Shown: piece by piece, positions 1-64,000 of the stretch | Layout: each line of letters opens with the position of its first letter | Numbering within the stretch: position 1 is the stretch's first letter | Source of the DNA: an uncultured Fibrobacterota bacterium | GTDB taxonomy: Bacteria; Fibrobacterota; Fibrobacteria; Fibrobacterales; Fibrobacteraceae | Direction: 5' to 3' | DNA: 64,000 nucleotides | NCBI GenBank assembly: GCA_903876665.1 | Contig: CAIRAY010000150.1 | Span: 1 to 64,000 of the forward strand | The notes under the pieces: generated by a model | What the model was told of the DNA's origin: nothing | What the model saw: only the letters and a program-made list of their open reading frames with translations | Database searches by the model: none | Translations under genes and position numbers: made by a program

Positions 1-282
1 AGTGGGCATGACATGGCAAGCGGGCATTGCGTGTCATCCCCCGAAGGGGGAACACCGGTGCTGGTTGCAGTATTCGCTCGGGCAGGGTCCGGTGATGCCC
101 GTGCCGGGCATGACATGGCAAGTGGGCATGACATGGCAAGTGGGCATGACATGGCAAGCGGGCATGACATGGCAAGCGGGCATGACATGGCAAGTGGGCA
201 TGACATGGCAAGTGGGCATGACATGGCAAGCGGGCATGACATGGCAAGCGGGCATGACATGGCAAGTAGGCATGACAAAAGG
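1..282. repeat. 18-bp tandem repeat array
   Basis: Eight full copies of an 18-bp unit (agtgggcatgacatggca or the agc variant) run from 121 to 264, with partial copies at 1-28, about 103-120 and 265-282. The third base alternates in an ordered way, T T C C T T C C T, so two 36-bp blocks form a 72-bp higher-order period. The unit contains ggcatgaca, the outer end of the palindromic repeat at 32-115, so the array probably grew from that end. Reading frames stay open here only because the unit is a multiple of three; I see no gene. Confidence 0.9.
32..115. repeat. REP-like palindromic repeat, variant copy
   Basis: The right arm (92-115, gtgatgcccgtgccgggc...) matches an arm of the 69-bp palindromes at 46612-46680 and 49711-49779. 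The left arm (32-55) is a different short hairpin with cccccgaaggggg at its heart. The middle is related to the sequence at about 6610-6660 on the other strand. Confidence 0.7.
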
Positions 283-507
283 AGTCTTGACCGACAAACT
301 TATCCTCCCCGGTCATTCTTTCCTCCCCGCAATTCCAGTCCTCCCGGTAATTCCTGTCATCCCCGGCACTCCACAAAGTGGACATGTGTCCGTAACGGGC
401 AAGCCCGAACGGACCCACCGAGACATCACCGCAAATTGTTGAATTTCGCGAAGGTCCCCGTGCCGGATATTCCACTTTCCACTTTCCACTTTTCACTCTA
501 ATCCCCC
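283..507. repeat. degenerate cctcccc repeats and one arm of a long inverted repeat
   Basis: From 300 to 370 a roughly 17-18 bp unit of the form tcctccccgg-attcc recurs four times imperfectly. Positions 356-422 are the left copy of a 66-bp inverted repeat whose partner is 6667-6733. 470-498 is a short ccacttt run. No clear promoter or ribosome binding site for the gene at 508 was seen. Confidence 0.75.
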
Positions 508-1935
508 ATGGTCTTTTCCTCCCACATATTCATCTTCTACTTCCTGCCTCTGGTGCTTGGGGTCTACTACCTAATGCATTGGCGTGGGGTGAATATCCAC
601 TGGATGAATCTCTTTATTTCCGTGACAAGTTATGTCTTTTATGGGTGGTTTGAGCCTTGGTTCGTGATTCTGATGTTCGGCTCGACCGTGGTGGATTATG
701 CCGCGGGCCGCATTATCACTGCCCCAGGGGCTACCATTCGACGAAGGAATATTGCCTTGGGGGTTTCCATGACCTCCAATCTGGCCCTGCTCGGTTTTTT
801 CAAGTATTACATGTTCTTTATGGGTGGCTTAAATCATTTGCTAGGTCTGCTGGGGGCGGGGCCACATTATTATTCCATATTAGCCATAACCCTTCCCGTG
901 GGAATTTCGTTCTACACCTTCCAGTCCATGAGCTACACCATCGATGTTTGGCGGGGTGATGCGCCCCCCGTGCGCGACCTTCGTACCTTCACCTGTTTTG
1001 TGGCTCTGTTTCCCCAGCTCGTGGCCGGGCCAATTATCCGCTACAATACCGTCGCAAACCAGTTGGAGCGCAGGCACCACACGCTTCTGCGTTTTGTTTC
1101 TGGGATCGTCCTGTTCTCCCTAGGGATGGGGCAAAAAATTCTTTTGGCCAACTCGGCTGGGCAAATTGCGGACTCGGTATTCGCAGCCGATTCACCGGGC
1201 ATGCTTCTTTCCTGGTGGGGAATCCTTGCCTACACCATGCAAATTTTTTTCGACTTCAATGGCTACTCCAATATGGCTGTCGGGCTTGGTCGCATGCTGG
1301 GATTTGAGTTTATACGTAATTTCAATGCTCCGTACCGCTCCCGTAGCATTACGGATTTTTGGAAGCGCTGGCACATGTCCCTCACCACCTGGTTCACCGA
1401 CTACCTCTATATATCCATTGGGGGAAACCGGGTCAAGAGCAAGCTTCGGCTCTACTTTAACCTGTTCCTGGTCATGTTTATCAGTGGGCTTTGGCACGGG
1501 GCCAATCTGACGTTTGTGGCCTGGGGCATGTTCCACGCTTTCTTTTTGATTTCCGAACGCTTGTTGGATAAAAAGCCTTTTTATGAACCTTTGCCTCTGC
1601 CTATTAAAATCCTCCTGACCAATCTGATCGTGATGTTTGCCTGGGTGCTTTTTCGCTCGCCCGATTTGGGTCACGCGTTAGAATTTTGGAAGTCCATGGT
1701 TGGTGCTCGTGAGGCCATGGCTGCAGCCCCTTTGTTGGGTTCCCTGGTATTCGAGCCCTACTTGGTATTTTGCCTGATTTGTGCGGTGGTGCTTACGCAA
1801 TTGCCTTGGCAGGCCCACGATTTTGCAGCCAAAATTACCTGGCCCAGGCTTCTCGTGGCGACCGTCGTTCTCGTGCTCTCCTTGGTGACCATGTTTACCC
1901 AGGCATTCAATCCCTTCTTGTATTTCCAGTTTTGA
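508..1935 (+). CDS. MBOAT family O-acyltransferase (AlgI/DltB-like)
   Basis: A 475-residue multi-pass membrane protein of the MBOAT family. Relatives such as AlgI move acyl (usually acetyl) groups across the inner membrane to modify polysaccharides. The start MVFSSHIFIFYFLPLVL is the usual AlgI beginning, the FWKRWHMSLTTWFTDYLY block is present, and the family histidine lies in SGLWHGANLTFVAWG (His330). Length is normal for AlgI. It is followed after only 7 bases by an AlgX/AlgJ-like gene, the usual partner class, so it very likely energises surface O-acylation. The polymer is unknown because no polysaccharide synthase or export gene is nearby. Confidence 0.93.
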   Translation: MVFSSHIFIFYFLPLVLGVYYLMHWRGVNIHWMNLFISVTSYVFYGWFEPWFVILMFGSTVVDYAAGRIITAPGATIRRRNIALGVSMTSNLALLGFFKYYMFFMGGLNHLLGLLGAGPHYYSILAITLPVGISFYTFQSMSYTIDVWRGDAPPVRDLRTFTCFVALFPQLVAGPIIRYNTVANQLERRHHTLLRFVSGIVLFSLGMGQKILLANSAGQIADSVFAADSPGMLLSWWGILAYTMQIFFDFNGYSNMAVGLGRMLGFEFIRNFNAPYRSRSITDFWKRWHMSLTTWFTDYLYISIGGNRVKSKLRLYFNLFLVMFISGLWHGANLTFVAWGMFHAFFLISERLLDKKPFYEPLPLPIKILLTNLIVMFAWVLFRSPDLGHALEFWKSMVGAREAMAAAPLLGSLVFEPYLVFCLICAVVLTQLPWQAHDFAAKITWPRLLVATVVLVLSLVTMFTQAFNPFLYFQF

Positions 1936-1942
1936 GGCTTCG

Positions 1943-3532
1943 ATGAGTGAAATTGGAAAACAGAAAATGGCCTGGCAGAAGGATGAGCTTGCGGCGATGC
2001 ACCACGAGCCCCATGTGGCGGCCTTTGTTGCCCATGGAAGGCTGCATTCTCCCCTGGGTAGATGGGTGCTCATCGGGTTCGTGTCTGCCTTTTTTCTGCT
2101 GATGGTTTTGCCGGGAGTCTGGCAGATCTGGACTGAGCGTAAGGAGTCCGCCGGAGTCCAAATCCTTCATCTGCTACGGGATATGACTATTACTCCGGGA
2201 GAACGCGCTTCGGAATTGGGGACTGGGGTTGATACTTTGTGTGCGGTCATGGCGCGCCCGGGTTGGAAGGATTCGGGCGAAGTCGCCTGGGACAACGCCA
2301 TCCAGGCCATGGTGCCCTTGTGGCAAAGGGCGAAAATTGTCAACCGGCATGTGGAACTCGATTCGCTGGATTCCCGCATGCAGCCTTGGTCCAATGCGCG
2401 CCTGGCTTTTGAAAATCATGATATTTCCAAAGTTCAAACGGCCTTGGGCCTTCTGAAAAATCACCCGGATGTATTTTCTGGATTTGTTCCCTCCGCAAAG
2501 CGCTTGCTACAAAGTTGGGTTCGTGAAAACCTGCTTTCGCGTCAATATTTGCGGGCCTGGGAATCCGGTACGGAGGAGTCGTCCCAGTTAGCCCAATGGA
2601 GCCGGCCCCTGCTCCAAAATGCCCGCTACCGGCTCTTTAATGATCTGGGTTCCAAAGGCGTGGCAGGGGAAGAGGGCTGGACCTTTTATAAGCCGGGTAT
2701 CGAATATGCGGTTCGGCCCTGGGGCCATCCTGAAGACCGCCCCCTGCAAGCGATTGTGGAGTTTAAAAGACAACTAAAAGATCGGGGCATCGATCTTTTG
2801 GTGGTTGTGGTCCCCAATAAAGAGACGGTTTACCCGGAGCGGTTGACTCCCTGGGCATCTGCCCATCTTTCGGGCAAGGTTGGCTATGGGGCCATGGCGC
2901 TGGACTCCTTGCGACAAATGGGTGTTAGCGTGGTGGATCTTTTTTCTGCCTTCAGTCAGGAACGCCGTTTGGATCAAAATATTGAGGATGCTATCTATCT
3001 AGAAGATGATACCCATTGGCGTCTTCGGGGCCTGAAGCGGGCATCCTTGGAGGTGGCCCAGGTCGTTCGGAAGTTTGCATGGTATGCTGAGCCCCACAAC
3101 TCCACTTCCTTTGTTACCAAGGCCTGTCGTGTGGACCGTGATGGCGATGTGCTGACCATGTCTAAGCTTCGGGCAACCATCGAGTTCCTTCCCCAAACCG
3201 TAAAGTGTGAGCAAATCCTTGTGGCAGGTCCCGATTCCATCGCCTATCAGGATGACTTTCGGCAGGCCCGAATATTGATTTTAGGGGATAGCTTCAGTCG
3301 CATCTATCAGACCGACGCCCCCCGTAGCGCGGGATGGATCTCCCATTTGGCTGCGGAACTTTCCGAGCCATTGGCTTCATTGGTCAGTGATGGAGGCGCC
3401 TCTACCTTGGTGCGCGAAAAATTGGCACGCAAGCCCGGGGTTCTGCGGGGCAAACGCTTGGTAATCTGGGAGTTCGTAGAAAGGGACTTCCGTTATGGCG
3501 ACAGTGGTTGGAAACATGTCAAACTGGATTAA
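1943..3532 (+). CDS. AlgX/AlgJ-like SGNH O-acetyltransferase
   Basis: A 529-residue protein with one predicted membrane segment near residues 45-65 and a C-terminal SGNH-hydrolase-like domain as in AlgX/AlgJ, which complete O-acetylation begun by AlgI. Visible catalytic motifs are DDTHW (Asp356, His358) and LGDSFSR (Ser450). Residues 90-250 have no recognised domain. It starts 8 bases after the MBOAT stop with a gagg ribosome binding site. It is inferred to be a membrane-anchored, periplasm-facing enzyme accepting acyl groups from the MBOAT protein. Confidence 0.88.
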   Translation: MSEIGKQKMAWQKDELAAMHHEPHVAAFVAHGRLHSPLGRWVLIGFVSAFFLLMVLPGVWQIWTERKESAGVQILHLLRDMTITPGERASELGTGVDTLCAVMARPGWKDSGEVAWDNAIQAMVPLWQRAKIVNRHVELDSLDSRMQPWSNARLAFENHDISKVQTALGLLKNHPDVFSGFVPSAKRLLQSWVRENLLSRQYLRAWESGTEESSQLAQWSRPLLQNARYRLFNDLGSKGVAGEEGWTFYKPGIEYAVRPWGHPEDRPLQAIVEFKRQLKDRGIDLLVVVVPNKETVYPERLTPWASAHLSGKVGYGAMALDSLRQMGVSVVDLFSAFSQERRLDQNIEDAIYLEDDTHWRLRGLKRASLEVAQVVRKFAWYAEPHNSTSFVTKACRVDRDGDVLTMSKLRATIEFLPQTVKCEQILVAGPDSIAYQDDFRQARILILGDSFSRIYQTDAPRSAGWISHLAAELSEPLASLVSDGGASTLVREKLARKPGVLRGKRLVIWEFVERDFRYGDSGWKHVKLD

Positions 3533-3547
3533 GAGTGTCGGTCCGTC

Positions 3548-3567
3548 ATTCCCGCGCAGGCGGGAAT
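3548..3567. repeat. attccc-N8-gggaat palindrome (dRS3-like)
   Basis: A 20-bp palindrome, attcccgcgcaggcgggaat, in the gap between the two SGNH genes. It fits the ATTCCC-N8-GGGAAT pattern known as dRS3 in Neisseria and common as a dispersed repeat elsewhere. It lies upstream of the chosen start of the next gene and could form an mRNA hairpin inside the operon. Confidence 0.75.
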
Positions 3568-3609
3568 CTAGGGTTAGTATCTGCCGAATTATTTCCTGTG
3601 GAGAAAAAT

Positions 3610-5616
3610 ATGAAAAAGGTTTTTTTTGTTTTAATTCTTTGTGTTGTCCCTATTTACGCACAAACTACATTGCGGGATCTGGTGAAAAATCCAGATCCAT
3701 TCCATGGCACGCTTACGGCCCGCGTGGTAGCCCATCCCACCCGTGCAGCCCTGGATATGGCCGCCTGGGTCAATAATTCCCTTCTGGCTTCTCCCGGTGT
3801 GGCTGCAGAAGAACTTCCTCGAACCCAATATTTGGAAGCCATGGACCTTCGGCCCGGGAACGTTTTTTCCCGCATAGAGGATCAGGCTTCAGGAATGGGA
3901 CTTAGCAAGTCATCTCTGCAATCCCCCCTGGCCTTTATGGCTGTAAAACGGGCGGCCACGGTAGAGTTGCACTGGGATGTGCTGGGTAAAATTCATGAAA
4001 GGCTTGCAAAAATCCCCGGGCTCCGCGCCTCTCGCCTATTTATACAACCACCCACCAAACAGGTTCCCTGGAAGAAAAAGGGGCCCAAAACATTCTTCTG
4101 GATTCAGGTGGACTTGGCCCCAGGAACACAAGGCGCCGGGGTGCGTGACGATGACCAGGATGGGTATCCGGAGTACTTTGGTCAAGTGAATTCCGAGCTT
4201 CTGGGGAGTGGTTTTGCAGGCTTTGAAAATTGGGTGAACCAGGTCTATGCAGCCCAGGAATTGAATGACACACAAATTCTGGATTGGGCTCAGCAGCTCG
4301 CCAGTTACTGGTATCCCTCCTATAATACGGATTTAGTTTGGGATCTTCCCGAGACGGGGTTCCCTTCCGCCAAGGGGGATTCCCTATTCCTTAAAATGCT
4401 GGGAGGACAGATCATTGAGGATGCAAGCCTGGTGATTCGTGGAAATCCCCTAGGAATTCCTCATTTTACGGTGATCGCGATTCCCGGAAAAGGACCTTTG
4501 GCCCAAAGGGGTGGGGGTGAACCCGCTGTGGTGGATCGCGCTTCTCAGCCAGAAAAATCTCAACCAGCAAAATATGCGGACCGGCAACTTCCAGAAAATT
4601 ACCTGGCAAATATGGAGCGGGTGGGTCAGGAATTGCAGCAGAATGGTGAATCTTTTTCGGCCTGGGATGCTAGTCTTTTGCCCCAGCGCAATGCTTGGTC
4701 CAAATTTCAAGCCTCCCTGCCTGCAGGTCAAATGGGATTTGAAGGGAAAAATGGCTGGCTCTTCTTCCGCAAATCTTTGGGCTATACGGTCGGTGGCGAT
4801 CTTTCCAAACAGGATTCCAACTTCTTGCCTCTCCCGGCGCTCATTGAATTCAAGGGAGTCCTCGAAGCCGCCGAAGTCAATATGCTCTTTGTTCCGGTGC
4901 CTCCCAAAACCGAAGTGTATCCGGAATTATTACCCCAAGGCGATTCGTCCCTGATCGGAAAAATTATTAATCCCTGGTCGCGAAAGTTTATACGTGATGC
5001 CCAGGACGAAGGCATGGAAGTTATGGATTTATTGCCCGAATATATCGCTCATCGGCGGGACTCCGGAAAACTCCAGAAAATCCTTTACCAAAAGGACGAT
5101 ACGCACTGGACTCGTGAGGGAATGATGATTGCGGCCGAGCAGCTTGCCCGGCGGATTCAGCAGTATTCCTGGTATGCGGAATTGAAGCCTAATACCTCCC
5201 GCTTTTCTTCGCGGGACACCCTGTTTTCTCGGCTTGGGGATATTGTAGAGCGCCTTCCTGCGGATCGGCAAGCTCTTTACCCTGCGGTAGAACTTAATGG
5301 TTCCCGGGTGTATGTGAATGACTCGGTTCCTTATGCCGGGGGCAAAGGGGCGCCCATTATCCTGATCGGAGATAGCTTCACCGGAGTGATGGAATCAGTC
5401 GATTGCCACAATGGCGGGGTCGGTGCCCATATCGCCCGCCTGACGGGGCTCGATGTGGAAGTCATTACCAGTTGGGGTGGGGGCCCCAATGTCCGGCAGA
5501 AGTTTCTCAAGGCACGCAAGGCTCAATTGGAAAGTGCCCGCCTGGTGATCTACATGATGACCGCGCGCGATCTTTATCAGTATCCCGAAGGATGGGAAGC
5601 GCTTGAAACTCCCTAA
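3610..5616 (+). CDS. secreted AlgX-like SGNH protein with long N-terminal domain
   Basis: A 668-residue exported protein. I chose the ATG at 3610 because it gives a clean signal peptide (MKKVFFVLILCVVPIYAQ); the upstream in-frame extension runs through the palindromic repeat. Residues 20-330 are of unknown fold. Residues about 380-660 are AlgX-like, with KDDTHW (Asp497, His499) and IGDSFTG (Ser589). It is a second, soluble homologue of the preceding product, so the operon may pair a membrane-tethered and a free periplasmic acyltransferase. It overlaps the next gene by 14 bases. Confidence 0.87.
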   Translation: MKKVFFVLILCVVPIYAQTTLRDLVKNPDPFHGTLTARVVAHPTRAALDMAAWVNNSLLASPGVAAEELPRTQYLEAMDLRPGNVFSRIEDQASGMGLSKSSLQSPLAFMAVKRAATVELHWDVLGKIHERLAKIPGLRASRLFIQPPTKQVPWKKKGPKTFFWIQVDLAPGTQGAGVRDDDQDGYPEYFGQVNSELLGSGFAGFENWVNQVYAAQELNDTQILDWAQQLASYWYPSYNTDLVWDLPETGFPSAKGDSLFLKMLGGQIIEDASLVIRGNPLGIPHFTVIAIPGKGPLAQRGGGEPAVVDRASQPEKSQPAKYADRQLPENYLANMERVGQELQQNGESFSAWDASLLPQRNAWSKFQASLPAGQMGFEGKNGWLFFRKSLGYTVGGDLSKQDSNFLPLPALIEFKGVLEAAEVNMLFVPVPPKTEVYPELLPQGDSSLIGKIINPWSRKFIRDAQDEGMEVMDLLPEYIAHRRDSGKLQKILYQKDDTHWTREGMMIAAEQLARRIQQYSWYAELKPNTSRFSSRDTLFSRLGDIVERLPADRQALYPAVELNGSRVYVNDSVPYAGGKGAPIILIGDSFTGVMESVDCHNGGVGAHIARLTGLDVEVITSWGGGPNVRQKFLKARKAQLESARLVIYMMTARDLYQYPEGWEALETP

Positions 5617-6514
5617 GGGAAGCCCTCGCTGGCTTTGCCTGTTCTTATTGCTCCTGATGGGGGCGACGGCTGTGCATGCGGCTGGATATCGAGAATTGTA
5701 TTCCAGTCTTGCCCGGGAGTTTGGAGTTTCCGACGCCCGCAGCAAGGCCTTTCTGACCTGGGCAAATCACACTTCGGATCAGTGCAAATCGAGGCGGGAC
5801 CCTTCTCTTCAAGGGGGCGTTGATTGCATACGGACCGTGGTTCATGGGGATAACGGAGTCCGCTTCGATTCCCTTGCGGCCTCATCCGAGATGGATTTGT
5901 TTCCCGACCGGGTTGTGCAGACGGGGAAGGGTTCTTGTTTGCCCGTGTCATTTCTTGTCGCGATTCTGGCCGAGAGCATGGGGGTCACCATTGTGCCAGT
6001 TTCTTTGCCCGGCCACGTGTATTTAAATTTTCCGTCCGGAATCAATTGGGAGCCCAACCGCGAGGGCTTCCGGTATTCGGATGAGGAATATCGCAAAAAA
6101 TATGATGTGGATCCGGGGCGCGGGCGGATGGCATATAAACTAAGCGTTTCTGAATTTGAAGGATTATTTCGCTATGAAATTGCCAATCGTCTGCAAGCTA
6201 GCAAACGCAACGCCCAGGCTATTGTTCAATACCGCAAAGCGCAGACCCTTTCCCGCGATCCCACCATTCCAGGCAACTTGGCGCTTGTGCTTGAGTCTAG
6301 TGGAGAGCGTGATGTTGCCCTAAAACTTTTGGACAGTGTCTGGAAGGCTGGCGCCCGTTCCGAAGAACTGGTGTGGAATCGGGCCATCATGATGTTGCGG
6401 GCCGGCCGTCCGCCTGTGGATGTGCAGCTCCTGGTGGAAGATGCCCAGGGCCGGCGCATTGATTCCGAGCGCCTGCAAATGCTGGTTCGCAAGATCCAGG
6501 AAGCTTCCCCGTGA
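5603..6514 (+). CDS. secreted SirB1-like transglutaminase-fold protein with TPR-like tail
   Basis: 303 residues starting at a TTG that overlaps the previous gene by 14 bases, which suggests translational coupling. A signal peptide ends at about residue 27 (ATAVHAAG). The middle resembles the SirB1 / transglutaminase-like family: TGKGSCLPVSFL (Cys112) and LPGHVYLNF (His138). Residues 190-300 are helical and read like two or three tetratricopeptide repeats. Role unknown; the location makes it a candidate periplasmic partner of the two SGNH enzymes. Confidence 0.8.
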   Translation: MKLPKGSPRWLCLFLLLLMGATAVHAAGYRELYSSLAREFGVSDARSKAFLTWANHTSDQCKSRRDPSLQGGVDCIRTVVHGDNGVRFDSLAASSEMDLFPDRVVQTGKGSCLPVSFLVAILAESMGVTIVPVSLPGHVYLNFPSGINWEPNREGFRYSDEEYRKKYDVDPGRGRMAYKLSVSEFEGLFRYEIANRLQASKRNAQAIVQYRKAQTLSRDPTIPGNLALVLESSGERDVALKLLDSVWKAGARSEELVWNRAIMMLRAGRPPVDVQLLVEDAQGRRIDSERLQMLVRKIQEASP

Positions 6515-6572
6515 AACACGTGGACGACGATCCAAAGAAAAGGTCGACATGGAATTAATCGGTCATGCCCTA

Positions 6573-6753
6573 TATTCTTGTCATGCCCGGAACCCCCTGT
6601 TCCGGGGGCAGGCTCATATCGCCGCACCCTTCCCGATCGAATACTTGTTGCACGCGCCGGTGATCCCTCGGTGGGTCCGTTCGGGCTTGCCCGTTACGGA
6701 CACATGTCCACTTTGTGGAGTGCGGGGGATGACAAATGTGCGGGGGATGATTT
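6573..6753. repeat. composite REP-like repeat and right arm of long inverted repeat
   Basis: 6573-6660 is a diverged copy of the palindromic family, and 6667-6733 is the inverted partner of 356-422 (about 66 bp, one mismatch seen). The end repeats gtgcgggggatga twice; the second copy (6739-6751) supplies the purine-rich stretch just before the GTG start at 6754. The first part of the gap, 6515-6572, shows nothing recognisable. Confidence 0.85.
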
Positions 6754-8169
6754 GTGATTAATGTGTTGTATGCATTCGGGTGGATGCTGGTGGCTCTTTT
6801 TCCCCTCGCGGATTCGGATATCTGGTGGCAACTGGCCAGCGGGCGCGAATTGCTATTTCAAAAGCAATTCCTCTGGACGGAGCCCTTCACCTTCACGGGT
6901 GTAGGGCTGGCTTGGACCAATGTCCATTGGCTTTACCAGTTGTTGGTTTATTCTATTGAGGCCATGGCGGGGCGGTATGGCGCAGGTGCGCTGGTGGTTA
7001 CTCATGCCTTGGTGTGGGGCGGAGCTGCATGGGCTTGGACCAAGCCTCGGTCCGGTTCCATGACGGGCTGGTTGCTTTTGCTATTGCCCTTGGTTTGGGC
7101 CAACCGGTTTTTGCTCATGGCGAGACCCCTGGCTTTCACCATGCTTCTCTTGGGTCTGCAACATCGACTGTATCTGAGCAAAATGCACCTCGGTAAAAAA
7201 TGGGGATTGATTCTTTTTTTGCAGATTATCCTTGTCAATATTCAGGGGCTCTTTCTATTGGGACCCATTTTGTTTGTGCTTCATGAACTTTCGATTCGTA
7301 AGCACTGGCGAGCCCTGGTTCCCGGTGCCTTGGGGCTACTGACGGTTTCCTGTGTACATCCAAAAGGGGTAAGCATTCTCCTTTATCCCTTTGGATTGTT
7401 AGAGCGGCTACAACCAGGAAACCTATTTGGAGAAAGAATTTCTGAGAATATTTCTCCGGGACGTGCTTTTTTTGGGGGGGATCCCGCTCAACTATGGCAG
7501 GCCATGGCCCTTGTCCTGGTTACAATTCTGCTCTTTTGGTATGCTTGCAAGCACACGCCTTTCCGCCCCGGATTGGTTCTTCTTCTTCCGCTACTTGTCC
7601 TTGCGTGGCTTGCCCAGCGCAACATCCCCATTCTGTTGCTCGTTTCCCTTCCTCTGCTGGCTCCTCTTATTGCTAAAGGGTTGTCCTGGCGTTTTGCAAC
7701 GAGAGCTGGTGCTGCTATGATTCTTGCGGTAGGCATTGCCCAGGTCCAATGGTGGCAAATTTATCCCGGTGCCGTAGCGCCCTACCGCTTTCCCCAAGGC
7801 TCGGTGACCTGGATTCAGGAGCATGTCCGTTATAGACCCCTGCGCGTGTTCTGCGATATCCGGCATGGTGGATTTCTGTCCTGGCATTTGTACCCACAGG
7901 TGAAAACCTATGTGGATGGTCGCCTGATTTTAAGGGATTCCACATTCTTTGCGCAGTATCTGAATCTTGAAAACCACCCGGAAACCTTTTCGGCCCTGGA
8001 TCGAGCCTGGCATTTTGATGCGGTGGTTTTGCCAGTGGACTATCCTCCCATGTTCCGGAAGCTGGCTCGCCAACTTGCTCAGGATTCCACATGGGTTCTG
8101 GTTCAGTCCGATGAGTCTTCCTGGCTGTTTATGCGTTCCCAGGTCGTCCGATCTCCACTCGAATTGTAA
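6754..8169 (+). CDS. multi-pass membrane protein, possible GT-C type glycosyltransferase
   Basis: 471 residues with about nine or ten hydrophobic segments. The N-terminus, SDIWWQLASGRELLF followed by WTEPFTFTG and NVHWLYQLLVY, has the acidic-aromatic first periplasmic loop typical of lipid-linked-sugar glycosyltransferases of the PMT/ArnT type, but I cannot name a family with certainty. The GTG start is preceded by a gggggatga ribosome binding site that belongs to repeat DNA. The C-terminal 110 residues are soluble. It precedes the TolB-like gene by 27 bases and may be co-transcribed with it. Confidence 0.7.
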   Translation: MINVLYAFGWMLVALFPLADSDIWWQLASGRELLFQKQFLWTEPFTFTGVGLAWTNVHWLYQLLVYSIEAMAGRYGAGALVVTHALVWGGAAWAWTKPRSGSMTGWLLLLLPLVWANRFLLMARPLAFTMLLLGLQHRLYLSKMHLGKKWGLILFLQIILVNIQGLFLLGPILFVLHELSIRKHWRALVPGALGLLTVSCVHPKGVSILLYPFGLLERLQPGNLFGERISENISPGRAFFGGDPAQLWQAMALVLVTILLFWYACKHTPFRPGLVLLLPLLVLAWLAQRNIPILLLVSLPLLAPLIAKGLSWRFATRAGAAMILAVGIAQVQWWQIYPGAVAPYRFPQGSVTWIQEHVRYRPLRVFCDIRHGGFLSWHLYPQVKTYVDGRLILRDSTFFAQYLNLENHPETFSALDRAWHFDAVVLPVDYPPMFRKLARQLAQDSTWVLVQSDESSWLFMRSQVVRSPLEL

Positions 8170-8196
8170 ATTTACAGAATCATTTTTGAGGACATT

Positions 8197-9228
8197 ATGC
8201 GGATAATAAAAGCACTCGGAATTATGGTGGCAATGAGTCCATTATTGGTTTTCGCCCAGCCCTCCCAAGGTTCAGCTGTTTCTCCCACCCCCCAGGAGCA
8301 ACAAAACCTGGATGCCATTAAGGGAAAGGCAAGCGGGGTTATCGTCTGGTCCACCTCCCGGGCCAATGCGCGTAACGACATTTGGAAAATGAATATGGAT
8401 GGCACCGATCAAAAATCCCTGACACAAGGGGACGGTGTGGATTGGTTCCCTCGGATTTCCCCCGACGGGAAATGGGTGCTCTTTAACCGCAGCAATTCGG
8501 GGTGGGTTCCTGAAAATGATGCGGACCAGCCTGACCAATGGGATTTGTGGGTGATTGGGATGGACGGGCAAGGGGAACGTAAAGTCGTAGAAAAGGCTAC
8601 CTGGGGAACTTGGCGCCCTGATAGCAAGACTTTGATATACTCTCGCGCCAGCAAAGTGTTTTCAAGGTCCCTGGAGGGGACGGACGAATCCATGCTCCTG
8701 GATGGAGAGCTTGCATTCAAAAAAGGGGTAATCCTGCAAGAGCCCAACTTGTCTCCCGACGGAAAGTTTTTGGCGATTACTTTACGTGGCTCCCAGCGGG
8801 AAACCGGGATCTGGAGTTTAGATGCAAAGTCCTGGCAGCAGTCGGGTGAAGGTTGCCAGATCGATTGGGTTCCCGGTGGCAAGCAAGTGTATCGTGTCAA
8901 TTCCACGGGCAATGGCGGGTCGGCAGCCCCATCAGAAATTTTACGCTTTCCTTTCGAGAACGGAAAACAGGTGGGCAAGGTCGGGTTCTTTGGTGTTTCC
9001 AAGGAATTCCGTCTAATGGATTTGCCCGGCCGTCGTAGTCACGAGTATTTTCCTCGTATCGACAATACGGGTAGCTGGCTGGTCTGGGGCGCAACGGACA
9101 AGGGCCACGACCACGATATCTACGACTACGAAATTTATGTGTGGAAGATCGGAAGCCCGGTCGAGCAAGCCGCCCGGGTGACCTTTCATTCTGGCAACGA
9201 TCGCTGGCCCGACATGTGGGTCCCATAA
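8197..9228 (+). CDS. secreted TolB-like beta-propeller protein
   Basis: 343 residues with a signal peptide (cleavage after VFAQ, about residue 21) and repeated PD40/TolB blades, visible as NDIWKMNMDGTDQKSLTQG, FPRISPDGKWVLFNRS, NLSPDGKFLAITLRG and YFPRIDNTGSWLVWGA. It lacks the TolB N-terminal domain and has no Pal or TolA neighbour, so it is not TolB itself. The central part of the lipoprotein at 11013 has the same type of repeat. A gagga ribosome binding site precedes the ATG. It converges on the ExbD-like gene with only 5 bases between them. Confidence 0.82.
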   Translation: MRIIKALGIMVAMSPLLVFAQPSQGSAVSPTPQEQQNLDAIKGKASGVIVWSTSRANARNDIWKMNMDGTDQKSLTQGDGVDWFPRISPDGKWVLFNRSNSGWVPENDADQPDQWDLWVIGMDGQGERKVVEKATWGTWRPDSKTLIYSRASKVFSRSLEGTDESMLLDGELAFKKGVILQEPNLSPDGKFLAITLRGSQRETGIWSLDAKSWQQSGEGCQIDWVPGGKQVYRVNSTGNGGSAAPSEILRFPFENGKQVGKVGFFGVSKEFRLMDLPGRRSHEYFPRIDNTGSWLVWGATDKGHDHDIYDYEIYVWKIGSPVEQAARVTFHSGNDRWPDMWVP

Positions 9229-9233
9229 TAATT

Positions 9234-9776
9234 CTATCCGCCCCAGCCAATCTTCGCTAGGGAGATTTTGGGAAAGCCGTTGTCGCGGGCCGCATCCATA
9301 ATGTGGACCAGACGATCAAAGGCCATGGAATCGGCCGCGACCACCGATACCCGATCGCCATCGGGCAGGTCGGCGGTTCGCAGGCTAAGTTGCTGCAACT
9401 GCTTTCCCAATGAATCATAGGCGTTGCTTCGGCTCCCTTGCACCCACAAATCCTGAGAACCAGAATCCGTGACCGAAGGCTGCGAGGTATAGGCGATGGG
9501 GGGCAATGCGCCTCGGCTGGACCACACCTGGATCTGTTCCCCGGTCATGATCACCGAAAGCTCCAGCTCCGACCCCTGGGGTGGAACGATGTCGTCGTAA
9601 GTCGGGTTGGCTTCGGGGAGCTCAATCGCCACTACGCCAATTTTTTGGAACACCGAGATGCTGATCAAAAATGGAATCAATACCGAGAACAAATTCATAA
9701 TGGGGAGCAGGTCCATCTCCTTGAATTTTATTCCTTTTGCCTGGCGACTGCGATTGAGGGCGATGACGTTTGACAT
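9234..9776 (-). CDS. ExbD/TolR-like protein with altered membrane residue
   Basis: 180 residues: a short cytoplasmic N-terminus, one membrane segment at about 22-42 (LLPIMNLFSVLIPFLI) and a periplasmic domain, the ExbD/TolR plan. Family members carry an aspartate in the segment that works with ExbB/MotA-like partners to use the proton gradient; here the aligned position is Asn28 in PIMN. No ExbB-like gene is in the window. A ggagga ribosome binding site lies before the ATG, and the gene follows the TonB-like gene by 12 bases, so they form an operon. Confidence 0.85.
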   Translation of the reverse strand: MSNVIALNRSRQAKGIKFKEMDLLPIMNLFSVLIPFLISISVFQKIGVVAIELPEANPTYDDIVPPQGSELELSVIMTGEQIQVWSSRGALPPIAYTSQPSVTDSGSQDLWVQGSRSNAYDSLGKQLQQLSLRTADLPDGDRVSVVAADSMAFDRLVHIMDAARDNGFPKISLAKIGWGG

Positions 9777-9788
9777 GGGGGAATCCTC

Positions 9789-10718
9789 CTATTCACTGAA
9801 GTTAAAGGGCATGGCCACGGTGGTGTTGCCGGACTTGATGATCTTGAAATTCCACCGCTGCACGGCTTCGCGAATCTCTTCGTCAAATTCGGAAATTTGT
9901 GTGGTACTGTTGCGGATGTTGCACTCGACCACATCGCCACCGGCCAGGATGGTGAACTGCAATGTCACCTTTCCAGCCATTCCAGGGTGTAGCTTCAAGA
10001 ACTTATTGTAAATATGGCGGAGTCCCGGAGTCCTGGCCTTCACCACCTGCATGATTTCCGTAACCGAACGTCCGCCGTTGCCTTCGGGGACAGAAATTTC
10101 GCCAGGGTTGGTAAGATTCCATTTTCCCTTGATAACCTTCGACCCTGCGATCTCTCCCGGCCCTCCCATGAGCGAGCTGAGCATCCCCTCAATTCCATCC
10201 GTGCCACCATCGCCTACAAAGCCATTCCAGTCCCCACTCGCCTTCCCCTGTCGCGTGCCTATGGCGACTTTTCCCGCTGTCAGAATCTTTGCGCCTGAGG
10301 CAAGGACCTTGTTGATGTCCTGGTGGATGGTGGCATTCATTTGGGTGTAAGCGTTTTGGTTCATTTTATTCGACCTAGCCTGGAGAATGGCGAGGACGCT
10401 TGTAGCGCGTATGGCTTTGGGATTGCCCCTAGCGGTGGATTTTACTCCTGAAGAACCGGTTTTTGTCACGGGTCTTTTGGAGATGTTCCGGGGTGTGACC
10501 TCCTTGATCTTGGGTTTGTCCGGGACGATCTTTACGGTGACCTTGTCGCCCAGTTGGGTGGGAGCCGTAAAGAAAAGCTCCTCGGGCAGAATGAATTTAA
10601 TGGTCGCAAAGTAGGCGCTGATCCCAAGTCCAATGGCACAGGCAATTGCTGCACTACGGAAAATGGCAATGTCGTTTTCGACCAGCAGGCCATTGACGGA
10701 TATGTTGTGTGCGTTCAT
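9789..10718 (-). CDS. TonB-like / AgmX-PglI C-terminal domain protein
   Basis: 309 residues from the ATG at 10718, which has an aaggag ribosome binding site; an upstream in-frame ATG lacks one. One membrane segment at about 20-45, a basic linker with RPVTKTGSSG, then a C-terminal TonB/AgmX-type fold at about 215-305, recognised from RHIYNKFLKLHPGMAGKVTL and VQRWNFK near the end. With the ExbD-like product it looks like the periplasm-spanning arm of an energy-coupling or gliding-type complex, although the motor subunit is missing here. Confidence 0.82.
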   Translation of the reverse strand: MNAHNISVNGLLVENDIAIFRSAAIACAIGLGISAYFATIKFILPEELFFTAPTQLGDKVTVKIVPDKPKIKEVTPRNISKRPVTKTGSSGVKSTARGNPKAIRATSVLAILQARSNKMNQNAYTQMNATIHQDINKVLASGAKILTAGKVAIGTRQGKASGDWNGFVGDGGTDGIEGMLSSLMGGPGEIAGSKVIKGKWNLTNPGEISVPEGNGGRSVTEIMQVVKARTPGLRHIYNKFLKLHPGMAGKVTLQFTILAGGDVVECNIRNSTTQISEFDEEIREAVQRWNFKIIKSGNTTVAMPFNFSE

Positions 10719-11012
10719 GTGTACTCCTTGGTTGTTATCTCTATCCAAAGAAATACACACAAGGAGAATAGGAGAGTTGTTAAAAAAAGTTTGCGCTTAT
10801 ATGGATGTGAACAGTAAAGAATAACTTACTCTGTATGGATAACTTAACAATTCTTGCCGTCCGTTTTAGGTGTTGGGGTTGTCCGTTACGCACAAACGAA
10901 TGAAGTTGAATGGGTGTGCATTTGTTACCGGATGTTTGCGGAGTAAAAACAATGTTTACCCAAGTTGGAATATCCCGGTGCTAGGCAAAAAATATTTCTA
11001 TAAATTGGGATA
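10719..11012. promoter_or_regulatory. divergent intergenic region
   Basis: 294 bases separating two divergent genes, AT-rich near both ends (ttaaaaaaagtttgcgc at about 10780 and aaaaaatatttctataaa at about 10985). Promoters for both directions must lie here, but I could not place hexamers convincingly. No palindrome, RNA motif or small gene was seen. Confidence 0.4.
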
Positions 11013-13811
11013 ATGAACCGTTGGACCTCATTTTCCATTGCTATTGCCGGCTTTTTGCTTTTGGGCTGCTCCAGCCTATTTGATGGTTCCCCCAGCAAGG
11101 GTTCCCCCTTGGTTTCCATGAGAACCCTTGTAGCCAAAGGCCAGTCCGTCCAGCTAGGGTCTGGGGCGACTTGGGCTTCCCCGGATGAAGGTCCGGTTAC
11201 GGTCGTGAACTTTCAATACGATTTTGAAATGTCCACCCATGAAATCACCGTTGGAGAATACGCAAAAGTGGCAGGCAAGGCTCCCTCCGAGGTGAATTTG
11301 GCCCTGGGAAGCAAAATCCCCGTGACTTGGGTCAGCTATTATGATGCGATTTATTTCTGCAACCTATTGAGTGAAAAAGAAGGTTTTGATCCGGTATACC
11401 AGTTTGCCAGTCGTGGAACCAATCTCAATGGGGCGACGGTATCGTTGGATGGTTTATATGCGGACTACACAAAAGATGGATATCGGTTGCCCACTGAAGC
11501 GGAATGGGAATTTGCCGCAAAGGGAACCACTGTGGCCCGCTTCCCTTGGGGAGACGATACGTCCTCCGCCATGGTCGAGAAGAATGCTTGGCTTGCTTCG
11601 AATGCCCTCGCCAGCCTCCACCCGGTGGGAATTCTTTCCGAGAATCCCCAAGGCTTCTTTGATCTTGCGGGAAATGCTGCTGAATTTGTGGGGGGGTGGT
11701 ATGGCCCCCATCCCGGAGATACCTTGTCGGACTATGCGGGCTTAGATCAGGCCGATAATGCTACACAGGTAATCGTTAAGGGTGGGGCCTATGTGAATGA
11801 TGTCAATTCACTGCGCGTGACCAACCGAAAGGATGTCTATTTTGTTTCGGTAACCAATCGCAGCGATTATATGGGTTTTCGGATTGCCCGCGGGGCCATT
11901 TCCAATAGCAAATATTCTAGCCAAAACGGGAAGCAAAGTTCTGGAACGCCTATCCGTATTGTTGCTTCAAAAAGTCAGATTATGGAGTTTTTTGGAACTG
12001 GGCGGGTCAAATTATCCATGGTCAATGGTACGAATGGCAAATTGGCTACTCTGAACTTTTTTGCCTCGGTGCCACAAGTGCGTGAGGGCGTGGATTCGGT
12101 CGAAGTGAACCATCCGGCCATTTCTCCCGACGGTCAGCATATCGCCTTTTCAACCCGGGCCGAAGGGCAGAGCGGGAATTCAACAACCTATGTAACCACG
12201 TGGGTGATGGATTCTTCCCTTGCCCAGGTTCCCGATTCCCAGGCCACGATCCCGCGCTGGTGGGTGGATCCTCCCAATCAGGACACCTTCCTGGTCTATG
12301 CGTCCTCTGGGATGAGTAATGGGGATTCAAGTCGCTGGGCCAAAGAGCGCACGATTTGGTATTCCTATGCCGCGGGAATTTATGATCGGGTGCTGAGCAA
12401 CCAGGGCTGCTTTCATTCAGGGTTTTCCGATGACGCCCGTTTTCTGGCCACGGGCTACACCGACCTTCGAGTAATGGATCGGAATACGAAAACGGTGAAA
12501 ACCCTTTTCCGGTATCCGGAGAATGGGAAAGACCCCCAGGCCTCCGCACAGGCCTGCAATGTCTCCGTGCGCCCTGGGCCAGTGGCTGATTTATTGTTTC
12601 TCGACTTCGGCTATTCGGGGACCAGCACCATTGTGAAGGCTCCTTATGGGATTCATGAATACTTGTTCCTTGCCGACATCCAGTCTGGTAAAAATAAAGG
12701 ATTTGTAAAGTCTCCTTCCGGGTTCAGCGCATGGGACCATTCCGAGTGGTCGAATGATTCCCGTTTTGCCGTCGCCACGGTGACGGACCAGACTGGGTCC
12801 CATCGGGCCATTTATGCGATCAAATTCCCTGAAGGCAATCTGCTCAAGCTGGCAGAAGGGGATGATGTGCTGATGCCTTCCCTTTGGGTCGATCCTTTGG
12901 CGGCCAAGTATGCGACAATAGGAGATTCCTTGGGTCGATATAATGAACCGTCTTCCTTGCCCCTTAGGCTTCTGCAAACCAAACTTCAAACCTATTGGAT
13001 GGATCCGGACCGTTTTGATTTGCTCATTTTCGGAACTTCACGGGAAATGGGTAGCCTGGTGCCTGATCGTATTTCTGGATTCAGGGCGTTCAATTTTGGT
13101 TTTGTAGGTAGTTTTCCCGCGGTGGAAATGCGTCTGATCCGTGAATACATTTTGGGCCGGGCATATTTACCTAAGGTGATTGTTTTGGGTTTAGGTCCAG
13201 AGTTTTCCAGTAGCTATTTTCAATACGATTTTGATCGAGTGATTGCGCCTTCCATTGGATATCAATATGACCGTTCCCATAGCTTTTGGAATAGTGGCAT
13301 GGATTCATTGGTTCTCCAGGGCATGAGGACGGTTTTGGAAGAAAATGCGGTAATCGATCGCTATACCTCGGCCCTGGATTCGCTTGGGCACGAAACATCC
13401 ATCTGCTGGGGCTGGGGCGGAGAGAAGCCCGCGCTTCTGCTGAATGACAAATGGAGTAATGGGCAGAAAGATTGGATTCAAACCTTTCAGGATATTCGAG
13501 TCTTTGCGCAGGAATTGAAGGACCGTAACATCCAACTGATCTTGTATTTGCCACCGGTAAGCCCTGCGTATCGGAATACCCCGTACTATTCCCGGTACGG
13601 AGGACTGCGGGCTAATGTGAATGAATTTCTGGATAGTTTGAAGTCCTTGGAAAAGTCAAACCCAAACACCCATTATTGGGACTTTAACTTGGACGGATTG
13701 CATTCATTTACGGATGCAGATGCTCGCGATTTTGACCATCTATGCTCCGTGGGCGCAGCCAGGCTTACGGATTCGATTTCAGCTCGCCTACAAGCTCTTC
13801 CACCCTGGTAA
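11013..13811 (+). CDS. lipoprotein with FGE-like, TolB-like propeller and SGNH-like domains (TIGR02171-like)
   Basis: 932 residues. The lipobox LLLGCSS puts the acylated cysteine at 19. Residues about 40-300 resemble the formylglycine-generating-enzyme (sulfatase-modifying factor) fold: MSTHEITVGEYAKVAG, RLPTEAEWEFAAKG and MGFRIARG. Residues about 310-640 carry propeller repeats (HPAISPDGQHIAFSTR). Residues 655-932 look SGNH/GDSL-like, with FGTSREMG (Ser676) and DFDHLCSVGA (Asp906, His909). Length, lipoprotein status and layout recall the Fibrobacter paralogous family TIGR02171, whose function is unknown. The start follows an AT-rich leader. The 3' end overlaps a minus-strand gene by 47 bases. 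Confidence 0.85.
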   Translation: MNRWTSFSIAIAGFLLLGCSSLFDGSPSKGSPLVSMRTLVAKGQSVQLGSGATWASPDEGPVTVVNFQYDFEMSTHEITVGEYAKVAGKAPSEVNLALGSKIPVTWVSYYDAIYFCNLLSEKEGFDPVYQFASRGTNLNGATVSLDGLYADYTKDGYRLPTEAEWEFAAKGTTVARFPWGDDTSSAMVEKNAWLASNALASLHPVGILSENPQGFFDLAGNAAEFVGGWYGPHPGDTLSDYAGLDQADNATQVIVKGGAYVNDVNSLRVTNRKDVYFVSVTNRSDYMGFRIARGAISNSKYSSQNGKQSSGTPIRIVASKSQIMEFFGTGRVKLSMVNGTNGKLATLNFFASVPQVREGVDSVEVNHPAISPDGQHIAFSTRAEGQSGNSTTYVTTWVMDSSLAQVPDSQATIPRWWVDPPNQDTFLVYASSGMSNGDSSRWAKERTIWYSYAAGIYDRVLSNQGCFHSGFSDDARFLATGYTDLRVMDRNTKTVKTLFRYPENGKDPQASAQACNVSVRPGPVADLLFLDFGYSGTSTIVKAPYGIHEYLFLADIQSGKNKGFVKSPSGFSAWDHSEWSNDSRFAVATVTDQTGSHRAIYAIKFPEGNLLKLAEGDDVLMPSLWVDPLAAKYATIGDSLGRYNEPSSLPLRLLQTKLQTYWMDPDRFDLLIFGTSREMGSLVPDRISGFRAFNFGFVGSFPAVEMRLIREYILGRAYLPKVIVLGLGPEFSSSYFQYDFDRVIAPSIGYQYDRSHSFWNSGMDSLVLQGMRTVLEENAVIDRYTSALDSLGHETSICWGWGGEKPALLLNDKWSNGQKDWIQTFQDIRVFAQELKDRNIQLILYLPPVSPAYRNTPYYSRYGGLRANVNEFLDSLKSLEKSNPNTHYWDFNLDGLHSFTDADARDFDHLCSVGAARLTDSISARLQALPPW

Positions 13812-14100
13812 GGACAAAACCCAGGGCATCCCGGCCACTGCCAAATTCCCCGGAGTCTTCATCGGTCAAGCGGCGGTAGCGGTTTTCCAGCAATGCCTGG
13901 TATTTCTGCAAGTATTCCTCAGGGGAATTCAGTTTCCACACCTTGTCAAGATTCTCTCGGGCAAAATTGAAAGAAACGGAAGCAAAATGGACATCACTCA
14001 TTCCGGCTTCCAGTTCAATTGCCTCCTGTGTGGCAATATCTTGGCGAATTTTTTGGATGACAGATGCTGTCTTTGGATTGGGAAACATTTGTGAGTGCAT
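13765..14100 (-). CDS. small conserved-looking hypothetical protein
   Basis: 111 residues, soluble and mostly helical, with charged composition and no signal peptide. I do not recognise the family. It lies downstream of valS but is separated from it by a terminator, and its 3' end overlaps the tail of the preceding plus-strand gene. The start is uncertain: two ATGs five codons apart, neither with a strong ribosome binding site. The codon pattern on this strand looks more gene-like than the overlapping plus-strand frame. Confidence 0.6.
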   Translation of the reverse strand: MHSQMFPNPKTASVIQKIRQDIATQEAIELEAGMSDVHFASVSFNFARENLDKVWKLNSPEEYLQKYQALLENRYRRLTDEDSGEFGSGRDALGFVLTRVEELVGELKSNP

Positions 14101-14188
14101 GTTTCGAATCTATGAAACCCATGGGGAGGAAAAACAGCATCTCCGACGAGTTGGCGATTAAGGGGGATCAGGCCACAAATCTTGGGAC

Positions 14189-14218
14189 AAAAAAAGGCCC
14201 CGGCTTTCACCGGGGTCC
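14189..14218 (-). terminator. rho-independent terminator of valS operon
   Basis: On the minus strand a GC-rich hairpin (ggaccccgg, loop tgaaag, ccggggcc) is followed by seven T. It lies downstream of valS and before the 111-residue gene. Confidence 0.85.
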
Positions 14219-14244
14219 TGTATGCGAATATGTCTAATTAGGAT

Positions 14245-14334
14245 ATTACTCGGTTAACTCCACCCATGATTGTAATTGGCTTTTTTCCCAGGAATTGCGA
14301 GTTTGCCCACCGAATGTGGAGTCAAACGAGTAAT
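14245..14334. repeat. 90-bp element with 19-bp terminal inverted repeats (copy A)
   Basis: The ends 14245-14263 and 14316-14334 are inverted repeats of 19 bp with two mismatches (attactcg...actccac / gtggagt...cgagtaat). The inside is nearly identical to the left part of copy B at 20087-20263 (ttttttcccaggaattg, gagtttgcccacc), but copy A lacks about 94 internal bases. It looks like a MITE-type non-autonomous element; no coding capacity. Confidence 0.75.
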
Positions 14335-14343
14335 TCGCTCCTG

Positions 14344-17100
14344 TTAGCCTTCGAGCTCCTGCAAGGCCTTGCGGTTTTTGGCCACAATGTCGCGCTGGGT
14401 GGCGAGTTTTTGCTTTTCGCCGTCGATCACTGATGCGGGGGCTTTGTCTGCAAAGGCCGGGTTCGCGAGCTTGTTCTCAATGGCAACGGCAAAGGCCTCG
14501 GACTTTTCGATTTCCTTTTTGAGGCGGGTCACTTCAGCCACAGGATCCAACAGGCCTTCAAGGGGGATGTTAAGCTCGCCGCCCGGAACCACGATGCTCG
14601 CAGAAAACTTCGGCTTGGCGAGGTCAAGTCCCACGTCCATGGATTCAAGACCACCAAGGTCGATAATGATGTTGCGGCATTCGCCCACGGAATCCAGCGT
14701 AGCTTGGTCGTCTGCTTTGATGACCGCCTTGATCTTTTGCGCGGGCGAAACCCCGTAGCGACCACGGATGCTGCGCACCCCTTCCACTACGGCGAAAATG
14801 CGCTCAAAATCCTTCTCGATTTTGGCATTCACCAGGCTTGAATCAGATGCAGGCCAAGCACGGGAAATCACCATTTCCGAGCCAGGGAACAGGATGGTGT
14901 TGAGTTCTTCGGTGATGAACGGCATGACGGGGTGCAAGAGATCGAGGACCCCACGCAGAACCTGGGCCAGGATGGCCATGGCGTTCTTCTTTTCTGCGTC
15001 CATCGTTTCGCGGTTGATCACGCCCTTTTTGATTTCTAGGTAACTGGAGCAAACGTCGTCCCAGACAAAGCGGTACAGCTCCTGGGCGAGCTCCGCGAAG
15101 CGGAATTGTTCCAGCAACTTGGTGGCGAGCGCGATGGTGCTATTGAGGCGCGAAAGGATCCATTTATCCTCGAGGGCGAACAGGGCTGGATTGGCTTTTA
15201 AGGGCTCGCCTTGGAGGGCTCCGGCCTGTTCCAAATGGGGGTAAAGGAAGCGGGAGGCGTTCCACAGCTTGTTGCTGAAGTTGCGGCCGATTTCGAATTT
15301 ATCCGAGGTGTTGATGGTGCGACCATCTTCCTGCTTCTCGGGTTTGACCGGGAGGCGGGCATCTTGAGTATCGGTGCAGAGCGAGGCCATCACAAAGCGC
15401 AGGGCATCGGTGCCATATTTCTCGATGATGTCGAGCGGGTCGACGCCATTGCCCAGGGACTTAGACATGGTGCGTCCCGTTCCATCCAGAATCTTGGGAT
15501 GGATGTAGACTTGGTTGAAAGGGATTACACCTAAATTCTCCTGGGAGAAGATCACCATGCGCGCCACCCAAAGGGTGATGATATCGCGACTGGTGACGAG
15601 TACCGAAGTTGGGTAAAATGCTTTCAGAGTGTCGGTGTTGTCGGGCCAGCCCATGGTGGAGTGGGGCCAGAGCGCCGAGCTGAACCAGGTGTCGAGCACA
15701 CCTGCATCGCGTTCGAGCAGATGCCCGGGCAAGGCGTCGCTGGCCAAGTCCTTCTCTTGCGAACAAACTAACCAGCCTTCGGTCTCGGAGCGATAAAAGA
15801 AGACATCCTTCTGTGCGCCAAAGGCTGCTTGCAATTCGGCTTCGGAGCAGGTTTTGCAATGCCAAATGGGAATTTGATGACCCCACCACAATTGCCGGCT
15901 GATGCACCAGTCCCGCTTTTCGCCCAGCCAATCCAGGTAGGATTTGGCATAGCGCTCAGGCATGAATTTCACCTGGCCCGAGCGGACGGCTTCCATGGCG
16001 TTCTCGGCCAGGGTTTCCATCTTCACGAACCATTGGTCGCTGAGCATGGGCTCGATGGTGGTCTTGGAACGGTCGCTATGACCCACCTGGTGCTCGTGGT
16101 CCTTGACCTCGATGAGGTAGCCTTCGGCTTCCATGGCAGCGACCACGGCTTCGCGGGCCTTGGCAATGGTGAGACCTTGGAATCTTCCGCCGTTCTCGTT
16201 GATGCGGCCATCTTCGGTTAAAATATTGATCATGGGCAACTTGTGTCGCAGTCCCGTGGCGTAATCGTTGGGATCATGTGCAGGAGTGACCTTCACGGTG
16301 CCGGTTCCGAATTCGGGATCCACCAGGAGAGCGTCGGCGATCACGGGGATTTCGCGCCCAATGAAAGGAACCAGAACGGTTTTGCCCACATATTGCTTAT
16401 AACGCTCATCGCTTGGATGCACGGCGAGGGCGGTATCGCCCAAAACCGTCTCGGGGCGCGTGGTGGCAACGGGAATAAAGCCCGAACCATCGGCGAGGCG
16501 GTACTGGAAGGTCCAGAAATGACCCTTCTTGGTCTCGTAATAAATTTCGTCGTCAGCCACAGCGGTCTGCAAATGGGAGTCCCAGTTGACCAGGCGCTTG
16601 CCCCGGAAAATCAGGCTCTTGGAAAACAGATTGAAGAAGGCGTGGCGAACGGCGCGGGCGCAAATGGGGTCCAGGGTAAAGCGCTGACGGGACCAGTCGC
16701 AGGAGCTTCCCATGCCCTTGAGCTGGGTGGTAATGCGCTTTTCGTATTCGTCCTTCCATTGCCAAATGCGCTCGACCAGTGCTTCACGGCCAAGGTCATG
16801 GCGGGTTTTCTTTTCGTCTTGCAGAAGGCGCTTTTCCACCACGGCCTGCGTGGCGATACCGGCGTGATCCGTTCCCGGAATCCATAAAGTATTGCGTCCG
16901 GTCTTGCGGCGGTAACGGACCAGGATGTCTTGAATGGTGTTGTTGAGGGCGTGGCCCAGATGCAAGGCGCCAGTTACATTGGGAGGCGGAATGACGATGC
17001 TAAAGTGTTGTCCTTTTCCACTTGGGGCGAAGGAGTTTTTAGCGTTCCAGTCGGCGAGCCAACGGGTCTCAATGTCTTTCGAATTAAATCTAGGTTCCAT
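14344..17100 (-). CDS. valS: valine--tRNA ligase
   Basis: 918 residues, normal length for ValRS, which charges tRNA-Val with valine and edits threonine. The class I signatures are present: ALHLGH at 45-50 (HIGH motif) and TMSKSLGNG with MSKS at 545-548. The start MEPRFNSKDIETRWLADW is typical, and the last 70 residues form the ValRS coiled coil (VAEVTRLKKEIEKSEAFA). It follows the PfkB kinase gene by 12 bases on the same strand and ends before a clear terminator. Confidence 0.98.
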   Translation of the reverse strand: MEPRFNSKDIETRWLADWNAKNSFAPSGKGQHFSIVIPPPNVTGALHLGHALNNTIQDILVRYRRKTGRNTLWIPGTDHAGIATQAVVEKRLLQDEKKTRHDLGREALVERIWQWKDEYEKRITTQLKGMGSSCDWSRQRFTLDPICARAVRHAFFNLFSKSLIFRGKRLVNWDSHLQTAVADDEIYYETKKGHFWTFQYRLADGSGFIPVATTRPETVLGDTALAVHPSDERYKQYVGKTVLVPFIGREIPVIADALLVDPEFGTGTVKVTPAHDPNDYATGLRHKLPMINILTEDGRINENGGRFQGLTIAKAREAVVAAMEAEGYLIEVKDHEHQVGHSDRSKTTIEPMLSDQWFVKMETLAENAMEAVRSGQVKFMPERYAKSYLDWLGEKRDWCISRQLWWGHQIPIWHCKTCSEAELQAAFGAQKDVFFYRSETEGWLVCSQEKDLASDALPGHLLERDAGVLDTWFSSALWPHSTMGWPDNTDTLKAFYPTSVLVTSRDIITLWVARMVIFSQENLGVIPFNQVYIHPKILDGTGRTMSKSLGNGVDPLDIIEKYGTDALRFVMASLCTDTQDARLPVKPEKQEDGRTINTSDKFEIGRNFSNKLWNASRFLYPHLEQAGALQGEPLKANPALFALEDKWILSRLNSTIALATKLLEQFRFAELAQELYRFVWDDVCSSYLEIKKGVINRETMDAEKKNAMAILAQVLRGVLDLLHPVMPFITEELNTILFPGSEMVISRAWPASDSSLVNAKIEKDFERIFAVVEGVRSIRGRYGVSPAQKIKAVIKADDQATLDSVGECRNIIIDLGGLESMDVGLDLAKPKFSASIVVPGGELNIPLEGLLDPVAEVTRLKKEIEKSEAFAVAIENKLANPAFADKAPASVIDGEKQKLATQRDIVAKNRKALQELEG

Positions 17101-17112
17101 AGGAGGGTGAAT

Positions 17113-18045
17113 CTAGAAAAATGCGCTGAGTTCCGCTTCGGTTGGGCTTTGCAGGACGCCGGGAAACTTCGTGCACACAAGGCCCGCCACGGCGCAGGCA
17201 GTCTGGATCGCTTCTTCGCCCTGCTTGCCTTGCAGGAGTGCGTAGGCAAACCCTGCGCGGAAACTGTCGCCGGCGCCCGTTGTGTCCACCACCTTCACGG
17301 GGTAGGGTTGGAAGGTTCGCTTAGCCCGGGTTTCGATGGCAGAGGTTCGAGGAGGAGCGTACCATAGAGGCTCGCCCCCGAAGGTAAAAATCACCCATCC
17401 CGGACAGGAGTCCAGGTAGGTCAGGAATATCTCTTCCCAGCCTTGTCCGGAATCGTGGACCGTTTTGTATTCACGGAGCAGAAACTCCTCAGAAATGAGC
17501 GTGGCATGGGCATTGCGGGCGATTTTGGATTCCGGGGCATGATCAATGGTTAAATAGGGCTTGGCGTGTTGGATGCAATAATCCGCGCACAATTCGCTCT
17601 CGGCTCCGAGAAAGGGATCCAAGAGAACCAGGTCCGTACTCGCGATGTCACCCTCCTGGGGTGGATTCCATTGCTTTTCCGTAAACAGAATTTTGATATA
17701 TCCCCCAAAAACCGTCCGGGTTTTGCCATCCGCGAGGACCATCTCTTCGATGGGATGGTAGTTGGGTTTGATTTCCAGTCGGGTCGCATCGATTCCCGTT
17801 TCGGATAGTCTTTGGATAAATTCGGAACTCTGTTGGGAATCTGCGAGCCAGCGTCCGTCCAGCTTGGTCTGGATGCCAAGCCGTTGCAAAGTCCAAGCCC
17901 CTGCGACGGCTTCTCCGGCCAGGTTGGGGACGCTTGCGCGAATCTCTGCGTAGGCATTGGCTACGGGGTAGGGGGTGGAGAGCAGGTGGAGGGTGCTGGG
18001 GGCGACCATTCCGTAGCAATAAACTGATTTTGGGGTGTTGCTCAT
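17113..18045 (-). CDS. PfkB-family carbohydrate kinase
   Basis: 310 residues of the ribokinase/PfkB fold. The C-terminal signature VDTTGAGDSFRAGFAYALL is intact, with the GAGD anion hole at 257-260 and catalytic base Asp260. The N-terminal substrate side (VPNLAGEAVAGAWTLQRLG) is less typical, so the sugar or nucleoside substrate cannot be stated. It is the first gene of a valS-containing transcript and is divergent from glnS. Confidence 0.85.
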   Translation of the reverse strand: MSNTPKSVYCYGMVAPSTLHLLSTPYPVANAYAEIRASVPNLAGEAVAGAWTLQRLGIQTKLDGRWLADSQQSSEFIQRLSETGIDATRLEIKPNYHPIEEMVLADGKTRTVFGGYIKILFTEKQWNPPQEGDIASTDLVLLDPFLGAESELCADYCIQHAKPYLTIDHAPESKIARNAHATLISEEFLLREYKTVHDSGQGWEEIFLTYLDSCPGWVIFTFGGEPLWYAPPRTSAIETRAKRTFQPYPVKVVDTTGAGDSFRAGFAYALLQGKQGEEAIQTACAVAGLVCTKFPGVLQSPTEAELSAFF

Positions 18046-18226
18046 CGAGGACTCCAGGAAGAAGGCTTATCCTAAACTATATTCCAATTTGGAATAGTAC
18101 AATATGGAATATATTGATGATTGGATCGCCGGACCTGCTTTCCCCAATCTGCCCCAAATTCTGAAGAAACCTAGGGAAACGCCTTGGTTTTTCTATTTTG
18201 CCATCCGAAACCCATACGAGGATCCC
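18046..18226. promoter_or_regulatory. divergent promoter region with palindrome
   Basis: Between the PfkB gene and glnS. 18080-18096 is a perfect 7-3-7 palindrome (tattccaatttggaata), followed at 18104-18112 by another half-site (atggaatat). This could be an operator for either gene or an mRNA hairpin. An open frame upstream of glnS (18104-18226) is joined to it but probably untranslated. Confidence 0.5.
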
Positions 18227-19921
18227 ATGACCGAAAATTCTGCATTTCCCGAGCCATGCAACTTTATTGAAGACATAATTGTCGCGGATTTGCAGTCTGG
18301 TAAGCGTGCCACCGTTCATACCCGCTTTCCTCCCGAGCCCAATGGCTACCTGCATATCGGTCACGCCAAGTCCATCTGTCTCAATTTTGGAATTGCCAAA
18401 CATTTTGCAGAGGCGAAGGGCCAGTGCAACCTGCGATTTGACGATACCAATCCGGCCAAGGAAGAGCAGGAATATGTGGATTCCATCCAAGAGGATGTGA
18501 AATGGCTTGGATTTGACTGGGATGACCGTTGCTATTATGCCTCGGACTACTACGACAAGTGTTATGAATTTGCCCTGGAGCTGATCCGGAAGGGCAAAGC
18601 CTATGTGTGCGAGCTTGCCGGTGACCAGGTGAGTGAATACCGTGGCAACCCCATGCATCCCGGCCGTCCGAGTCCGTGGCGCGAGCGTAGCGTTGAAGAT
18701 AATTTGGGGCTGTTTGCCAAGATGACCCGGGGCGAGGTGGACGAAGGAAAGATGTTCCTGCGTGCCAAAATTGACATGGCTTCTCCGAATATGAATTTGC
18801 GCGACCCCGCCATTTACCGCATCAAGAAGGCAGATCATCACCGTACCGGCAGCAAGTGGGTGGTGTATCCCATGTATGACTATGCCCACCCGCTCGGCGA
18901 CTGGATCGAGGGTATTACCCATTCCATATGCACCCTTGAATTTGAAGTCCACCGGCCGCTCTATGATTGGGTATTGGAGACCTTGGAACTCCCGAATCGT
19001 CCCCAGCAGATTGAATTTGCACGCCTAAACCTCACCAATACCGTGATGAGCAAGCGCTTGTTGCTGGAGCTTGTGCAGAATAAATTGGTGATGGGTTGGG
19101 ACGATCCCCGCATGCCCACTCTTTCTGGCCTGCGTCGCCGGGGCTACACCCCCAGCTCCATCCGGACTTTTGCCGAAAAAATTGGGGTGTCCAAGGCTGA
19201 TAGTGTTGTGGATATCAATCTGCTCTACTTCTGCATTCGTGAAGAACTCAACGCCATTGCCCCTCGTCGCATGGGTGTGCTGGATCCCGTGAAGGTTGTG
19301 CTGACCAACTGGCCCGAGGGCAAGGTGGACATGATCGAAGCGGACAATAATCCGGAAGATCCTGGCATGGGCAAGCGCTTGATCCCGTTTGGAAAAGAGC
19401 TGTGGATTGAGCGCGATGACTTTATGGAAGTCCCCGCCAAGAAATATTTCCGCTTGGCTCCCGGGGCAGAAGTACGGCTCAAGCATGCCTATTACATCAC
19501 TTGCAAGGAAGTAGTCAAGGATTCGTCTGGTAATGTGACGGAGCTTCGCTGCGAAGTGGATTTGGAGTCCCGTGGCGGGGGTTCTCCCGATGGCCGCAAG
19601 GTCAAGGGAACCTTACATTGGGTTTCCGCCGAACATGCCGCCGATGTGGAAGTCCGCCTTCTCGACCATCTCTTTACCTTCGAGAATCTTTCCGAAGTTC
19701 CTGAGGGTCGTGACTACAAGGAATTCTACAATCCGAATTCCCTGGTCAAAGTCAATGCCAAGGTGGAACCCTGTGTGGGTGAGTTAAAGGCCCTGGATCG
19801 GATCCAGTTTATGCGTCATGGGTATTTTTGCGTGGATTCCCGGGACTCCAAGCCTGGGGCACCGGTCTTGAATCGCCTCGTGGAATTGAAAGATTCCTGG
19901 GCCAAGGAACAGAAAAAGTAG
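18227..19921 (+). CDS. glnS: glutamine--tRNA ligase
   Basis: 564 residues from the ATG at 18227, which has an acgagga ribosome binding site and places FPPEPNGYLHIGHAKS (HIGH at 43-46) at the usual distance from the N-terminus. The second class I motif is TVMSKRLL. The C-terminal anticodon-binding beta-barrels are present (VDLESRGGGSPDGRKVKGTL). GlnRS charges tRNA-Gln directly, so the cell need not rely only on the amidotransferase route. It ends at a strong terminator. Confidence 0.97.
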   Translation: MTENSAFPEPCNFIEDIIVADLQSGKRATVHTRFPPEPNGYLHIGHAKSICLNFGIAKHFAEAKGQCNLRFDDTNPAKEEQEYVDSIQEDVKWLGFDWDDRCYYASDYYDKCYEFALELIRKGKAYVCELAGDQVSEYRGNPMHPGRPSPWRERSVEDNLGLFAKMTRGEVDEGKMFLRAKIDMASPNMNLRDPAIYRIKKADHHRTGSKWVVYPMYDYAHPLGDWIEGITHSICTLEFEVHRPLYDWVLETLELPNRPQQIEFARLNLTNTVMSKRLLLELVQNKLVMGWDDPRMPTLSGLRRRGYTPSSIRTFAEKIGVSKADSVVDINLLYFCIREELNAIAPRRMGVLDPVKVVLTNWPEGKVDMIEADNNPEDPGMGKRLIPFGKELWIERDDFMEVPAKKYFRLAPGAEVRLKHAYYITCKEVVKDSSGNVTELRCEVDLESRGGGSPDGRKVKGTLHWVSAEHAADVEVRLLDHLFTFENLSEVPEGRDYKEFYNPNSLVKVNAKVEPCVGELKALDRIQFMRHGYFCVDSRDSKPGAPVLNRLVELKDSWAKEQKK

Positions 19922-19941
19922 GATTTGTCCGAAACAAAAAA

Positions 19942-19967
19942 AGCATCCCCCAAGGGATGCTTTTTTT
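19942..19967 (+). terminator. rho-independent terminator of glnS
   Basis: A gcatccc / gggatgc stem (943-949 and 954-960 of the 19-kb block) with a four-base loop, preceded by A-rich and followed by seven T residues. Confidence 0.92.
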
Positions 19968-20034
19968 GGGAATTACCAGGTTACCAAGTGGCCAAGCTTT
20001 GCATAGCTGCCAGTAACCGTAACTGGCAGCACAT

Positions 20035-20055
20035 CGGCCGTGCCGGGCATGACAG
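20035..20055. repeat. half-copy of palindromic REP-like repeat
   Basis: ggccgtgccgggcatgacag matches one arm of the 69-bp palindromes at 46612 and 49711. The opposite arm is not present. An unrelated short hairpin, gccagtaaccgtaactggc, precedes it at 20009-20027. Confidence 0.65.
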
Positions 20056-20086
20056 GTTTATATCGCATAATTTACGACGATGTTAG

Positions 20087-20263
20087 TAACTCCACCCAGG
20101 ATTGGGATTCGCATTTTTCCCAGGAATTGGGAGTTTGCCCACCTCCCAAAACCGGCTATCAGCAGAATGTTGAGGTTACCTGCAGTGCATTAAGGCACTG
20201 TCGGGTACACCTGGTTCTGCTGTAGCACCAAATTACATGGAGGTGGAGTCAAACGAGTAATTC
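20087..20263. repeat. 177-bp element, full copy (copy B) with internal structured hairpin
   Basis: It shares its left 60 and right 25 bases with copy A at 14245-14334 and ends in actccacc / ggtggagt. The extra central part, 20156-20225, folds into a long nested hairpin: cagcagaa / ttctgctg outside, aggt / acct, cctg / cggg, then cagtgc-attaag-gcactg at the tip. No reading frame. It could be a mobile non-autonomous element or the DNA of a small structured RNA. Confidence 0.7.
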
Positions 20264-20291
20264 CCTTTTTTTATTCTCAAACTTGGTGGGA

Positions 20292-20744
20292 TTAGAACGT
20301 GTAGCGGATGGAGAGGGCACCATCAGCGCCAAAACCTGTGTTGTTGATCAGACCCCACATGGGACGAACGTCTAAGCCCAAGAGGATGGGGGCGCCCATG
20401 CTGTTGAAATTAAAATCAAGGCCCAGCTGACCACCTACGCCAATGCCGATATTGCTTCCGGAATAAAGGCCAATTGCTGCGCCAGGACCGACATACCAAT
20501 TCAGGGCATTGGTGATGTTACCATCCCACTGGTAGATGCCTGCAACAGATAATCCACCTCCTCCAAGTCCTACATCCAGTTCCACGCGATTGGCAGAACC
20601 CAGGGCCTTCTGGTAGGATACTTCAGCGCCACCCCCGTGGTTGCCGCCTCCCAGGCGGACACCGATCGCATTGGCTGGCATACCTGCGAATGTTGCCGAG
20701 GCAAGTCCGCAAAGGGTCAATAGTGTTAAGCTGATTTTTTTCAT
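20292..20744 (-). CDS. small outer-membrane beta-barrel-like protein
   Basis: 150 residues with a signal peptide (MKKISLTLLTLCGLASATFAG, cut near 20). The mature part is glycine-rich with alternating hydrophobic strands (VELDVGLGGGGLSVAGIYQW, LGLDVRPMWGLI) and ends in a terminal aromatic strand, ALSIRYTF, the usual OmpA/OmpX-type signal for barrel insertion. About eight strands fit. Function not assignable. It lies 47 bases downstream of the YgiD-like gene. Confidence 0.75.
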   Translation of the reverse strand: MKKISLTLLTLCGLASATFAGMPANAIGVRLGGGNHGGGAEVSYQKALGSANRVELDVGLGGGGLSVAGIYQWDGNITNALNWYVGPGAAIGLYSGSNIGIGVGGQLGLDFNFNSMGAPILLGLDVRPMWGLINNTGFGADGALSIRYTF

Positions 20745-20791
20745 GGTTTATCCTTTCTGGTTTGGTATTGAGATAATAGACTAATTGGGGC

Positions 20792-21580
20792 TTAATTCCA
20801 AGAGAATGCGTCCAGGGATAAAAACCCGAAGGCGAAAGCGCTTTGGAGAAGAGTAGCCTTGGGCTTCGATGCCGCACCCAACGCAACGAAAAAGGGCAAG
20901 ATGTGGTCCAGGGTGGGGTGGTTCCACTTTGAAAATGGCGCCAATTCTTCAAAACTCTCAAGGTTGGCCCGGTTTCCTGAAGTTGCCTGCAGTTGAAGCC
21001 AGGTGGAAAATTCTTGGGCCTCCCGGCAAACGGGCGCATCGTAGGGTTGGCCTCGGAAGGCTCGCAAGTTATGGGTGGCGCCACCGCTTCCCACAATGAG
21101 GACACCCTCTTCACGCAACGGACGCAAGGCTTCTCCTAACTGGAGATGGTGAGCCAGAGATTGGCCAGGTTGGATGGAAACTTGAATAATGGGGATGTTG
21201 GCTTTCGGGAACAGGAGGGAGAGCGGGACCCATGCGCCATGATCCAGCCCTCGGGCGGAATCCAATTCAGCGTTTAATCCGGCCCCCTGCAGCAACCTCT
21301 GGATTTGAGTGGCCAGGGGAGGATGGCCTAGCGGGGAATACTGGAAATCGTATAGTTCCTGGGGGAACCCATAAAAGTCATAAACCAGGGGAGGATCTTG
21401 ATGGGCGACTATTGCTGGAAGGTTTGTTTCCCAATGGGCCGAAATACATACGATCGCCTTGAGTGCTTGATGTTTTGTACGTAATTCATCGCCGAAACCC
21501 TGCAGAAACTTGCGGGTAGGGGAGTTGTCCACGAGCATGGTGGGAGCGCCATGGGAAATGAATAGTACGGGCAGAGCCAT
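20792..21580 (-). CDS. YgiD-type extradiol dioxygenase (LigB superfamily)
   Basis: 262 residues, the usual length for the YgiD / 4,5-DOPA dioxygenase family of class III extradiol ring-cleavage enzymes. Probable zinc/iron ligands and motifs: ISHGAPTM (His10), ISAHWET, and GLDHGAWVPLSLLFP. Members such as E. coli YgiD open catecholic rings of L-DOPA-like compounds; the natural substrate is unknown. No aromatic pathway genes are nearby. Confidence 0.9.
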   Translation of the reverse strand: MALPVLFISHGAPTMLVDNSPTRKFLQGFGDELRTKHQALKAIVCISAHWETNLPAIVAHQDPPLVYDFYGFPQELYDFQYSPLGHPPLATQIQRLLQGAGLNAELDSARGLDHGAWVPLSLLFPKANIPIIQVSIQPGQSLAHHLQLGEALRPLREEGVLIVGSGGATHNLRAFRGQPYDAPVCREAQEFSTWLQLQATSGNRANLESFEELAPFSKWNHPTLDHILPFFVALGAASKPKATLLQSAFAFGFLSLDAFSWN

Positions 21581-21738
21581 GAGCCCATAATAGAATGAAT
21601 CGGCAAATATGGTGAAATATATTCGACCAGAGGAACAAAAGGGGAGATAAGTGGATCAATCTCTGCGTCACCTAGGCCCCCGTCTGCGCGTGGGTGACAA
21701 AGAAATCAATTCCCCAAAACCCCATTGGGATCAGCAGA
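21581..21738. other. short intergenic spacer
   Basis: Lies between the 3' end of the PIN-domain toxin gene and the 5' end of the dioxygenase gene, both on the minus strand. It contains gtcacc...gggtgac inverted half-sites (about 21668-21699) but nothing that I can call. No strong terminator was seen. Confidence 0.3.
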
Positions 21739-22155
21739 TTAAGCAAGCAATTCGGAAATACCAATTTTACGTGCCGCTCGGGCCAGGTTCTTACTCCGCG
21801 TGGCGAGCCCAGCTTTTCTTCGCTCCGCAAGCTCCAGATAGGCTGCTTCGTAGAGGGTGATGGCGCAATCATGGGCAAGGACCAGCGTGCGTTGCCACGC
21901 TTTGCTACTCGTCTCCAAATCGGTTTCAATCCTGAGTGCGCCAAGCAGTTCGAGGAACCGCTTGCCGTCTGCGGAGTTTAATTTGCGGCGACGCTCGGCC
22001 ACAAGCAGGGCTTCCCCGGTTTCCAGGTGCCAGTGAGCCGGCACCAGGGCATCCCGGAGGCGAAGTTCTTCAAGGGTTTGCAGGACGACCGCATCGATGT
22101 GGTCTTCAAAGCATAGCCCCAAGGCAATGGTGGAATCGATCACGAGCGGGTTCAT
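21739..22155 (-). CDS. VapC-like PIN-domain toxin, atypical active site
   Basis: 138 residues with the PIN fold layout: VIDSTIAL (Asp7), HWHLETGEAL (Glu45), TLYEAAYLELA and LATRSKNLARAA. VapC toxins are metal-dependent RNases using three or four acidic residues. Here the third, normally Asp, is Glu103, and the fourth, usually Asp or Asn in T-x-D-x-x-L, is Ser121. It may be weakened or tuned. It overlaps the antitoxin gene by 4 bases (atga), as in toxin-antitoxin operons. Confidence 0.85.
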   Translation of the reverse strand: MNPLVIDSTIALGLCFEDHIDAVVLQTLEELRLRDALVPAHWHLETGEALLVAERRRKLNSADGKRFLELLGALRIETDLETSSKAWQRTLVLAHDCAITLYEAAYLELAERRKAGLATRSKNLARAARKIGISELLA

Positions 22156-22352
22156 CCGAGTTTCCTTCCCTGTCCAAAACGGATTAAGGCATCAAGCGCG
22201 GCAAGCCGGTCCTGGGCTCCTGGGTCTTTCATGGGAACCAGCTTGGCCACAGGGTGTCCGTGTCGTGTGATCCAGATTTCTTCGCCCTTTTCCACTCGGT
22301 CCACCAAGGAGGAAAGGTGCGTTTTGGCATCAAAAAGGCCGACTTCCTGCAT
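22152..22352 (-). CDS. Phd/YefM- or VapB-like antitoxin
   Basis: 66 residues. The N-terminus, VGLFDAKTHLSSLVDRVEKG followed by ITRHGHPVAKLVPM, is the classic Phd/YefM-type DNA-binding and dimerisation domain; the last 20 residues would wrap the toxin. A ggag ribosome binding site lies 8 bases before the ATG. It is the first gene of the pair and is expected to repress its own promoter through the palindrome at 22381-22390. Confidence 0.88.
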   Translation of the reverse strand: MQEVGLFDAKTHLSSLVDRVEKGEEIWITRHGHPVAKLVPMKDPGAQDRLAALDALIRFGQGRKLG

Positions 22353-22364
22353 GGAAATTTCTCC

Positions 22365-22393
22365 GTAATAAACCTTGAATAGACTAGTCTCAA
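22365..22393 (-). promoter_or_regulatory. toxin-antitoxin promoter with overlapping palindrome
   Basis: On the minus strand ttgaga (22393-22388) and tattac (22370-22365) stand 17 bases apart. The perfect 10-bp palindrome agactagtct (22381-22390) overlaps the -35 box and spacer, a natural place for the antitoxin-toxin complex to bind. Confidence 0.6.
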
Positions 22394-22423
22394 ACTAGAT
22401 TATTTATTGCAAATCGGCCAGAG

Positions 22424-22452
22424 TTGCTTTACAGGATGATTCTCTTTATTAC
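22424..22452 (+). promoter_or_regulatory. putative promoter of rplU-rpmA
   Basis: ttgctt (22424-22429), a 17-base spacer and tattac (22447-22452), 33 bases before the rplU start. Confidence 0.55.
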
Positions 22453-22485
22453 ATTTGCGCTTCAGATTCAGTCATAAGAGGATTC

Positions 22486-22974
22486 ATGTATTCAATCATC
22501 GAAACCGCTGGCTTCCAGTTCAAAGTAGAGCCTGGGATGCTCGTAAAGCTCCCCACTGTCGACGCGGCAGTTGGCTCCAGCATTGAATTGAAGTCCGTTC
22601 TCCTTGCCTCCAATGGCAAGGATGTGTTCATTGGCACCCCAGTTTTGCCAAATGCCGTTGTCACTGCGGAAGTCATCCGCCATGACCGCGACGACAAGCT
22701 GGTTATCTTCAAGAAGAAGCGTCGCACACGCTACGAAAAGAAGGGAAACCACCGTCAGGGCTTTACCGAAGTGTTGATCAAGGAAATCAAGGTCGGGACC
22801 GAAACTCAGGTGATCGATGCCAAGGTCGTTGTGCGCAATCGCGCTCGCGCCGTGGCTCTCGCCAAGGCCAAGGAAGTGAAGCCAAAGTTGACCCGCGCGC
22901 AGAAGATTGCCGCCGGTCTTCCCAAGCCACCTAAGGTCAAGAAGAACTCCCTCCGCAAGGCTAAGGAGAACTAA
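22486..22974 (+). CDS. rplU: 50S ribosomal protein bL21 with basic C-terminal extension
   Basis: 162 residues. The first 103 are bL21 ([18 protein letters not shown], the [20 protein letters not shown] signature). Ordinary bL21 ends there; here about 60 further residues rich in Lys, Ala, Arg and Pro follow ([18 protein letters not shown] at the end), probably a surface-lying rRNA-binding tail. It is followed 2 bases later by rpmA, the conserved pairing. Confidence 0.96.
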
Positions 22975-22976
22975 CC

Positions 22977-23234
22977 ATGGCACATAAGAAAGGTCAAGGA
23001 TCCATTAAGAATGGTCGCGATTCGCAACCCAAATACCGTGGCGTAAAGAAGTACGGTGGCGAAGTCGTTTCCGCTGGCAATATCATCGTCCGTCAAAAGG
23101 GAACCAAGTTCCACAAGGGCACCAATGTCGGAATCGGTAACGATTTCACCTTGTTCGCCTTGATCGACGGCGTGGTCAAGTTCGAACGCAAAGATCGCTT
23201 GCGTCAGAAGGTCTCCGTTTACGCGCAGACCTAA
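22977..23234 (+). CDS. rpmA: 50S ribosomal protein bL27
   Basis: 85 residues, normal length. It starts [20 protein letters not shown], so no cleavable N-terminal leader of the Firmicutes kind is present and the functional N-terminal arm near the peptidyl transferase centre is made directly. [21 protein letters not shown] is typical. Second gene of the rplU operon. Confidence 0.98.
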
Positions 23235-23252
23235 TCCGCATTGTTTGTAAGG

Positions 23253-23287
23253 AAAGGTCGGTCCCATGGGCCGGCCTTTCTTCATTT
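23253..23287 (+). terminator. terminator of rplU-rpmA
   Basis: A nine-pair stem, aaaggtcgg / ccggccttt, with a nine-base loop, followed by a T-rich stretch (cttcattttta). Confidence 0.75.
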
Positions 23288-23303
23288 TTATATCTTGGTA
23301 GGT

Positions 23304-25691
23304 ATGCGTTTACTCGGTTTTGCCTTTTCTTTTCTCCTGCTGTTTTTGGTGGGGTGCTCTTCCAATCATGCCGGAAAGGAGTATTCCTTTGAGCGCAGCC
23401 TCCAGGAGCCCATTGTTGAAAAGCGCTGTGTGGCCGGGGTCGTTGCCGAAGAGGGGAAGGATTGTTATTTGCTCAAATGGCGCCAGCCCATCGACATCAA
23501 GAATCTCAAGAAGGTATACATTTGGTTTGATACCAGCGTGGTGGGTCCAAGTGATGAGACTTTGCCAGAAAACGCTACATCCAAAGCGGACACCTCCATT
23601 GAATTTCTCGAACAGAAAGGGATTTACACCGACTCACTGGATTTGACCGATCTTTTGGCGAACCGTCCTGACAAGGATACCGTGATCATCTCTATGTGGG
23701 CTGAATACGATGACTCGGGTATCCCTGGGCGGATTGTGCGCACCTACGCCATTCTTGGCGATCTCCTCCCTCCCGCACGCGTTCTCTATTCGGATTCTTC
23801 CACCTACAATACCTTGGTGATCCGTTGGAACCGGCCCACTGACCAGGTGGATTATTACAATGGCGATTCCATCAATGGGTCTATTTTGGGATACGATATA
23901 TCCATTATGGCAGAGGACAAGAGTCAAATCCTTTTTAACGATAGCGTCAGTCTGAAAATCGGACGCATGGCAGCACCTGGACGGCTGTTAAAAAATTCCC
24001 GGTGGAATCTGGATTCCCTTCCCTTTATGCCCAATAAAACGGTTTCCAGCGCAGCTTTTGAAATCCACTGCGCCATCCAGGATGGCTTGGGGTTCCAGGG
24101 CGATTCCCTGGATGAATTCGAGCTCACCATTTCGGGCCTGAACTCCGAGGTCAAGCTTACTGTAGCCATTACGGCGATGGACTTTTCGGGCAATTCCGGA
24201 ATGACTTCCGAACAAAGGACTCTGAATACCACTGATTCTATTGCGCCCATTCTACCCGTAAGTTTCTGGTTCCAGACAGACACCTTGGACTCCAATCGCG
24301 TGCGGGTGGACTCCAATCGGGTCGTCCTATTTTGGCTTCGTTCAGTGGATCCTCTCAAAACCAACTCTGGGATCTCATACACACAAACGAATCTTGTCAT
24401 TCCCAAAGGGTGCCTAGAGGGCACTTGTTATCGCAATATCGCAAAATATCAAATGGAATGGCTCAATGGCTCCGTCTGGGTTCCCCTGCAAAGGGGAGAT
24501 GGCCTGGAGAATACCTATTTACAGGTGGAATCTGCGAAGCGTTGGACCAAGGCAAGCACTGGAAAAGTGGCCATGGTTGAGGACTCCGCGGGGCAATATA
24601 CCGGGGACACTTTGCGCTGGATGATTCCTGGAGATACGGTGATGGTGCGGTTGCGCTCGATTGATTCCAGTGGAGCAATGTCTTCGCCCTGGCTTGTGGA
24701 TACATTAATTCTTTCGCGAGGAAATTTCGCAAAATATACCTGCCCTTCGGGGTTTGTTCCTGCCAAGGGCAAGTTGGACTCGACCCTTTGTGTGGAGCGG
24801 TTTGAACACCGGGACTCCCTAGGCAAATTTTCGCGCAATGTGCTGTTCTCTGAGGCCCGCGCCACCTGCAAGGCGATCCCGGGGGCCAATGCCGATTTGT
24901 GTTCCGAATCACAATGGGCAAGCGTCTGCGCATCTGGGGGGAGTTCTTACGGAACCATCCAGGAATCCGATTTCCGCGCAGAAACATTCCTGATGTGGTA
25001 TTGCAATCAAGGCACGGGGGATTCAGCCTCTGCCTTGAATTTGGATGCAAGAAATGTTTTATGCAGCAGCCGGGATGGAGTGCGCGATCTTCCCGGACAG
25101 TTGCAGGAATGGACTTGGACCACCCTGAGCCGTATGGATACCACCTACGCCAAGGATAGCAGCCGTATCTTTACGCCTCGTCCGGATACTGCGGTGGGAG
25201 TACTAAAGGGGTCGAGCTATGTTCTCTTTGACGCCGTGGTCGATCGCTCTTTGCTTGCCAAGTGCACAGCCAAGGGCACGCCCGTCCGCAACCGTCCCAA
25301 GTATACCCTGACAAAAACCGCTTATCTGTATTTTGCCAATGGCCGGACCGACACCCTGCTCGTCCGGGATACCACGCGTGTTGCCATTGACTCCATCAAG
25401 CCCAATCGCTATATGGATAGTCTGATCATCTTCAAAGTGGCAAGAACGACGGTTCCTAACGTGATTTTGGGCTATGATACCCTGAATTATCAGGAATATC
25501 TTCGCCGGGGCGAATCGATTTGGACAAGTGCCATGGGCCAGGGTATTTTGACCTATTCAAAAGTCAATGTGATTCCGGCGTTTCTTTATGGCGGAACCGA
25601 ATCCAGAACAAGCACCGCATCCTTTTATTTCGATGGTTCGATTGGATTCCGGTGCTGTGCTCAGCCGAAGAGCTCCCAGAGTATTCCGTAG
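23304..25691 (+). CDS. large lipoprotein with FN3-like repeats and FGE-like C-terminal domain
   Basis: 795 residues from the ATG at 23304, which gives a proper lipoprotein signal (LLLFLVGCSS, Cys18); the open frame continues upstream into the terminator hairpin. Residues about 40-480 contain beta-rich modules resembling fibronectin type III (PPARVLYSDSSTYNTLVIRW). Residues about 490-795 look like a C-type-lectin / formylglycine-enzyme-like fold: CPSGFVPAKG, LCVERFEHRD, ADLCSESQWASVCASGG, LQEWTWT and the end GFRCCAQP, rich in cysteine. A surface or periplasmic role is likely; function unknown. Its last 31 bases overlap the next gene, tail to tail. Confidence 0.8.
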   Translation: MRLLGFAFSFLLLFLVGCSSNHAGKEYSFERSLQEPIVEKRCVAGVVAEEGKDCYLLKWRQPIDIKNLKKVYIWFDTSVVGPSDETLPENATSKADTSIEFLEQKGIYTDSLDLTDLLANRPDKDTVIISMWAEYDDSGIPGRIVRTYAILGDLLPPARVLYSDSSTYNTLVIRWNRPTDQVDYYNGDSINGSILGYDISIMAEDKSQILFNDSVSLKIGRMAAPGRLLKNSRWNLDSLPFMPNKTVSSAAFEIHCAIQDGLGFQGDSLDEFELTISGLNSEVKLTVAITAMDFSGNSGMTSEQRTLNTTDSIAPILPVSFWFQTDTLDSNRVRVDSNRVVLFWLRSVDPLKTNSGISYTQTNLVIPKGCLEGTCYRNIAKYQMEWLNGSVWVPLQRGDGLENTYLQVESAKRWTKASTGKVAMVEDSAGQYTGDTLRWMIPGDTVMVRLRSIDSSGAMSSPWLVDTLILSRGNFAKYTCPSGFVPAKGKLDSTLCVERFEHRDSLGKFSRNVLFSEARATCKAIPGANADLCSESQWASVCASGGSSYGTIQESDFRAETFLMWYCNQGTGDSASALNLDARNVLCSSRDGVRDLPGQLQEWTWTTLSRMDTTYAKDSSRIFTPRPDTAVGVLKGSSYVLFDAVVDRSLLAKCTAKGTPVRNRPKYTLTKTAYLYFANGRTDTLLVRDTTRVAIDSIKPNRYMDSLIIFKVARTTVPNVILGYDTLNYQEYLRRGESIWTSAMGQGILTYSKVNVIPAFLYGGTESRTSTASFYFDGSIGFRCCAQPKSSQSIP

Positions 25692-27580
25692 CGGAAGGTG
25701 ACTCCTGGGGGCGCATAGCCTGACCCTAGAGTGAGCTTGGTGTGGTTGAGATTCTCGAGGCGAGTGTAGAGCGAGAATGTGTTGATCTTCATTCGGGCTT
25801 CAAAGTTTAGGAGTAAATTCTTGGGTAGGGTTTCCCGGGTTGCGAGGCCCTCGGGTGTGAGGTAGTAGTCTTCCCGATCCCCCAGCCATTGGAAATCCCA
25901 ACGAATGTCCACCTTCAACTTTTCATTCACCAGAAGCTTGGACCAGACCACGGTTCCTTTATAGGTATGCGTAGGACTGGAGGGCACGGAGCGGCTGTAG
26001 GTTCCGTCTTCCAGGGCAAGCCATCTTTGCAGACTGGCTTCCCTCTCCATCCAAAAATCCCAGTTTCCCAAGTGGAACCCTCCGAAGCAACGCCAGGAAA
26101 GATTCCCTATGCTATCCATATTCACAAGTCGGAAGGCAAGTGAATCGGGGAGCACGGATTCTGTGGGATGGGCGAGCCAGCCCATGGCTATGGCGTTCTT
26201 GCTGGATTCCCTGCGCAGTCCGAGTCCGTAGGAAAAAGCGGGAGCGTGGTAGGATAATGCAACTTGTCCGGTGCGACGTTCTTCCGTACGTAAATTCGGG
26301 TTGGAAAAGACTTGTCGGCCCAGTTCGTCATGGCGTGTTTCTTCTGCATCTGCGAAGCGTTGGTGACGACGGACTTGCGCCTCCAACCCAAAGTGATCCC
26401 GAAAAAGGGCGTTGGCTTCTAGAGAAAAAGCGGGCTCGTAGAAGACCTTGTCAAAGGTTGAGCTATTGCGCTGCATGCCCAATTGGGCGCGGGTATTCCA
26501 GGATGCAGAAGGGGTAAAAAACGAGTCTGCATATTGTAGATACCCGAGCTCGCGATCCTCCCAAAGTAGGGCGTGGGTTCGAGATTCATACTGTAGGATG
26601 GCTTGGACTTCTTGCCAGGGCAGGCTCAAAGTGACTTGTCCGGATTGGATTTGGGAAAGGTACTGGTCATTTACCAGTGTGTCCACGGAATCTTGGATCG
26701 TAGATGGGGTGTTTATCCAAATATTTTCGAGCGAGGTGCGTTGGTGCCACCAGGTGATGGATCCGCCAAATTTGCGGTAGGTCGCTTCGGCACCAAGGCT
26801 GTTAAGGCGGGTTCGGAGCGTGAAGGGTGCATCGGCAAAGTTGAGCTGGGCCGGATTAAGCGAGTCGACGATGGGGTTTTGCCGGGTTGCATCGTCGTTG
26901 CGCAGGCGAAACCAGGTGGAGCTAACGCCCACGGATCCATTCTGAGTTTTCCACAATAACCGAGGTTGCATGATGAAGGTGTCAAAGGCCAGGTTCCGTC
27001 CCGAAAGGGGGACTGAACTGGAGTCCCTTTTGAGCGTGCCGAGGTAGGGCTGGTGGGTAATGTCCTGGTAGCGGAAGATCCCGGAGGAATCGGTGGAGTG
27101 GGTTACCATCCCAAAATCAAGAAAGAGGGAATCTACCAGAGAGCGCTGAAAGTCGAGGCGAAGGCTGTTTCCGGTGAACGCCGAGCGTTGCCAATCCAAG
27201 ATGATCTGAGGGGTGTCGAGACTTGCGATCATGGACGACTTTTCGCGCAGCAATCCGTTTTCGCCGTTCATTCCAATGGTCCAAGGGTCCCAAATCAAGG
27301 CGGAGGAATACAGGCCCGATGCCTTTTGGGGAAGCCTGGATACAGGCTGGAAAAGGCCTAGGCGGGGAAGTATTAAATCAGGGGATCCCTGAACGGATGT
27401 GCCCAGGACGAATTCACTTTTGCTTCCGGGCAAATCAAATTCCCGAAACATCAGGCCGGGTTCCGGGACTGCTGCGCGCGAAATCGCGACTTCGCTCAGG
27501 GGCGAGGTCGGTTTGGCGTGGGGGTGATCTGCCGCAGAGGCAAGAGTTCCCATTACGAGGACTACAGGGATTAATCGCAT
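25661..27580 (-). CDS. putative outer-membrane beta-barrel protein
   Basis: 639 residues with a signal peptide (MRLIPVVLVMGTLASAADH). Most of the length is alternating amphipathic strands with many Tyr, Trp and Arg residues, for example NLLLNFEARMKINTFSLYTR, resembling the barrel of TonB-dependent receptors or large porins. No TonB box or plug domain is evident, so I do not call it a receptor. The final residues FRYGILWELF fit a terminal barrel strand. Partner and substrate unknown. Confidence 0.7.
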   Translation of the reverse strand: MRLIPVVLVMGTLASAADHPHAKPTSPLSEVAISRAAVPEPGLMFREFDLPGSKSEFVLGTSVQGSPDLILPRLGLFQPVSRLPQKASGLYSSALIWDPWTIGMNGENGLLREKSSMIASLDTPQIILDWQRSAFTGNSLRLDFQRSLVDSLFLDFGMVTHSTDSSGIFRYQDITHQPYLGTLKRDSSSVPLSGRNLAFDTFIMQPRLLWKTQNGSVGVSSTWFRLRNDDATRQNPIVDSLNPAQLNFADAPFTLRTRLNSLGAEATYRKFGGSITWWHQRTSLENIWINTPSTIQDSVDTLVNDQYLSQIQSGQVTLSLPWQEVQAILQYESRTHALLWEDRELGYLQYADSFFTPSASWNTRAQLGMQRNSSTFDKVFYEPAFSLEANALFRDHFGLEAQVRRHQRFADAEETRHDELGRQVFSNPNLRTEERRTGQVALSYHAPAFSYGLGLRRESSKNAIAMGWLAHPTESVLPDSLAFRLVNMDSIGNLSWRCFGGFHLGNWDFWMEREASLQRWLALEDGTYSRSVPSSPTHTYKGTVVWSKLLVNEKLKVDIRWDFQWLGDREDYYLTPEGLATRETLPKNLLLNFEARMKINTFSLYTRLENLNHTKLTLGSGYAPPGVTFRYGILWELFG

Positions 27581-27625
27581 TCGATACTCCCGAATTTAAC
27601 TATTTTGGGGCGTAGGAGATTTCGG

Positions 27626-28447
27626 ATGAAACAGTTTAAAATATTTGCAATTTGCATCGGCCTGTTCCTGACCCTGGCTTCTGCGCAGGAAGTGAGCCAA
27701 TATGGCTTAGTGCTTGGGGGTGGGTATTCCATGCTCTATGGTGCGGATGCCAATAACATGGCTCCCTATATCGATTCAAACGATATTGGTGGAAACCGCC
27801 AGCCCTTCGGTTATGGCACGAACGGCCTTCCCAAAACCACCGCGAACGCATCTCCTTCCGGGTCTGTTGGGATCGTGGTCGGTGCATTCCTTCGCTTGGA
27901 CTGGAACGACTTTTTCTACACGCGCTTTGAAGCGACCTACCTTTGGAAGGGGGCTGAATACCAGATTACCCTTCCGGTGGACGAGACTTACTATGGTGGT
28001 GCGGATAGTGTGAATTCGATTACCGCATCTCTGGAGCCGGGAGACTCTGTTCTCGCTGGCATGCGTCGGTTGGTGATCAGCAATGGTTACATACAAATTC
28101 CAATTCTTATGGGTGTGAATATTACCCGGGAGCTTTCTGTCTTTGCGGGGCCTCACGCCACAATCCTCGTGCAAAAAGGTTTCGAAGCCCATATCACCGA
28201 ATCGAACAGCAATGGTGCGGACGGATCCCAGATTGAAGGAAAAAAGAGCTACACTGGCATCAATCAAAAGTACGCGGCCTGGGATTTGGGCGTGACCGCT
28301 GGATTGGCTTATGTCTTTTCCGATCAATTCCAATTAGGCTTGCGGTGGGCTCCAGGATTCATGCCCATTTTGGATCGTCCCACGCCTCCTGAAATCAAAA
28401 TGAACAACATTCAGGTTGTGGCCAGTTTCAATTTTTCTGAGTTTTAA
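27626..28447 (+). CDS. outer-membrane beta-barrel protein (PorT-like)
   Basis: 273 residues from the ATG at 27626, preceded by a taggaga ribosome binding site. Signal peptide MKQFKIFAICIGLFLTLASAQ. The mature protein has the layout of PorT-type barrels: VGIVVGAFLRLDWNDFFYTR near 80, IQIPILMGVNITRELSVFAG near 160, and a terminal strand VASFNFSEF. Divergent from the preceding barrel gene. Expression ends at the strong hairpin that follows. Confidence 0.8.
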   Translation: MKQFKIFAICIGLFLTLASAQEVSQYGLVLGGGYSMLYGADANNMAPYIDSNDIGGNRQPFGYGTNGLPKTTANASPSGSVGIVVGAFLRLDWNDFFYTRFEATYLWKGAEYQITLPVDETYYGGADSVNSITASLEPGDSVLAGMRRLVISNGYIQIPILMGVNITRELSVFAGPHATILVQKGFEAHITESNSNGADGSQIEGKKSYTGINQKYAAWDLGVTAGLAYVFSDQFQLGLRWAPGFMPILDRPTPPEIKMNNIQVVASFNFSEF

Positions 28448-28467
28448 GTTCTTGGTTCTCTCAATAA

Positions 28468-28498
28468 AAAAGACCTCTCCAACGAGAGGTCTTTTTTA
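28468..28498. terminator. bidirectional rho-independent terminator
   Basis: A perfect 12-pair stem, aaaagacctctc / gagaggtctttt, with a four-base loop between two convergent genes. T-runs follow it on both strands. Confidence 0.93.
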
Positions 28499-28512
28499 TG
28501 ATAATTTAGGTG

Positions 28513-28938
28513 CTAGTCGCGCTTTTTGTCCGAGGTTTGGCCCGGAGGGAGTGAGCCACCATAACGGTCGCCTTCAATGGATACAACAGTCATTTCAAAA
28601 ATTCCAAGTCGTGGAGTCTCATTGCGTTTGAATTTGACACGCGTGATCAGGTCGCCACGTGAAGTGGTGAATTCCCATGTGGTGCCATCGTCAAATTCCC
28701 GATCAGGTGGACCCCAGAGCATGTTCACCATGTCCTGATTCATTCCTTCTTCAATGTACCCTTGAAGGAAAATCTTTTTGAGGCGGCTGTCGATCCCAAA
28801 ACCTTCTTGGGTGACTTGGTATTCGCGTTCATAGACTTGCACGCCCCGGTCGATGAGGATCGGCGAGGTGTGACGGTTGGAGCACCCAAAGAGTGCGATG
28901 GTTCCCATTACGAGGAGGGAAAGCTTAAGCCGGTTCAT
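28513..28938 (-). CDS. lipoprotein with BamE/SmpA-like domain
   Basis: 141 residues. Lipobox TIALFGCSN gives Cys19. The segment IEEGMNQDMVNMLWGPPDRE resembles the helix-helix-strand opening of the SmpA/OmlA (BamE) fold, followed by a W-E-F strand (TTWEFTTSRGDLITRVKFKR). BamE is a small subunit of the outer-membrane protein assembly machine, but other lipoproteins share the fold, so a Bam role is only possible. It may act in a genome full of barrel proteins. Confidence 0.7.
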   Translation of the reverse strand: MNRLKLSLLVMGTIALFGCSNRHTSPILIDRGVQVYEREYQVTQEGFGIDSRLKKIFLQGYIEEGMNQDMVNMLWGPPDREFDDGTTWEFTTSRGDLITRVKFKRNETPRLGIFEMTVVSIEGDRYGGSLPPGQTSDKKRD

Positions 28939-29012
28939 AAAATCTCCTTAGACAGTTGGCAAGAAAATATCAAATTTCTGGAGAATTGCTCTGATTTTTT
29001 TAGTTTTCTCCT

Positions 29013-29945
29013 ATGATATTGAAGATTGAGTCCTTACTTGTCGGAATCACCCTGCTTCTTGTGTCCGTTTCTCCCTCGTACGCCATCGCTTTTCCCGAGC
29101 TGGATCCTACCGGGGCGCTGTTTGGGCCGACCTTTATTACGGAGGTTTCCGGGGTGTCCCCAGTGGTGCAGGGAACTTGGGTGCCCTCTGGGGGGGCTCG
29201 TTTCGGGTATTCTTGGCTTGAGCCCATGACGAATACCCGGCTGGGGTCCGAGCTGGGTAAATCGCCCCAATTTATTCGCTTTGGGGCGGACACATACATT
29301 ACTCCTTGGTACGGTATGCTCCAGACCATGATTGGCCTTCGACTGATTCCCCACACTGAAATTGCATTTGTCTACCAAGCGAACGCATATTTTTTATCCA
29401 ATGCGAATATTGAAGATTCCAATTTGCGGGGTACCTGGCGGGCTGATTATATTATCGGCCAAGCTTATTCTCAAAAAAGCATGGATTTTTCCCAGGCATT
29501 TGGCCTTTGGGCGTCTATGGATTTCTCTTTGAAGGCGTTTAGCATCGGAGGAGAGTTCAGGCATTTTCTCATCGATGTCCAGACCGAGAACCAAAGCAAA
29601 AGTTTCGACTATGTCCGTGGGCTTCCGATCTATGGGCGGGATTTTTTCCTAGAAGCTCTCGGCTGGGTAAAAGTTCCTATTTCTCAAAATGTTCAGATGG
29701 GCTTGGAGATTGAATACCAACAGGCCGGTCTTTTTACCAAAATGTTTGGCAATTATGAAAAACAACCCGTCAGGCAAGGCATGGCCTTTTTAGGGCCTCA
29801 ATGGAGGAGTCCTCGGGGACGGTATTCCCTAGTTGTCGAGCCAGGGTTTTTTATTCGGCAACAGGATTATCTGAAAGGAAGTATTGCGGAACAAGTCCTA
29901 TTTCGGGCGATTTGGCAAACCCGCTTTGCTTGGGATCGCCGATAG
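29013..29945 (+). CDS. secreted, probable outer-membrane beta-barrel protein
   Basis: 310 residues with a signal peptide (LLVGITLLLVSVSPSYAIA, cut near 25). Mature part rich in aromatic and glycine residues with alternating strands (FGADTYITPWYGMLQTMIGL, VQMGLEIEYQQAGLFTKMFG) and a final strand AIWQTRFAWD. Family not recognised. Alone on its strand, between two minus-strand genes. Confidence 0.65.
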   Translation: MILKIESLLVGITLLLVSVSPSYAIAFPELDPTGALFGPTFITEVSGVSPVVQGTWVPSGGARFGYSWLEPMTNTRLGSELGKSPQFIRFGADTYITPWYGMLQTMIGLRLIPHTEIAFVYQANAYFLSNANIEDSNLRGTWRADYIIGQAYSQKSMDFSQAFGLWASMDFSLKAFSIGGEFRHFLIDVQTENQSKSFDYVRGLPIYGRDFFLEALGWVKVPISQNVQMGLEIEYQQAGLFTKMFGNYEKQPVRQGMAFLGPQWRSPRGRYSLVVEPGFFIRQQDYLKGSIAEQVLFRAIWQTRFAWDRR

Positions 29946-29956
29946 TCTTGTGTTGG

Positions 29957-30718
29957 CTACCAGTTCTGGGTGCTCCAGGGTTTCCAAAACTCAAAATCCT
30001 GCTCCATTCTGAATTCTTGTTCTTCAATAGAAATATCTGCCCACAGAGCGGGGGTTTCCTCAAGGCGGACTTTGCCAGGAAGCGCCTTCCAGTCGTTCAT
30101 GACCCCGGATCTTCTGGCTTTTCGCAGTCCGTACATGACAAAGGTTGATGGTGGCTGCAGGGAATCCCATGCAAGGGTATACCAAGTCGAGGAGAAGGCT
30201 GTTTTAAGTTTGGTTCTTGATTTTGAAAGGGAATCCTGACATTGAAACGCGCCTCTTGCGAGCAATTCCAAGTCATCAAAGCGAAGGGTGGAACCGAAGA
30301 TCCGCTCCCGCAAATGGTGAGTGGCCATTGCCCGGAATGACCGGGCGGGGCGACTCTTGAGGGTGCGAAGCTCTTTGGCACTGACATATTCTAAAATGTC
30401 GTGATTTGTTGAATGGACGATTTGGAAGGTATCTGCCATTGCGGGGATATGAGTCCAGGAAATGGTAAACGAAATCACGCGTTGGTCCAGGTCCGTTGCC
30501 CTGATTTTTGCCACGACATGGTATGGTGTGGTCAAAATGGTGCGATTGCACTGATCCCCGTTGCTTGATGCTTCAGTTGAATCCTCTTGTGCAAAGAGGT
30601 AAAGGGGAAGCATGAGGACAAATAGGAGCAATCGCACGAGCCAACCAGATTCCAAAAAATGAACAAAGGAAAAACGGAAAGGAAACTTAGAATTTGTTCC
30701 CAATAATACGGACTCCAT
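29957..30718 (-). CDS. hypothetical protein, probably exported
   Basis: 253 residues. A hydrophobic stretch, WLVRLLLFVLMLPLYLFAQ, at about 26-45 looks like a signal peptide with an overlong N-terminus, so the true start may be downstream. The remainder is mixed with no motif that I know. It converges on the barrel gene at 29013, with 11 bases between stops. Codon use resembles its neighbours. Confidence 0.55.
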   Translation of the reverse strand: MESVLLGTNSKFPFRFSFVHFLESGWLVRLLLFVLMLPLYLFAQEDSTEASSNGDQCNRTILTTPYHVVAKIRATDLDQRVISFTISWTHIPAMADTFQIVHSTNHDILEYVSAKELRTLKSRPARSFRAMATHHLRERIFGSTLRFDDLELLARGAFQCQDSLSKSRTKLKTAFSSTWYTLAWDSLQPPSTFVMYGLRKARRSGVMNDWKALPGKVRLEETPALWADISIEEQEFRMEQDFEFWKPWSTQNW

Positions 30719-30987
30719 CTGGCCCTAGGAAGGTAGCTTGGCGAGCCAACCGGGCAAAAAGATTTTCAAATCCAAGCATCACTCAACTCCTACCCATGAA
30801 ATTTTTCAATCGCATGGGTGGCGCTTCGCAAAACAAGGATCGAATTCTTTTTGATCCGGTAATCCCAGATGGAGTCCGCTTCTGGTATTATCTTGCCCTA
30901 TCCGATTGCGGTACAACCAACACGAACCACACAGAACCACATCGGAGCATACAAGATAACGCAGTCTTTTTTGATTAAAATGGGGAT
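30719..30987. other. intergenic stretch without confident gene
   Basis: 269 bases between recA and the exported hypothetical gene. A 94-codon plus-strand open frame (30694-30978) crosses it but has no ribosome binding site and an unconvincing composition. No terminator for recA could be seen. Confidence 0.35.
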
Positions 30988-32082
30988 TTAGGCGTCCACT
31001 TCCTCTGCAACCTCAACGGAATCAGCACCGGAAGATGCAAAAATCTGAACATCCCGAATGCTTTCGCGGATTTTTACTTCGATCTCCTTGCAAAGATCGA
31101 TATTTTCCTTGAGGAAAAGGCGGGAATTTTCGCGGCCCTGACCAATGCGCTCGCTATTGTAAGAGAACCAAGTTCCGCTCTTTTGGATAATTTCGAGCTC
31201 GACTGCGAGATCCAAAATGGAGGCTTCGCGCGAAATCCCTTGACCATAAAGGATGTCAAATTCGCACTGGGTAAACGGTGAAGCCACTTTGTTTTTAACC
31301 ACTTTGACGCGGGTTCTGTTGCCGATGGCCTCTTCGCCTTCTTTGATGGAGGCGATGCGCCGAATATCGATGCGCTGGGTGGCGTAGAATTTGAGGGCGT
31401 TTCCGCCGGTTGTCGTTTCTGGATTCCCAAACATGACACCGATCTTCATGCGGAGCTGATTGATGAAAATGAGGCAAGTATTGGACTTAGACAAAATTCC
31501 GGTGAGCTTGCGCAGTGCTTGGGACATGAGTCTTGCCTGCAAGCCGACATGGTTGTCGCCCATTTCGCCGTTAATTTCTGCGGCGGGAACAAGTGCGGCG
31601 ACAGAATCGATGACGATGATATCGACGGCACCGGAGCGTACCAGGGTTTCGCAGATATCGAGAGCCTGTTCCCCTGTGTCTGGCTGGGAAACAAGGAGGT
31701 GCTCAATGTTGACGCCAAGCTTGCGGGCGTAAACCGCATCGAAGGCATGTTCCGCATCGATGAAGGCGGCGATTCCACCTGCTTTTTGGGCTTCGGCGAT
31801 TGCATGCAGGGTCAAGGTGGTTTTACCAGAAGACTCTGGCCCAAAAATTTCGATGATGCGGCCTCGGGGCAGGCCACCGACTCCGAGAGCCATGTCGAGC
31901 TGAATGCAGCCGGTCGAGATGACGGGAATTTCGACCGTCGGGCCCGAGCCGAGAGTCATAATGGAGCCTTTGCCATGATTCTTTTCGATCAGGGCAATGG
32001 CTGCGTCAACAGCTTTCTGCTTTTCGGCAGGAATATTGTTGTCGGGTTTGCCTAGGGTTGCGGTTGGTGCTTTCTTTGCCAT
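30988..32082 (-). CDS. recA: recombinase RecA
   Basis: 364 residues, normal RecA: Walker [11 protein letters not shown] (81-90), [20 protein letters not shown] as Walker B and loop L1, and [20 protein letters not shown] as loop L2. It forms filaments on single-stranded DNA for recombination and SOS induction. It follows cinA by 32 bases on the same strand, a conserved pairing. The acidic tail (VEVAEEVDA) is present. Confidence 0.99.
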
Positions 32083-32114
32083 GGTATCCTCTTTCGTTTT
32101 GATGAATATAACAA

Positions 32115-33419
32115 CTACTGCTCAAAAGAGCAAGTGATTTTTTGTGTACATCCTGAAATAGTGCGCAGGGTGTTCAATAGTTTATAGACGCTACGAGTTC
32201 TGATCTCGTCACGGTCTCCGGAAAAAATTTCTTGAAAGGCCTCACAACCTGAAGGGCCTGCGATAGCCATCCAAACTTTGCCCACGGGGTTGCTTTCCGT
32301 TCCGCCGCCGGGACCAGCCACTCCTGAGGTTGCGAGTCCATAGGTACTGCCCAGCGCATTGCGCACGCTTTCTGCCATTTGGCGGACAGTCGATTCACTC
32401 ACGGCCCCTTGGTTTCCGAGGGTTTCAGCGGTGATTCCAAGTTGACTGATTTTGACCTGGTTATGATAAGCGATGATCCCGCCAAGAAAAACTTCGGAGC
32501 TACCTGGAACCGAACTAATGACCTGGCCGAGCATTCCGCCGGTGCAAGATTCGGCGACCGAAATGGTTTGGCCCAGCTGTTTCAATCCTTGGATGACCGT
32601 TTTGGCCAGCCCGCTACCATCGGTGCAAACGAGGCTTAGCTCCCCTGGGGGTCCAAGGGTTTTTAGCAAGGCGCAAAGGGATGAATGAAGAGCGCTCCGG
32701 GTGATTTCGGCGCTTGATTGCGTATGGAGGTAAAGTCGGATCAATAAGCCTTCGGACGTGGGAAGACTGCACCACTTCACTCCCGTTGCGAATGGGGTAG
32801 CACGCAATGCAGGGCCGACGGTGCTTTCTCCGATTCCCGCGAAAAGCGCATCAAGGTGTTCTATTTGTCCTTGGCGCGTATTGGAGCCGAAAATCGGGGC
32901 AATATGATCCTGGAACATTCGGCGCATTTCATGCGGTACGCCAGGAAGGCAGCAGATTTGCGTGGGGCCTTGCATGAAGGAGAGTCCTGGGGCCGTACCC
33001 ACTGGATTGGAAAGGATTGCTGCGCCTTGAGGAACCATGGCCTGAACCGAATTGGAGTCGTTCCAGGGTCTGCCACGTGAGGCGATGTAGGCCCGGATAA
33101 CGTCCTCCGTGGCCTGGTCATGGTGCAGGGGGCGCTTGAGCGCCTTGGCAACCAGTTCCCGTGTGAGATCGTCATCGGTAGGTCCGAGCCCTCCGGTGAT
33201 CAGAATCAAAGCGGGCTTGGAAGAAAGGGCCTGGCGGAAAAGGGACCCAAATACCTTGCGGTCGTCAGGCAGGGTGGATTGACTGAGCATTTGTACGCCA
33301 AGTGTCCGTAATTCTTCGGCGATCCATTTCGCATTGGTGTTGGTGACGAATCCCTGCGCGAGTTCGGTGCCGAGGTTGAGCACGATTGCGGTGGGAAGTG
33401 CTGAGGTTTGTTGTTTCAT
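32115..33419 (-). CDS. cinA: CinA-family protein (nicotinamide-nucleotide amidohydrolase / MoCF domain)
   Basis: 434 residues with both CinA domains. The N-terminal molybdopterin-binding-like part is marked by [21 protein letters not shown], and the C-terminal amidase-like part by [20 protein letters not shown] with [10 protein letters not shown]. CinA enzymes cleave NMN amide or ADP-ribose-type compounds in pyridine nucleotide recycling. First gene of a cinA-recA transcript; two palindromes lie in the upstream region. Confidence 0.95.
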
Positions 33420-33440
33420 GTTCCTAAGTTAAATAATGAT

Positions 33441-33489
33441 GAATGACAGAAAATGTCATTCTTAGGTTCTGGGGAAATATTTTTCCCAG
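33441..33489. promoter_or_regulatory. twin palindromes in the cinA / maltokinase divergent region
   Basis: 33441-33461 is a perfect 8-5-8 palindrome (gaatgaca / tgtcattc), and 33469-33489 is a nine-pair inverted repeat with one mismatch (ctggggaaa / ttttcccag). They are 7 bases apart in the 115-base gap. They may be operators or hairpins; neither fits the E. coli LexA box. Confidence 0.5.
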
Positions 33490-33534
33490 AGCCAGCGGGC
33501 TGTCTTGGATTAAATAGATTTCCCACTATAAACT

Positions 33535-34776
33535 ATGACCGGTAATCCTATTTCCGACACAAAGAATTTGGCAGACCTTGAGCTGCGCCTTACCCGGGCC
33601 CGCTGGTTCATGGGCAAGGACCGGGAAATCTTGGAAATCCAGGTTGTGGACCAAATTGTCTTTGCCAAAATGGCGTTGCACCTCGTCCAGGTTACTTACC
33701 GGCGCGGCGCGGCGGAGCTTTATTCCTTCTGGGATGGCGCCTTCGATACGGAGTTTTTGAAAACCTTGCTTTCCGGTTGCCCTTTGCGGGGGTCAAATGG
33801 TAGTCTGGTTTTGGTGATAAAAACTGTAAATATTGATTCCCTATCCCTTTCATCCCTTGTGCCCATTGGGGTGGAGCAAAGTAATTCCTCATGGATTATT
33901 CCGGGTCAGGGTTTTCTGAAGCTTTATCGAAAACTCGAAGAAGGTGTTCATCCCGAGGCAGAAATGGGGCTATTTCTAGCCCAGAACCAACGCTTCCCGA
34001 ACACTCCTGGGGTGGTGGCCACATGGGAATACCAGGCGGGGGAGAGGCGTTTTGCCCTCGGGATTCTGCATCAGTGCATTCCCCAGGCGCGGAATGCTTG
34101 GTCCTTGCTCTGTGAAGTCGCGCCAGACCGAGAGCGGGGCGTGGCCTTGGCTTCTTTGCTCGGATTGCGGACGGCCCAGCTGCACATTGCCCTAGGGCGT
34201 GATCATGGAAATGCCCGGTTTTCTCCCAGGCCATTTGCCATGCCCGACCTTCAATTCATTCTGAAAAAGATCCAATTTGATTTGGACCAGGCTCTCCAGC
34301 CCGCATTGCCCGCGAAGGATTACACATCTGATTTTGGAATGCAAATCCGCATTCATGGCGATTTCCATTTAGGGCAGGTCCTTTGGAATGGGAATGATTT
34401 CATGGTGATCGATTTCGAGGGGGAGCCTATGCGCCCCTTGGCGGAACGTTGCCAAAGACATTCACCTTTAAAGGATGTGGCAGGAATGCTCCGGTCTTTT
34501 AGCTACGTCGCGGAGCATTTGATCCTAGGGGCTTCACCCCATTCCCCGGAAGAATTGCGGACATGGAGTGCCGATATTTCCCAGGCCTTTCTGCAAGCGT
34601 ACCTGCGGGCGATGGTTGACTCAGCCTTGCTCCCTAGCTCTGACCAGGCAATCCAAGATTTGCTCCAAGTGTTTCTGGTGGAGAAGGCTCTTTATGAACT
34701 TCGCTATGAGCAGAAGAACCGACCCGACTGGGTGCAAGTTCCCCTGCGGGGTTTGGAGATGCTACTGCGGCAGTAG
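33535..34776 (+). CDS. maltokinase-like aminosugar/maltose kinase
   Basis: 413 residues of the kinase-like fold found in maltokinases (Mak/Pep2), which make maltose 1-phosphate for GlgE. The family hallmark is RIHGDFHLGQVLWNG (catalytic Asp in HGD), then VIDFEGEPMRPLAERCQ and SPLKDVAGMLRSFSYVAEH. The N-terminus RARWFMGKDREI matches the cap. No treS, glgE or glgB is in the window, so the pathway partners are elsewhere or absent. The 3' end overlaps rimO tail to tail by 15 bases. Confidence 0.88.
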   Translation: MTGNPISDTKNLADLELRLTRARWFMGKDREILEIQVVDQIVFAKMALHLVQVTYRRGAAELYSFWDGAFDTEFLKTLLSGCPLRGSNGSLVLVIKTVNIDSLSLSSLVPIGVEQSNSSWIIPGQGFLKLYRKLEEGVHPEAEMGLFLAQNQRFPNTPGVVATWEYQAGERRFALGILHQCIPQARNAWSLLCEVAPDRERGVALASLLGLRTAQLHIALGRDHGNARFSPRPFAMPDLQFILKKIQFDLDQALQPALPAKDYTSDFGMQIRIHGDFHLGQVLWNGNDFMVIDFEGEPMRPLAERCQRHSPLKDVAGMLRSFSYVAEHLILGASPHSPEELRTWSADISQAFLQAYLRAMVDSALLPSSDQAIQDLLQVFLVEKALYELRYEQKNRPDWVQVPLRGLEMLLRQ

Positions 34777-36099
34777 CACAACATCCAGATCAAATTCGGA
34801 GGCATCCACCACGCGCGCCATGCGGAATTGGCCCACATCGCCATCGCCCTCCAGTACGCGAATTCCGTTGTCCACCTCAAGGGCGTCCCATTGGCTACGG
34901 CCGTAAAAATGGAATTCGCTTTCCTCCGCCACTTCATCCAGAACCACTTCCAATTCCCGTCCCAAAAGGGACTGGTTTCTTTCCAGGGAAATTTCGGATT
35001 GTTGGGCGAGTAGGCGATCCAGGCGCTCCTGGGCAATGTCGTGGGGAATTTTATGAGCCAGCGTTGCTGCGTGGGTTCCTTCTTCGTCGGAGTAGGTGAA
35101 CCCTCCAAGGCGCTCAAATTTGACTTCGTTCGCTAGCTGCATCAGTTCTTCAAATTCCGCTTCGGTTTCTCCAGGAAACCCTACCAAGACGGTTGTGCGT
35201 AATGAAATTTCTGGCACGGTGGAACGGAAGCGGAGCAACAGCTCGCGTAGCTCCTTGCCTCGCGTTTTTCTGCGCATTCGGGTCAGGACCGCATCGCTCG
35301 CATGCTGGATGGGCATGTCCAGGTAACTGCAAAGCCGGTTATTGTCCGCCATAAGCCTGAGCAAAGAGTCATCGATGAATTCGGGGTAAGCGTACATGAG
35401 GCGGACCCAATGCAAATCGGTATCCGAAAGGAGAGCTCGGACCAAGGTTTCCAAATTGGTTTGCGGTCCACCCGATTCACGTCCATAGAAGGTTAAATCC
35501 TGTGCAATCAGGGAGATTTCTTTTACGCCATGTTTGACGAGATATTGGGCTTCCGCCACGAGTTCGGGAATGTCAAAGGAATTTTGTTTGCCACGGATTC
35601 CTGGGATTGCGCAGAATGAGCAATTGCGGTTGCACCCTTCGGCAATCTTGAGGTAGGCGTGGTGCGGTGTGTTTCCCATGGCGACGCGCTTTTGAGGCTC
35701 ACGGCGGCAAACGTTTGCCATGTCGTGTTCGCCAATGACTTCCAGAATTTTGCCGGGCTGGTAGGTCCCCGTCCAAAGATCGACTTCGGGCATTTCGCTT
35801 TTCAGATCACTTGAGTAACGTTGAGAAAGGCAGCCTGCCACCAGGATCTTTTGCCCGGGCCTGCGGAGCTGGGTAAGGCCGAGAATCGCATCCACAGATT
35901 CTTCTTTTGCAGACTCAATAAATCCACATGTATTGACGAGGAGATATTCGCTTTGACTTGGATCTTCCTGGATGGAGAAACCTGCTTGGCGAAACTCCCC
36001 CAGCATCCGTTCGAGGTCCACCTGGTTCTTTGCGCAACCCATGGAAATAGGATGGACGGAGCGGTTCGTGAATTTTGCTTTCGCAGACTTTGCTTTCAT
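34762..36099 (-). CDS. rimO: ribosomal protein uS12 methylthiotransferase RimO
   Basis: 445 residues with the three MTTase parts: an N-terminal UPF0004 domain (ISMGCAKNQVDLERMLGE, NTCGFIESAKEES), a radical-SAM core with the CxxxCxxC cluster in GCNRNCSFCAIPGIRG, and a C-terminal TRAM domain. The CGFI-SAKEES form and the AIPGIRG site point to RimO, which methylthiolates Asp88 of S12, rather than MiaB. Confidence 0.95.
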   Translation of the reverse strand: MKAKSAKAKFTNRSVHPISMGCAKNQVDLERMLGEFRQAGFSIQEDPSQSEYLLVNTCGFIESAKEESVDAILGLTQLRRPGQKILVAGCLSQRYSSDLKSEMPEVDLWTGTYQPGKILEVIGEHDMANVCRREPQKRVAMGNTPHHAYLKIAEGCNRNCSFCAIPGIRGKQNSFDIPELVAEAQYLVKHGVKEISLIAQDLTFYGRESGGPQTNLETLVRALLSDTDLHWVRLMYAYPEFIDDSLLRLMADNNRLCSYLDMPIQHASDAVLTRMRRKTRGKELRELLLRFRSTVPEISLRTTVLVGFPGETEAEFEELMQLANEVKFERLGGFTYSDEEGTHAATLAHKIPHDIAQERLDRLLAQQSEISLERNQSLLGRELEVVLDEVAEESEFHFYGRSQWDALEVDNGIRVLEGDGDVGQFRMARVVDASEFDLDVVLLPQ

Positions 36100-36182
36100 G
36101 GTGTGGCAAGATAAAAAAAAAGGAATTATTCGTTGGATTCCATATTTTTTTCAGGGTGGATTTATCCTGATCATTCAAAAAA

Positions 36183-36203
36183 AAAGGCGCCGGAAGGCGC
36201 CTA
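36183..36203 (-). terminator. rho-independent terminator
   Basis: aggcgcc-ggaa-ggcgcct hairpin with a run of A on the plus strand (T-run on minus), downstream of the SPOR lipoprotein gene. Confidence 0.88.
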
Positions 36204-36226
36204 GGAAGAATCATTTGGTCAAGAGA

Positions 36227-36916
36227 TTACTGCCATTCGTCGTCGGCCGCTGCTGGTGCAGGTGCTGGTTTTTGTGGCGCAGGTGTTGCGGGAGCAGGCG
36301 CTGGAGTGGAAGGAGCCGGGGTTGCAGGAGCAGGGGCAACCGCTGGGGCTGGCGTTGGTTCTGGAGTTGGGGTCTGGGCTGCGGGTTGGTTCCAATCCGA
36401 GGCCGTGGGTGGGGTGGAATTGTCTTCGGAAGCCGAAGAAGGAGCTGAGTTGCCGACGGTGTCGTTCTTTTTGTTGTCTACCCACCAGGCGTAACCCAGC
36501 GGGGCGAGGGAACCCTTGGCATAATTGGTCGCTTCGGCAATGCTTGCAAAAAATCCGATACGGACGCGGAAGTAGGAACCTTCGAGCTCGCCAGGGTTTT
36601 CAACTTGTGAGACGTAGGCTTCAATACCGCTGGAACGAAGTTTCTCAAGAACCTTGTCGGCTGCCTTCTGGGTGGGCTTGATGTCCACCTGAATAACATA
36701 GTTGCCTGCGCCGGTTGGGTTCGCCTTGCCAACGGAGAACTGGCCTGAACCTTGGGCTCCAACAGCCTGGATGGGTTGCAATTCAGGATCCGCAGGCATG
36801 GGTGGCATGACCGGAGGTGGAGGAATTTGTGCGGCCTGATCCTCTTCCTTTTTGCATCCGGAAAGTGACAACAGGGCTGTTGCTGCGATCATAGTAGTGA
36901 TTTTGAAGAGGTTCAC
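36227..36916 (-). CDS. SPOR-domain lipoprotein with Pro/Ala-rich tail
   Basis: 229 residues. Lipobox ALLSLSGCKK gives Cys21. A SPOR-like domain lies at about 70-140 (GNYVIQVDIKPTQKAADKVL, GSYFRVRIGFFASIAEATNY); SPOR domains bind denuded septal peptidoglycan. The last 80 residues are low-complexity Pro-Ala with few other residues, ending ADDEWQ. SPOR domains are usually terminal, so a long tail after the domain is unusual. Likely an outer-membrane or cell-wall lipoprotein linked to division. Confidence 0.8.
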   Translation of the reverse strand: MNLFKITTMIAATALLSLSGCKKEEDQAAQIPPPPVMPPMPADPELQPIQAVGAQGSGQFSVGKANPTGAGNYVIQVDIKPTQKAADKVLEKLRSSGIEAYVSQVENPGELEGSYFRVRIGFFASIAEATNYAKGSLAPLGYAWWVDNKKNDTVGNSAPSSASEDNSTPPTASDWNQPAAQTPTPEPTPAPAVAPAPATPAPSTPAPAPATPAPQKPAPAPAAADDEWQ

Positions 36917-36968
36917 TGGAATCTCCGCGTTGGTTGGTTATGAGGAAAATAGTTAACTCATTGAATTT

Positions 36969-37532
36969 ATGCAAGTTATGATTTTGTTTAGATTTAAAAC
37001 CACGATGAAAGTTCACCCAGAAACTCTTCCCAGCGCCTCAGTGGCCCTGGTGGTTGTGGAGAAAAATTCCGAGCGCCAGATTTTGCTCCTTCAGAGGGCC
37101 CATAACTTGCGGGATGCCTGGAGCGGTCATTTGGCCTTTCCTGGTGGAAAATTTGAAATGGGCGACCGGGATTTGCTTGCAACGGCAATCCGGGAAACTC
37201 GCGAAGAATGTGGAATTGTCCTCACTGAACAAGACATGGTTCGTGCCTTGCCTGTGGCCCCTGCAGGGAAGTCGGGGAAAAATCCCATTTGGGTTCAGCC
37301 TTGGTTATTCGTTTTAGATCAATTTCCGGTTATTGAATTGGATGCAGCTGAGATGCAAGGAGCATTCTGGCTTGAGGCCGGTAAGTTCCAGGATTTAAAA
37401 AATCATGGATGCTTCGAGCCATTTCCGGGTGGTTCCTTTCCCTGTTTTTGGGTGGAAAACCAGGTGCTTTGGGGGTTTACCTATGGAGTGCTTTGCCAAT
37501 ATTTGGGGCTCGACCATGACAGGGCCTCTTGA
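36969..37532 (+). CDS. Nudix hydrolase, CoA pyrophosphatase-like
   Basis: 187 residues; an alternative ATG at 37005 would remove 12. The Nudix box reads GGKFEMGDRDLLATAIRETR then EECG, with the E-x2-D-x5-TA-RE form seen in NudL/YeaB-type coenzyme A pyrophosphatases. The preceding WSGHLAFPGG fits that group. Such enzymes cut CoA or related nucleoside diphosphate derivatives. The last five codons overlap the small decayed frame at 37516. Confidence 0.87.
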   Translation: MQVMILFRFKTTMKVHPETLPSASVALVVVEKNSERQILLLQRAHNLRDAWSGHLAFPGGKFEMGDRDLLATAIRETREECGIVLTEQDMVRALPVAPAGKSGKNPIWVQPWLFVLDQFPVIELDAAEMQGAFWLEAGKFQDLKNHGCFEPFPGGSFPCFWVENQVLWGFTYGVLCQYLGLDHDRAS

Positions 37533-37644
37533 TATTTCTACCTTTGACTGCGTCTAGGCCCTGCGCAATGACTGCTTTTGGGTAACCCGCCAGGGCGAGA
37601 GCAGCAACGGACTCGAGAACTTTTATGTGCTGCAGGTCGCCTAG
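37516..37644 (+). pseudogene. decayed small reading frame with in-frame stop
   Basis: An ATG inside the Nudix gene opens MTGPLDISTFDCV, then a TAG at 37555, then a further 28 in-frame codons (ALRNDCFWVTRQGESS to FYVLQVA) and a second TAG at 37642. The two parts read as one protein-like sequence with sensible composition. The opening faintly resembles HI0074-type nucleotidyltransferase partner proteins, which is only a guess. It looks like the stump of a gene once coupled to the Nudix gene. Confidence 0.35.
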
Positions 37645-37679
37645 ACACTTTTCCCCTCCATTCTGACTTTCGGCCAAGT

Positions 37680-38036
37680 CTATTGAGCTAGGACCCGGGC
37701 GAGGCTGTCGTACGTCGAGGCCGGTACCCGATAATATACGATGGACACCCCGAGGATGGAGTAAATCAGGGAATCACCCTTGCATTCAATGAAAAATGAG
37801 TCGTTCAGGTCGGTTGTGCCTTTTATGGTGCTTTCCACCTGCTTTCCCTTGAGGGAGCCGAGGCTCGAGGAAATGGAATACATGTCCCCCGCTTCCGGCT
37901 TGATCTGGAACATGGCCATTCCCGAGCTGTCCGCCCAGTAACCGCTAGGGTCCAACTTTGCCCGCTCCATTTGGCAGGAAAGGGTCAAAAGGGGGAGGAT
38001 TGCGAGGGAAAGGAGGATGCCTGACTTCAATTTCAT
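37680..38036 (-). CDS. small lipoprotein
   Basis: 118 residues from the ATG at 38036 (an in-frame ATG 12 bases upstream exists). Signal MKLKSGILLSLAILPLLTLSCQ gives an LTLSC lipobox with Cys21. The rest, with GYWADSSGMAMFQI and IYSILGVSIVYYRV, suggests a small lipocalin-like or META-like beta-fold, but I do not recognise a family. Confidence 0.7.
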   Translation of the reverse strand: MKLKSGILLSLAILPLLTLSCQMERAKLDPSGYWADSSGMAMFQIKPEAGDMYSISSSLGSLKGKQVESTIKGTTDLNDSFFIECKGDSLIYSILGVSIVYYRVPASTYDSLARVLAQ

Positions 38037-38132
38037 GACGCATAACATTCAAAATTCCCAAGAAAATGTCAAGTCATTCATAAAAATGACATAACTCCAT
38101 AAAAACTAATGGATTATCCGGAAATGGAATGA

Positions 38133-38138
38133 TATAAT
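38133..38138 (+). promoter_or_regulatory. consensus -10 box
   Basis: A perfect tataat preceded by tga, with only a weak -35 (tggatt, 17 bases upstream). It would start transcription near 38145, ahead of the 35-codon frame at 38179. Confidence 0.6.
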
Positions 38139-38178
38139 GGTTATCAATGATCGTTTTTAGGAAATTGAGGAGTTCGAA

Positions 38179-38286
38179 ATGGACATGGATATTTTGCAAT
38201 TCATCGTGGGCGGAATGGGAATTTTCGGTCTGCATTTCCTGGTCAAACTCACCCTACAGAAAGACCGTGGGTTCCGCTCGTTTTAA
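38179..38286 (+). CDS. 35-residue putative membrane peptide
   Basis: A complete small frame: ATG, 35 codons, TAA. It encodes MDMDILQFIVGGMGIFGLHF followed by a basic tail (LVKLTLQKDRGFRSF), one hydrophobic segment with a positive-inside end. It has a ttgaggag ribosome binding site 6 bases before the ATG and a consensus -10 box 41 bases upstream. It lies just before the giant surface protein gene. Function unknown; the supporting evidence is the matching promoter, ribosome binding site and membrane pattern. Confidence 0.55.
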   Translation: MDMDILQFIVGGMGIFGLHFLVKLTLQKDRGFRSF

Positions 38287-38360
38287 CGGATATTCTTTTT
38301 CCACATAATCTTTTTAATCCCTTTAGTCTTCTTCGGTATATATTGATTTGAGGGATTGGT

Positions 38361-38410
38361 GGTTGGATCTTTTGATCCAGCCCTTGGTCCTTTTGTACGG
38401 GGGTACAAAA
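38361..38410 (+). promoter_or_regulatory. two hairpins in the leader of the fibro-slime gene
   Basis: 38361-38382 folds as ggttggatc-tttt-gatccagcc (one G-U pair), and 38391-38410 is a perfect 8-4-8 palindrome, ttttgtac-gggg-gtacaaaa, whose last base is the A of the start codon at 38410. The gggg loop is the only purine-rich stretch available as ribosome binding site, so folding could control translation; as DNA it could be an operator. Confidence 0.55.
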
Positions 38411-41400
38411 TGGGGACAGCAAAAATCAATAAAACGCTTGTGTGTATCTTGCTCTTGGCCTCGGTAGGCTTTTCAGCAACGATCCATCTCTACAACCCGT
38501 GGTTGACCAATGCGTCCCGGGCTTCCTATACTATACATCCAGGGCCAGGCCAACGGTGGAGAGAGCTGGTGGATCGGCAATGCCATGACAGCAGAAGGAG
38601 GTGGCTGGTATAGCCATACATTTCTTGCTGGCTCCACTTCAAGCAATATTCAATTCCGGTTCATGTCCTCGGCCGATGCCAACGGTGCAAATGCCAGTTA
38701 CTACCTGCCTTCGGGGATCCAGGCCGCCCAAGGGACCAACTTCCAAAATGTGACCCAATTCAATTCCGCGAGCGATGTTTACCTATTCGATCAAAATGGA
38801 ACTCCGGTATTCACCACTACGCCACCTCTTTCAAAGATATTGATGATCTACAATCCATTCTCCATAGCTCCCTTGGTGGAGGTTGAAGGGAAGGTGGGCC
38901 AGCGGAGTACTCTTGCATCCGAAACACCCTGCGGGTGGTATTCTTTGCCCATTCTCGGAGATCCCAATATACGAGTCCGCCTAACCACGGGAACGGCCTC
39001 TGCGACCTACGGAGCCGGTGGAATCGGAACGATTTCCTATATGGATCTTACCGGGAAATTTACCACCAAGGATACGGTCTGGCTCAATACCCCAACCGGA
39101 GGTCCAGAATTTTTGACCCAGTGGAATGGGGTGAAGGGTAAATGTTCCGTGGTGCGCCTTGCGAGCATCATTCGCGATTTTCCTACCGATGGAACGCACC
39201 CGGATTTTGAGTCGGTTGGATGGTATGACCCCTGCGGCTCTGTAACTACGGGAATGGTGCAAACGGATCTAGGAGCCGACCGAAAACCCGTTAAGGCAAA
39301 AACAGCCTGTTCCAATTCGAAATTCGACGAGTGGTTTGGCCGGACTGCTGGAACCTATTGGACCGGTTGCCTCGACTTGGTCCTAACCGCCAATGCAGCA
39401 GGCGCCTACGAAAAGAAGGACGATGCCTTTTTTCCTTTGGACGGGGTGTCTACCAATTATTCGGACCCATACAATGGCATGGGAAAGGACCTCACCCGAG
39501 AAACCCCCTCAAAATTGGGTGCGGTTCACGGACATAATTTTGGATTCTGCCTAGAGACGCATGCCAAGTTTACCTATAAAGGCACCGAAGTTTTTTCCTT
39601 CAATGGCGATGACGATGTTTGGGTGTTTATCAATAATAAACTTGCGGTCGATATTGGTGGAGTCCATCAGCAATACCCTCAGTCTGTGAATCTCTCTACG
39701 TTGGGCCTTACGGTAGGGAAATCCTACAACTTTGACTTTTTCTTCTGCGAACGGCAATCTACGGATTCCCACATGTGGATCACAACAGATATTGACCTTA
39801 CGGATTCCCGCGACGTTCTTTTGAACCGCGAAATCATTCAAGCGACAGGCTCTACGCAATATAGGTACTCGGTCTGGCTCAATACCCAAGGCGGGGTGGG
39901 GTGTGTCCAAGAATCGAGCACGCTCAAGCTTTCTGCTAATTATGAGTTGGCCAAAGTGGGTGCAACAGGACGCACCACTTTGAACCCTGGGACGCTTTAT
40001 GGGGGTGGAATTGTCATCAATTCAACGCGCGACACCGTGGTGGTAGATACCGCACACATGTTCTCCTTGGACAGTGGATCGACCTATGTGTTGTATGTCA
40101 TCGACCCCAATGCCCAGGGGGTATTTGATTCCATCGTATTTTCCATTCCGGCCAAGGGCGCTTTTATTCCTCCTCCGGTTGTTCCTTATGTCAATAAACC
40201 TCCAGTAGCAACTGCCGACACCTTTGCCATTGCCGAGGATCAAACCGCAGGGTTTCTCCTGGGGACCGTAGTCGCCTCCGATCCGGAAGATTCAGTTCTC
40301 ACCTATCGGTTGAAAGGGTCCGGGCCCTTCCGCATCGATTCTTTGGGTAGGGTGTTTTTGACCGGTTCTGTCGATTATGAAGGGATGGCCGATTATTCTT
40401 TGAGTGTGGTGGTAAACGATGGCAAAGATTCGGTGACGGTTTCTCTTCGTATTCTTGTGACCAATGTGGCGGAACCGGTAGAAATTCGCATCGTCTCCGT
40501 GCAGGCAGGGGACAGCCTTTGGAGCAACGATCCAGATACCGTTTGGACCAACCAGCTATCGGTGAGGGTCAATGGTCGCATTACTGGCACGCTCTTTGGG
40601 GCCGGAAAAGATTCCTCTGCGCTCAAAACGGTCAAGCAGGGAGTGAACAAATTAGGCATGAAAATTTGCACATCGGATTTGTTGGCTTGTGGAATAGATT
40701 CGGTCCTGGTCCTTGTAAATACAGCGATTCCATCGGTCTCTTTTCAACCCCTAATGCCCGATACTACCGGGTTAAGATATCTTGTATACGAATATATCCC
40801 CAGTGATACCTTCTTCACCAATGATCCTTGGGCAAAAATTCAAGGAACATTGATTTCCACCGGTGGTGATTTAAAGAAGGATACCTCCCTGGTTTCCATC
40901 GATCTTGGCGATCTAAAGCTCAAAGACGGAGTGAACCGCATCCCCTATTCCTTTACCGATGTATTTGGAAATATGGTGGCGGAAACCTTGCTGGTCGTCC
41001 TAGATCGTAGACCTCCAGCGGTGGTGATCGCGAACCCTCTCGAGGGCTCATTTCAAAAGGAATATACCATTGACGTGGAGTGGTTGATTGAGGGGGTCGT
41101 TATGGATTCCCTCACCCGTGCAAGCCTTGAAAAAGGCAACAATACCATAATACGCAGGGCCATGGATCGCGCCGGAAACCTCGGTGCGGACACGGTAATG
41201 GTCATTTTAAAAATCGACCGCAATGATGTCATCGTGGATTTGGTGAAGCCCGTTGTGGTTATGAATCCAAAAGATGTCGATAAAGCATTCAGCAAGGCTC
41301 CGCCACGAAAAGATGAGCGGTACGCCTTTACCGCAATCAACCGGGCCACAGATCTTGCCGACGAAATTGCCTACGGAACTTCTGCCGGGACCGTGGTTAA

Positions 41401-41971
41401 GCCCAAGTCCGCCAAGGATCAGCGGACCTATGGCCTCGAAGCCAACACGCATGTCGGTCCCACCCTTCATATCCAGACCCGCCTGCAGTCCGTGGGAGGA
41501 GTGAATGCCGAGGGAGACCGACGCACAGGTACCCTCCAGGATCTCATGGAATGGATTGGGGAAAAAGGTGGAGTCGATACGGCGGAAGCCCTTTGTGGAC
41601 TGAACATACCTCAAAGCCAATGGGAGGTCCGCCCTTTGTGGCGCAATTCCGTAACCGTAGAGGCCGACATTTTTGACAACATGGGGCAATATATTGACCG
41701 CTTCGTGGTCTCTGCAGATTCCCTTGGGGCCCAATACCTGAACGACGGTGGAGTGGCGGAATTCAATTTGGCCCTAACCCCTGACAAGGAGAGCAAGAAC
41801 ATCAAGGACAGCCGCGGACGCACCCTGGCAAGCGGGGCTTACCTGGTTCGTGGAGTGGTGCGGGCTACCTCCACTTATCTCTGGTGTGCAGGCGAGTTCA
41901 ATCAGGGCGAACAGGTGAAGAGCATTGCCTCCATCCTGAAAGCTTTTGGCTATCGGCGGTATGACAAGTAG
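38410..41971 (+). CDS. giant secreted fibro-slime domain protein, frameshifted near its start
   Basis: The signal peptide (MGTAKINKTLVCILLLASVG, FSATI) is in one frame (38410-38613) and the remaining 1150 residues in the +1 frame (open from 38510 to 41971). The joint lies around 38525-38545, near a ctatactata direct repeat; one more ctata copy or one fewer base would restore the frame. Numbered from 38510, residues about 215-430 are a fibro-slime domain (SIIRDFPTDGTHPDFE, FSFNGDDDVWVFINNKLAVD), 555-655 a cadherin-like module (DYSLSVVVNDGKDS), and 655-1153 a region shared with the next protein. Fibro-slime proteins of Fibrobacter are surface proteins proposed to act in adhesion to fibre. It may be truncated in this strain, or the shift may be a sequencing error. 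Confidence 0.8.
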
Positions 41972-42006
41972 AATTTACGTGATGGACATCACCTGAATTT
42001 CCCCGG

Positions 42007-42037
42007 ATTCCGCTGAAAACAGCGGAATTTCTTTTTT
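42007..42037 (+). terminator. rho-independent terminator
   Basis: A perfect nine-pair stem, attccgctg / cagcggaat, with an aaaa loop and a T-rich tail (tttcttttttt-like), after the fibro-slime gene. Confidence 0.9.
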
Positions 42038-42111
42038 GGGGTACCCTTGTAACTATCTTTATTCGGTTAAGTGTGGGATTTTTGCGGCAGGGGTGCCGCC
42101 TAGGGGTTTGT

Positions 42112-45100
42112 ATGATGCGATATCATGGCGCAATTTTTCTTTCTTGCTTGCTATTTCTGGGGCTCACTGGTTTGTGGGCCCAAGGCTTTGGCGATGGCGC
42201 CGGTCAGTCCTCCATACCCGAAGGCATTCTGAAATTTGGGCTGTATGGCAAGGAATGGGTGAATGTCGGGTATAATGGGAAGACTGCGGACTCGGGTGCC
42301 GTTGGGTCATCCGGGTACATCGCTTTGGCCCAAGACGCCATGCTTCGCTGGGATACCTACGCCGGTGGAGAAGTCCGTGGGAATGTGAATAACAAGATTC
42401 TCGGAAATTTGACCGCCAATGGAAAGGTGTATTTTACCAATCTGCTCTCGGTCGAGAAAACCATTTGGGCGAAGGATAGCCTACGGCTTGATGGCTCAGG
42501 TGGGGCAAATCTGATTAAGGGGAACGCCTATGTTGGCCTGGGGCTTAAACTAGGGTACAGCAATACCATTCAGGGGATTACGACGGTTCCTAATGGTGCC
42601 ATTTCAGTCCAGGACTACGCCCACTCCAATACATTTGGGGCAACCGCACTTACCGCAGGCCAGGGAAATCAGCTCCTCGCGGGGGTCAATACTGCCGCCA
42701 ATTTGAAATGGAACACAGCATTCTCCAGACCATTGTCCTGGGACTCCATGACCTATACGGTTCCATCGACTGCAGTTAGTTTTGATGCAACAAAAACCTG
42801 CTCCATTGCACAATTTTTGACATGGGACAATACCGCCGCAACCTGCGTTCTGGTTACCGGTGCCGCTGCCATGACCTTGCAAACGGCTCCCAATGGGGCC
42901 AAGGTCCTCCCACCCGGAAACTATGGCGATATTTCTTTGTTATACCAATCAAAAATGGTCTTAGGAGAGGGGATCTACAATTTTAAAAGCCTGACGTTGA
43001 ATGGAGCCCAAGCCCAAATCCCTGTTTGGCAGCCCACGGGCGGCCGGACCCAGATTCTGGTGGAAGGAAATATCTCCTTAAGTCAGGACCAATTTATGCT
43101 CCGGCCTGCCTCCACGGCCACGGATTTTAACAAAGCTTTCAGCGCCACTGACCTGGCTATCAAGGGTGGTTCCGTTCTTTTGTATTCAAACGGAACCAAC
43201 GTAACCCTGGGGCAGTTCACTTATGTGTGGGGCACGGTCATGGCTCCCAATGCCCTCATCGATGTGAAATATGATTCCCGTCTTTTTGGGCAAGCCTTGG
43301 GAAATCAAATTCAGGTTGCACAAAATTTTGAAGGCAACAACGGTCGCTACATTCCCTTTTATCCAACCAAACCCAAGATTGACCTCGTTTTTTCCGGAGG
43401 AGCGCTTTTGGATGAAGGTTCGGGAGGCGGAACCAAGATATTCCCCATCAACTTCTCCTTGGATCATGAAAATGGCCTTCCGGTGACGGTTTATTTCCAT
43501 ACCCAGTCCAGAATCCCAGCCCAGGCAGGCAATGCCGATGCATCCGACTATACCGGGGTTGCCAAGGATTCGATAACTTTTGGAGTCGGAGTCATTTCTG
43601 TGTCATTCAGCAAAGTCACCATAAACAAGGACGCCCAATACGAAGCGGATGACTATTTCGACCTAGTTCTGGATAGCGTGGTTAATGGACGGCTGGATTC
43701 TGTTTCCGCAAATAATGTTTACCCGCTTGGGATCCGGAATGACGATGCACCTCCGGTAATGGAATTTGCGGATACCAGCACGGTTACCGTAAGTGAATCT
43801 GTGGCAACGACCTTGATGGCAACGGAGCTAAATGCGGCCTCAATTTTAGATGCGATAGCCAATGTTTCCCATTCGGCCAAAAATGGGGGCATGGTGTCTT
43901 CCACTGCAACGACTCATACCATCTCCTCGGGATTGGTTTCCGGGAGCTTGGTTTTGAATTGGCTTAATGATGGGATGGATGAACCGGACGATACCGTTCG
44001 CATTGCCCTACGCAGTGGGACATCCATGACGGTTGGCCCCGATTCGGTCAAGACCATCATCATCACCGATGACGATGCCACCACCAAGCTTGCCCCCGGA
44101 ATGCAAACCGCATTTGTCGTGGCCGAACCTGCGGGAGCTCTTTCTGCAACGACCACGGTCAAGGTCCCCATTGTTCTTGCGGGTGTTTCGGGCTGGCCCA
44201 TCACTTGGGCCATGAATCTGCTTTCTGTTGGCACGGGCGGCGCGATTAAAGATTTGGATTTTGTTCTGGTAAAGGCGGAGGGAGCCATTGCTCCGGGTTC
44301 CCTGAGCGACACCCTGGTGGTAAAGATTAATAATGATATTTTGGATGAAGGAGATGAACAAATTCGTCTGGTTTTTGATCCAATTATGGGCGCGACCAAG
44401 CACCTGGATTTCAGCGGAAAGGACACCATTAGCATCATCATTGGGAATAATGATGGTCCCATTGCCGTGGACGACTCCGTCATTATTGGCGAAAACGCTC
44501 CCGTGGGTACTCAGATCAAACGTTTGGCAGACCTCCTGGAAGCAAGTCCTGATACCACGGCCCTATACGATTGGACCCTTTTGCCAGGGCTTGATGCATC
44601 CAAATTCAACTTGGTGAATGTTCCCGTTTCTGGCTGGATTCTTACCGTGAAGGATTCTGTGGCTTTTGACTTTGAGCTTGCGGACCATGTGTTTGATGTG
44701 GATGTTCGCGTGTTTGGGTCTTTCCATGATGATACGGCAAGGATTGTGGTTTCGGTGAACAATGTCCAGGAAACCCCGATCGCTCCGGACTCGGCCAGTA
44801 GCATTTTGCTAGAAAATCCTACTGCAGGAATCCCTGTGGACACCTTGTTTCCGGGTGAGAATTCAGGCTGGAATTTGGAATGGACCATTGCTGGCGGGAC
44901 CGGTTCCAAAAACTTTATTGTGACGACCGATGCGAATGGGGCCGCGGTGCTCTTTGTGAAAACAGGGGCAAACATTGACTACGAGGCGACCAAGACCCAG
45001 ACTCTCACCCTCGTTCTCACCAACCAGAGTGGCTTATCCGATACCACTTGGGTAACCGTGCAGATCAAGAATGTCTTGGAATACACACAAGTGTCTATTG

Positions 45101-46548
45101 CGGATGCCACCCTTTTGAGCGGTAAAGTGGTTGAAAATCCCAAGACCATTTGGATCAGCGATGATGAATTCGATATGACCTGGAAGGCGGGCACCAAGGA
45201 CTCCAATGAAACGGTGAAGGTCCTTAAGGATGGCGTTTCCTTGATCATACGCACCTATTGTGATCCGACCAAGGACTTTTGTGGCAAAGACACCCTGGTG
45301 GTTCGTCGCAATACCAAAATACCAGTGATCACCTGGGAGGAGACCGATTCCGTTGATAGCCTTCCCAAATACACGGTGATCGCACCACAAAATCCCAAGG
45401 ATACAGTGGTCTATTTCAATGATCCCAAAAAAGTATTTGGGGGCCTGGTGACTTTTGTGGATTCATTGGGAAAAGAGCAGACCGTTTCTTTTGGTTCACC
45501 CAAGACCTTTAAGGAAGGCAAAAACACCACTTTGCGTTACACCTATGTGGATGTTTATGGCAATACCGTTACTGCTTCCATCGTCGTGATTCTGGATACC
45601 ACGCCTCCCAAGGTGACCATCCTAAGTCCCACCGAAGATGCGACTATTTATGTCTATAATGTGGATGTCGCCTGGACCGTTGATGGCACCTTGATGGACA
45701 CTCTGAACCGTGCGAGCCTTGAAGGAGGCTACAATAAAATAGTGCGGAATTATTCGGACCTGGCCGGAAACGTTGGTTCCGATACGGTGATGGTGCGTCT
45801 GGTTGTTAAGAAGAATGATATTGTGGTGAACCTGGTCGAGGCCATGGTAGACCTCGATCCCAAGAAAGTTGCGTTAGTGGAGAAGGAATATCCATCACGT
45901 AAGGATGAGCGCTATTCCCTTTCTGTGGTCAATCAGCAGACCCTGGATGAAGAAGAAGTGGCGTACGGTTCCGCAAGCCAGACCCAGCATGTTGTTCCTG
46001 GTTCTGGCCGAGTCTATGATGGCACGTTGAATACCCATTTGGGACCGACTTTGAGGGTGGAAGCCAAGTTCCAGCAAGTTGGTGGAGTGAATGGAGAAGG
46101 AGTTCCACGGGGCGGAACGCTTGCGGATTTGTTGGAACGGACCCGCTCACAGGACATCAAGGACGAGGACGTTTTGTGTGGCGAGCCTTTGCCCAAAGAT
46201 CCTTTTGTGGTGCCCATCTGGAAAAACCGTTTGCAGGTTGAGGTTCAGATGTTTGATAACATGGGTCAATTTGTGGATCGTTTTGTGGTGACTCAGGATT
46301 CCATTTCTTCCCGTTACCTCAATGACGGCGGAATCGGTGTATTCTACTTCAGCCTCGAACCCGACAAGGGCGACATGCGCCTCAAATCGACCAGCGGAAG
46401 AGCCATCGCCAATGGAGCCTACATCCTTCGGGGGCTAGTGAAGGTCAGTTCCACCTACCTATTCTGCTCGGGCGAGTTTACCAAGGGTCAACGGGTAACT
46501 TCGACAGACAATATCCTCAAATCATTTGGGTACCGTCGCGGGGAATGA
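42112..46548 (+). CDS. giant secreted adhesin-like protein with Calx-beta and cadherin-like repeats
   Basis: 1478 residues from the ATG at 42112 (a second ATG follows directly); this start gives the signal peptide MMRYHGAIFLSCLLFLGLTG, LWAQG. Residues about 30-410 are a beta-rich N-terminal region with an adhesin look (KVLPPGNYGDISLLYQSKMV). Three Calx-beta-like modules follow at about 420-780 (DYFDLVLDSV, EPDDTVRIAL, EGDEQIRLVFDP) and two cadherin-like modules at about 780-990. The last 490 residues match the end of the previous protein, including DNMGQFVDRFVV and GRAIANGAYILRG, reminiscent of FlgD-type Ig domains used as type IX-like sorting tails. Probably calcium-binding and cell-surface. 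Confidence 0.85.
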   Translation: MMRYHGAIFLSCLLFLGLTGLWAQGFGDGAGQSSIPEGILKFGLYGKEWVNVGYNGKTADSGAVGSSGYIALAQDAMLRWDTYAGGEVRGNVNNKILGNLTANGKVYFTNLLSVEKTIWAKDSLRLDGSGGANLIKGNAYVGLGLKLGYSNTIQGITTVPNGAISVQDYAHSNTFGATALTAGQGNQLLAGVNTAANLKWNTAFSRPLSWDSMTYTVPSTAVSFDATKTCSIAQFLTWDNTAATCVLVTGAAAMTLQTAPNGAKVLPPGNYGDISLLYQSKMVLGEGIYNFKSLTLNGAQAQIPVWQPTGGRTQILVEGNISLSQDQFMLRPASTATDFNKAFSATDLAIKGGSVLLYSNGTNVTLGQFTYVWGTVMAPNALIDVKYDSRLFGQALGNQIQVAQNFEGNNGRYIPFYPTKPKIDLVFSGGALLDEGSGGGTKIFPINFSLDHENGLPVTVYFHTQSRIPAQAGNADASDYTGVAKDSITFGVGVISVSFSKVTINKDAQYEADDYFDLVLDSVVNGRLDSVSANNVYPLGIRNDDAPPVMEFADTSTVTVSESVATTLMATELNAASILDAIANVSHSAKNGGMVSSTATTHTISSGLVSGSLVLNWLNDGMDEPDDTVRIALRSGTSMTVGPDSVKTIIITDDDATTKLAPGMQTAFVVAEPAGALSATTTVKVPIVLAGVSGWPITWAMNLLSVGTGGAIKDLDFVLVKAEGAIAPGSLSDTLVVKINNDILDEGDEQIRLVFDPIMGATKHLDFSGKDTISIIIGNNDGPIAVDDSVIIGENAPVGTQIKRLADLLEASPDTTALYDWTLLPGLDASKFNLVNVPVSGWILTVKDSVAFDFELADHVFDVDVRVFGSFHDDTARIVVSVNNVQETPIAPDSASSILLENPTAGIPVDTLFPGENSGWNLEWTIAGGTGSKNFIVTTDANGAAVLFVKTGANIDYEATKTQTLTLVLTNQSGLSDTTWVTVQIKNVLEYTQVSIADATLLSGKVVENPKTIWISDDEFDMTWKAGTKDSNETVKVLKDGVSLIIRTYCDPTKDFCGKDTLVVRRNTKIPVITWEETDSVDSLPKYTVIAPQNPKDTVVYFNDPKKVFGGLVTFVDSLGKEQTVSFGSPKTFKEGKNTTLRYTYVDVYGNTVTASIVVILDTTPPKVTILSPTEDATIYVYNVDVAWTVDGTLMDTLNRASLEGGYNKIVRNYSDLAGNVGSDTVMVRLVVKKNDIVVNLVEAMVDLDPKKVALVEKEYPSRKDERYSLSVVNQQTLDEEEVAYGSASQTQHVVPGSGRVYDGTLNTHLGPTLRVEAKFQQVGGVNGEGVPRGGTLADLLERTRSQDIKDEDVLCGEPLPKDPFVVPIWKNRLQVEVQMFDNMGQFVDRFVVTQDSISSRYLNDGGIGVFYFSLEPDKGDMRLKSTSGRAIANGAYILRGLVKVSSTYLFCSGEFTKGQRVTSTDNILKSFGYRRGE

Positions 46549-46611
46549 TTGCTGGGGTGGCGAAAGTCTCCCTTACAACAATCTATTGCGACTTACAAAG
46601 AATTTATGGAT

Positions 46612-46680
46612 TGTCATGCCCAGCATGGGCATCACAGAATATTTCCGAATGGTGCGGTGATGCCCATGCTGGGCATGACA
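46612..46680. repeat. 69-bp palindromic repeat (REPIN-like), full copy
   Basis: Arms of 24 bp (46612-46635 and 46657-46680) are perfect inverted repeats around a 21-base loop. Each arm is itself a small hairpin (atgccca-gca-tgggcat). It sits between two convergent genes and could serve as a terminator for both. Confidence 0.92.
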
Positions 46681-46690
46681 GGCTTTCTAT

Positions 46691-47731
46691 TTACACTTCG
46701 AACATTTGCCCGCTGATCGAAACCTTGCGTAGCTCGGGGATGAGTTTCGCGAGCACCGCAGGGGTGATGGACTGTTTGGGATCGTCGCCGGTTCCCTGCA
46801 CGGGTTTGCAATGGGTCTCGATGATGACGCCGTCCGCACCGTATGCTGCAGCAGCCAGGGCTGCCCGAGGCACATACTTGGCTTTGCCGACGCTGTGGGA
46901 GGGATCCACCACGACTGGAGCCCAGGTACGCTCTTTGAGGAGCTGGGTGATGGATTCGTCCGGGTGATTGCGGTAGCCGTTCATGGAAGGCAGGGTTCCG
47001 CGCGGGCAGAGCATCACATTGTGATTGCCTGCGCCGGCGATGTACTCGGCGGCCAAAATAAACTCATCGACCGGACCCATGTGGATCGAGCGCTTGAGCA
47101 GAACCTGAATGCCGGTGCCGGCGGTCAATTTGCCGATCTGAGTCAGTAGGCGGTAGTTCAGCGCGTTGCGGGCGCCGACCTGCAGCACATCGACCTTGGC
47201 GTCGACGCAGAGTTGCACTTCGTCAAATTCCATGACTTCGGTAACGATCTGCAAACCGGTGCGGGCACGAGCCTCAACTAAGATGTCGAGAGCTTTGGCA
47301 TCGCCCTGATAGCTGTAGGGCGAGGTGCGTGGCTTCCAGACTCCGCCACGGAGTGCGTCGGCGCCGGCTTCCTTGACCGCGGCCGCAGTTTCGTAAAAAA
47401 GGTTCGGATTTTTGGGGTCGATGGCGCAGGGGCCAGCTACAATCACGAATTCACGGCCCAGCTCCTTGCCACCCAGTACAATGCGGGCCTGACCGTGCAG
47501 GTTCTCTTTGGCGAGTACCTTGTAGGGAACTTGGATGCGGTCCACGCGCTTGACATAGGGCAAGCCTTCGATGCGGTTGACAAGCAGCTGGCTTGTCTCG
47601 TCACCGATAATCGCGTAAACGGACATGGCGTCGCCCTGGATGGGGCGAATGGTGCAGTTGAACTCGGCAACGATGGCCTGGACCTCGGCGAGCTGTTCTG
47701 GAGTAAAGTGACCTTTGTGCGGAATAATCAT
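46691..47731 (-). CDS. aroF: 3-deoxy-7-phosphoheptulonate synthase (type I-beta)
   Basis: 346 residues. An N-terminal ACT-like/ferredoxin-like domain (1-70, IRPIQGDAMSVYAIIGDE) precedes the TIM barrel, as in the Thermotoga-type DAHP synthase. Barrel motifs: VIVAGPCAIDPKNP, LRGGVWKPRTSPYSYQG, LLKRSIHMG, CPRGTLPS and VVVDPSHSVGKAKY. It condenses PEP with erythrose 4-phosphate at the head of aromatic amino acid synthesis. The N-terminal domain gives feedback control in relatives. No other aro genes are adjacent. Confidence 0.95.
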   Translation of the reverse strand: MIIPHKGHFTPEQLAEVQAIVAEFNCTIRPIQGDAMSVYAIIGDETSQLLVNRIEGLPYVKRVDRIQVPYKVLAKENLHGQARIVLGGKELGREFVIVAGPCAIDPKNPNLFYETAAAVKEAGADALRGGVWKPRTSPYSYQGDAKALDILVEARARTGLQIVTEVMEFDEVQLCVDAKVDVLQVGARNALNYRLLTQIGKLTAGTGIQVLLKRSIHMGPVDEFILAAEYIAGAGNHNVMLCPRGTLPSMNGYRNHPDESITQLLKERTWAPVVVDPSHSVGKAKYVPRAALAAAAYGADGVIIETHCKPVQGTGDDPKQSITPAVLAKLIPELRKVSISGQMFEV

Positions 47732-47869
47732 AATGCGCCAAGTATAGAAAAGGGGAGGGGAAGGATGTGATGAGGGGTCCCTGCTTTTCCGATGATTGGC
47801 GAACTGAAGCCCCTGGACCGGAAATTTCTGAGGATCTAGCTATCTTTGCGGACGGAGAATTAGAACAAT

Positions 47870-49144
47870 ATGATCCGATCCAAATTTGCCGGCCTCGCGC
47901 TCTTGATGATTTTTACCATGCCCTCAATCGCACAGGATAGCCTCCCTGCGGTTCCCGCAGGTGTCCCTACGGATATACCGGTGGCGGTGATTCCCACCGT
48001 TCTGGCCCCCGCCGATAGCGTCACCCGGAACGCCTTGCACGACAGCCTAGCCACCGCCTTTATCCAAACCTGGTTCGGAAGCCCTGCCGAAGCCTTGGTG
48101 GGCAAAGCCTCTCTGAAACTGGATGCCTACGATTCGTTGCAAAAGAATTTTCCTGTAAAGGCTTTCATCAAAGAGGGAATCCTGGAATTTTCCCTTCAAG
48201 GAATTTTGCCCTTTCCCAAAGATTCCCTGGCTCGCTTCCGCAAGGCCAAAGACTGGAAGGTGAAGGTTTCGTACCATGACCACACCATTTTTGCGCAGCC
48301 CAAAAAGAAGGATAAACGGGCAATCCTTATCGATGGAGTCTCCATTGAGGTCAATGGCATCTCCTATCCAATTCTCGCAGAATTCTGGCTGCCCGCAAAA
48401 GTAACCGCTTCGCCCGAGTACACGGCCTGGCGCGACTCCCTCCAGGCTCAGGGACGATTACGCACAACATTCCGAGGCTGGATGACTGACCCCCGAGATT
48501 CCCAAACCTACCCCTGGATTCGGCTCGACAGCAACGACTGGTTCTCCCGCTACCTGTCCTATGGCGTAGATGGATCCTATCCTTGCTCGGATCGCCCGGA
48601 ACACGCCGGTTGTCGCAAGTATTCCCGGGGTGATGCCTCCAGTATTTGCCCAGCGGGTTGGGGGATCCCGGGACCTGTGGAAATCACCCATTTCATGCGT
48701 GCCTGGAGAGGCTCCGGGCCCGACACAGCCAATCCATTTATGTTTGGCCCAGCGGTGTGGGAAATCGCCGATGCGGATTCCCTTTTGGAAAACGGAGCCC
48801 GTATGCTGGTCACCCCTTGGACGGGCCTGGGGATGATCGCTCCCCATTTCTGGACCTATCTGGAATCCTTTGCCACCGACTCGGCTTCCCGGGTTGGTCT
48901 TTTGCAGTTTGGCTGGTCCGAAACGGGCTGGATGTCGGAATTCAATGTGGACGAAAACGACCGCAAGGTTCGCCCCATCCGTTGTGTGCGTAAGGATATT
49001 CCCAAGTCCGAGGTGGCTCCGGACCTATCCTCCGAAACTCTCCCGTTGCCAGAGCCTTCGGCTAATTCCGTGGTGCCGATGGAGCCCGTTGTTGATGCGA
49101 TTTCGGCTACGGAATCTCCAAACACAAATCCACCCACTCCATGA
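47870..49144 (+). CDS. secreted FISUMP-domain protein (Fib_succ_major type)
   Basis: 424 residues with a signal peptide (FAGLALLMIFTMPSIAQD). Residues about 195-385 follow the Fibrobacter succinogenes major paralogous domain: GWMTDPRDSQTYPWIRLDSN, GVDGSYPCSD, SSICPAGWGIPGPVEIT and VRPIRCVRKD, with paired cysteines. The C-terminal 40 residues are low-complexity Pro/Ser/Glu. Function of the domain is unknown; it is expanded in Fibrobacter surface proteins. The stop overlaps the start of the acyltransferase gene by 4 bases. Confidence 0.85.
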   Translation: MIRSKFAGLALLMIFTMPSIAQDSLPAVPAGVPTDIPVAVIPTVLAPADSVTRNALHDSLATAFIQTWFGSPAEALVGKASLKLDAYDSLQKNFPVKAFIKEGILEFSLQGILPFPKDSLARFRKAKDWKVKVSYHDHTIFAQPKKKDKRAILIDGVSIEVNGISYPILAEFWLPAKVTASPEYTAWRDSLQAQGRLRTTFRGWMTDPRDSQTYPWIRLDSNDWFSRYLSYGVDGSYPCSDRPEHAGCRKYSRGDASSICPAGWGIPGPVEITHFMRAWRGSGPDTANPFMFGPAVWEIADADSLLENGARMLVTPWTGLGMIAPHFWTYLESFATDSASRVGLLQFGWSETGWMSEFNVDENDRKVRPIRCVRKDIPKSEVAPDLSSETLPLPEPSANSVVPMEPVVDAISATESPNTNPPTP

Positions 49145-50394
49145 ATTTTGCTTCCCGCTTTGCGGTTCTGCGCTTTCCCTTAATGGTCCTGGTGGCCTTC
49201 ATTCATGCGGATAACCGCGACATCTGGGTGAATGGAACCATTGGTGTGCTTAGGCCTGAGGGCGATTTTGCCTTGTGGCTTCGCTATTTCCTGAGTCAAG
49301 GTGTGGCCCGGGTTGCTGTTCCGCTGTTCTTTGCCATTTCTGGTTACCTGTTCTTTTTGGGCATGGAGGGTAGCTTCGTTGAATTTGTACGTAAATGGAG
49401 AAATCGAGCGCGTACCCTGCTGATGCCATTTGTGGCGTGGAGCATTTTTGTTTTTGTGATCGTCTGTGCCGTTCGTCAGCAGTGGCCCTATACTCATGGC
49501 TTGGAAGCCACCCTCAACAAGTTGTTTGGGCTTACCAAGCCCATGTACCTTTTCCACTTCTGGTTCCTCCGGGACTTGATCCTGATGATCCTTCTCGCCC
49601 CCGTATGGTGGTTTCTGGGCCAGGACATGCGAATTAAAGTGCAAGTCAGTCATGCTAAAGTGCAAGCCTGTCATGCTAAAGTGCAAGCCTGTCATGCTAA
49701 AGTGCAAGCCTGTCATGCCCGGCACGGGCATCACAGAGAATTGCCGAATGGTGCGGTGTTGCCCGTGCCGGGCATGACAAAGACCACGGAACTACTGCAA
49801 AAGATTGAGATGTTTTTTATGCGTTTGCCTTGGTTTCTGCGGAAAAATCTGGCCTGGGTTTTCTTGGCAATTTTCGCTGGGGTGCATCTATTTTATCCCA
49901 TCCAATTTCCATTTCCGAGCTCTGTTGGAGTGCTTTACTTTTTCTTGGGGTGCGTGCTTGCCATGCGAAACTGGTCGGGCCTAACCCTTGATTATCATGG
50001 CAAAAAATGGATCGTCGCCTATGGGGTTATTGCCCTGGTCGATTCATTCGATTCTGGAAATCCCTGGTCTAGGTATGTTCATGAGGCCAGTCTTTTCGTG
50101 GGTTGTGGGGCGTTCCTCGCTTTTGCCAAGATGATCCAAACCCGATGGGGGAAGGTTTCCCGTGTATTGGAAATACTGGCTCCGGCGAGTTTTTTCCTCT
50201 ACGCGGGGCATGAGCCCCTTTTGCACTACACTCGGCACGGACTCAATCTTCTCTTGCCCGGTGGAATCGACCGGGGCGCATATTTGCTCTACCTTTTGCC
50301 ACCCTTGTTTGCTGTGGTTTTTTGCACAAGCCTTTACTTCCTGGCCATCCGCAGAGTCCCCATTTTGAAGACTCTGTTTGCGGGTGGTCGCTAA
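49141..50394 (+). CDS. acyltransferase-3 family membrane protein with repeat-derived insertion
   Basis: 417 residues, about ten membrane segments, of the OafA/NodX acyltransferase family that acylate surface sugars. Family marks: RFPLMVLVAFIHADN at the start (FIH as the active-site histidine region), AVPLFFAISGYLFFLG and FLYAGHEPLLHY. Residues about 166-213 are foreign: four seven-residue repeats (KVQACHA) followed by a translated 69-bp palindrome, both multiples of three, placed after the segment LILMILLAPVWWFLGQ. The frame stays open. Translationally coupled to the FISUMP gene by an atga overlap. Confidence 0.87.
   Translation: MNFASRFAVLRFPLMVLVAFIHADNRDIWVNGTIGVLRPEGDFALWLRYFLSQGVARVAVPLFFAISGYLFFLGMEGSFVEFVRKWRNRARTLLMPFVAWSIFVFVIVCAVRQQWPYTHGLEATLNKLFGLTKPMYLFHFWFLRDLILMILLAPVWWFLGQDMRIKVQVSHAKVQACHAKVQACHAKVQACHARHGHHRELPNGAVLPVPGMTKTTELLQKIEMFFMRLPWFLRKNLAWVFLAIFAGVHLFYPIQFPFPSSVGVLYFFLGCVLAMRNWSGLTLDYHGKKWIVAYGVIALVDSFDSGNPWSRYVHEASLFVGCGAFLAFAKMIQTRWGKVSRVLEILAPASFFLYAGHEPLLHYTRHGLNLLLPGGIDRGAYLLYLLPPLFAVVFCTSLYFLAIRRVPILKTLFAGGR
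49636..49719. repeat. 4 x 21-bp tandem repeat inside a gene
   Basis: Four units of aaagtgcaagcctgtcatgct (first and last slightly different), adjoining the palindromic repeat and sharing its tgtcatgc end. It adds 28 codons. Confidence 0.95.
49711..49779. repeat. 69-bp palindromic repeat (REPIN-like) inside a gene
   Basis: The same length and plan as 46612-46680: 24-bp arms with one mismatch, a 21-base loop almost identical (ccgaatggtgcg). It contributes exactly 23 codons to the acyltransferase. Confidence 0.95.
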
Positions 50395-50399
50395 GCTGT

Positions 50400-53300
50400 T
50401 TACTTCGAAGTCGCGGTATACACGCCATCCCACTTTTCGCCTGCGGGCACAGGTGGGTGGTCCTTGAAGGCGATGGTGCGCTTGATGAATACATGCGAAG
50501 GAGTGACCTTGGAACCCGGATCCCGGTCCGGGTGGTTGGGCTCCATCGCCAAGCACTGTTCAAACAAGGCGAGGGCTTCGTCCCAGCGTGTGTCGATGTA
50601 GGCTGTGCGGGCGAGGTTCCACAGGCGAACGAGCTCGAGGAGCTCCGGAGTCGCGTCTTCCGTGAGGGCCAGCAGTTCATGGCAAAGCACGGGCTCGGTT
50701 TTCCCCATCACCACGACCAGATCCAAAGGCCGTGAAAGGATGGTGCCGGGCACCAATTGTTGCAAGGTCTCATCCGCAATTTGGATGTAAACTCCATATT
50801 GCTTGGCAGCACTCTCCAGGCGGGCTGCCAGGTTCACGGTATCGCCCATCATGGTGTAGTTTTTGCGCATTTCCGAGCCCATATTGCCCACCACCATGCG
50901 TCCGGTATTGACTCCGATACGCATGTGCATTTTGTGAACCAGCTTAGGCCATTTATCGCCTTCGGAGCTCCACTTTTCACGCAGGAGATGCAAATGTTTT
51001 TGCATCTTCAAACTAAGCACGCAGGCTCGTTGGGCGTGGTCTTCCATTTTGACCGGAGCGCCGAAGATGGCCACAATCGCATCTCCAATGTATTTATCCA
51101 AGGTTCCTTTTTCTTTGGCCAGGAGCTCGGTCATTGCGCCCAGGTATTCATTGAGGAGCTCCACCAGTTTTTCTGGACTGCCAATGGCTTCGGAGAAGGA
51201 GGAGAACCCGGCGATGTCAGTAAAATATGCAGTGGCGTAAACTTCTTCGCCACCGAGTTTTGGCATCTCCTCCGCTTCCTTCATCTGTTCAATCAGTTCA
51301 GGAGAAATGTATTGTTTGAAAGTTCGGTCCAAAAAGCGTTTTTCCCGGTTTTCAAAAACGAAGCGGATCACCATGATCACAATATAACTGAGGACTAGCG
51401 TTAGCACCTGGCGCGCCATGCCAATGTAGGTGCCTCCATCGAAATAGCTGAGGCCTGCAAGGAAATAGCCGATGGAAAAAAGGATAAGCAAGGCAATGCC
51501 TACTGCGGGTGGCAGCATATTGGCCACCATTGCACACAAAAGCGCTAGGGCCAGAATAATGAGCAGTTGGCTGCGCTCGTCCAAAATTTGCAGGAAGTTT
51601 TCGTTGAGAATGTTTTCCAGAATGGTGGTATGGATCAGCACTCCGGGGAATTCGGCCTCATGCGGGGCAGAGACAAGGTCAAACAAAGCCGGCGCGGTTG
51701 AGCCTAGTACAAAAACCTTGCCCTGGAAGCTGGCCTGGTCAATACGATTGGCAACGAGTTCATAATAAGAGATTTGTTTGAAGGAGCGCTTGCTGCGCTT
51801 GGTGTCGTAAAGCCCGATGTACTTCACCTGCATGTGCAACTTCTCGTCCACAGGAATTCGAATGGCTTTTCCTACGCGACGGGTTGATCCTTTGGGGATG
51901 GCTTCCAGGTCGCTGATATTGGATGACAGAAGTTCCTTGAGAACGGAAGGGGTGAAAATGATGAAGCTGGGAACCGGTCGGTTCTTCTTCATGTCGTAAC
52001 CGAAGTCAAAATTGCAGGAGAGGAAGAGTTTGCGCTGGTTAGGCAGGGTTGCGATCTGCGTCTTTCCATCCAAAAGAACTTTTACTCCGTAATCGGTAAG
52101 CAAGGCCTCCTCTTCCTCCACCAAATCTTGAATTTTAATCTGTTTGGATTCGTCATCAAGTTGAAGATGAACCGTATCATTTAATTTTACCCCTTGGATT
52201 TTTGCAAGGTTCATGACACTGTCGAGGTTGGAAATGTTCAACAGGGCACGAACCATTGGTGCCGTGAGGGTTTGCGCGTCATTGATGTCCGCAGTCACAT
52301 CACCGAATTTGTCCTTGTTGATGATGACTTGATGGGTGATTTCGAGGGTCCTGGCCTGCCCTGGATTGGGACCCATGGCTAGGATTTGGTCTTTCTTTTT
52401 GATCAATTCGCGCACCATGGCCCAACTCAAGTTGGGATAGGTGGTCGTGATGAAGCCACTGCTGTCTTTGAAAATTCCAAGGGGTTTTCCCATGTCGACA
52501 TATTCACCAGGCTTAACTACGATGTCATTGGGATTCAAATGGAAGAGCAAGGCGACAGTTTGGATGGTAATTAGAGGATAGTAGCTGGGTCTGGTTCCTG
52601 GAACCAGTTCGGGATTGGGGAATCCGTGGAATAATGGCTCCTTACGGTGAACGCCATCGTCGTCCGGCATCACATTCACGAGTCCGAGGTAGGGTGTTGC
52701 CTGGGCAAGTTCGGGAAAAACATTGTCGAGCAGATCCCAAACCGTAACCGTTTCAGAGGGGAATTTATCTGGACTGAGAGTCCCTTTGGTGCCAATCTTT
52801 TGTTGCCATTCCGCTGTCGAAAGAGGTTGCCATTGGGTCGAGTGCTCGTAATTGCGGCGTTCCGTCATGGTCGCGCAAACGATTACATTGCCTGCATCTT
52901 TGATGCTTTGGATGAGTAGGGAATCATAATTGTAGGCGGCACGGATGGCGGGGTAATATTTCTCCCAATCCTCACCTTCACGGACCTGTTTCATGACCTC
53001 TAGGGCACTCTGTGCATTCCGCTCGCCAAAATCCGCATTTTTGAAAAGAATATCGAAGGTGATGGAGGAGGCGCCACCTTGGGCAAGGTAATCCACCACT
53101 TTGGCATGGTGACTGCGGGGCCAAGTGTTGTATGAGCCCAGTTTGCCGAGTGCCCGTTCATCAATGTCGACGACTTGAATGCGTTGTTCGATGGTGGAGT
53201 CCGTCTGAATCGCCTTTTCCTTGGGCGGAATCAGATTGTCGAGGGTGTACACATAGTTGAATTTGAAAGTCAAGTCATAGAACACACGCTCGAGCTGTTC

Positions 53301-53426
53301 CATGTATTTTGCGGTGATTCCCCCGAACTGGGATGCCAGGAAGATCACCAAACCCGTGGTCAAACTCGCAACGAGTCCAACCAGGATTTTTTTAATTGCT
53401 TTTTTGGATACATTCTTCTTTGCCAT
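50400..53426 (-). CDS. CHASE2-domain adenylate/guanylate cyclase (class III)
   Basis: 1008 residues. One N-terminal membrane segment (about 14-34), a long CHASE2 extracytoplasmic sensor (begins IQVVDIDERALGKLG; WPRSHHAKVVDYLAQGGA) to about 630, three membrane segments to about 710 (LLIILALALLCAMVANML), then a class III cyclase at about 725-915: AYFTDIAGFSSFSEAIG and YIGDAIVAIFGAP supply the two metal-binding aspartates, and GDTVNLAARLESAAK is the usual hallmark. It should make cAMP in response to a periplasmic signal. Convergent with the acyltransferase, 5 bases apart. Confidence 0.92.
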   Translation of the reverse strand: MAKKNVSKKAIKKILVGLVASLTTGLVIFLASQFGGITAKYMEQLERVFYDLTFKFNYVYTLDNLIPPKEKAIQTDSTIEQRIQVVDIDERALGKLGSYNTWPRSHHAKVVDYLAQGGASSITFDILFKNADFGERNAQSALEVMKQVREGEDWEKYYPAIRAAYNYDSLLIQSIKDAGNVIVCATMTERRNYEHSTQWQPLSTAEWQQKIGTKGTLSPDKFPSETVTVWDLLDNVFPELAQATPYLGLVNVMPDDDGVHRKEPLFHGFPNPELVPGTRPSYYPLITIQTVALLFHLNPNDIVVKPGEYVDMGKPLGIFKDSSGFITTTYPNLSWAMVRELIKKKDQILAMGPNPGQARTLEITHQVIINKDKFGDVTADINDAQTLTAPMVRALLNISNLDSVMNLAKIQGVKLNDTVHLQLDDESKQIKIQDLVEEEEALLTDYGVKVLLDGKTQIATLPNQRKLFLSCNFDFGYDMKKNRPVPSFIIFTPSVLKELLSSNISDLEAIPKGSTRRVGKAIRIPVDEKLHMQVKYIGLYDTKRSKRSFKQISYYELVANRIDQASFQGKVFVLGSTAPALFDLVSAPHEAEFPGVLIHTTILENILNENFLQILDERSQLLIILALALLCAMVANMLPPAVGIALLILFSIGYFLAGLSYFDGGTYIGMARQVLTLVLSYIVIMVIRFVFENREKRFLDRTFKQYISPELIEQMKEAEEMPKLGGEEVYATAYFTDIAGFSSFSEAIGSPEKLVELLNEYLGAMTELLAKEKGTLDKYIGDAIVAIFGAPVKMEDHAQRACVLSLKMQKHLHLLREKWSSEGDKWPKLVHKMHMRIGVNTGRMVVGNMGSEMRKNYTMMGDTVNLAARLESAAKQYGVYIQIADETLQQLVPGTILSRPLDLVVVMGKTEPVLCHELLALTEDATPELLELVRLWNLARTAYIDTRWDEALALFEQCLAMEPNHPDRDPGSKVTPSHVFIKRTIAFKDHPPVPAGEKWDGVYTATSK

Positions 53427-53532
53427 AATAGACTCAACATAGTCATTGGATCGGGACTCCGCAAGGCAATCCAGCTCAAATTCCGCTGTGCAAAAAGGTA
53501 TATTTGGACGGTACTATAAAACAAGGATTTCT
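53427..53532. promoter_or_regulatory. divergent region between cyclase and gcvT
   Basis: 106 bases; an AT-rich tatatttggacggtactataaa lies about 30 bases before gcvT, the likely promoter, and an aagga ribosome binding site precedes its ATG. Otherwise nothing visible. Confidence 0.35.
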
Positions 53533-54618
53533 ATGTCGGATTTGAAGCAGACTCCCCTTTGTTCCCGTCACCAGGCGCTTGGCGCCAAAATGGTCCCTTT
53601 CTCGGGCTGGTTCATGCCGGTTTCCTATTCGGGAATCCAGCTGGAACACTTTGCCGTGCGCCAGAAGGCGGGCGTGTTTGACGCCTCCCACATGGGCCTA
53701 GTGAAAGTCACCGGCACCGGGGCGCTCGCCTTCATTCAGAAGATTTCCGTGAATGATGCGTCCAAACTTCTGCCCGGGCAATCCCAATATTCTGCCATGT
53801 GCTATCCGAATGGAACCTGCGTGGACGATATTTATGTGAGCTGCATCGGAGCGAACGAATTTTATCTCGCCATCAATGCCGGCTGTAAGGAAAAAGACGT
53901 GGACTGGATGAAGTCCCATTCCGATTCATCGGTCCAGCTCGAGCTTTTGGAGACTGGGATCGTTGCCGTTCAAGGGCCGCTGGCGGTCCAGGTCATTACC
54001 GCCTTGTTTGGGAGCGGATTAAGTTCCCAGCCCAAAAATGGCGCAACATTTGTGGAATTCGGTGGTCAAAAAATGCTGATCACCCGCACGGGCTACACCG
54101 GCGAAGATGGTTTCGAAATTTTTCCGCACAATTCTGTTCTCGGCCCAGTATGGGATGCCGTGATCGAAGCCGGGAAGCCTTTTGGACTCTTGCCCTGCGG
54201 GCTAGGTTGTCGCGACACTCTGCGTTTGGAAAGTGGTTTTTCCCTCTATGGCCACGAAATCAATGACGGAACCAATTTGGTTGAGGCCGGGCTTTCCTGG
54301 ATCATTGGGTGGAACAAGAGCGACTTTATCGGGAAGCAAGCCCTGGTTGACGTCAAGGGCAAAGGCCCTTCCCGCAAGCTGGTCGGTATCAAGGCGATCG
54401 ACAAAGCCCTTCCACGTGATGGAATGTTGATCCTGGTCGATGGTCGCGAAGTGGGCAAGGTAACCTCGGGCGGAATTTCTCCAATCTTGAATCAAGGCGT
54501 TGCCTTGGCCTATGTAGAGTCCTCCTTGGCCACCATGGGGACCAAAATTGGAGTGCAAATCCGCGACCAGGTCAAATCCTTCGAGGTGGCTTCCCGCCGT
54601 TTTGTCGGAGGAAAATAG
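53533..54618 (+). CDS. gcvT: aminomethyltransferase (glycine cleavage T protein)
   Basis: 361 residues from the ATG at 53533; an upstream ATG would add 29 residues without family match. Typical features: LGAKMVPFSGWFMPVSYSG at the start, GVFDASHMGLVKVTG, and LPCGLGCRDTLRLESGF, LYGHEI. It transfers the aminomethyl carbon from the H protein to tetrahydrofolate. gcvH and gcvP are not in the window. It is followed by ftsK after 3 bases. Confidence 0.95.
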   Translation: MSDLKQTPLCSRHQALGAKMVPFSGWFMPVSYSGIQLEHFAVRQKAGVFDASHMGLVKVTGTGALAFIQKISVNDASKLLPGQSQYSAMCYPNGTCVDDIYVSCIGANEFYLAINAGCKEKDVDWMKSHSDSSVQLELLETGIVAVQGPLAVQVITALFGSGLSSQPKNGATFVEFGGQKMLITRTGYTGEDGFEIFPHNSVLGPVWDAVIEAGKPFGLLPCGLGCRDTLRLESGFSLYGHEINDGTNLVEAGLSWIIGWNKSDFIGKQALVDVKGKGPSRKLVGIKAIDKALPRDGMLILVDGREVGKVTSGGISPILNQGVALAYVESSLATMGTKIGVQIRDQVKSFEVASRRFVGGK

Positions 54619-54621
54619 CGA

Positions 54622-57270
54622 GTGGCAAAGGCTTCAGCACGCCCTTCCCCTAAAAAGGGAAAGCCCTCCAGCAAGCCTGCAGAATCCTTGCCCATTGCCA
54701 AGGATGTGCTGGCTTATGTGCTGCTGGTTTTTGTTGCTATAGCCTTGTTGGCTCTCGTCTCGCGGGGGTACGGCGGTGGTCAGGGGAATTGGATGGGGCC
54801 CTACTTGGGCGAGGCGCTTGCGCTCAACCTGGGACTCCTGTTCGGGAAAATTCCCACACTTTTTCTCTTGATTGCCGTGATGCTGACAGGTTTGCGGCTT
54901 CTGCTGGGGATGCGTGTTCAGCCCATACTACGCATTGCCCTGGGGTTCTGGTCCCTTTGGATTTTCATGGCCTTGTTGCTGACCCTGCGGATTGCGGATC
55001 TCAAGGGAATCACTTCCATTAACCTCGAAATGAATGGCGGAATGCTCGGAGTTTTTCTGGTGCGGCAGGTTATGGAGCCTGCTTTTGGGCTTTCTCGGGT
55101 TGTGCCGGCTCTTATTTGTGGGGTTGGAGTTGTACTGACGGCGATTTTTGCTTTTGGACTTCGGTCACACCACATTGCCCCGGCATTAACTTGGCTTAAA
55201 GATTCCATATTACGTCTAAATGATCGCCTTTCTCGTCCTCGAGTCTCGGTTCCTTCCAATCCCACAATCGAAATGGCTCCCTCGGTCAAAGTGCACCGCA
55301 ATGAGGACACCTCCGATTTTCCCATACTGCGCAAGGGAGCCGTCCGGCCCTACGATCCCGAAGAGCTCCAAGCCCCACCTGCAGCTCCCGTCACCCCTCC
55401 GGTTTCTCCACAGCCTCTCGCGAATCCAACTGTCCCCACACCCAACCCAGGCCTAGGGCCACGCGAAGCCCAGCTCCTGAACGCCAAAAATTTGGATCCC
55501 TTGGAATTGCGTCGCATCCGCGAAGAGTTGGCGGATCTACGTCGCGCGGCCGAAATCAATAATTGGGAGGATCGCAAGGAAGAGCTTAAGATCGAAGGCA
55601 TTGTCAAGCCAAGTCCTCCGGCCACGGCTCCTGTGGGTCTTCCCTCGGACGATCGGACCGTGAAGGCTGTTCCTGCAAAGTCCGTAGAAAAAATTCTCGA
55701 GAAGGCCGCTGAAATCCCGATCACCATGCCCAAAGTGGAGCCCAAAATTCAACCCCCGGTCAATGAAGACATTCTTTTTGGCGAACACAGCGGTGATTAT
55801 CGCCTTCCCAAAGTGGGTGTGGTCCTGGCAACAGTCCCCGACCAACCCATCGACTATTCCCAAGATGAGTTGAAGCAGCTTGGAACCATGCTCGAACAGC
55901 AGCTGGAAAATTTTCGGGTCAAGGGCAAGGTGGTGCATATTGCCACGGGTCCGGTGATCACCCGTTTTGAAATTGAGCCCGGCCCAGGCGTAAAGGTCTC
56001 CCGGTTTTCGGGGCTCAGCGACGACCTTGCGCTTGCGCTCAAGGGGTCCATTCGCGTGATTGCACCCATTCCCGGCAAGTCCGTTGTGGGCATTGAAATC
56101 CCCAACCGCAAGGCCCAAACCGTTTATTGTCGAGAGATTTTGGAATCCCCGCGCTTTATGCCGGACCCCTATACCTTGCAGATCGTACTGGGCAAGGATA
56201 TCATGGGCAATGCCTTCGTAATGGATCTTGCGCGCGCCCCTCACTTGCTGATCGCGGGCCAGACGGGTTCAGGAAAATCAGTTTGCATCAATACCCTCAT
56301 GGCGTCCCTGCTGTTTTCCAAAACCCCGGACGATCTGCGTATGATCCTGGTGGATCCAAAGGTCGTCGAGCTAAAGAGTTACGAGAACATTCCTCATTTG
56401 CTACACCCGGTCGTTACCGATCCAGGTACTGCGGTTCAGGCTTTGCAATGGGCGTGCTTTGAGATGGACCGGCGGTATGATCTGTTGGCGAAGGCAGGTG
56501 TCCGCAACATCTCCGGTTTCAATCAAAAGTTGGTGAAGGGCGAGTTGGATGGCAATGTGAAGATTGAATCCAAGGACAAGCAACGCATGCCGTTCATTGT
56601 CATTGTGGTAGACGAATTTGCCGATGTGATTATGCAGGCCAAAAAGGAATTCGAAGATCCCGTGATTCGGTTGGCACAGAAGGCCCGTGCGGCTGGAATG
56701 CACATGGTTCTCGCCACCCAGCGTCCCTCAACGAATGTGATTACTGGTATCATTAAAGCCAATTTGCCTACGCGCATTTCCTTCAAGGTGGCTTCGCATA
56801 TTGATGCTCGCACGGTTCTGGACCATGCCGGGGCCGAAAAATTGTTGGGCCGTGGCGACATGTTGTTCCGCTCCATCGATGATCCGGAGCCCATCCGCGT
56901 GCATGGCGCCTTCCTCACCGACAATGATGCGGAGAAGGTGGCTTTGGCGTGCTCTGAACAGGATGTCCATTATCCTCAACTTTCGAGCTTTGTCATTGCC
57001 TCGCCTGATTCTGGAGGGAGCGAGGAGCCCGATGATGGTCCTGCGCAAGATGAACTTTTCTGGGACGCCGTGGAACTTTGTGTGCTACAGGGTGGCGGGT
57101 CCACATCGCTTCTGCAGCGTCGTTTTTCCATTGGCTATTCCCGCGCCGGTCGCTTAATGGATCAGATTTTCCGTGCCGGCTATGTAGGTCCCGAGCGAGG
57201 CTCCAAACCCCGTGAAGTCCTTATTTCCCAAGAGGAGCTGGGCAATATCCGCCGGACGAGAGGGGTGTAG
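54622..57270 (+). CDS. ftsK: DNA translocase FtsK/SpoIIIE
   Basis: 882 residues from a GTG with a ggaggaaa ribosome binding site lying across the gcvT stop. Four membrane segments (about 30-180), a Pro-rich linker (200-390), then the motor: GAP-type alpha domain, Walker A AGQTGSGKSVCINTLMASLL, Walker B FIVIVVDEFADVIMQ, and a winged-helix gamma domain at about 810-875 (GGGSTSLLQRRFSIGYSRAG), which reads KOPS-like sequences. It pumps chromosomes through the closing septum. Confidence 0.97.
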   Translation: MAKASARPSPKKGKPSSKPAESLPIAKDVLAYVLLVFVAIALLALVSRGYGGGQGNWMGPYLGEALALNLGLLFGKIPTLFLLIAVMLTGLRLLLGMRVQPILRIALGFWSLWIFMALLLTLRIADLKGITSINLEMNGGMLGVFLVRQVMEPAFGLSRVVPALICGVGVVLTAIFAFGLRSHHIAPALTWLKDSILRLNDRLSRPRVSVPSNPTIEMAPSVKVHRNEDTSDFPILRKGAVRPYDPEELQAPPAAPVTPPVSPQPLANPTVPTPNPGLGPREAQLLNAKNLDPLELRRIREELADLRRAAEINNWEDRKEELKIEGIVKPSPPATAPVGLPSDDRTVKAVPAKSVEKILEKAAEIPITMPKVEPKIQPPVNEDILFGEHSGDYRLPKVGVVLATVPDQPIDYSQDELKQLGTMLEQQLENFRVKGKVVHIATGPVITRFEIEPGPGVKVSRFSGLSDDLALALKGSIRVIAPIPGKSVVGIEIPNRKAQTVYCREILESPRFMPDPYTLQIVLGKDIMGNAFVMDLARAPHLLIAGQTGSGKSVCINTLMASLLFSKTPDDLRMILVDPKVVELKSYENIPHLLHPVVTDPGTAVQALQWACFEMDRRYDLLAKAGVRNISGFNQKLVKGELDGNVKIESKDKQRMPFIVIVVDEFADVIMQAKKEFEDPVIRLAQKARAAGMHMVLATQRPSTNVITGIIKANLPTRISFKVASHIDARTVLDHAGAEKLLGRGDMLFRSIDDPEPIRVHGAFLTDNDAEKVALACSEQDVHYPQLSSFVIASPDSGGSEEPDDGPAQDELFWDAVELCVLQGGGSTSLLQRRFSIGYSRAGRLMDQIFRAGYVGPERGSKPREVLISQEELGNIRRTRGV

Positions 57271-57320
57271 GGGGGACAGCCAGTGGGGGCTCAGCACGGA
57301 GTGTTAGTGTAAAGTGTAAA

Positions 57321-57498
57321 GGGCGCCTCTATTAATTCCCATTTGCCTGCATTCGGTTGCAACTTCGCATTCCTGCATCAAAACTGAAAAAACGGTCCTC
57401 AACCTACTAGAAGTAGGCCTCCTGGCGTTTTATCCATTTTTCTTTGGTCTGCAAAATTTCGCTCGAATTCGTTGCAAAGTTAATTAATTGAGGTGCCC
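57321..57498. mobile_element. 178-bp MITE-like element with terminal inverted repeats and target duplication
   Basis: The ends gggcgcctctattaatt (57321-57337) and aattaattgaggtgccc (57482-57498) are 17-bp inverted repeats with two mismatches. The element is flanked exactly by taaa (57317-57320 and 57499-57502), a likely target-site duplication. The inside has more inverted symmetry: aaaacg / cgtttt around cctac-tagaa-gtagg. It has no gene. It lies between two convergent genes (ftsK and the lipid acyltransferase); the rest of 57271-57551 shows nothing else. Confidence 0.82.
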
Positions 57499-57551
57499 TA
57501 AAGTATTATTCCCCCCGACTTTCCACTCGTACCCCTCCCCGTACTTTGCGC

Positions 57552-58391
57552 TCATCGCTTCCCCGATTCCCATAGTCTCGGGTAATTCCAAGTCCATTGC
57601 TCCGGGTTTTCGCGGATCCATTGCTCAAATTCCTGGGTGAGCGACTGGGTTAGAGTTTGTGTGTCGGTATGGGGTGGGTAAGCATTCTCGAACTGGATGA
57701 TATGCTTGCCTTCTTTGCGGATCGCGCGCACCGTGACGATGGTTGCACCTGCCTGGTTGGCCTGCAGGGGGAAGCGGAGCCACAGGTGATTGGGACGACC
57801 CAGAAAGGGCACCTCGATTCCTTTTCCCTGGCGGGATTGATCGATCATAATGGCTACCGGGTGGCTTTGCCGGATCAGCTCCTTGAGCAGGCGCGGAGAA
57901 TCCTCAGGACGGAACATTTTCAGGTTCGAGGTGGAACGGACGCTTTCAAGAAAACGCTCCAATGCATTTGGCAGGTGATGGGAGGTGATTAAATTCATGG
58001 GCCGGTCGAACCGAGACAAGGAGCGGTGCAACATTTCAAAAGCCCCGATGTGGATACTAACAACGACAACAGGGATGTTGTTTTTTAACAATTGTTGGAG
58101 GAGGGGTGCATTGAGGACTTGAACCCGGGAATCCATCTGAGGCTTGCGCAACAGGTATCGCAAAGAATCCAGGCCGTTCAGAAACATTGACTGATAAATG
58201 GATTCTGCCGAGGGCACAGGAGAGATTCTAGACAGACCCAGATGGGCGTTGACCCGATGAACTTCTGCTTTTTGGATGATGCGAAAAAAGAACCAGACCA
58301 ATCGGAACAAAAAAACATCGCCAAATCGGGGCATGCCTGCAATAATAGATCCAAGGAGGCGAAATGTCAGGAATTGAACCCCGAAGGTCAT
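57552..58391 (-). CDS. LpxL/HtrB-type lipid A acyltransferase-like protein
   Basis: 279 residues, somewhat short for LpxL. The H-x4-E catalytic motif is HIGAFE in VVVSIHIGAFEML, followed by MIDQSRQGKGIEVPFLGRPN and the C-terminal EFEQWIRENPEQWTWNYPRL. It has one N-terminal membrane segment. Family members add secondary acyl chains to lipid A or related lipids at the inner membrane. It overlaps the preceding gene by 4 bases (atga), so it is translationally coupled; last gene of the orn-to-acyltransferase cluster. Confidence 0.88.
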   Translation of the reverse strand: MTFGVQFLTFRLLGSIIAGMPRFGDVFLFRLVWFFFRIIQKAEVHRVNAHLGLSRISPVPSAESIYQSMFLNGLDSLRYLLRKPQMDSRVQVLNAPLLQQLLKNNIPVVVVSIHIGAFEMLHRSLSRFDRPMNLITSHHLPNALERFLESVRSTSNLKMFRPEDSPRLLKELIRQSHPVAIMIDQSRQGKGIEVPFLGRPNHLWLRFPLQANQAGATIVTVRAIRKEGKHIIQFENAYPPHTDTQTLTQSLTQEFEQWIRENPEQWTWNYPRLWESGKR

Positions 58392-59767
58392 TCGCGAAAA
58401 GTCCGGATGCCTTTGCCCAGCTCCCGGCCAAATAAGGCCTGGTCGAGACCTTCTCCCGCATAACTCAGAAGCGGTGAGATTTCGTACAAAGTATCACTTT
58501 CCACTGCAATGCCTGCTCTTTGAAGCCAGCGGCGATGCAGCTCTCCTAGCATGCGACGGGCCGAGACCGGGGAGTCCTCCCCCGAGGCGTTTTTCACCGG
58601 GGCGAATTCCTCTTCGCGGGTAACACCAAAAGGATACATAGTTCCGAGAATAGGAAAGGAATCAAAGAGGAACTGCTCAAACTTCCAGGCGTTCGCCGTC
58701 TCTGGATCCCCATAGCTATGCGTGGGGGTCCAATAGTTCACTTTTTTGAAGGCTGCATGCCAAGGAAGAGGCTGGTGTTCCAATTGACGCAGGGCTTCAA
58801 TGCGGAACAAATGGACGGCAATGTTGCCACCGTCAAAAGCCAAGCCTTGGTCCTCGGTCCGCTGTTCGCGCAGGGATTCGGGGAGGTCGCTGTATTCAAT
58901 TACGGATGGCTTCCGTCCTTTGAATGCGAAAATGCCAACCTTTTCTTGGGCGGAGCGTTTGGCTACAACCTTGGACGCGGATTTGAATTCGGCGCTACAG
59001 GCCAAAGCACCCAGAAAGAATGGGTCACACACCTTGACCAGGATGTTGTCGACCCCGTATAGAAAAACCAGACGAACGCCTTGCTCGGCAAGCCAATTCA
59101 GGGCGCCGCTTCGGCTGAGAGCCTTGAAACAACCGCCGTTTCCATCGGGAACTAGCGCAATGCGGTCCGGAGCTTCGCGCAGGATTTTGCCTTCGACGTC
59201 GAGGGCGGGAATCATGGCTTGGGGGAAGAATTTGATCTTTTCGCTGGAGAGTCCAAAAAAGGAATTTTCTTCGAAGTGGGCCACCGTTTCGGCATGGTTG
59301 CGGGGGCTGGTCATGATGCACCAGGGTACCGGTTTTCCGTAGAGTTGTTCGAGGCGCAGCAAGCGTTCCGCTTGAATCTGGAAAATGGATTTTCCACTGG
59401 GCAAGCCCACCCGGTAGGCACCCTTAGGACCTTCATAGCCTAAGCGGGAACCTTGTCCGCCCGCAACGAGGAACGCGGCGGCTTGGCCTTGAGTCAGGAC
59501 GGATTCACCCGTAGCGAGCCAATATTCGCGGCGGGAATCGTCGGCGGCCAAGGAGAAGGGCATGGGACTGATGTCTTCGTCGCCGAGCCGGTGTTCTGCG
59601 GGCTTCTGGGCGTCGGCGTGGAGCTGGCTCAGCCCCGGAAAATCCAAGGTCGAAATCTGGTCGGCGAGAGACTGTTTTTGGGAAATATTCAGAGAATCCC
59701 AGGCCTCCAGCAAATGATTCTGGCCTGCGGATGTCAGCAATTGTTCCAGATCTTCGCGAAGCACCAT
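58388..59767 (-). CDS. UDP-N-acetylhexosamine pyrophosphorylase, eukaryotic UAP1/AGX type
   Basis: 459 residues from the ATG at 59767, one base after the mraY stop, using the aggacat of the mraY tail as ribosome binding site. Signatures: AGGQGSRLGYEGPKG (nucleotide loop), SIFQIQAERLLRLEQLYG, PDGNGGCFKALS, YGVDNILVKVCDP and DGGNIAVHLF, all in the order and spacing of human AGX1 and yeast QRI1 rather than bacterial GlmU. It would make UDP-GlcNAc, or a related UDP-sugar, from UTP. Its place between mraY and a lipid acyltransferase suggests supply of precursor for cell wall or lipid A. Confidence 0.92.
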   Translation of the reverse strand: MVLREDLEQLLTSAGQNHLLEAWDSLNISQKQSLADQISTLDFPGLSQLHADAQKPAEHRLGDEDISPMPFSLAADDSRREYWLATGESVLTQGQAAAFLVAGGQGSRLGYEGPKGAYRVGLPSGKSIFQIQAERLLRLEQLYGKPVPWCIMTSPRNHAETVAHFEENSFFGLSSEKIKFFPQAMIPALDVEGKILREAPDRIALVPDGNGGCFKALSRSGALNWLAEQGVRLVFLYGVDNILVKVCDPFFLGALACSAEFKSASKVVAKRSAQEKVGIFAFKGRKPSVIEYSDLPESLREQRTEDQGLAFDGGNIAVHLFRIEALRQLEHQPLPWHAAFKKVNYWTPTHSYGDPETANAWKFEQFLFDSFPILGTMYPFGVTREEEFAPVKNASGEDSPVSARRMLGELHRRWLQRAGIAVESDTLYEISPLLSYAGEGLDQALFGRELGKGIRTFRE

Positions 59768-59768
59768 T

Positions 59769-60902
59769 TTAATGTCCTGTGAAAAAAGCGACCAGACCCG
59801 CGATGAGCGCAAACAAAGAGACCAGATGCATGCGCCAAGCGATCTTGGAATTGAGCAGGGGCTTGGAGGCGAAACGGTCCTTCCATTTCATCTGGTAGTG
59901 ATGATGCAAGGGGGCGCAAAGGAATATGCGCTTGCCTCCGGATGCCTTGAACCACAAGATTTGTAGGGCGACCGAGCCCGCCTCTGCGATGATGACCAGG
60001 CCCACGATCAGGAGGAAAAGCTCTGCGCGAACCAGGATGAACATGATACCGATGGCTCCACCAAATCCGACGGCTCCGGCGTCTCCCATGTAGATTTCGG
60101 CGGGCGGGGAGTTGAACCATAAATAGGCTAGCAAAGAACCTAGAATGGCCGCGGCAAGGGGAAAGAGTTCATCGGCACCAGGCAAAAAGGGGATGTGCAA
60201 ATATTGAGAGAAAATGAAATTTCCACTGAAGTAGGCCACAAGTCCCACAAAAACCATGCAAGTCATGATGGGCACGGAAACCAAGGAATCCAGTCCGTCC
60301 GTAAAGTTAGTTCCATTGGCGGAAGCAGTGATAATGAAGGACATGAAAGCCACAAAGGCCCAGTTGGGAAGATAGGGATGCCAAACGGTCGGCTTGATAA
60401 AGGGAATGGTCAAATGACCCTTGAGTTCGGGAATGAATTTGTACGCAAAAATGGCGACCAGAATGCTGAACAGAAAGTAGAGAAATAGGCGCAATGATGA
60501 TGAGATTCCATCGGCCTTGTCCTGGTAGTCTTTGGCGCTCAGTTTGCCTTGGGCGACTAAGCGTTTGTTGCGGATTTTGGCGATGTCATCCAAAGCCCCG
60601 ACCCCTGCGTAGGCAATTAGGATGGTGAGCGTCGATATGACGTAGCTGTTCATTTTGCAGAAAATGAGCGCAGTAAAAACGGTCACGATGACAAGGAGCA
60701 GACCTCCCATGATGGGCGGTGACTTTTTGTCCTTGCCCTTGTCAAAATCGGATGTGGCATCCAGACTTTGCAGATAGCGGATGTATTTTGGCATGAGCGC
60801 CATGACCAAAATGATGGCCATGCCTGCCGCAGCCCCGGAACGGAACAAGCGCCCATCAAAAAGCGCATTGCCGGATATATGATAGATCCATTGAGATAGC
60901 AT
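59769..60902 (-). CDS. mraY: phospho-N-acetylmuramoyl-pentapeptide transferase
   Basis: 377 residues, ten membrane segments. Signatures: KKSPPIMGGLLLV, GALDDIAKIRNKRLVAQG, NGTNFTDGLDSL (the NxxNxxDGxDGL-type site), YMGDAGAVGFGGAIG and LHHHYQMKWKD. It makes lipid I from UDP-MurNAc-pentapeptide. Unusually it is not in a mur-fts cluster here but between a transpeptidase and a UDP-HexNAc pyrophosphorylase gene. Confidence 0.98.
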   Translation of the reverse strand: MLSQWIYHISGNALFDGRLFRSGAAAGMAIILVMALMPKYIRYLQSLDATSDFDKGKDKKSPPIMGGLLLVIVTVFTALIFCKMNSYVISTLTILIAYAGVGALDDIAKIRNKRLVAQGKLSAKDYQDKADGISSSLRLFLYFLFSILVAIFAYKFIPELKGHLTIPFIKPTVWHPYLPNWAFVAFMSFIITASANGTNFTDGLDSLVSVPIMTCMVFVGLVAYFSGNFIFSQYLHIPFLPGADELFPLAAAILGSLLAYLWFNSPPAEIYMGDAGAVGFGGAIGIMFILVRAELFLLIVGLVIIAEAGSVALQILWFKASGGKRIFLCAPLHHHYQMKWKDRFASKPLLNSKIAWRMHLVSLFALIAGLVAFFTGH

Positions 60903-60927
60903 CGCGGAAATGTAGAAAAACTAGGGC

Positions 60928-62295
60928 TTATTTCTTAGGTGGAGGGCCTAGCCTTTTGGTCCAGGTATTGATCAGAAGGCCGGCGACCGCAGGGGAGGGG
61001 AGGGTCCTGATTTTGTTGTGCACCTGCATGACCAGGATGACGACTCCCTTGTTGGATTGCTTTTTCGATTGGGCAAAGCCCGCGAACCAATCATAGCGAC
61101 CTGTTGGGTCCACTCCGTCGAGCGAACCGGTTTTTCCTCCGATCCAGAGGGCGTCGTGGTTTTGGGAATAGAGGGTTCGGCGCATCCATTTGCGCGCTGT
61201 TCCGTGGGAAACGGTGCGAAGAAAAAGTTCTCGCATGGAAAAATACGTGTCCGGGCTAAATTCGGAATTGCCTAGTGGCAGGGATTCACGGGGAGCAAAT
61301 TGAGGGGGGATGGTGTGCGACCATGGCATTTGCAGGGGTTCTTTTTTGATAAGGGCCCGAACGATTGCGGCCATGTGCAGGGGCGAGACGGTGTTGACGC
61401 GGGTGAATCCGCTAGCCGCTTCAGCGAGGGCGAATCCCGTGTCGGGTGGGGAAAATCGGGAGGGTTGGGGAGTTCCGTTGGGCCATGGCCGTTCAAAGCC
61501 CATTCGCATCCCATATTTTCGCAGGGTGCGACCACCCAAGTGTTTGCCGATGAATCCCATTGCGGGGTTGCAGGATTTGGCAAAGGCATCCAGTAAGGTA
61601 ATGGTTGGGCCCTTGTAATTTTCGGGAACCCTGAGCTGCCTGGAGTAGAGAGTCACCGAGCGCCCGATCAAGGGGATGGGGGTATCGCTTCCATAGCGTC
61701 CAGACTCAAGCGCAGCAGTGGATGTCACCATTTTTATTAATGATGCCGCAGGGAAAGAAGACTTGGATAGCCAAGTGGGTTCAGATTGCTGGGTGGAGTC
61801 GGTTCGCTGTCCCCAGGCCAGTATTTCGTTGGACCCGAGATCGACCATAAGAACAAAAGCAGCATAGGGGCGATACTGGGCAAGCACTTGGTTAATTTTT
61901 TGGCCAAGGATGGTATCGCGCTGGTAGTTTGGCTCAAATTTTTCGGGTGCGGCCGACTCGGCATTTGGATCTGAAACATCGGAAATTGGGGCGGAGTCTG
62001 CGGCTTCGCCGGTATCTTCTTCGGACTCTTCTCCGATATTGTCGTCGTTTCCGGAAGTGGAGGGCTCCTCGCCGTGGGTCGCCTCAAGGGACTTGATTGT
62101 GGATGGTTGGCCTGTAGTCGAAGGGGTTCCAGAATCAGAGAAACAACGGACGAGACTGGTCGTGATCCAAACTAATAAAACGACAAGTAAAATCCGGTTA
62201 ACAAATCTCCATGCCCGAGGGAGGCGCCTGCGGGGAAGGAACTTGTATGTGCGGCGGATGCGGCGTTGGAAATCAAATAAGGTGAAAGGAGCCAC
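60928..62295 (-). CDS. penicillin-binding transpeptidase, single membrane anchor
   Basis: 455 residues: a basic cytoplasmic N-terminus, one membrane segment (about 31-48), an acidic Ser/Glu-rich linker (50-115), then a transpeptidase domain with SLIK (in FPAASLIKMVTSTAAL), SCN (in FAKSCNPAMG) and KTG (in IGGKTGSLDG). There is no room for a class B dimerisation domain or a glycosyltransferase domain, so it is a minimal PBP. It probably cross-links peptidoglycan. It lies 25 bases upstream of mraY, in the same operon. Confidence 0.9.
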   Translation of the reverse strand: MAPFTLFDFQRRIRRTYKFLPRRRLPRAWRFVNRILLVVLLVWITTSLVRCFSDSGTPSTTGQPSTIKSLEATHGEEPSTSGNDDNIGEESEEDTGEAADSAPISDVSDPNAESAAPEKFEPNYQRDTILGQKINQVLAQYRPYAAFVLMVDLGSNEILAWGQRTDSTQQSEPTWLSKSSFPAASLIKMVTSTAALESGRYGSDTPIPLIGRSVTLYSRQLRVPENYKGPTITLLDAFAKSCNPAMGFIGKHLGGRTLRKYGMRMGFERPWPNGTPQPSRFSPPDTGFALAEAASGFTRVNTVSPLHMAAIVRALIKKEPLQMPWSHTIPPQFAPRESLPLGNSEFSPDTYFSMRELFLRTVSHGTARKWMRRTLYSQNHDALWIGGKTGSLDGVDPTGRYDWFAGFAQSKKQSNKGVVILVMQVHNKIRTLPSPAVAGLLINTWTKRLGPPPKK

Positions 62296-62306
62296 CGATT
62301 TTTGCC

Positions 62307-62858
62307 TTAACGGGAAGGGGGCATCATGATTTTTCGGTAATACTCAAGCTCGGCGATGCTTTCGCGGATGTCATCCAGGGCCAAATGCTTTTCTTGCTTT
62401 TTGAATTCCTCGAGCTTTGGATACCAGCGGAAATACAATTCTTTCAAGGAGGTGACATCGACGTTGCGGTAATGTAGCCAGTCCGAAAGTTTGGGCATGT
62501 ATTTGTAAAGAAAGCGGCGGTCCTGGCTGATGGTGTTTCCGCAAAGTGGGTTTTGTCCTGACCTGGTGAAGGGAGAAAGAAAGCGCACGGTGGCTTCTTC
62601 TGCCTGTTGCAAATTCATTTGGGAACGGCGGACCCGGGCCACCAATCCACTCTGGTTATGATGTTTCGTGTTCCATTCATCCATTGAATTGAGCACTTCA
62701 TCGGATTGTTTGATGGCGATATTGGGCCCTTCGGCCAAAATCCGGAGGTCCTTGTCTGTGACAATGGTTGCAATCTCAAGGATTACGTCCTTTTCGGGGT
62801 CGAGACCGGACATTTCCAGGTCAATCCAGACAAGGTTTGGGTCGGTATGCTTTGCCAA
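62307..62858 (-). CDS. orn: oligoribonuclease
   Basis: 183 residues, the DEDDh exonuclease that finishes degradation of 2-5 nt RNAs. Acidic sites: [12 protein letters not shown] (DxE), [17 protein letters not shown], and the H-x4-D part [12 protein letters not shown] near 135. First gene of the minus-strand cluster and divergent from fabF; 11 bases separate it from the transpeptidase gene. Confidence 0.97.
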
Positions 62859-62962
62859 TTGCCGGCCTTTCGAAAGGGGTGGATGTGCTTTACAACTGGG
62901 CCCAATTTAATAATATTTCTAGGATAGGTTCATTTCCGTAGCATTTTCAAGGAACTATTCGA
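62859..62962. promoter_or_regulatory. divergent region between orn and fabF
   Basis: 104 bases, AT-rich in the middle (aatttaataatatttctagga), expected to hold both promoters. An aaggaa ribosome binding site precedes fabF at about 62950. Confidence 0.4.
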
Positions 62963-64000
62963 ATGGAAGAAATCGTCGTTACCGGTATGGGTGTTGTCTC
63001 TTCGTTAGGTCACACGCCTGCAGAGCTTTGGGCAAATTTGTTGGCAGGCAAGTCTGGTGTGGCCACCATTGATCGTTTTGACGTCGAAAATTACGCCGTC
63101 AAGTTTGCTGGACAAATTCGCAATTTTGACCCTTCCCCCTATTACAACGAACGGGATGCAGCTCGCACCTCCCGTAATATTCAATATGCGGTCCATGCTG
63201 CCGACACCGCCCTCAAGATGGCCGGTATCGATTCAAGCGCCATCGATGTGCGCCGTGCCGGTGTCATGATCGGCTCAGGAATGGGCGGAATGGAAGTCTA
63301 TTACGACAACGCCGTCATTCTTGATACCAAGGGTCCGCGTCGGGTTTCTCCGTTCTTTGTTCCCATGACCATTGCCAATATGGCCGCCGGTGAAGTGGGA
63401 ATCCGCAATGGCTGGATGGGACCAAACTGGGCTCCCATGTCTGCCTGTGCTACATCCAATCACAGCATCATGACCGCGGTCGATCAAATGCGTTTAGGCC
63501 GTGCCGATGTGATGATTGCTGGTGGCTGTGAAGAGGCCGTTTGCAAAATCGGTGTTGCCGGATTTGCCGCCATGAAGGCTCTTTCCACCCGCAATGACAA
63601 TCCTCAAGCGGCCTCCCGCCCATTCGACAAGGACCGCGATGGCTTTGTCATCTCCGAGGGTGCCGGCGTTCTGGTTCTCGAAACCCTTTCCCATGCCTTG
63701 AAGCGTGGTGCGAAAATCTATGCCCGCATTGCTGGGTACGGTGCAAGTTGCGATGGGTACCACATGTCCGCTCCCCGCGAAGACGGAGAGGGCGTGGTTG
63801 GGGCTATCCGCATGGCTTGTGCCGAAGCTCGCATTTCTGTTACCGATGTCACCTATGTGAACACTCATGGCACATCCACTCCCCGTGGCGATGTGGCTGA
63901 GTGTGGCGCTATCTACAAGGCATTTGATGGCAAAGTAGACAATTTGAAGATCAATTCAACCAAGTCGATGACGGGCCACGCTCTCGGTGCCGCATCCGGT
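62963..64000 (+). CDS. fabF: beta-ketoacyl-ACP synthase II, partial (runs off the window)
   Basis: Opens with ATG at 62963 (MEEIVVTGMGVVSSLG) and stays open to the last base, 346 residues so far of about 410. Catalytic cysteine in PMSACATSNHSI (about residue 160), first histidine in VNTHGTSTPRGD and second in KSMTGHALGAASG, the KAS II pattern. It elongates acyl-ACP chains. The C-terminal 65 residues lie outside the window. Confidence 0.96.
   Translation, partial: MEEIVVTGMGVVSSLGHTPAELWANLLAGKSGVATIDRFDVENYAVKFAGQIRNFDPSPYYNERDAARTSRNIQYAVHAADTALKMAGIDSSAIDVRRAGVMIGSGMGGMEVYYDNAVILDTKGPRRVSPFFVPMTIANMAAGEVGIRNGWMGPNWAPMSACATSNHSIMTAVDQMRLGRADVMIAGGCEEAVCKIGVAGFAAMKALSTRNDNPQAASRPFDKDRDGFVISEGAGVLVLETLSHALKRGAKIYARIAGYGASCDGYHMSAPREDGEGVVGAIRMACAEARISVTDVTYVNTHGTSTPRGDVAECGAIYKAFDGKVDNLKINSTKSMTGHALGAASG

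Follow-up and report, generated by a model that had tools for sequence, protein, structure and literature searches.

The acyltransferase gene at positions 49141–50394 of the window (the whole 64,000-nt stretch analysed) carries a tandem array and a palindrome within its reading frame, which raises the question of where this DNA came from and what it has done to the protein. The features concerned are:

47870–49144, + strand: upstream gene, 424 aa, family not assigned (4-bp overlap with the acyltransferase start)
49141–50394, + strand: Acyl_transf_3 membrane acyltransferase gene, 417 aa (PF01757 match, ORF list)
49635–49718, + strand: head-side array of four 21-bp units, unit TAAAGTGCAAGCCTGTCATGC, translated as KVQ(V/A)(S/C)HA heptads (TRF)
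49711–49779, + strand: 69-nt palindrome, a head-to-head REP dimer translated as CHARHGHHRELPNGAVLPVPGMT (inverted repeat, genome-wide family)
49712–49732, + strand: first REP hairpin, GTC-ATGCCCG-GCA-CGGGCAT-C (exact family consensus, stem covariation)
49758–49778, − strand: second REP hairpin, an inverted copy with one mismatch (REP family members)

Based on a Pfam profile search, the 417-aa product matched PF01757 over residues 9–398 (E 4.7e-23, 82.2 bits against a cut-off of 31). The match covered profile positions 6–318 of 326, with the insert lying inside it, and acyl transfer is the activity predicted from this match. The family motifs H22, W141-F142-x-R144 and H357-E358-P359 were intact, on both sides of the insert. 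The ATG start of the gene overlaps the stop of the upstream gene by 4 bp (ATGA), and the two probably belong to the same operon; the upstream gene itself had no Pfam match. Elsewhere in the window, a bacterial small SRP RNA (Rfam RF00169) was located at 37552–37649 on the + strand.

The four 21-bp repeats and the 69-bp palindrome that an earlier note had reported in frame within this gene were recovered by TRF, as an inverted repeat and as 48 open codons. The array comprised 4.0 copies of 21 nt with 96% matches (TRF score 154), its first unit being unlike the other three at 3 positions, and the palindrome arms (49711–49734 and 49756–49779) were 24 nt each, 96% complementary and 21 nt apart. 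The stretch 49636–49779 (144 bp) thus holds 48 codons without a stop in the ORF's frame; they encode residues 166–213 as KVQVSHA-(KVQACHA)3-RHGHHRELPNGAVLPVPGMT and include 7 His and 3 Cys. Array and palindrome lengths are not simply additive, because 8 nt are common to both: the palindrome starts with the TGTCATGC that closes the last unit. The roughly 48 residues given in the earlier note are indeed open in frame, but the net gain is perhaps 44 codons; the insertion would be nearer 69 + 3 × 21 = 132 bp if the 13-nt non-palindrome part of one unit was original gene DNA. The palindrome and array are not a chance arrangement. A search of the source genome at ≤3 mismatches gave 256 copies (125 + 131) of the 21-nt arm, whereas the reversed control gave 0, and the hairpin energy was −51.6 kcal/mol, against −30.7 ± 3.2 kcal/mol in shuffles (z = −6.5).

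Across the genome, each arm forms a small hairpin, and two arms meet head to head with ~20–45 nt of core between them, giving dimers mostly 66–67 nt long, with others of 80–89 nt. The hairpins consist of GTCAT plus the stem, and a T precedes in most of the dimers listed. Four types of inner stem (GCCCG, GGCCG, CCCCG and CCCCC) were seen, each with its matching partner. Perfect inner stems were present in 175 of 183 hairpins although the search did not demand pairing, whereas shuffles gave a mean of 83 and a maximum of 100, in a comparison that ignores the relatedness of the copies. The stem is therefore conserved as a structure through compensatory changes, and the element is a 20–40-nt palindrome of high copy number and mostly intergenic location. 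By its tag, hairpin dimers, copy number and covarying stems, the family is of REP type. Among 60 relatives from the same family, class and phylum, the arm was absent except for one 2-mismatch match in relative G031, which was treated as chance, and the exact 24-mer was absent from all other GTDB species searched (85,000 species). The REP family is thus peculiar to this species or genus.

A second inverted-repeat element, whose ends resemble TTACTAACATCGTC, encloses some of the REP dimers (loci concerned: L189 at G000:C37:11978-12053, and C152, C188, C111, C181 and C3). An apparent empty 76-nt copy of that element on C37 could reveal the REP target site, with a possible 5-bp AATCY duplication. 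No target-site duplication was visible at the acyltransferase copy, the hints being confined to other loci.

The position of the REP dimers relative to genes was analysed in 1.56 Mb of the genome, which held 60 full dimers and ~76% of the known arms (195/256). By a simple codon-based gene caller, 58 of the 60 dimers were intergenic and the other 2 ran partway into weakly called genes, in a sample that was 78% coding. Since the caller missed the acyltransferase, all long ORFs spanning a dimer were also listed by hand. The acyltransferase dimer was the only one of the 60 inside a recognisable gene; seven other dimer-spanning ORFs of 224–562 aa had no Pfam family. The long dimer-spanning ORFs on C36, C9, C147 and C145 looked spurious or like N-terminal extensions, likewise with no Pfam family. 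As the sample covers ~76% of the arms, a few more gene-internal copies could exist. Dimer length was a multiple of three in 24/60 (about 40%), and a given frame was open in 57% of cases, so that a survivable, frame-keeping landing is not rare; landings that break the frame would be removed by selection.

Comparison with homologues indicated that the insert is particular to this gene. Where the acyltransferase has about 70 residues, six homologues have 0–4, among them the insert-free 364-aa paralogue at C121 in the same genome, and a shared conserved insert, which the earlier note had named as its refutation, was not found. The exact empty site is not visible because the homologues are distant (35–37% identity for the best), and a scan of GTDB contigs gave no closer ones. 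The ~20 residues that follow the palindrome (KTTELLQKIEMFFMRLPWFL, window 49780–49848) were also absent from all homologues compared and are not REP-derived. The earlier note had described an intergenic repeat exonised without breaking the gene: the repeat is an otherwise intergenic, dispersed one and the gene looks intact, but "exonised" does not apply, because no splicing is involved and the event is an in-frame insertion.

The array also has counterparts elsewhere. In the 1.56-Mb sample, 59 of 174 REP heads had an exact GTCAT copy 17–19 nt upstream. These head arrays usually have 2–10 units of near-constant length (mode 18), each composed of the REP's first several bases (typically 7–13) and DNA that differs by locus. 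Given this REP-derived start and locus-specific remainder, each insertion was most likely followed by growth of its array on the spot. The acyltransferase array is built like 50+ others, with the only 21-nt period seen against 17–19 nt elsewhere; this heptad period may be chance, or a filter imposed by the protein. The 21-bp repeats, which the earlier note had listed beside the palindrome, are thus better read as local amplification of the palindrome end and adjoining DNA than as a separately recruited repeat.

Two further REP dimers lie in the window. One (33–114 and 106–277) is bordered on its outer side by 18-bp units (GGGCATGACATGGCAAGT) in 9.6 copies and is a clean intergenic example of a head array; the other (46613–46679) sits between two convergent genes, one of 1491 aa and one for DAHP synthase, at their 3' ends. 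A short array with an 18-bp unit (TCCTCCCCGCAATTCCAG) at 321–365 shares the period and has no intact REP adjoining.

Taken together, the locus very probably represents a REP that inserted in frame into a cytosolic loop and was tolerated there, with its array expanding locally. A REP dimer of TGTC-tagged hairpins would have landed in the part of the gene that encodes the loop joining predicted TM4 to TM5, and the palindrome's outer end (the first 7–8 nt of the REP and 13 nt of neighbouring DNA) would then have been amplified in tandem to give the KVQACHA heptads. Because the palindrome and the three extra 21-bp units make a stop-free multiple of three, the protein would gain about 44–48 residues and stay full length. 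Charged residues (positive-inside) suggest that this loop is probably on the cytosolic side, and the insertion may have escaped purging because such a loop would tolerate extra length. We infer the order of events, the cytosolic side, a protein that is made and active, and near-neutrality. An AlphaFold model, built on a shallow set of 7 sequences (mean pLDDT 71), showed the heptads as a helix continuing TM4 (137–193) and the palindrome part as a low-confidence coil (194–213) followed by a short amphipathic helix. A fold search with this model gave no informative match, and no solved structural relatives were found by sequence.

The insertion could instead have put the gene wholly or partly out of action, with an ORF that stays open by luck while a 20-bp mRNA hairpin or a distorted loop abolishes the product, so that the gene is a young, disguised pseudogene. 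The hairpin is indeed very stable at the energy given above and might lower yield. The gene family is also sparse, being present in 3 of the 61 genomes searched (its own included), and the gene is therefore probably dispensable. Against this, 417 codons are open with the motifs on both flanks kept, the REP frame in use is free of stops, and the gene begins within the end of its upstream neighbour, much as genes in an active operon do. We consider silencing unlikely, if still the most serious of the alternatives. An assembly error that fused a REP locus with the gene is the least probable of them: REPs do break the draft assembly, and many lie at contig ends, but this element is in the middle of a 72-kb contig, with parts of one Pfam domain on both flanks in one frame.

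A functional role for the insert, as a Cys/His-rich heptad helix with metal- or partner-binding ability and a regulatory effect on the enzyme, is very improbable. Its composition and the 21-nt period, which yields predicted helical heptads where other arrays have 17–19 nt, speak for such a domain, but the encoded residues are exactly the REP consensus in that frame, no selection signal was measurable and the helix prediction lacks alignment support. Metal binding by the Cys and His residues, as the earlier note suggested, would be possible in principle from the composition of the insert but is unsupported, as the insert is missing from the homologues and shows no recognisable known site. A tolerated insertion thus remains the preferred reading. 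More tentatively, and with somewhat less than even confidence, we propose that REP hairpins in this genome seed outer-side arrays of 17–19 nt through a length-measuring process that copies junction DNA (e.g., paired nicks or a fork stalled at the hairpin base), and that within a gene this process writes periodic protein, here a heptad helix. If one mechanism does make these fixed-period arrays, the genome would hold >50 parallel examples of the birth of a bacterial minisatellite. Nothing matching REP-linked fixed-period arrays was found in the literature, of which coverage was partial.

BIME/REPIN elements are paired inverted hairpins with a GTAG tag that spread within genomes to high copy number and are associated with RAYT transposases. 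The present family has the paired inverted hairpins, copy number and within-genome spread in common with them, but differs in its TGTC tag, and a RAYT/Y1 transposase was rejected as its mover since the 93%-complete genome had no Y1_Tnp (PF01797) match while controls were positive. The unpaired CGTC/TGTC tag and the stem starting with AT instead point to the CGTC superfamily. According to Di Nocera et al. 2013 (PMC3733652), that superfamily likewise has an unpaired (C/T)GTC tag, a stem beginning AT, mostly head-to-head dimers, a mainly intergenic location and no associated transposase. CGTC-1 to CGTC-4 have stems of 8–9 bp, loops of 4–5 nt and a tail near CCA, whereas here the stem is 7 bp, the loop 3 nt and the tail CAC. 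Since tag, AT-initial stem and dimers are shared but stem and loop lengths are not, the most fitting label for the elements is a new REP family near the CGTC superfamily. The same paper reports intragenic CGTC copies coding 20–30 aa and clusters coding 43–82 aa; its available text contains no account of regular head arrays of 17–19 nt such as those seen here.

In-frame insertions in protein genes have also been reported for the Rickettsia palindromic elements (RPE; Ogata et al. 2000/2002, via PMC10969869, PMC2229807), and the latter source describes the RPE-decorated enzyme Gmk as made and active. Both systems place a palindromic, mobile-type element in frame in a protein gene. RPEs are 105–150 bp long, belong to other sequence families and are often intragenic, whereas the present element is 69 nt, with one gene-internal copy of 60 and a 24-mer confined to its own species in the GTDB search. 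Hence, in-frame insertion of a REP or RPE in a gene is a known kind of event, here documented outside Rickettsia, in a genome with a private REP family, as a selfish palindrome becoming translated sequence of a membrane enzyme; the head-seeded tandem array, which links short tandem arrays with the ends of REPs, is the unusual feature.
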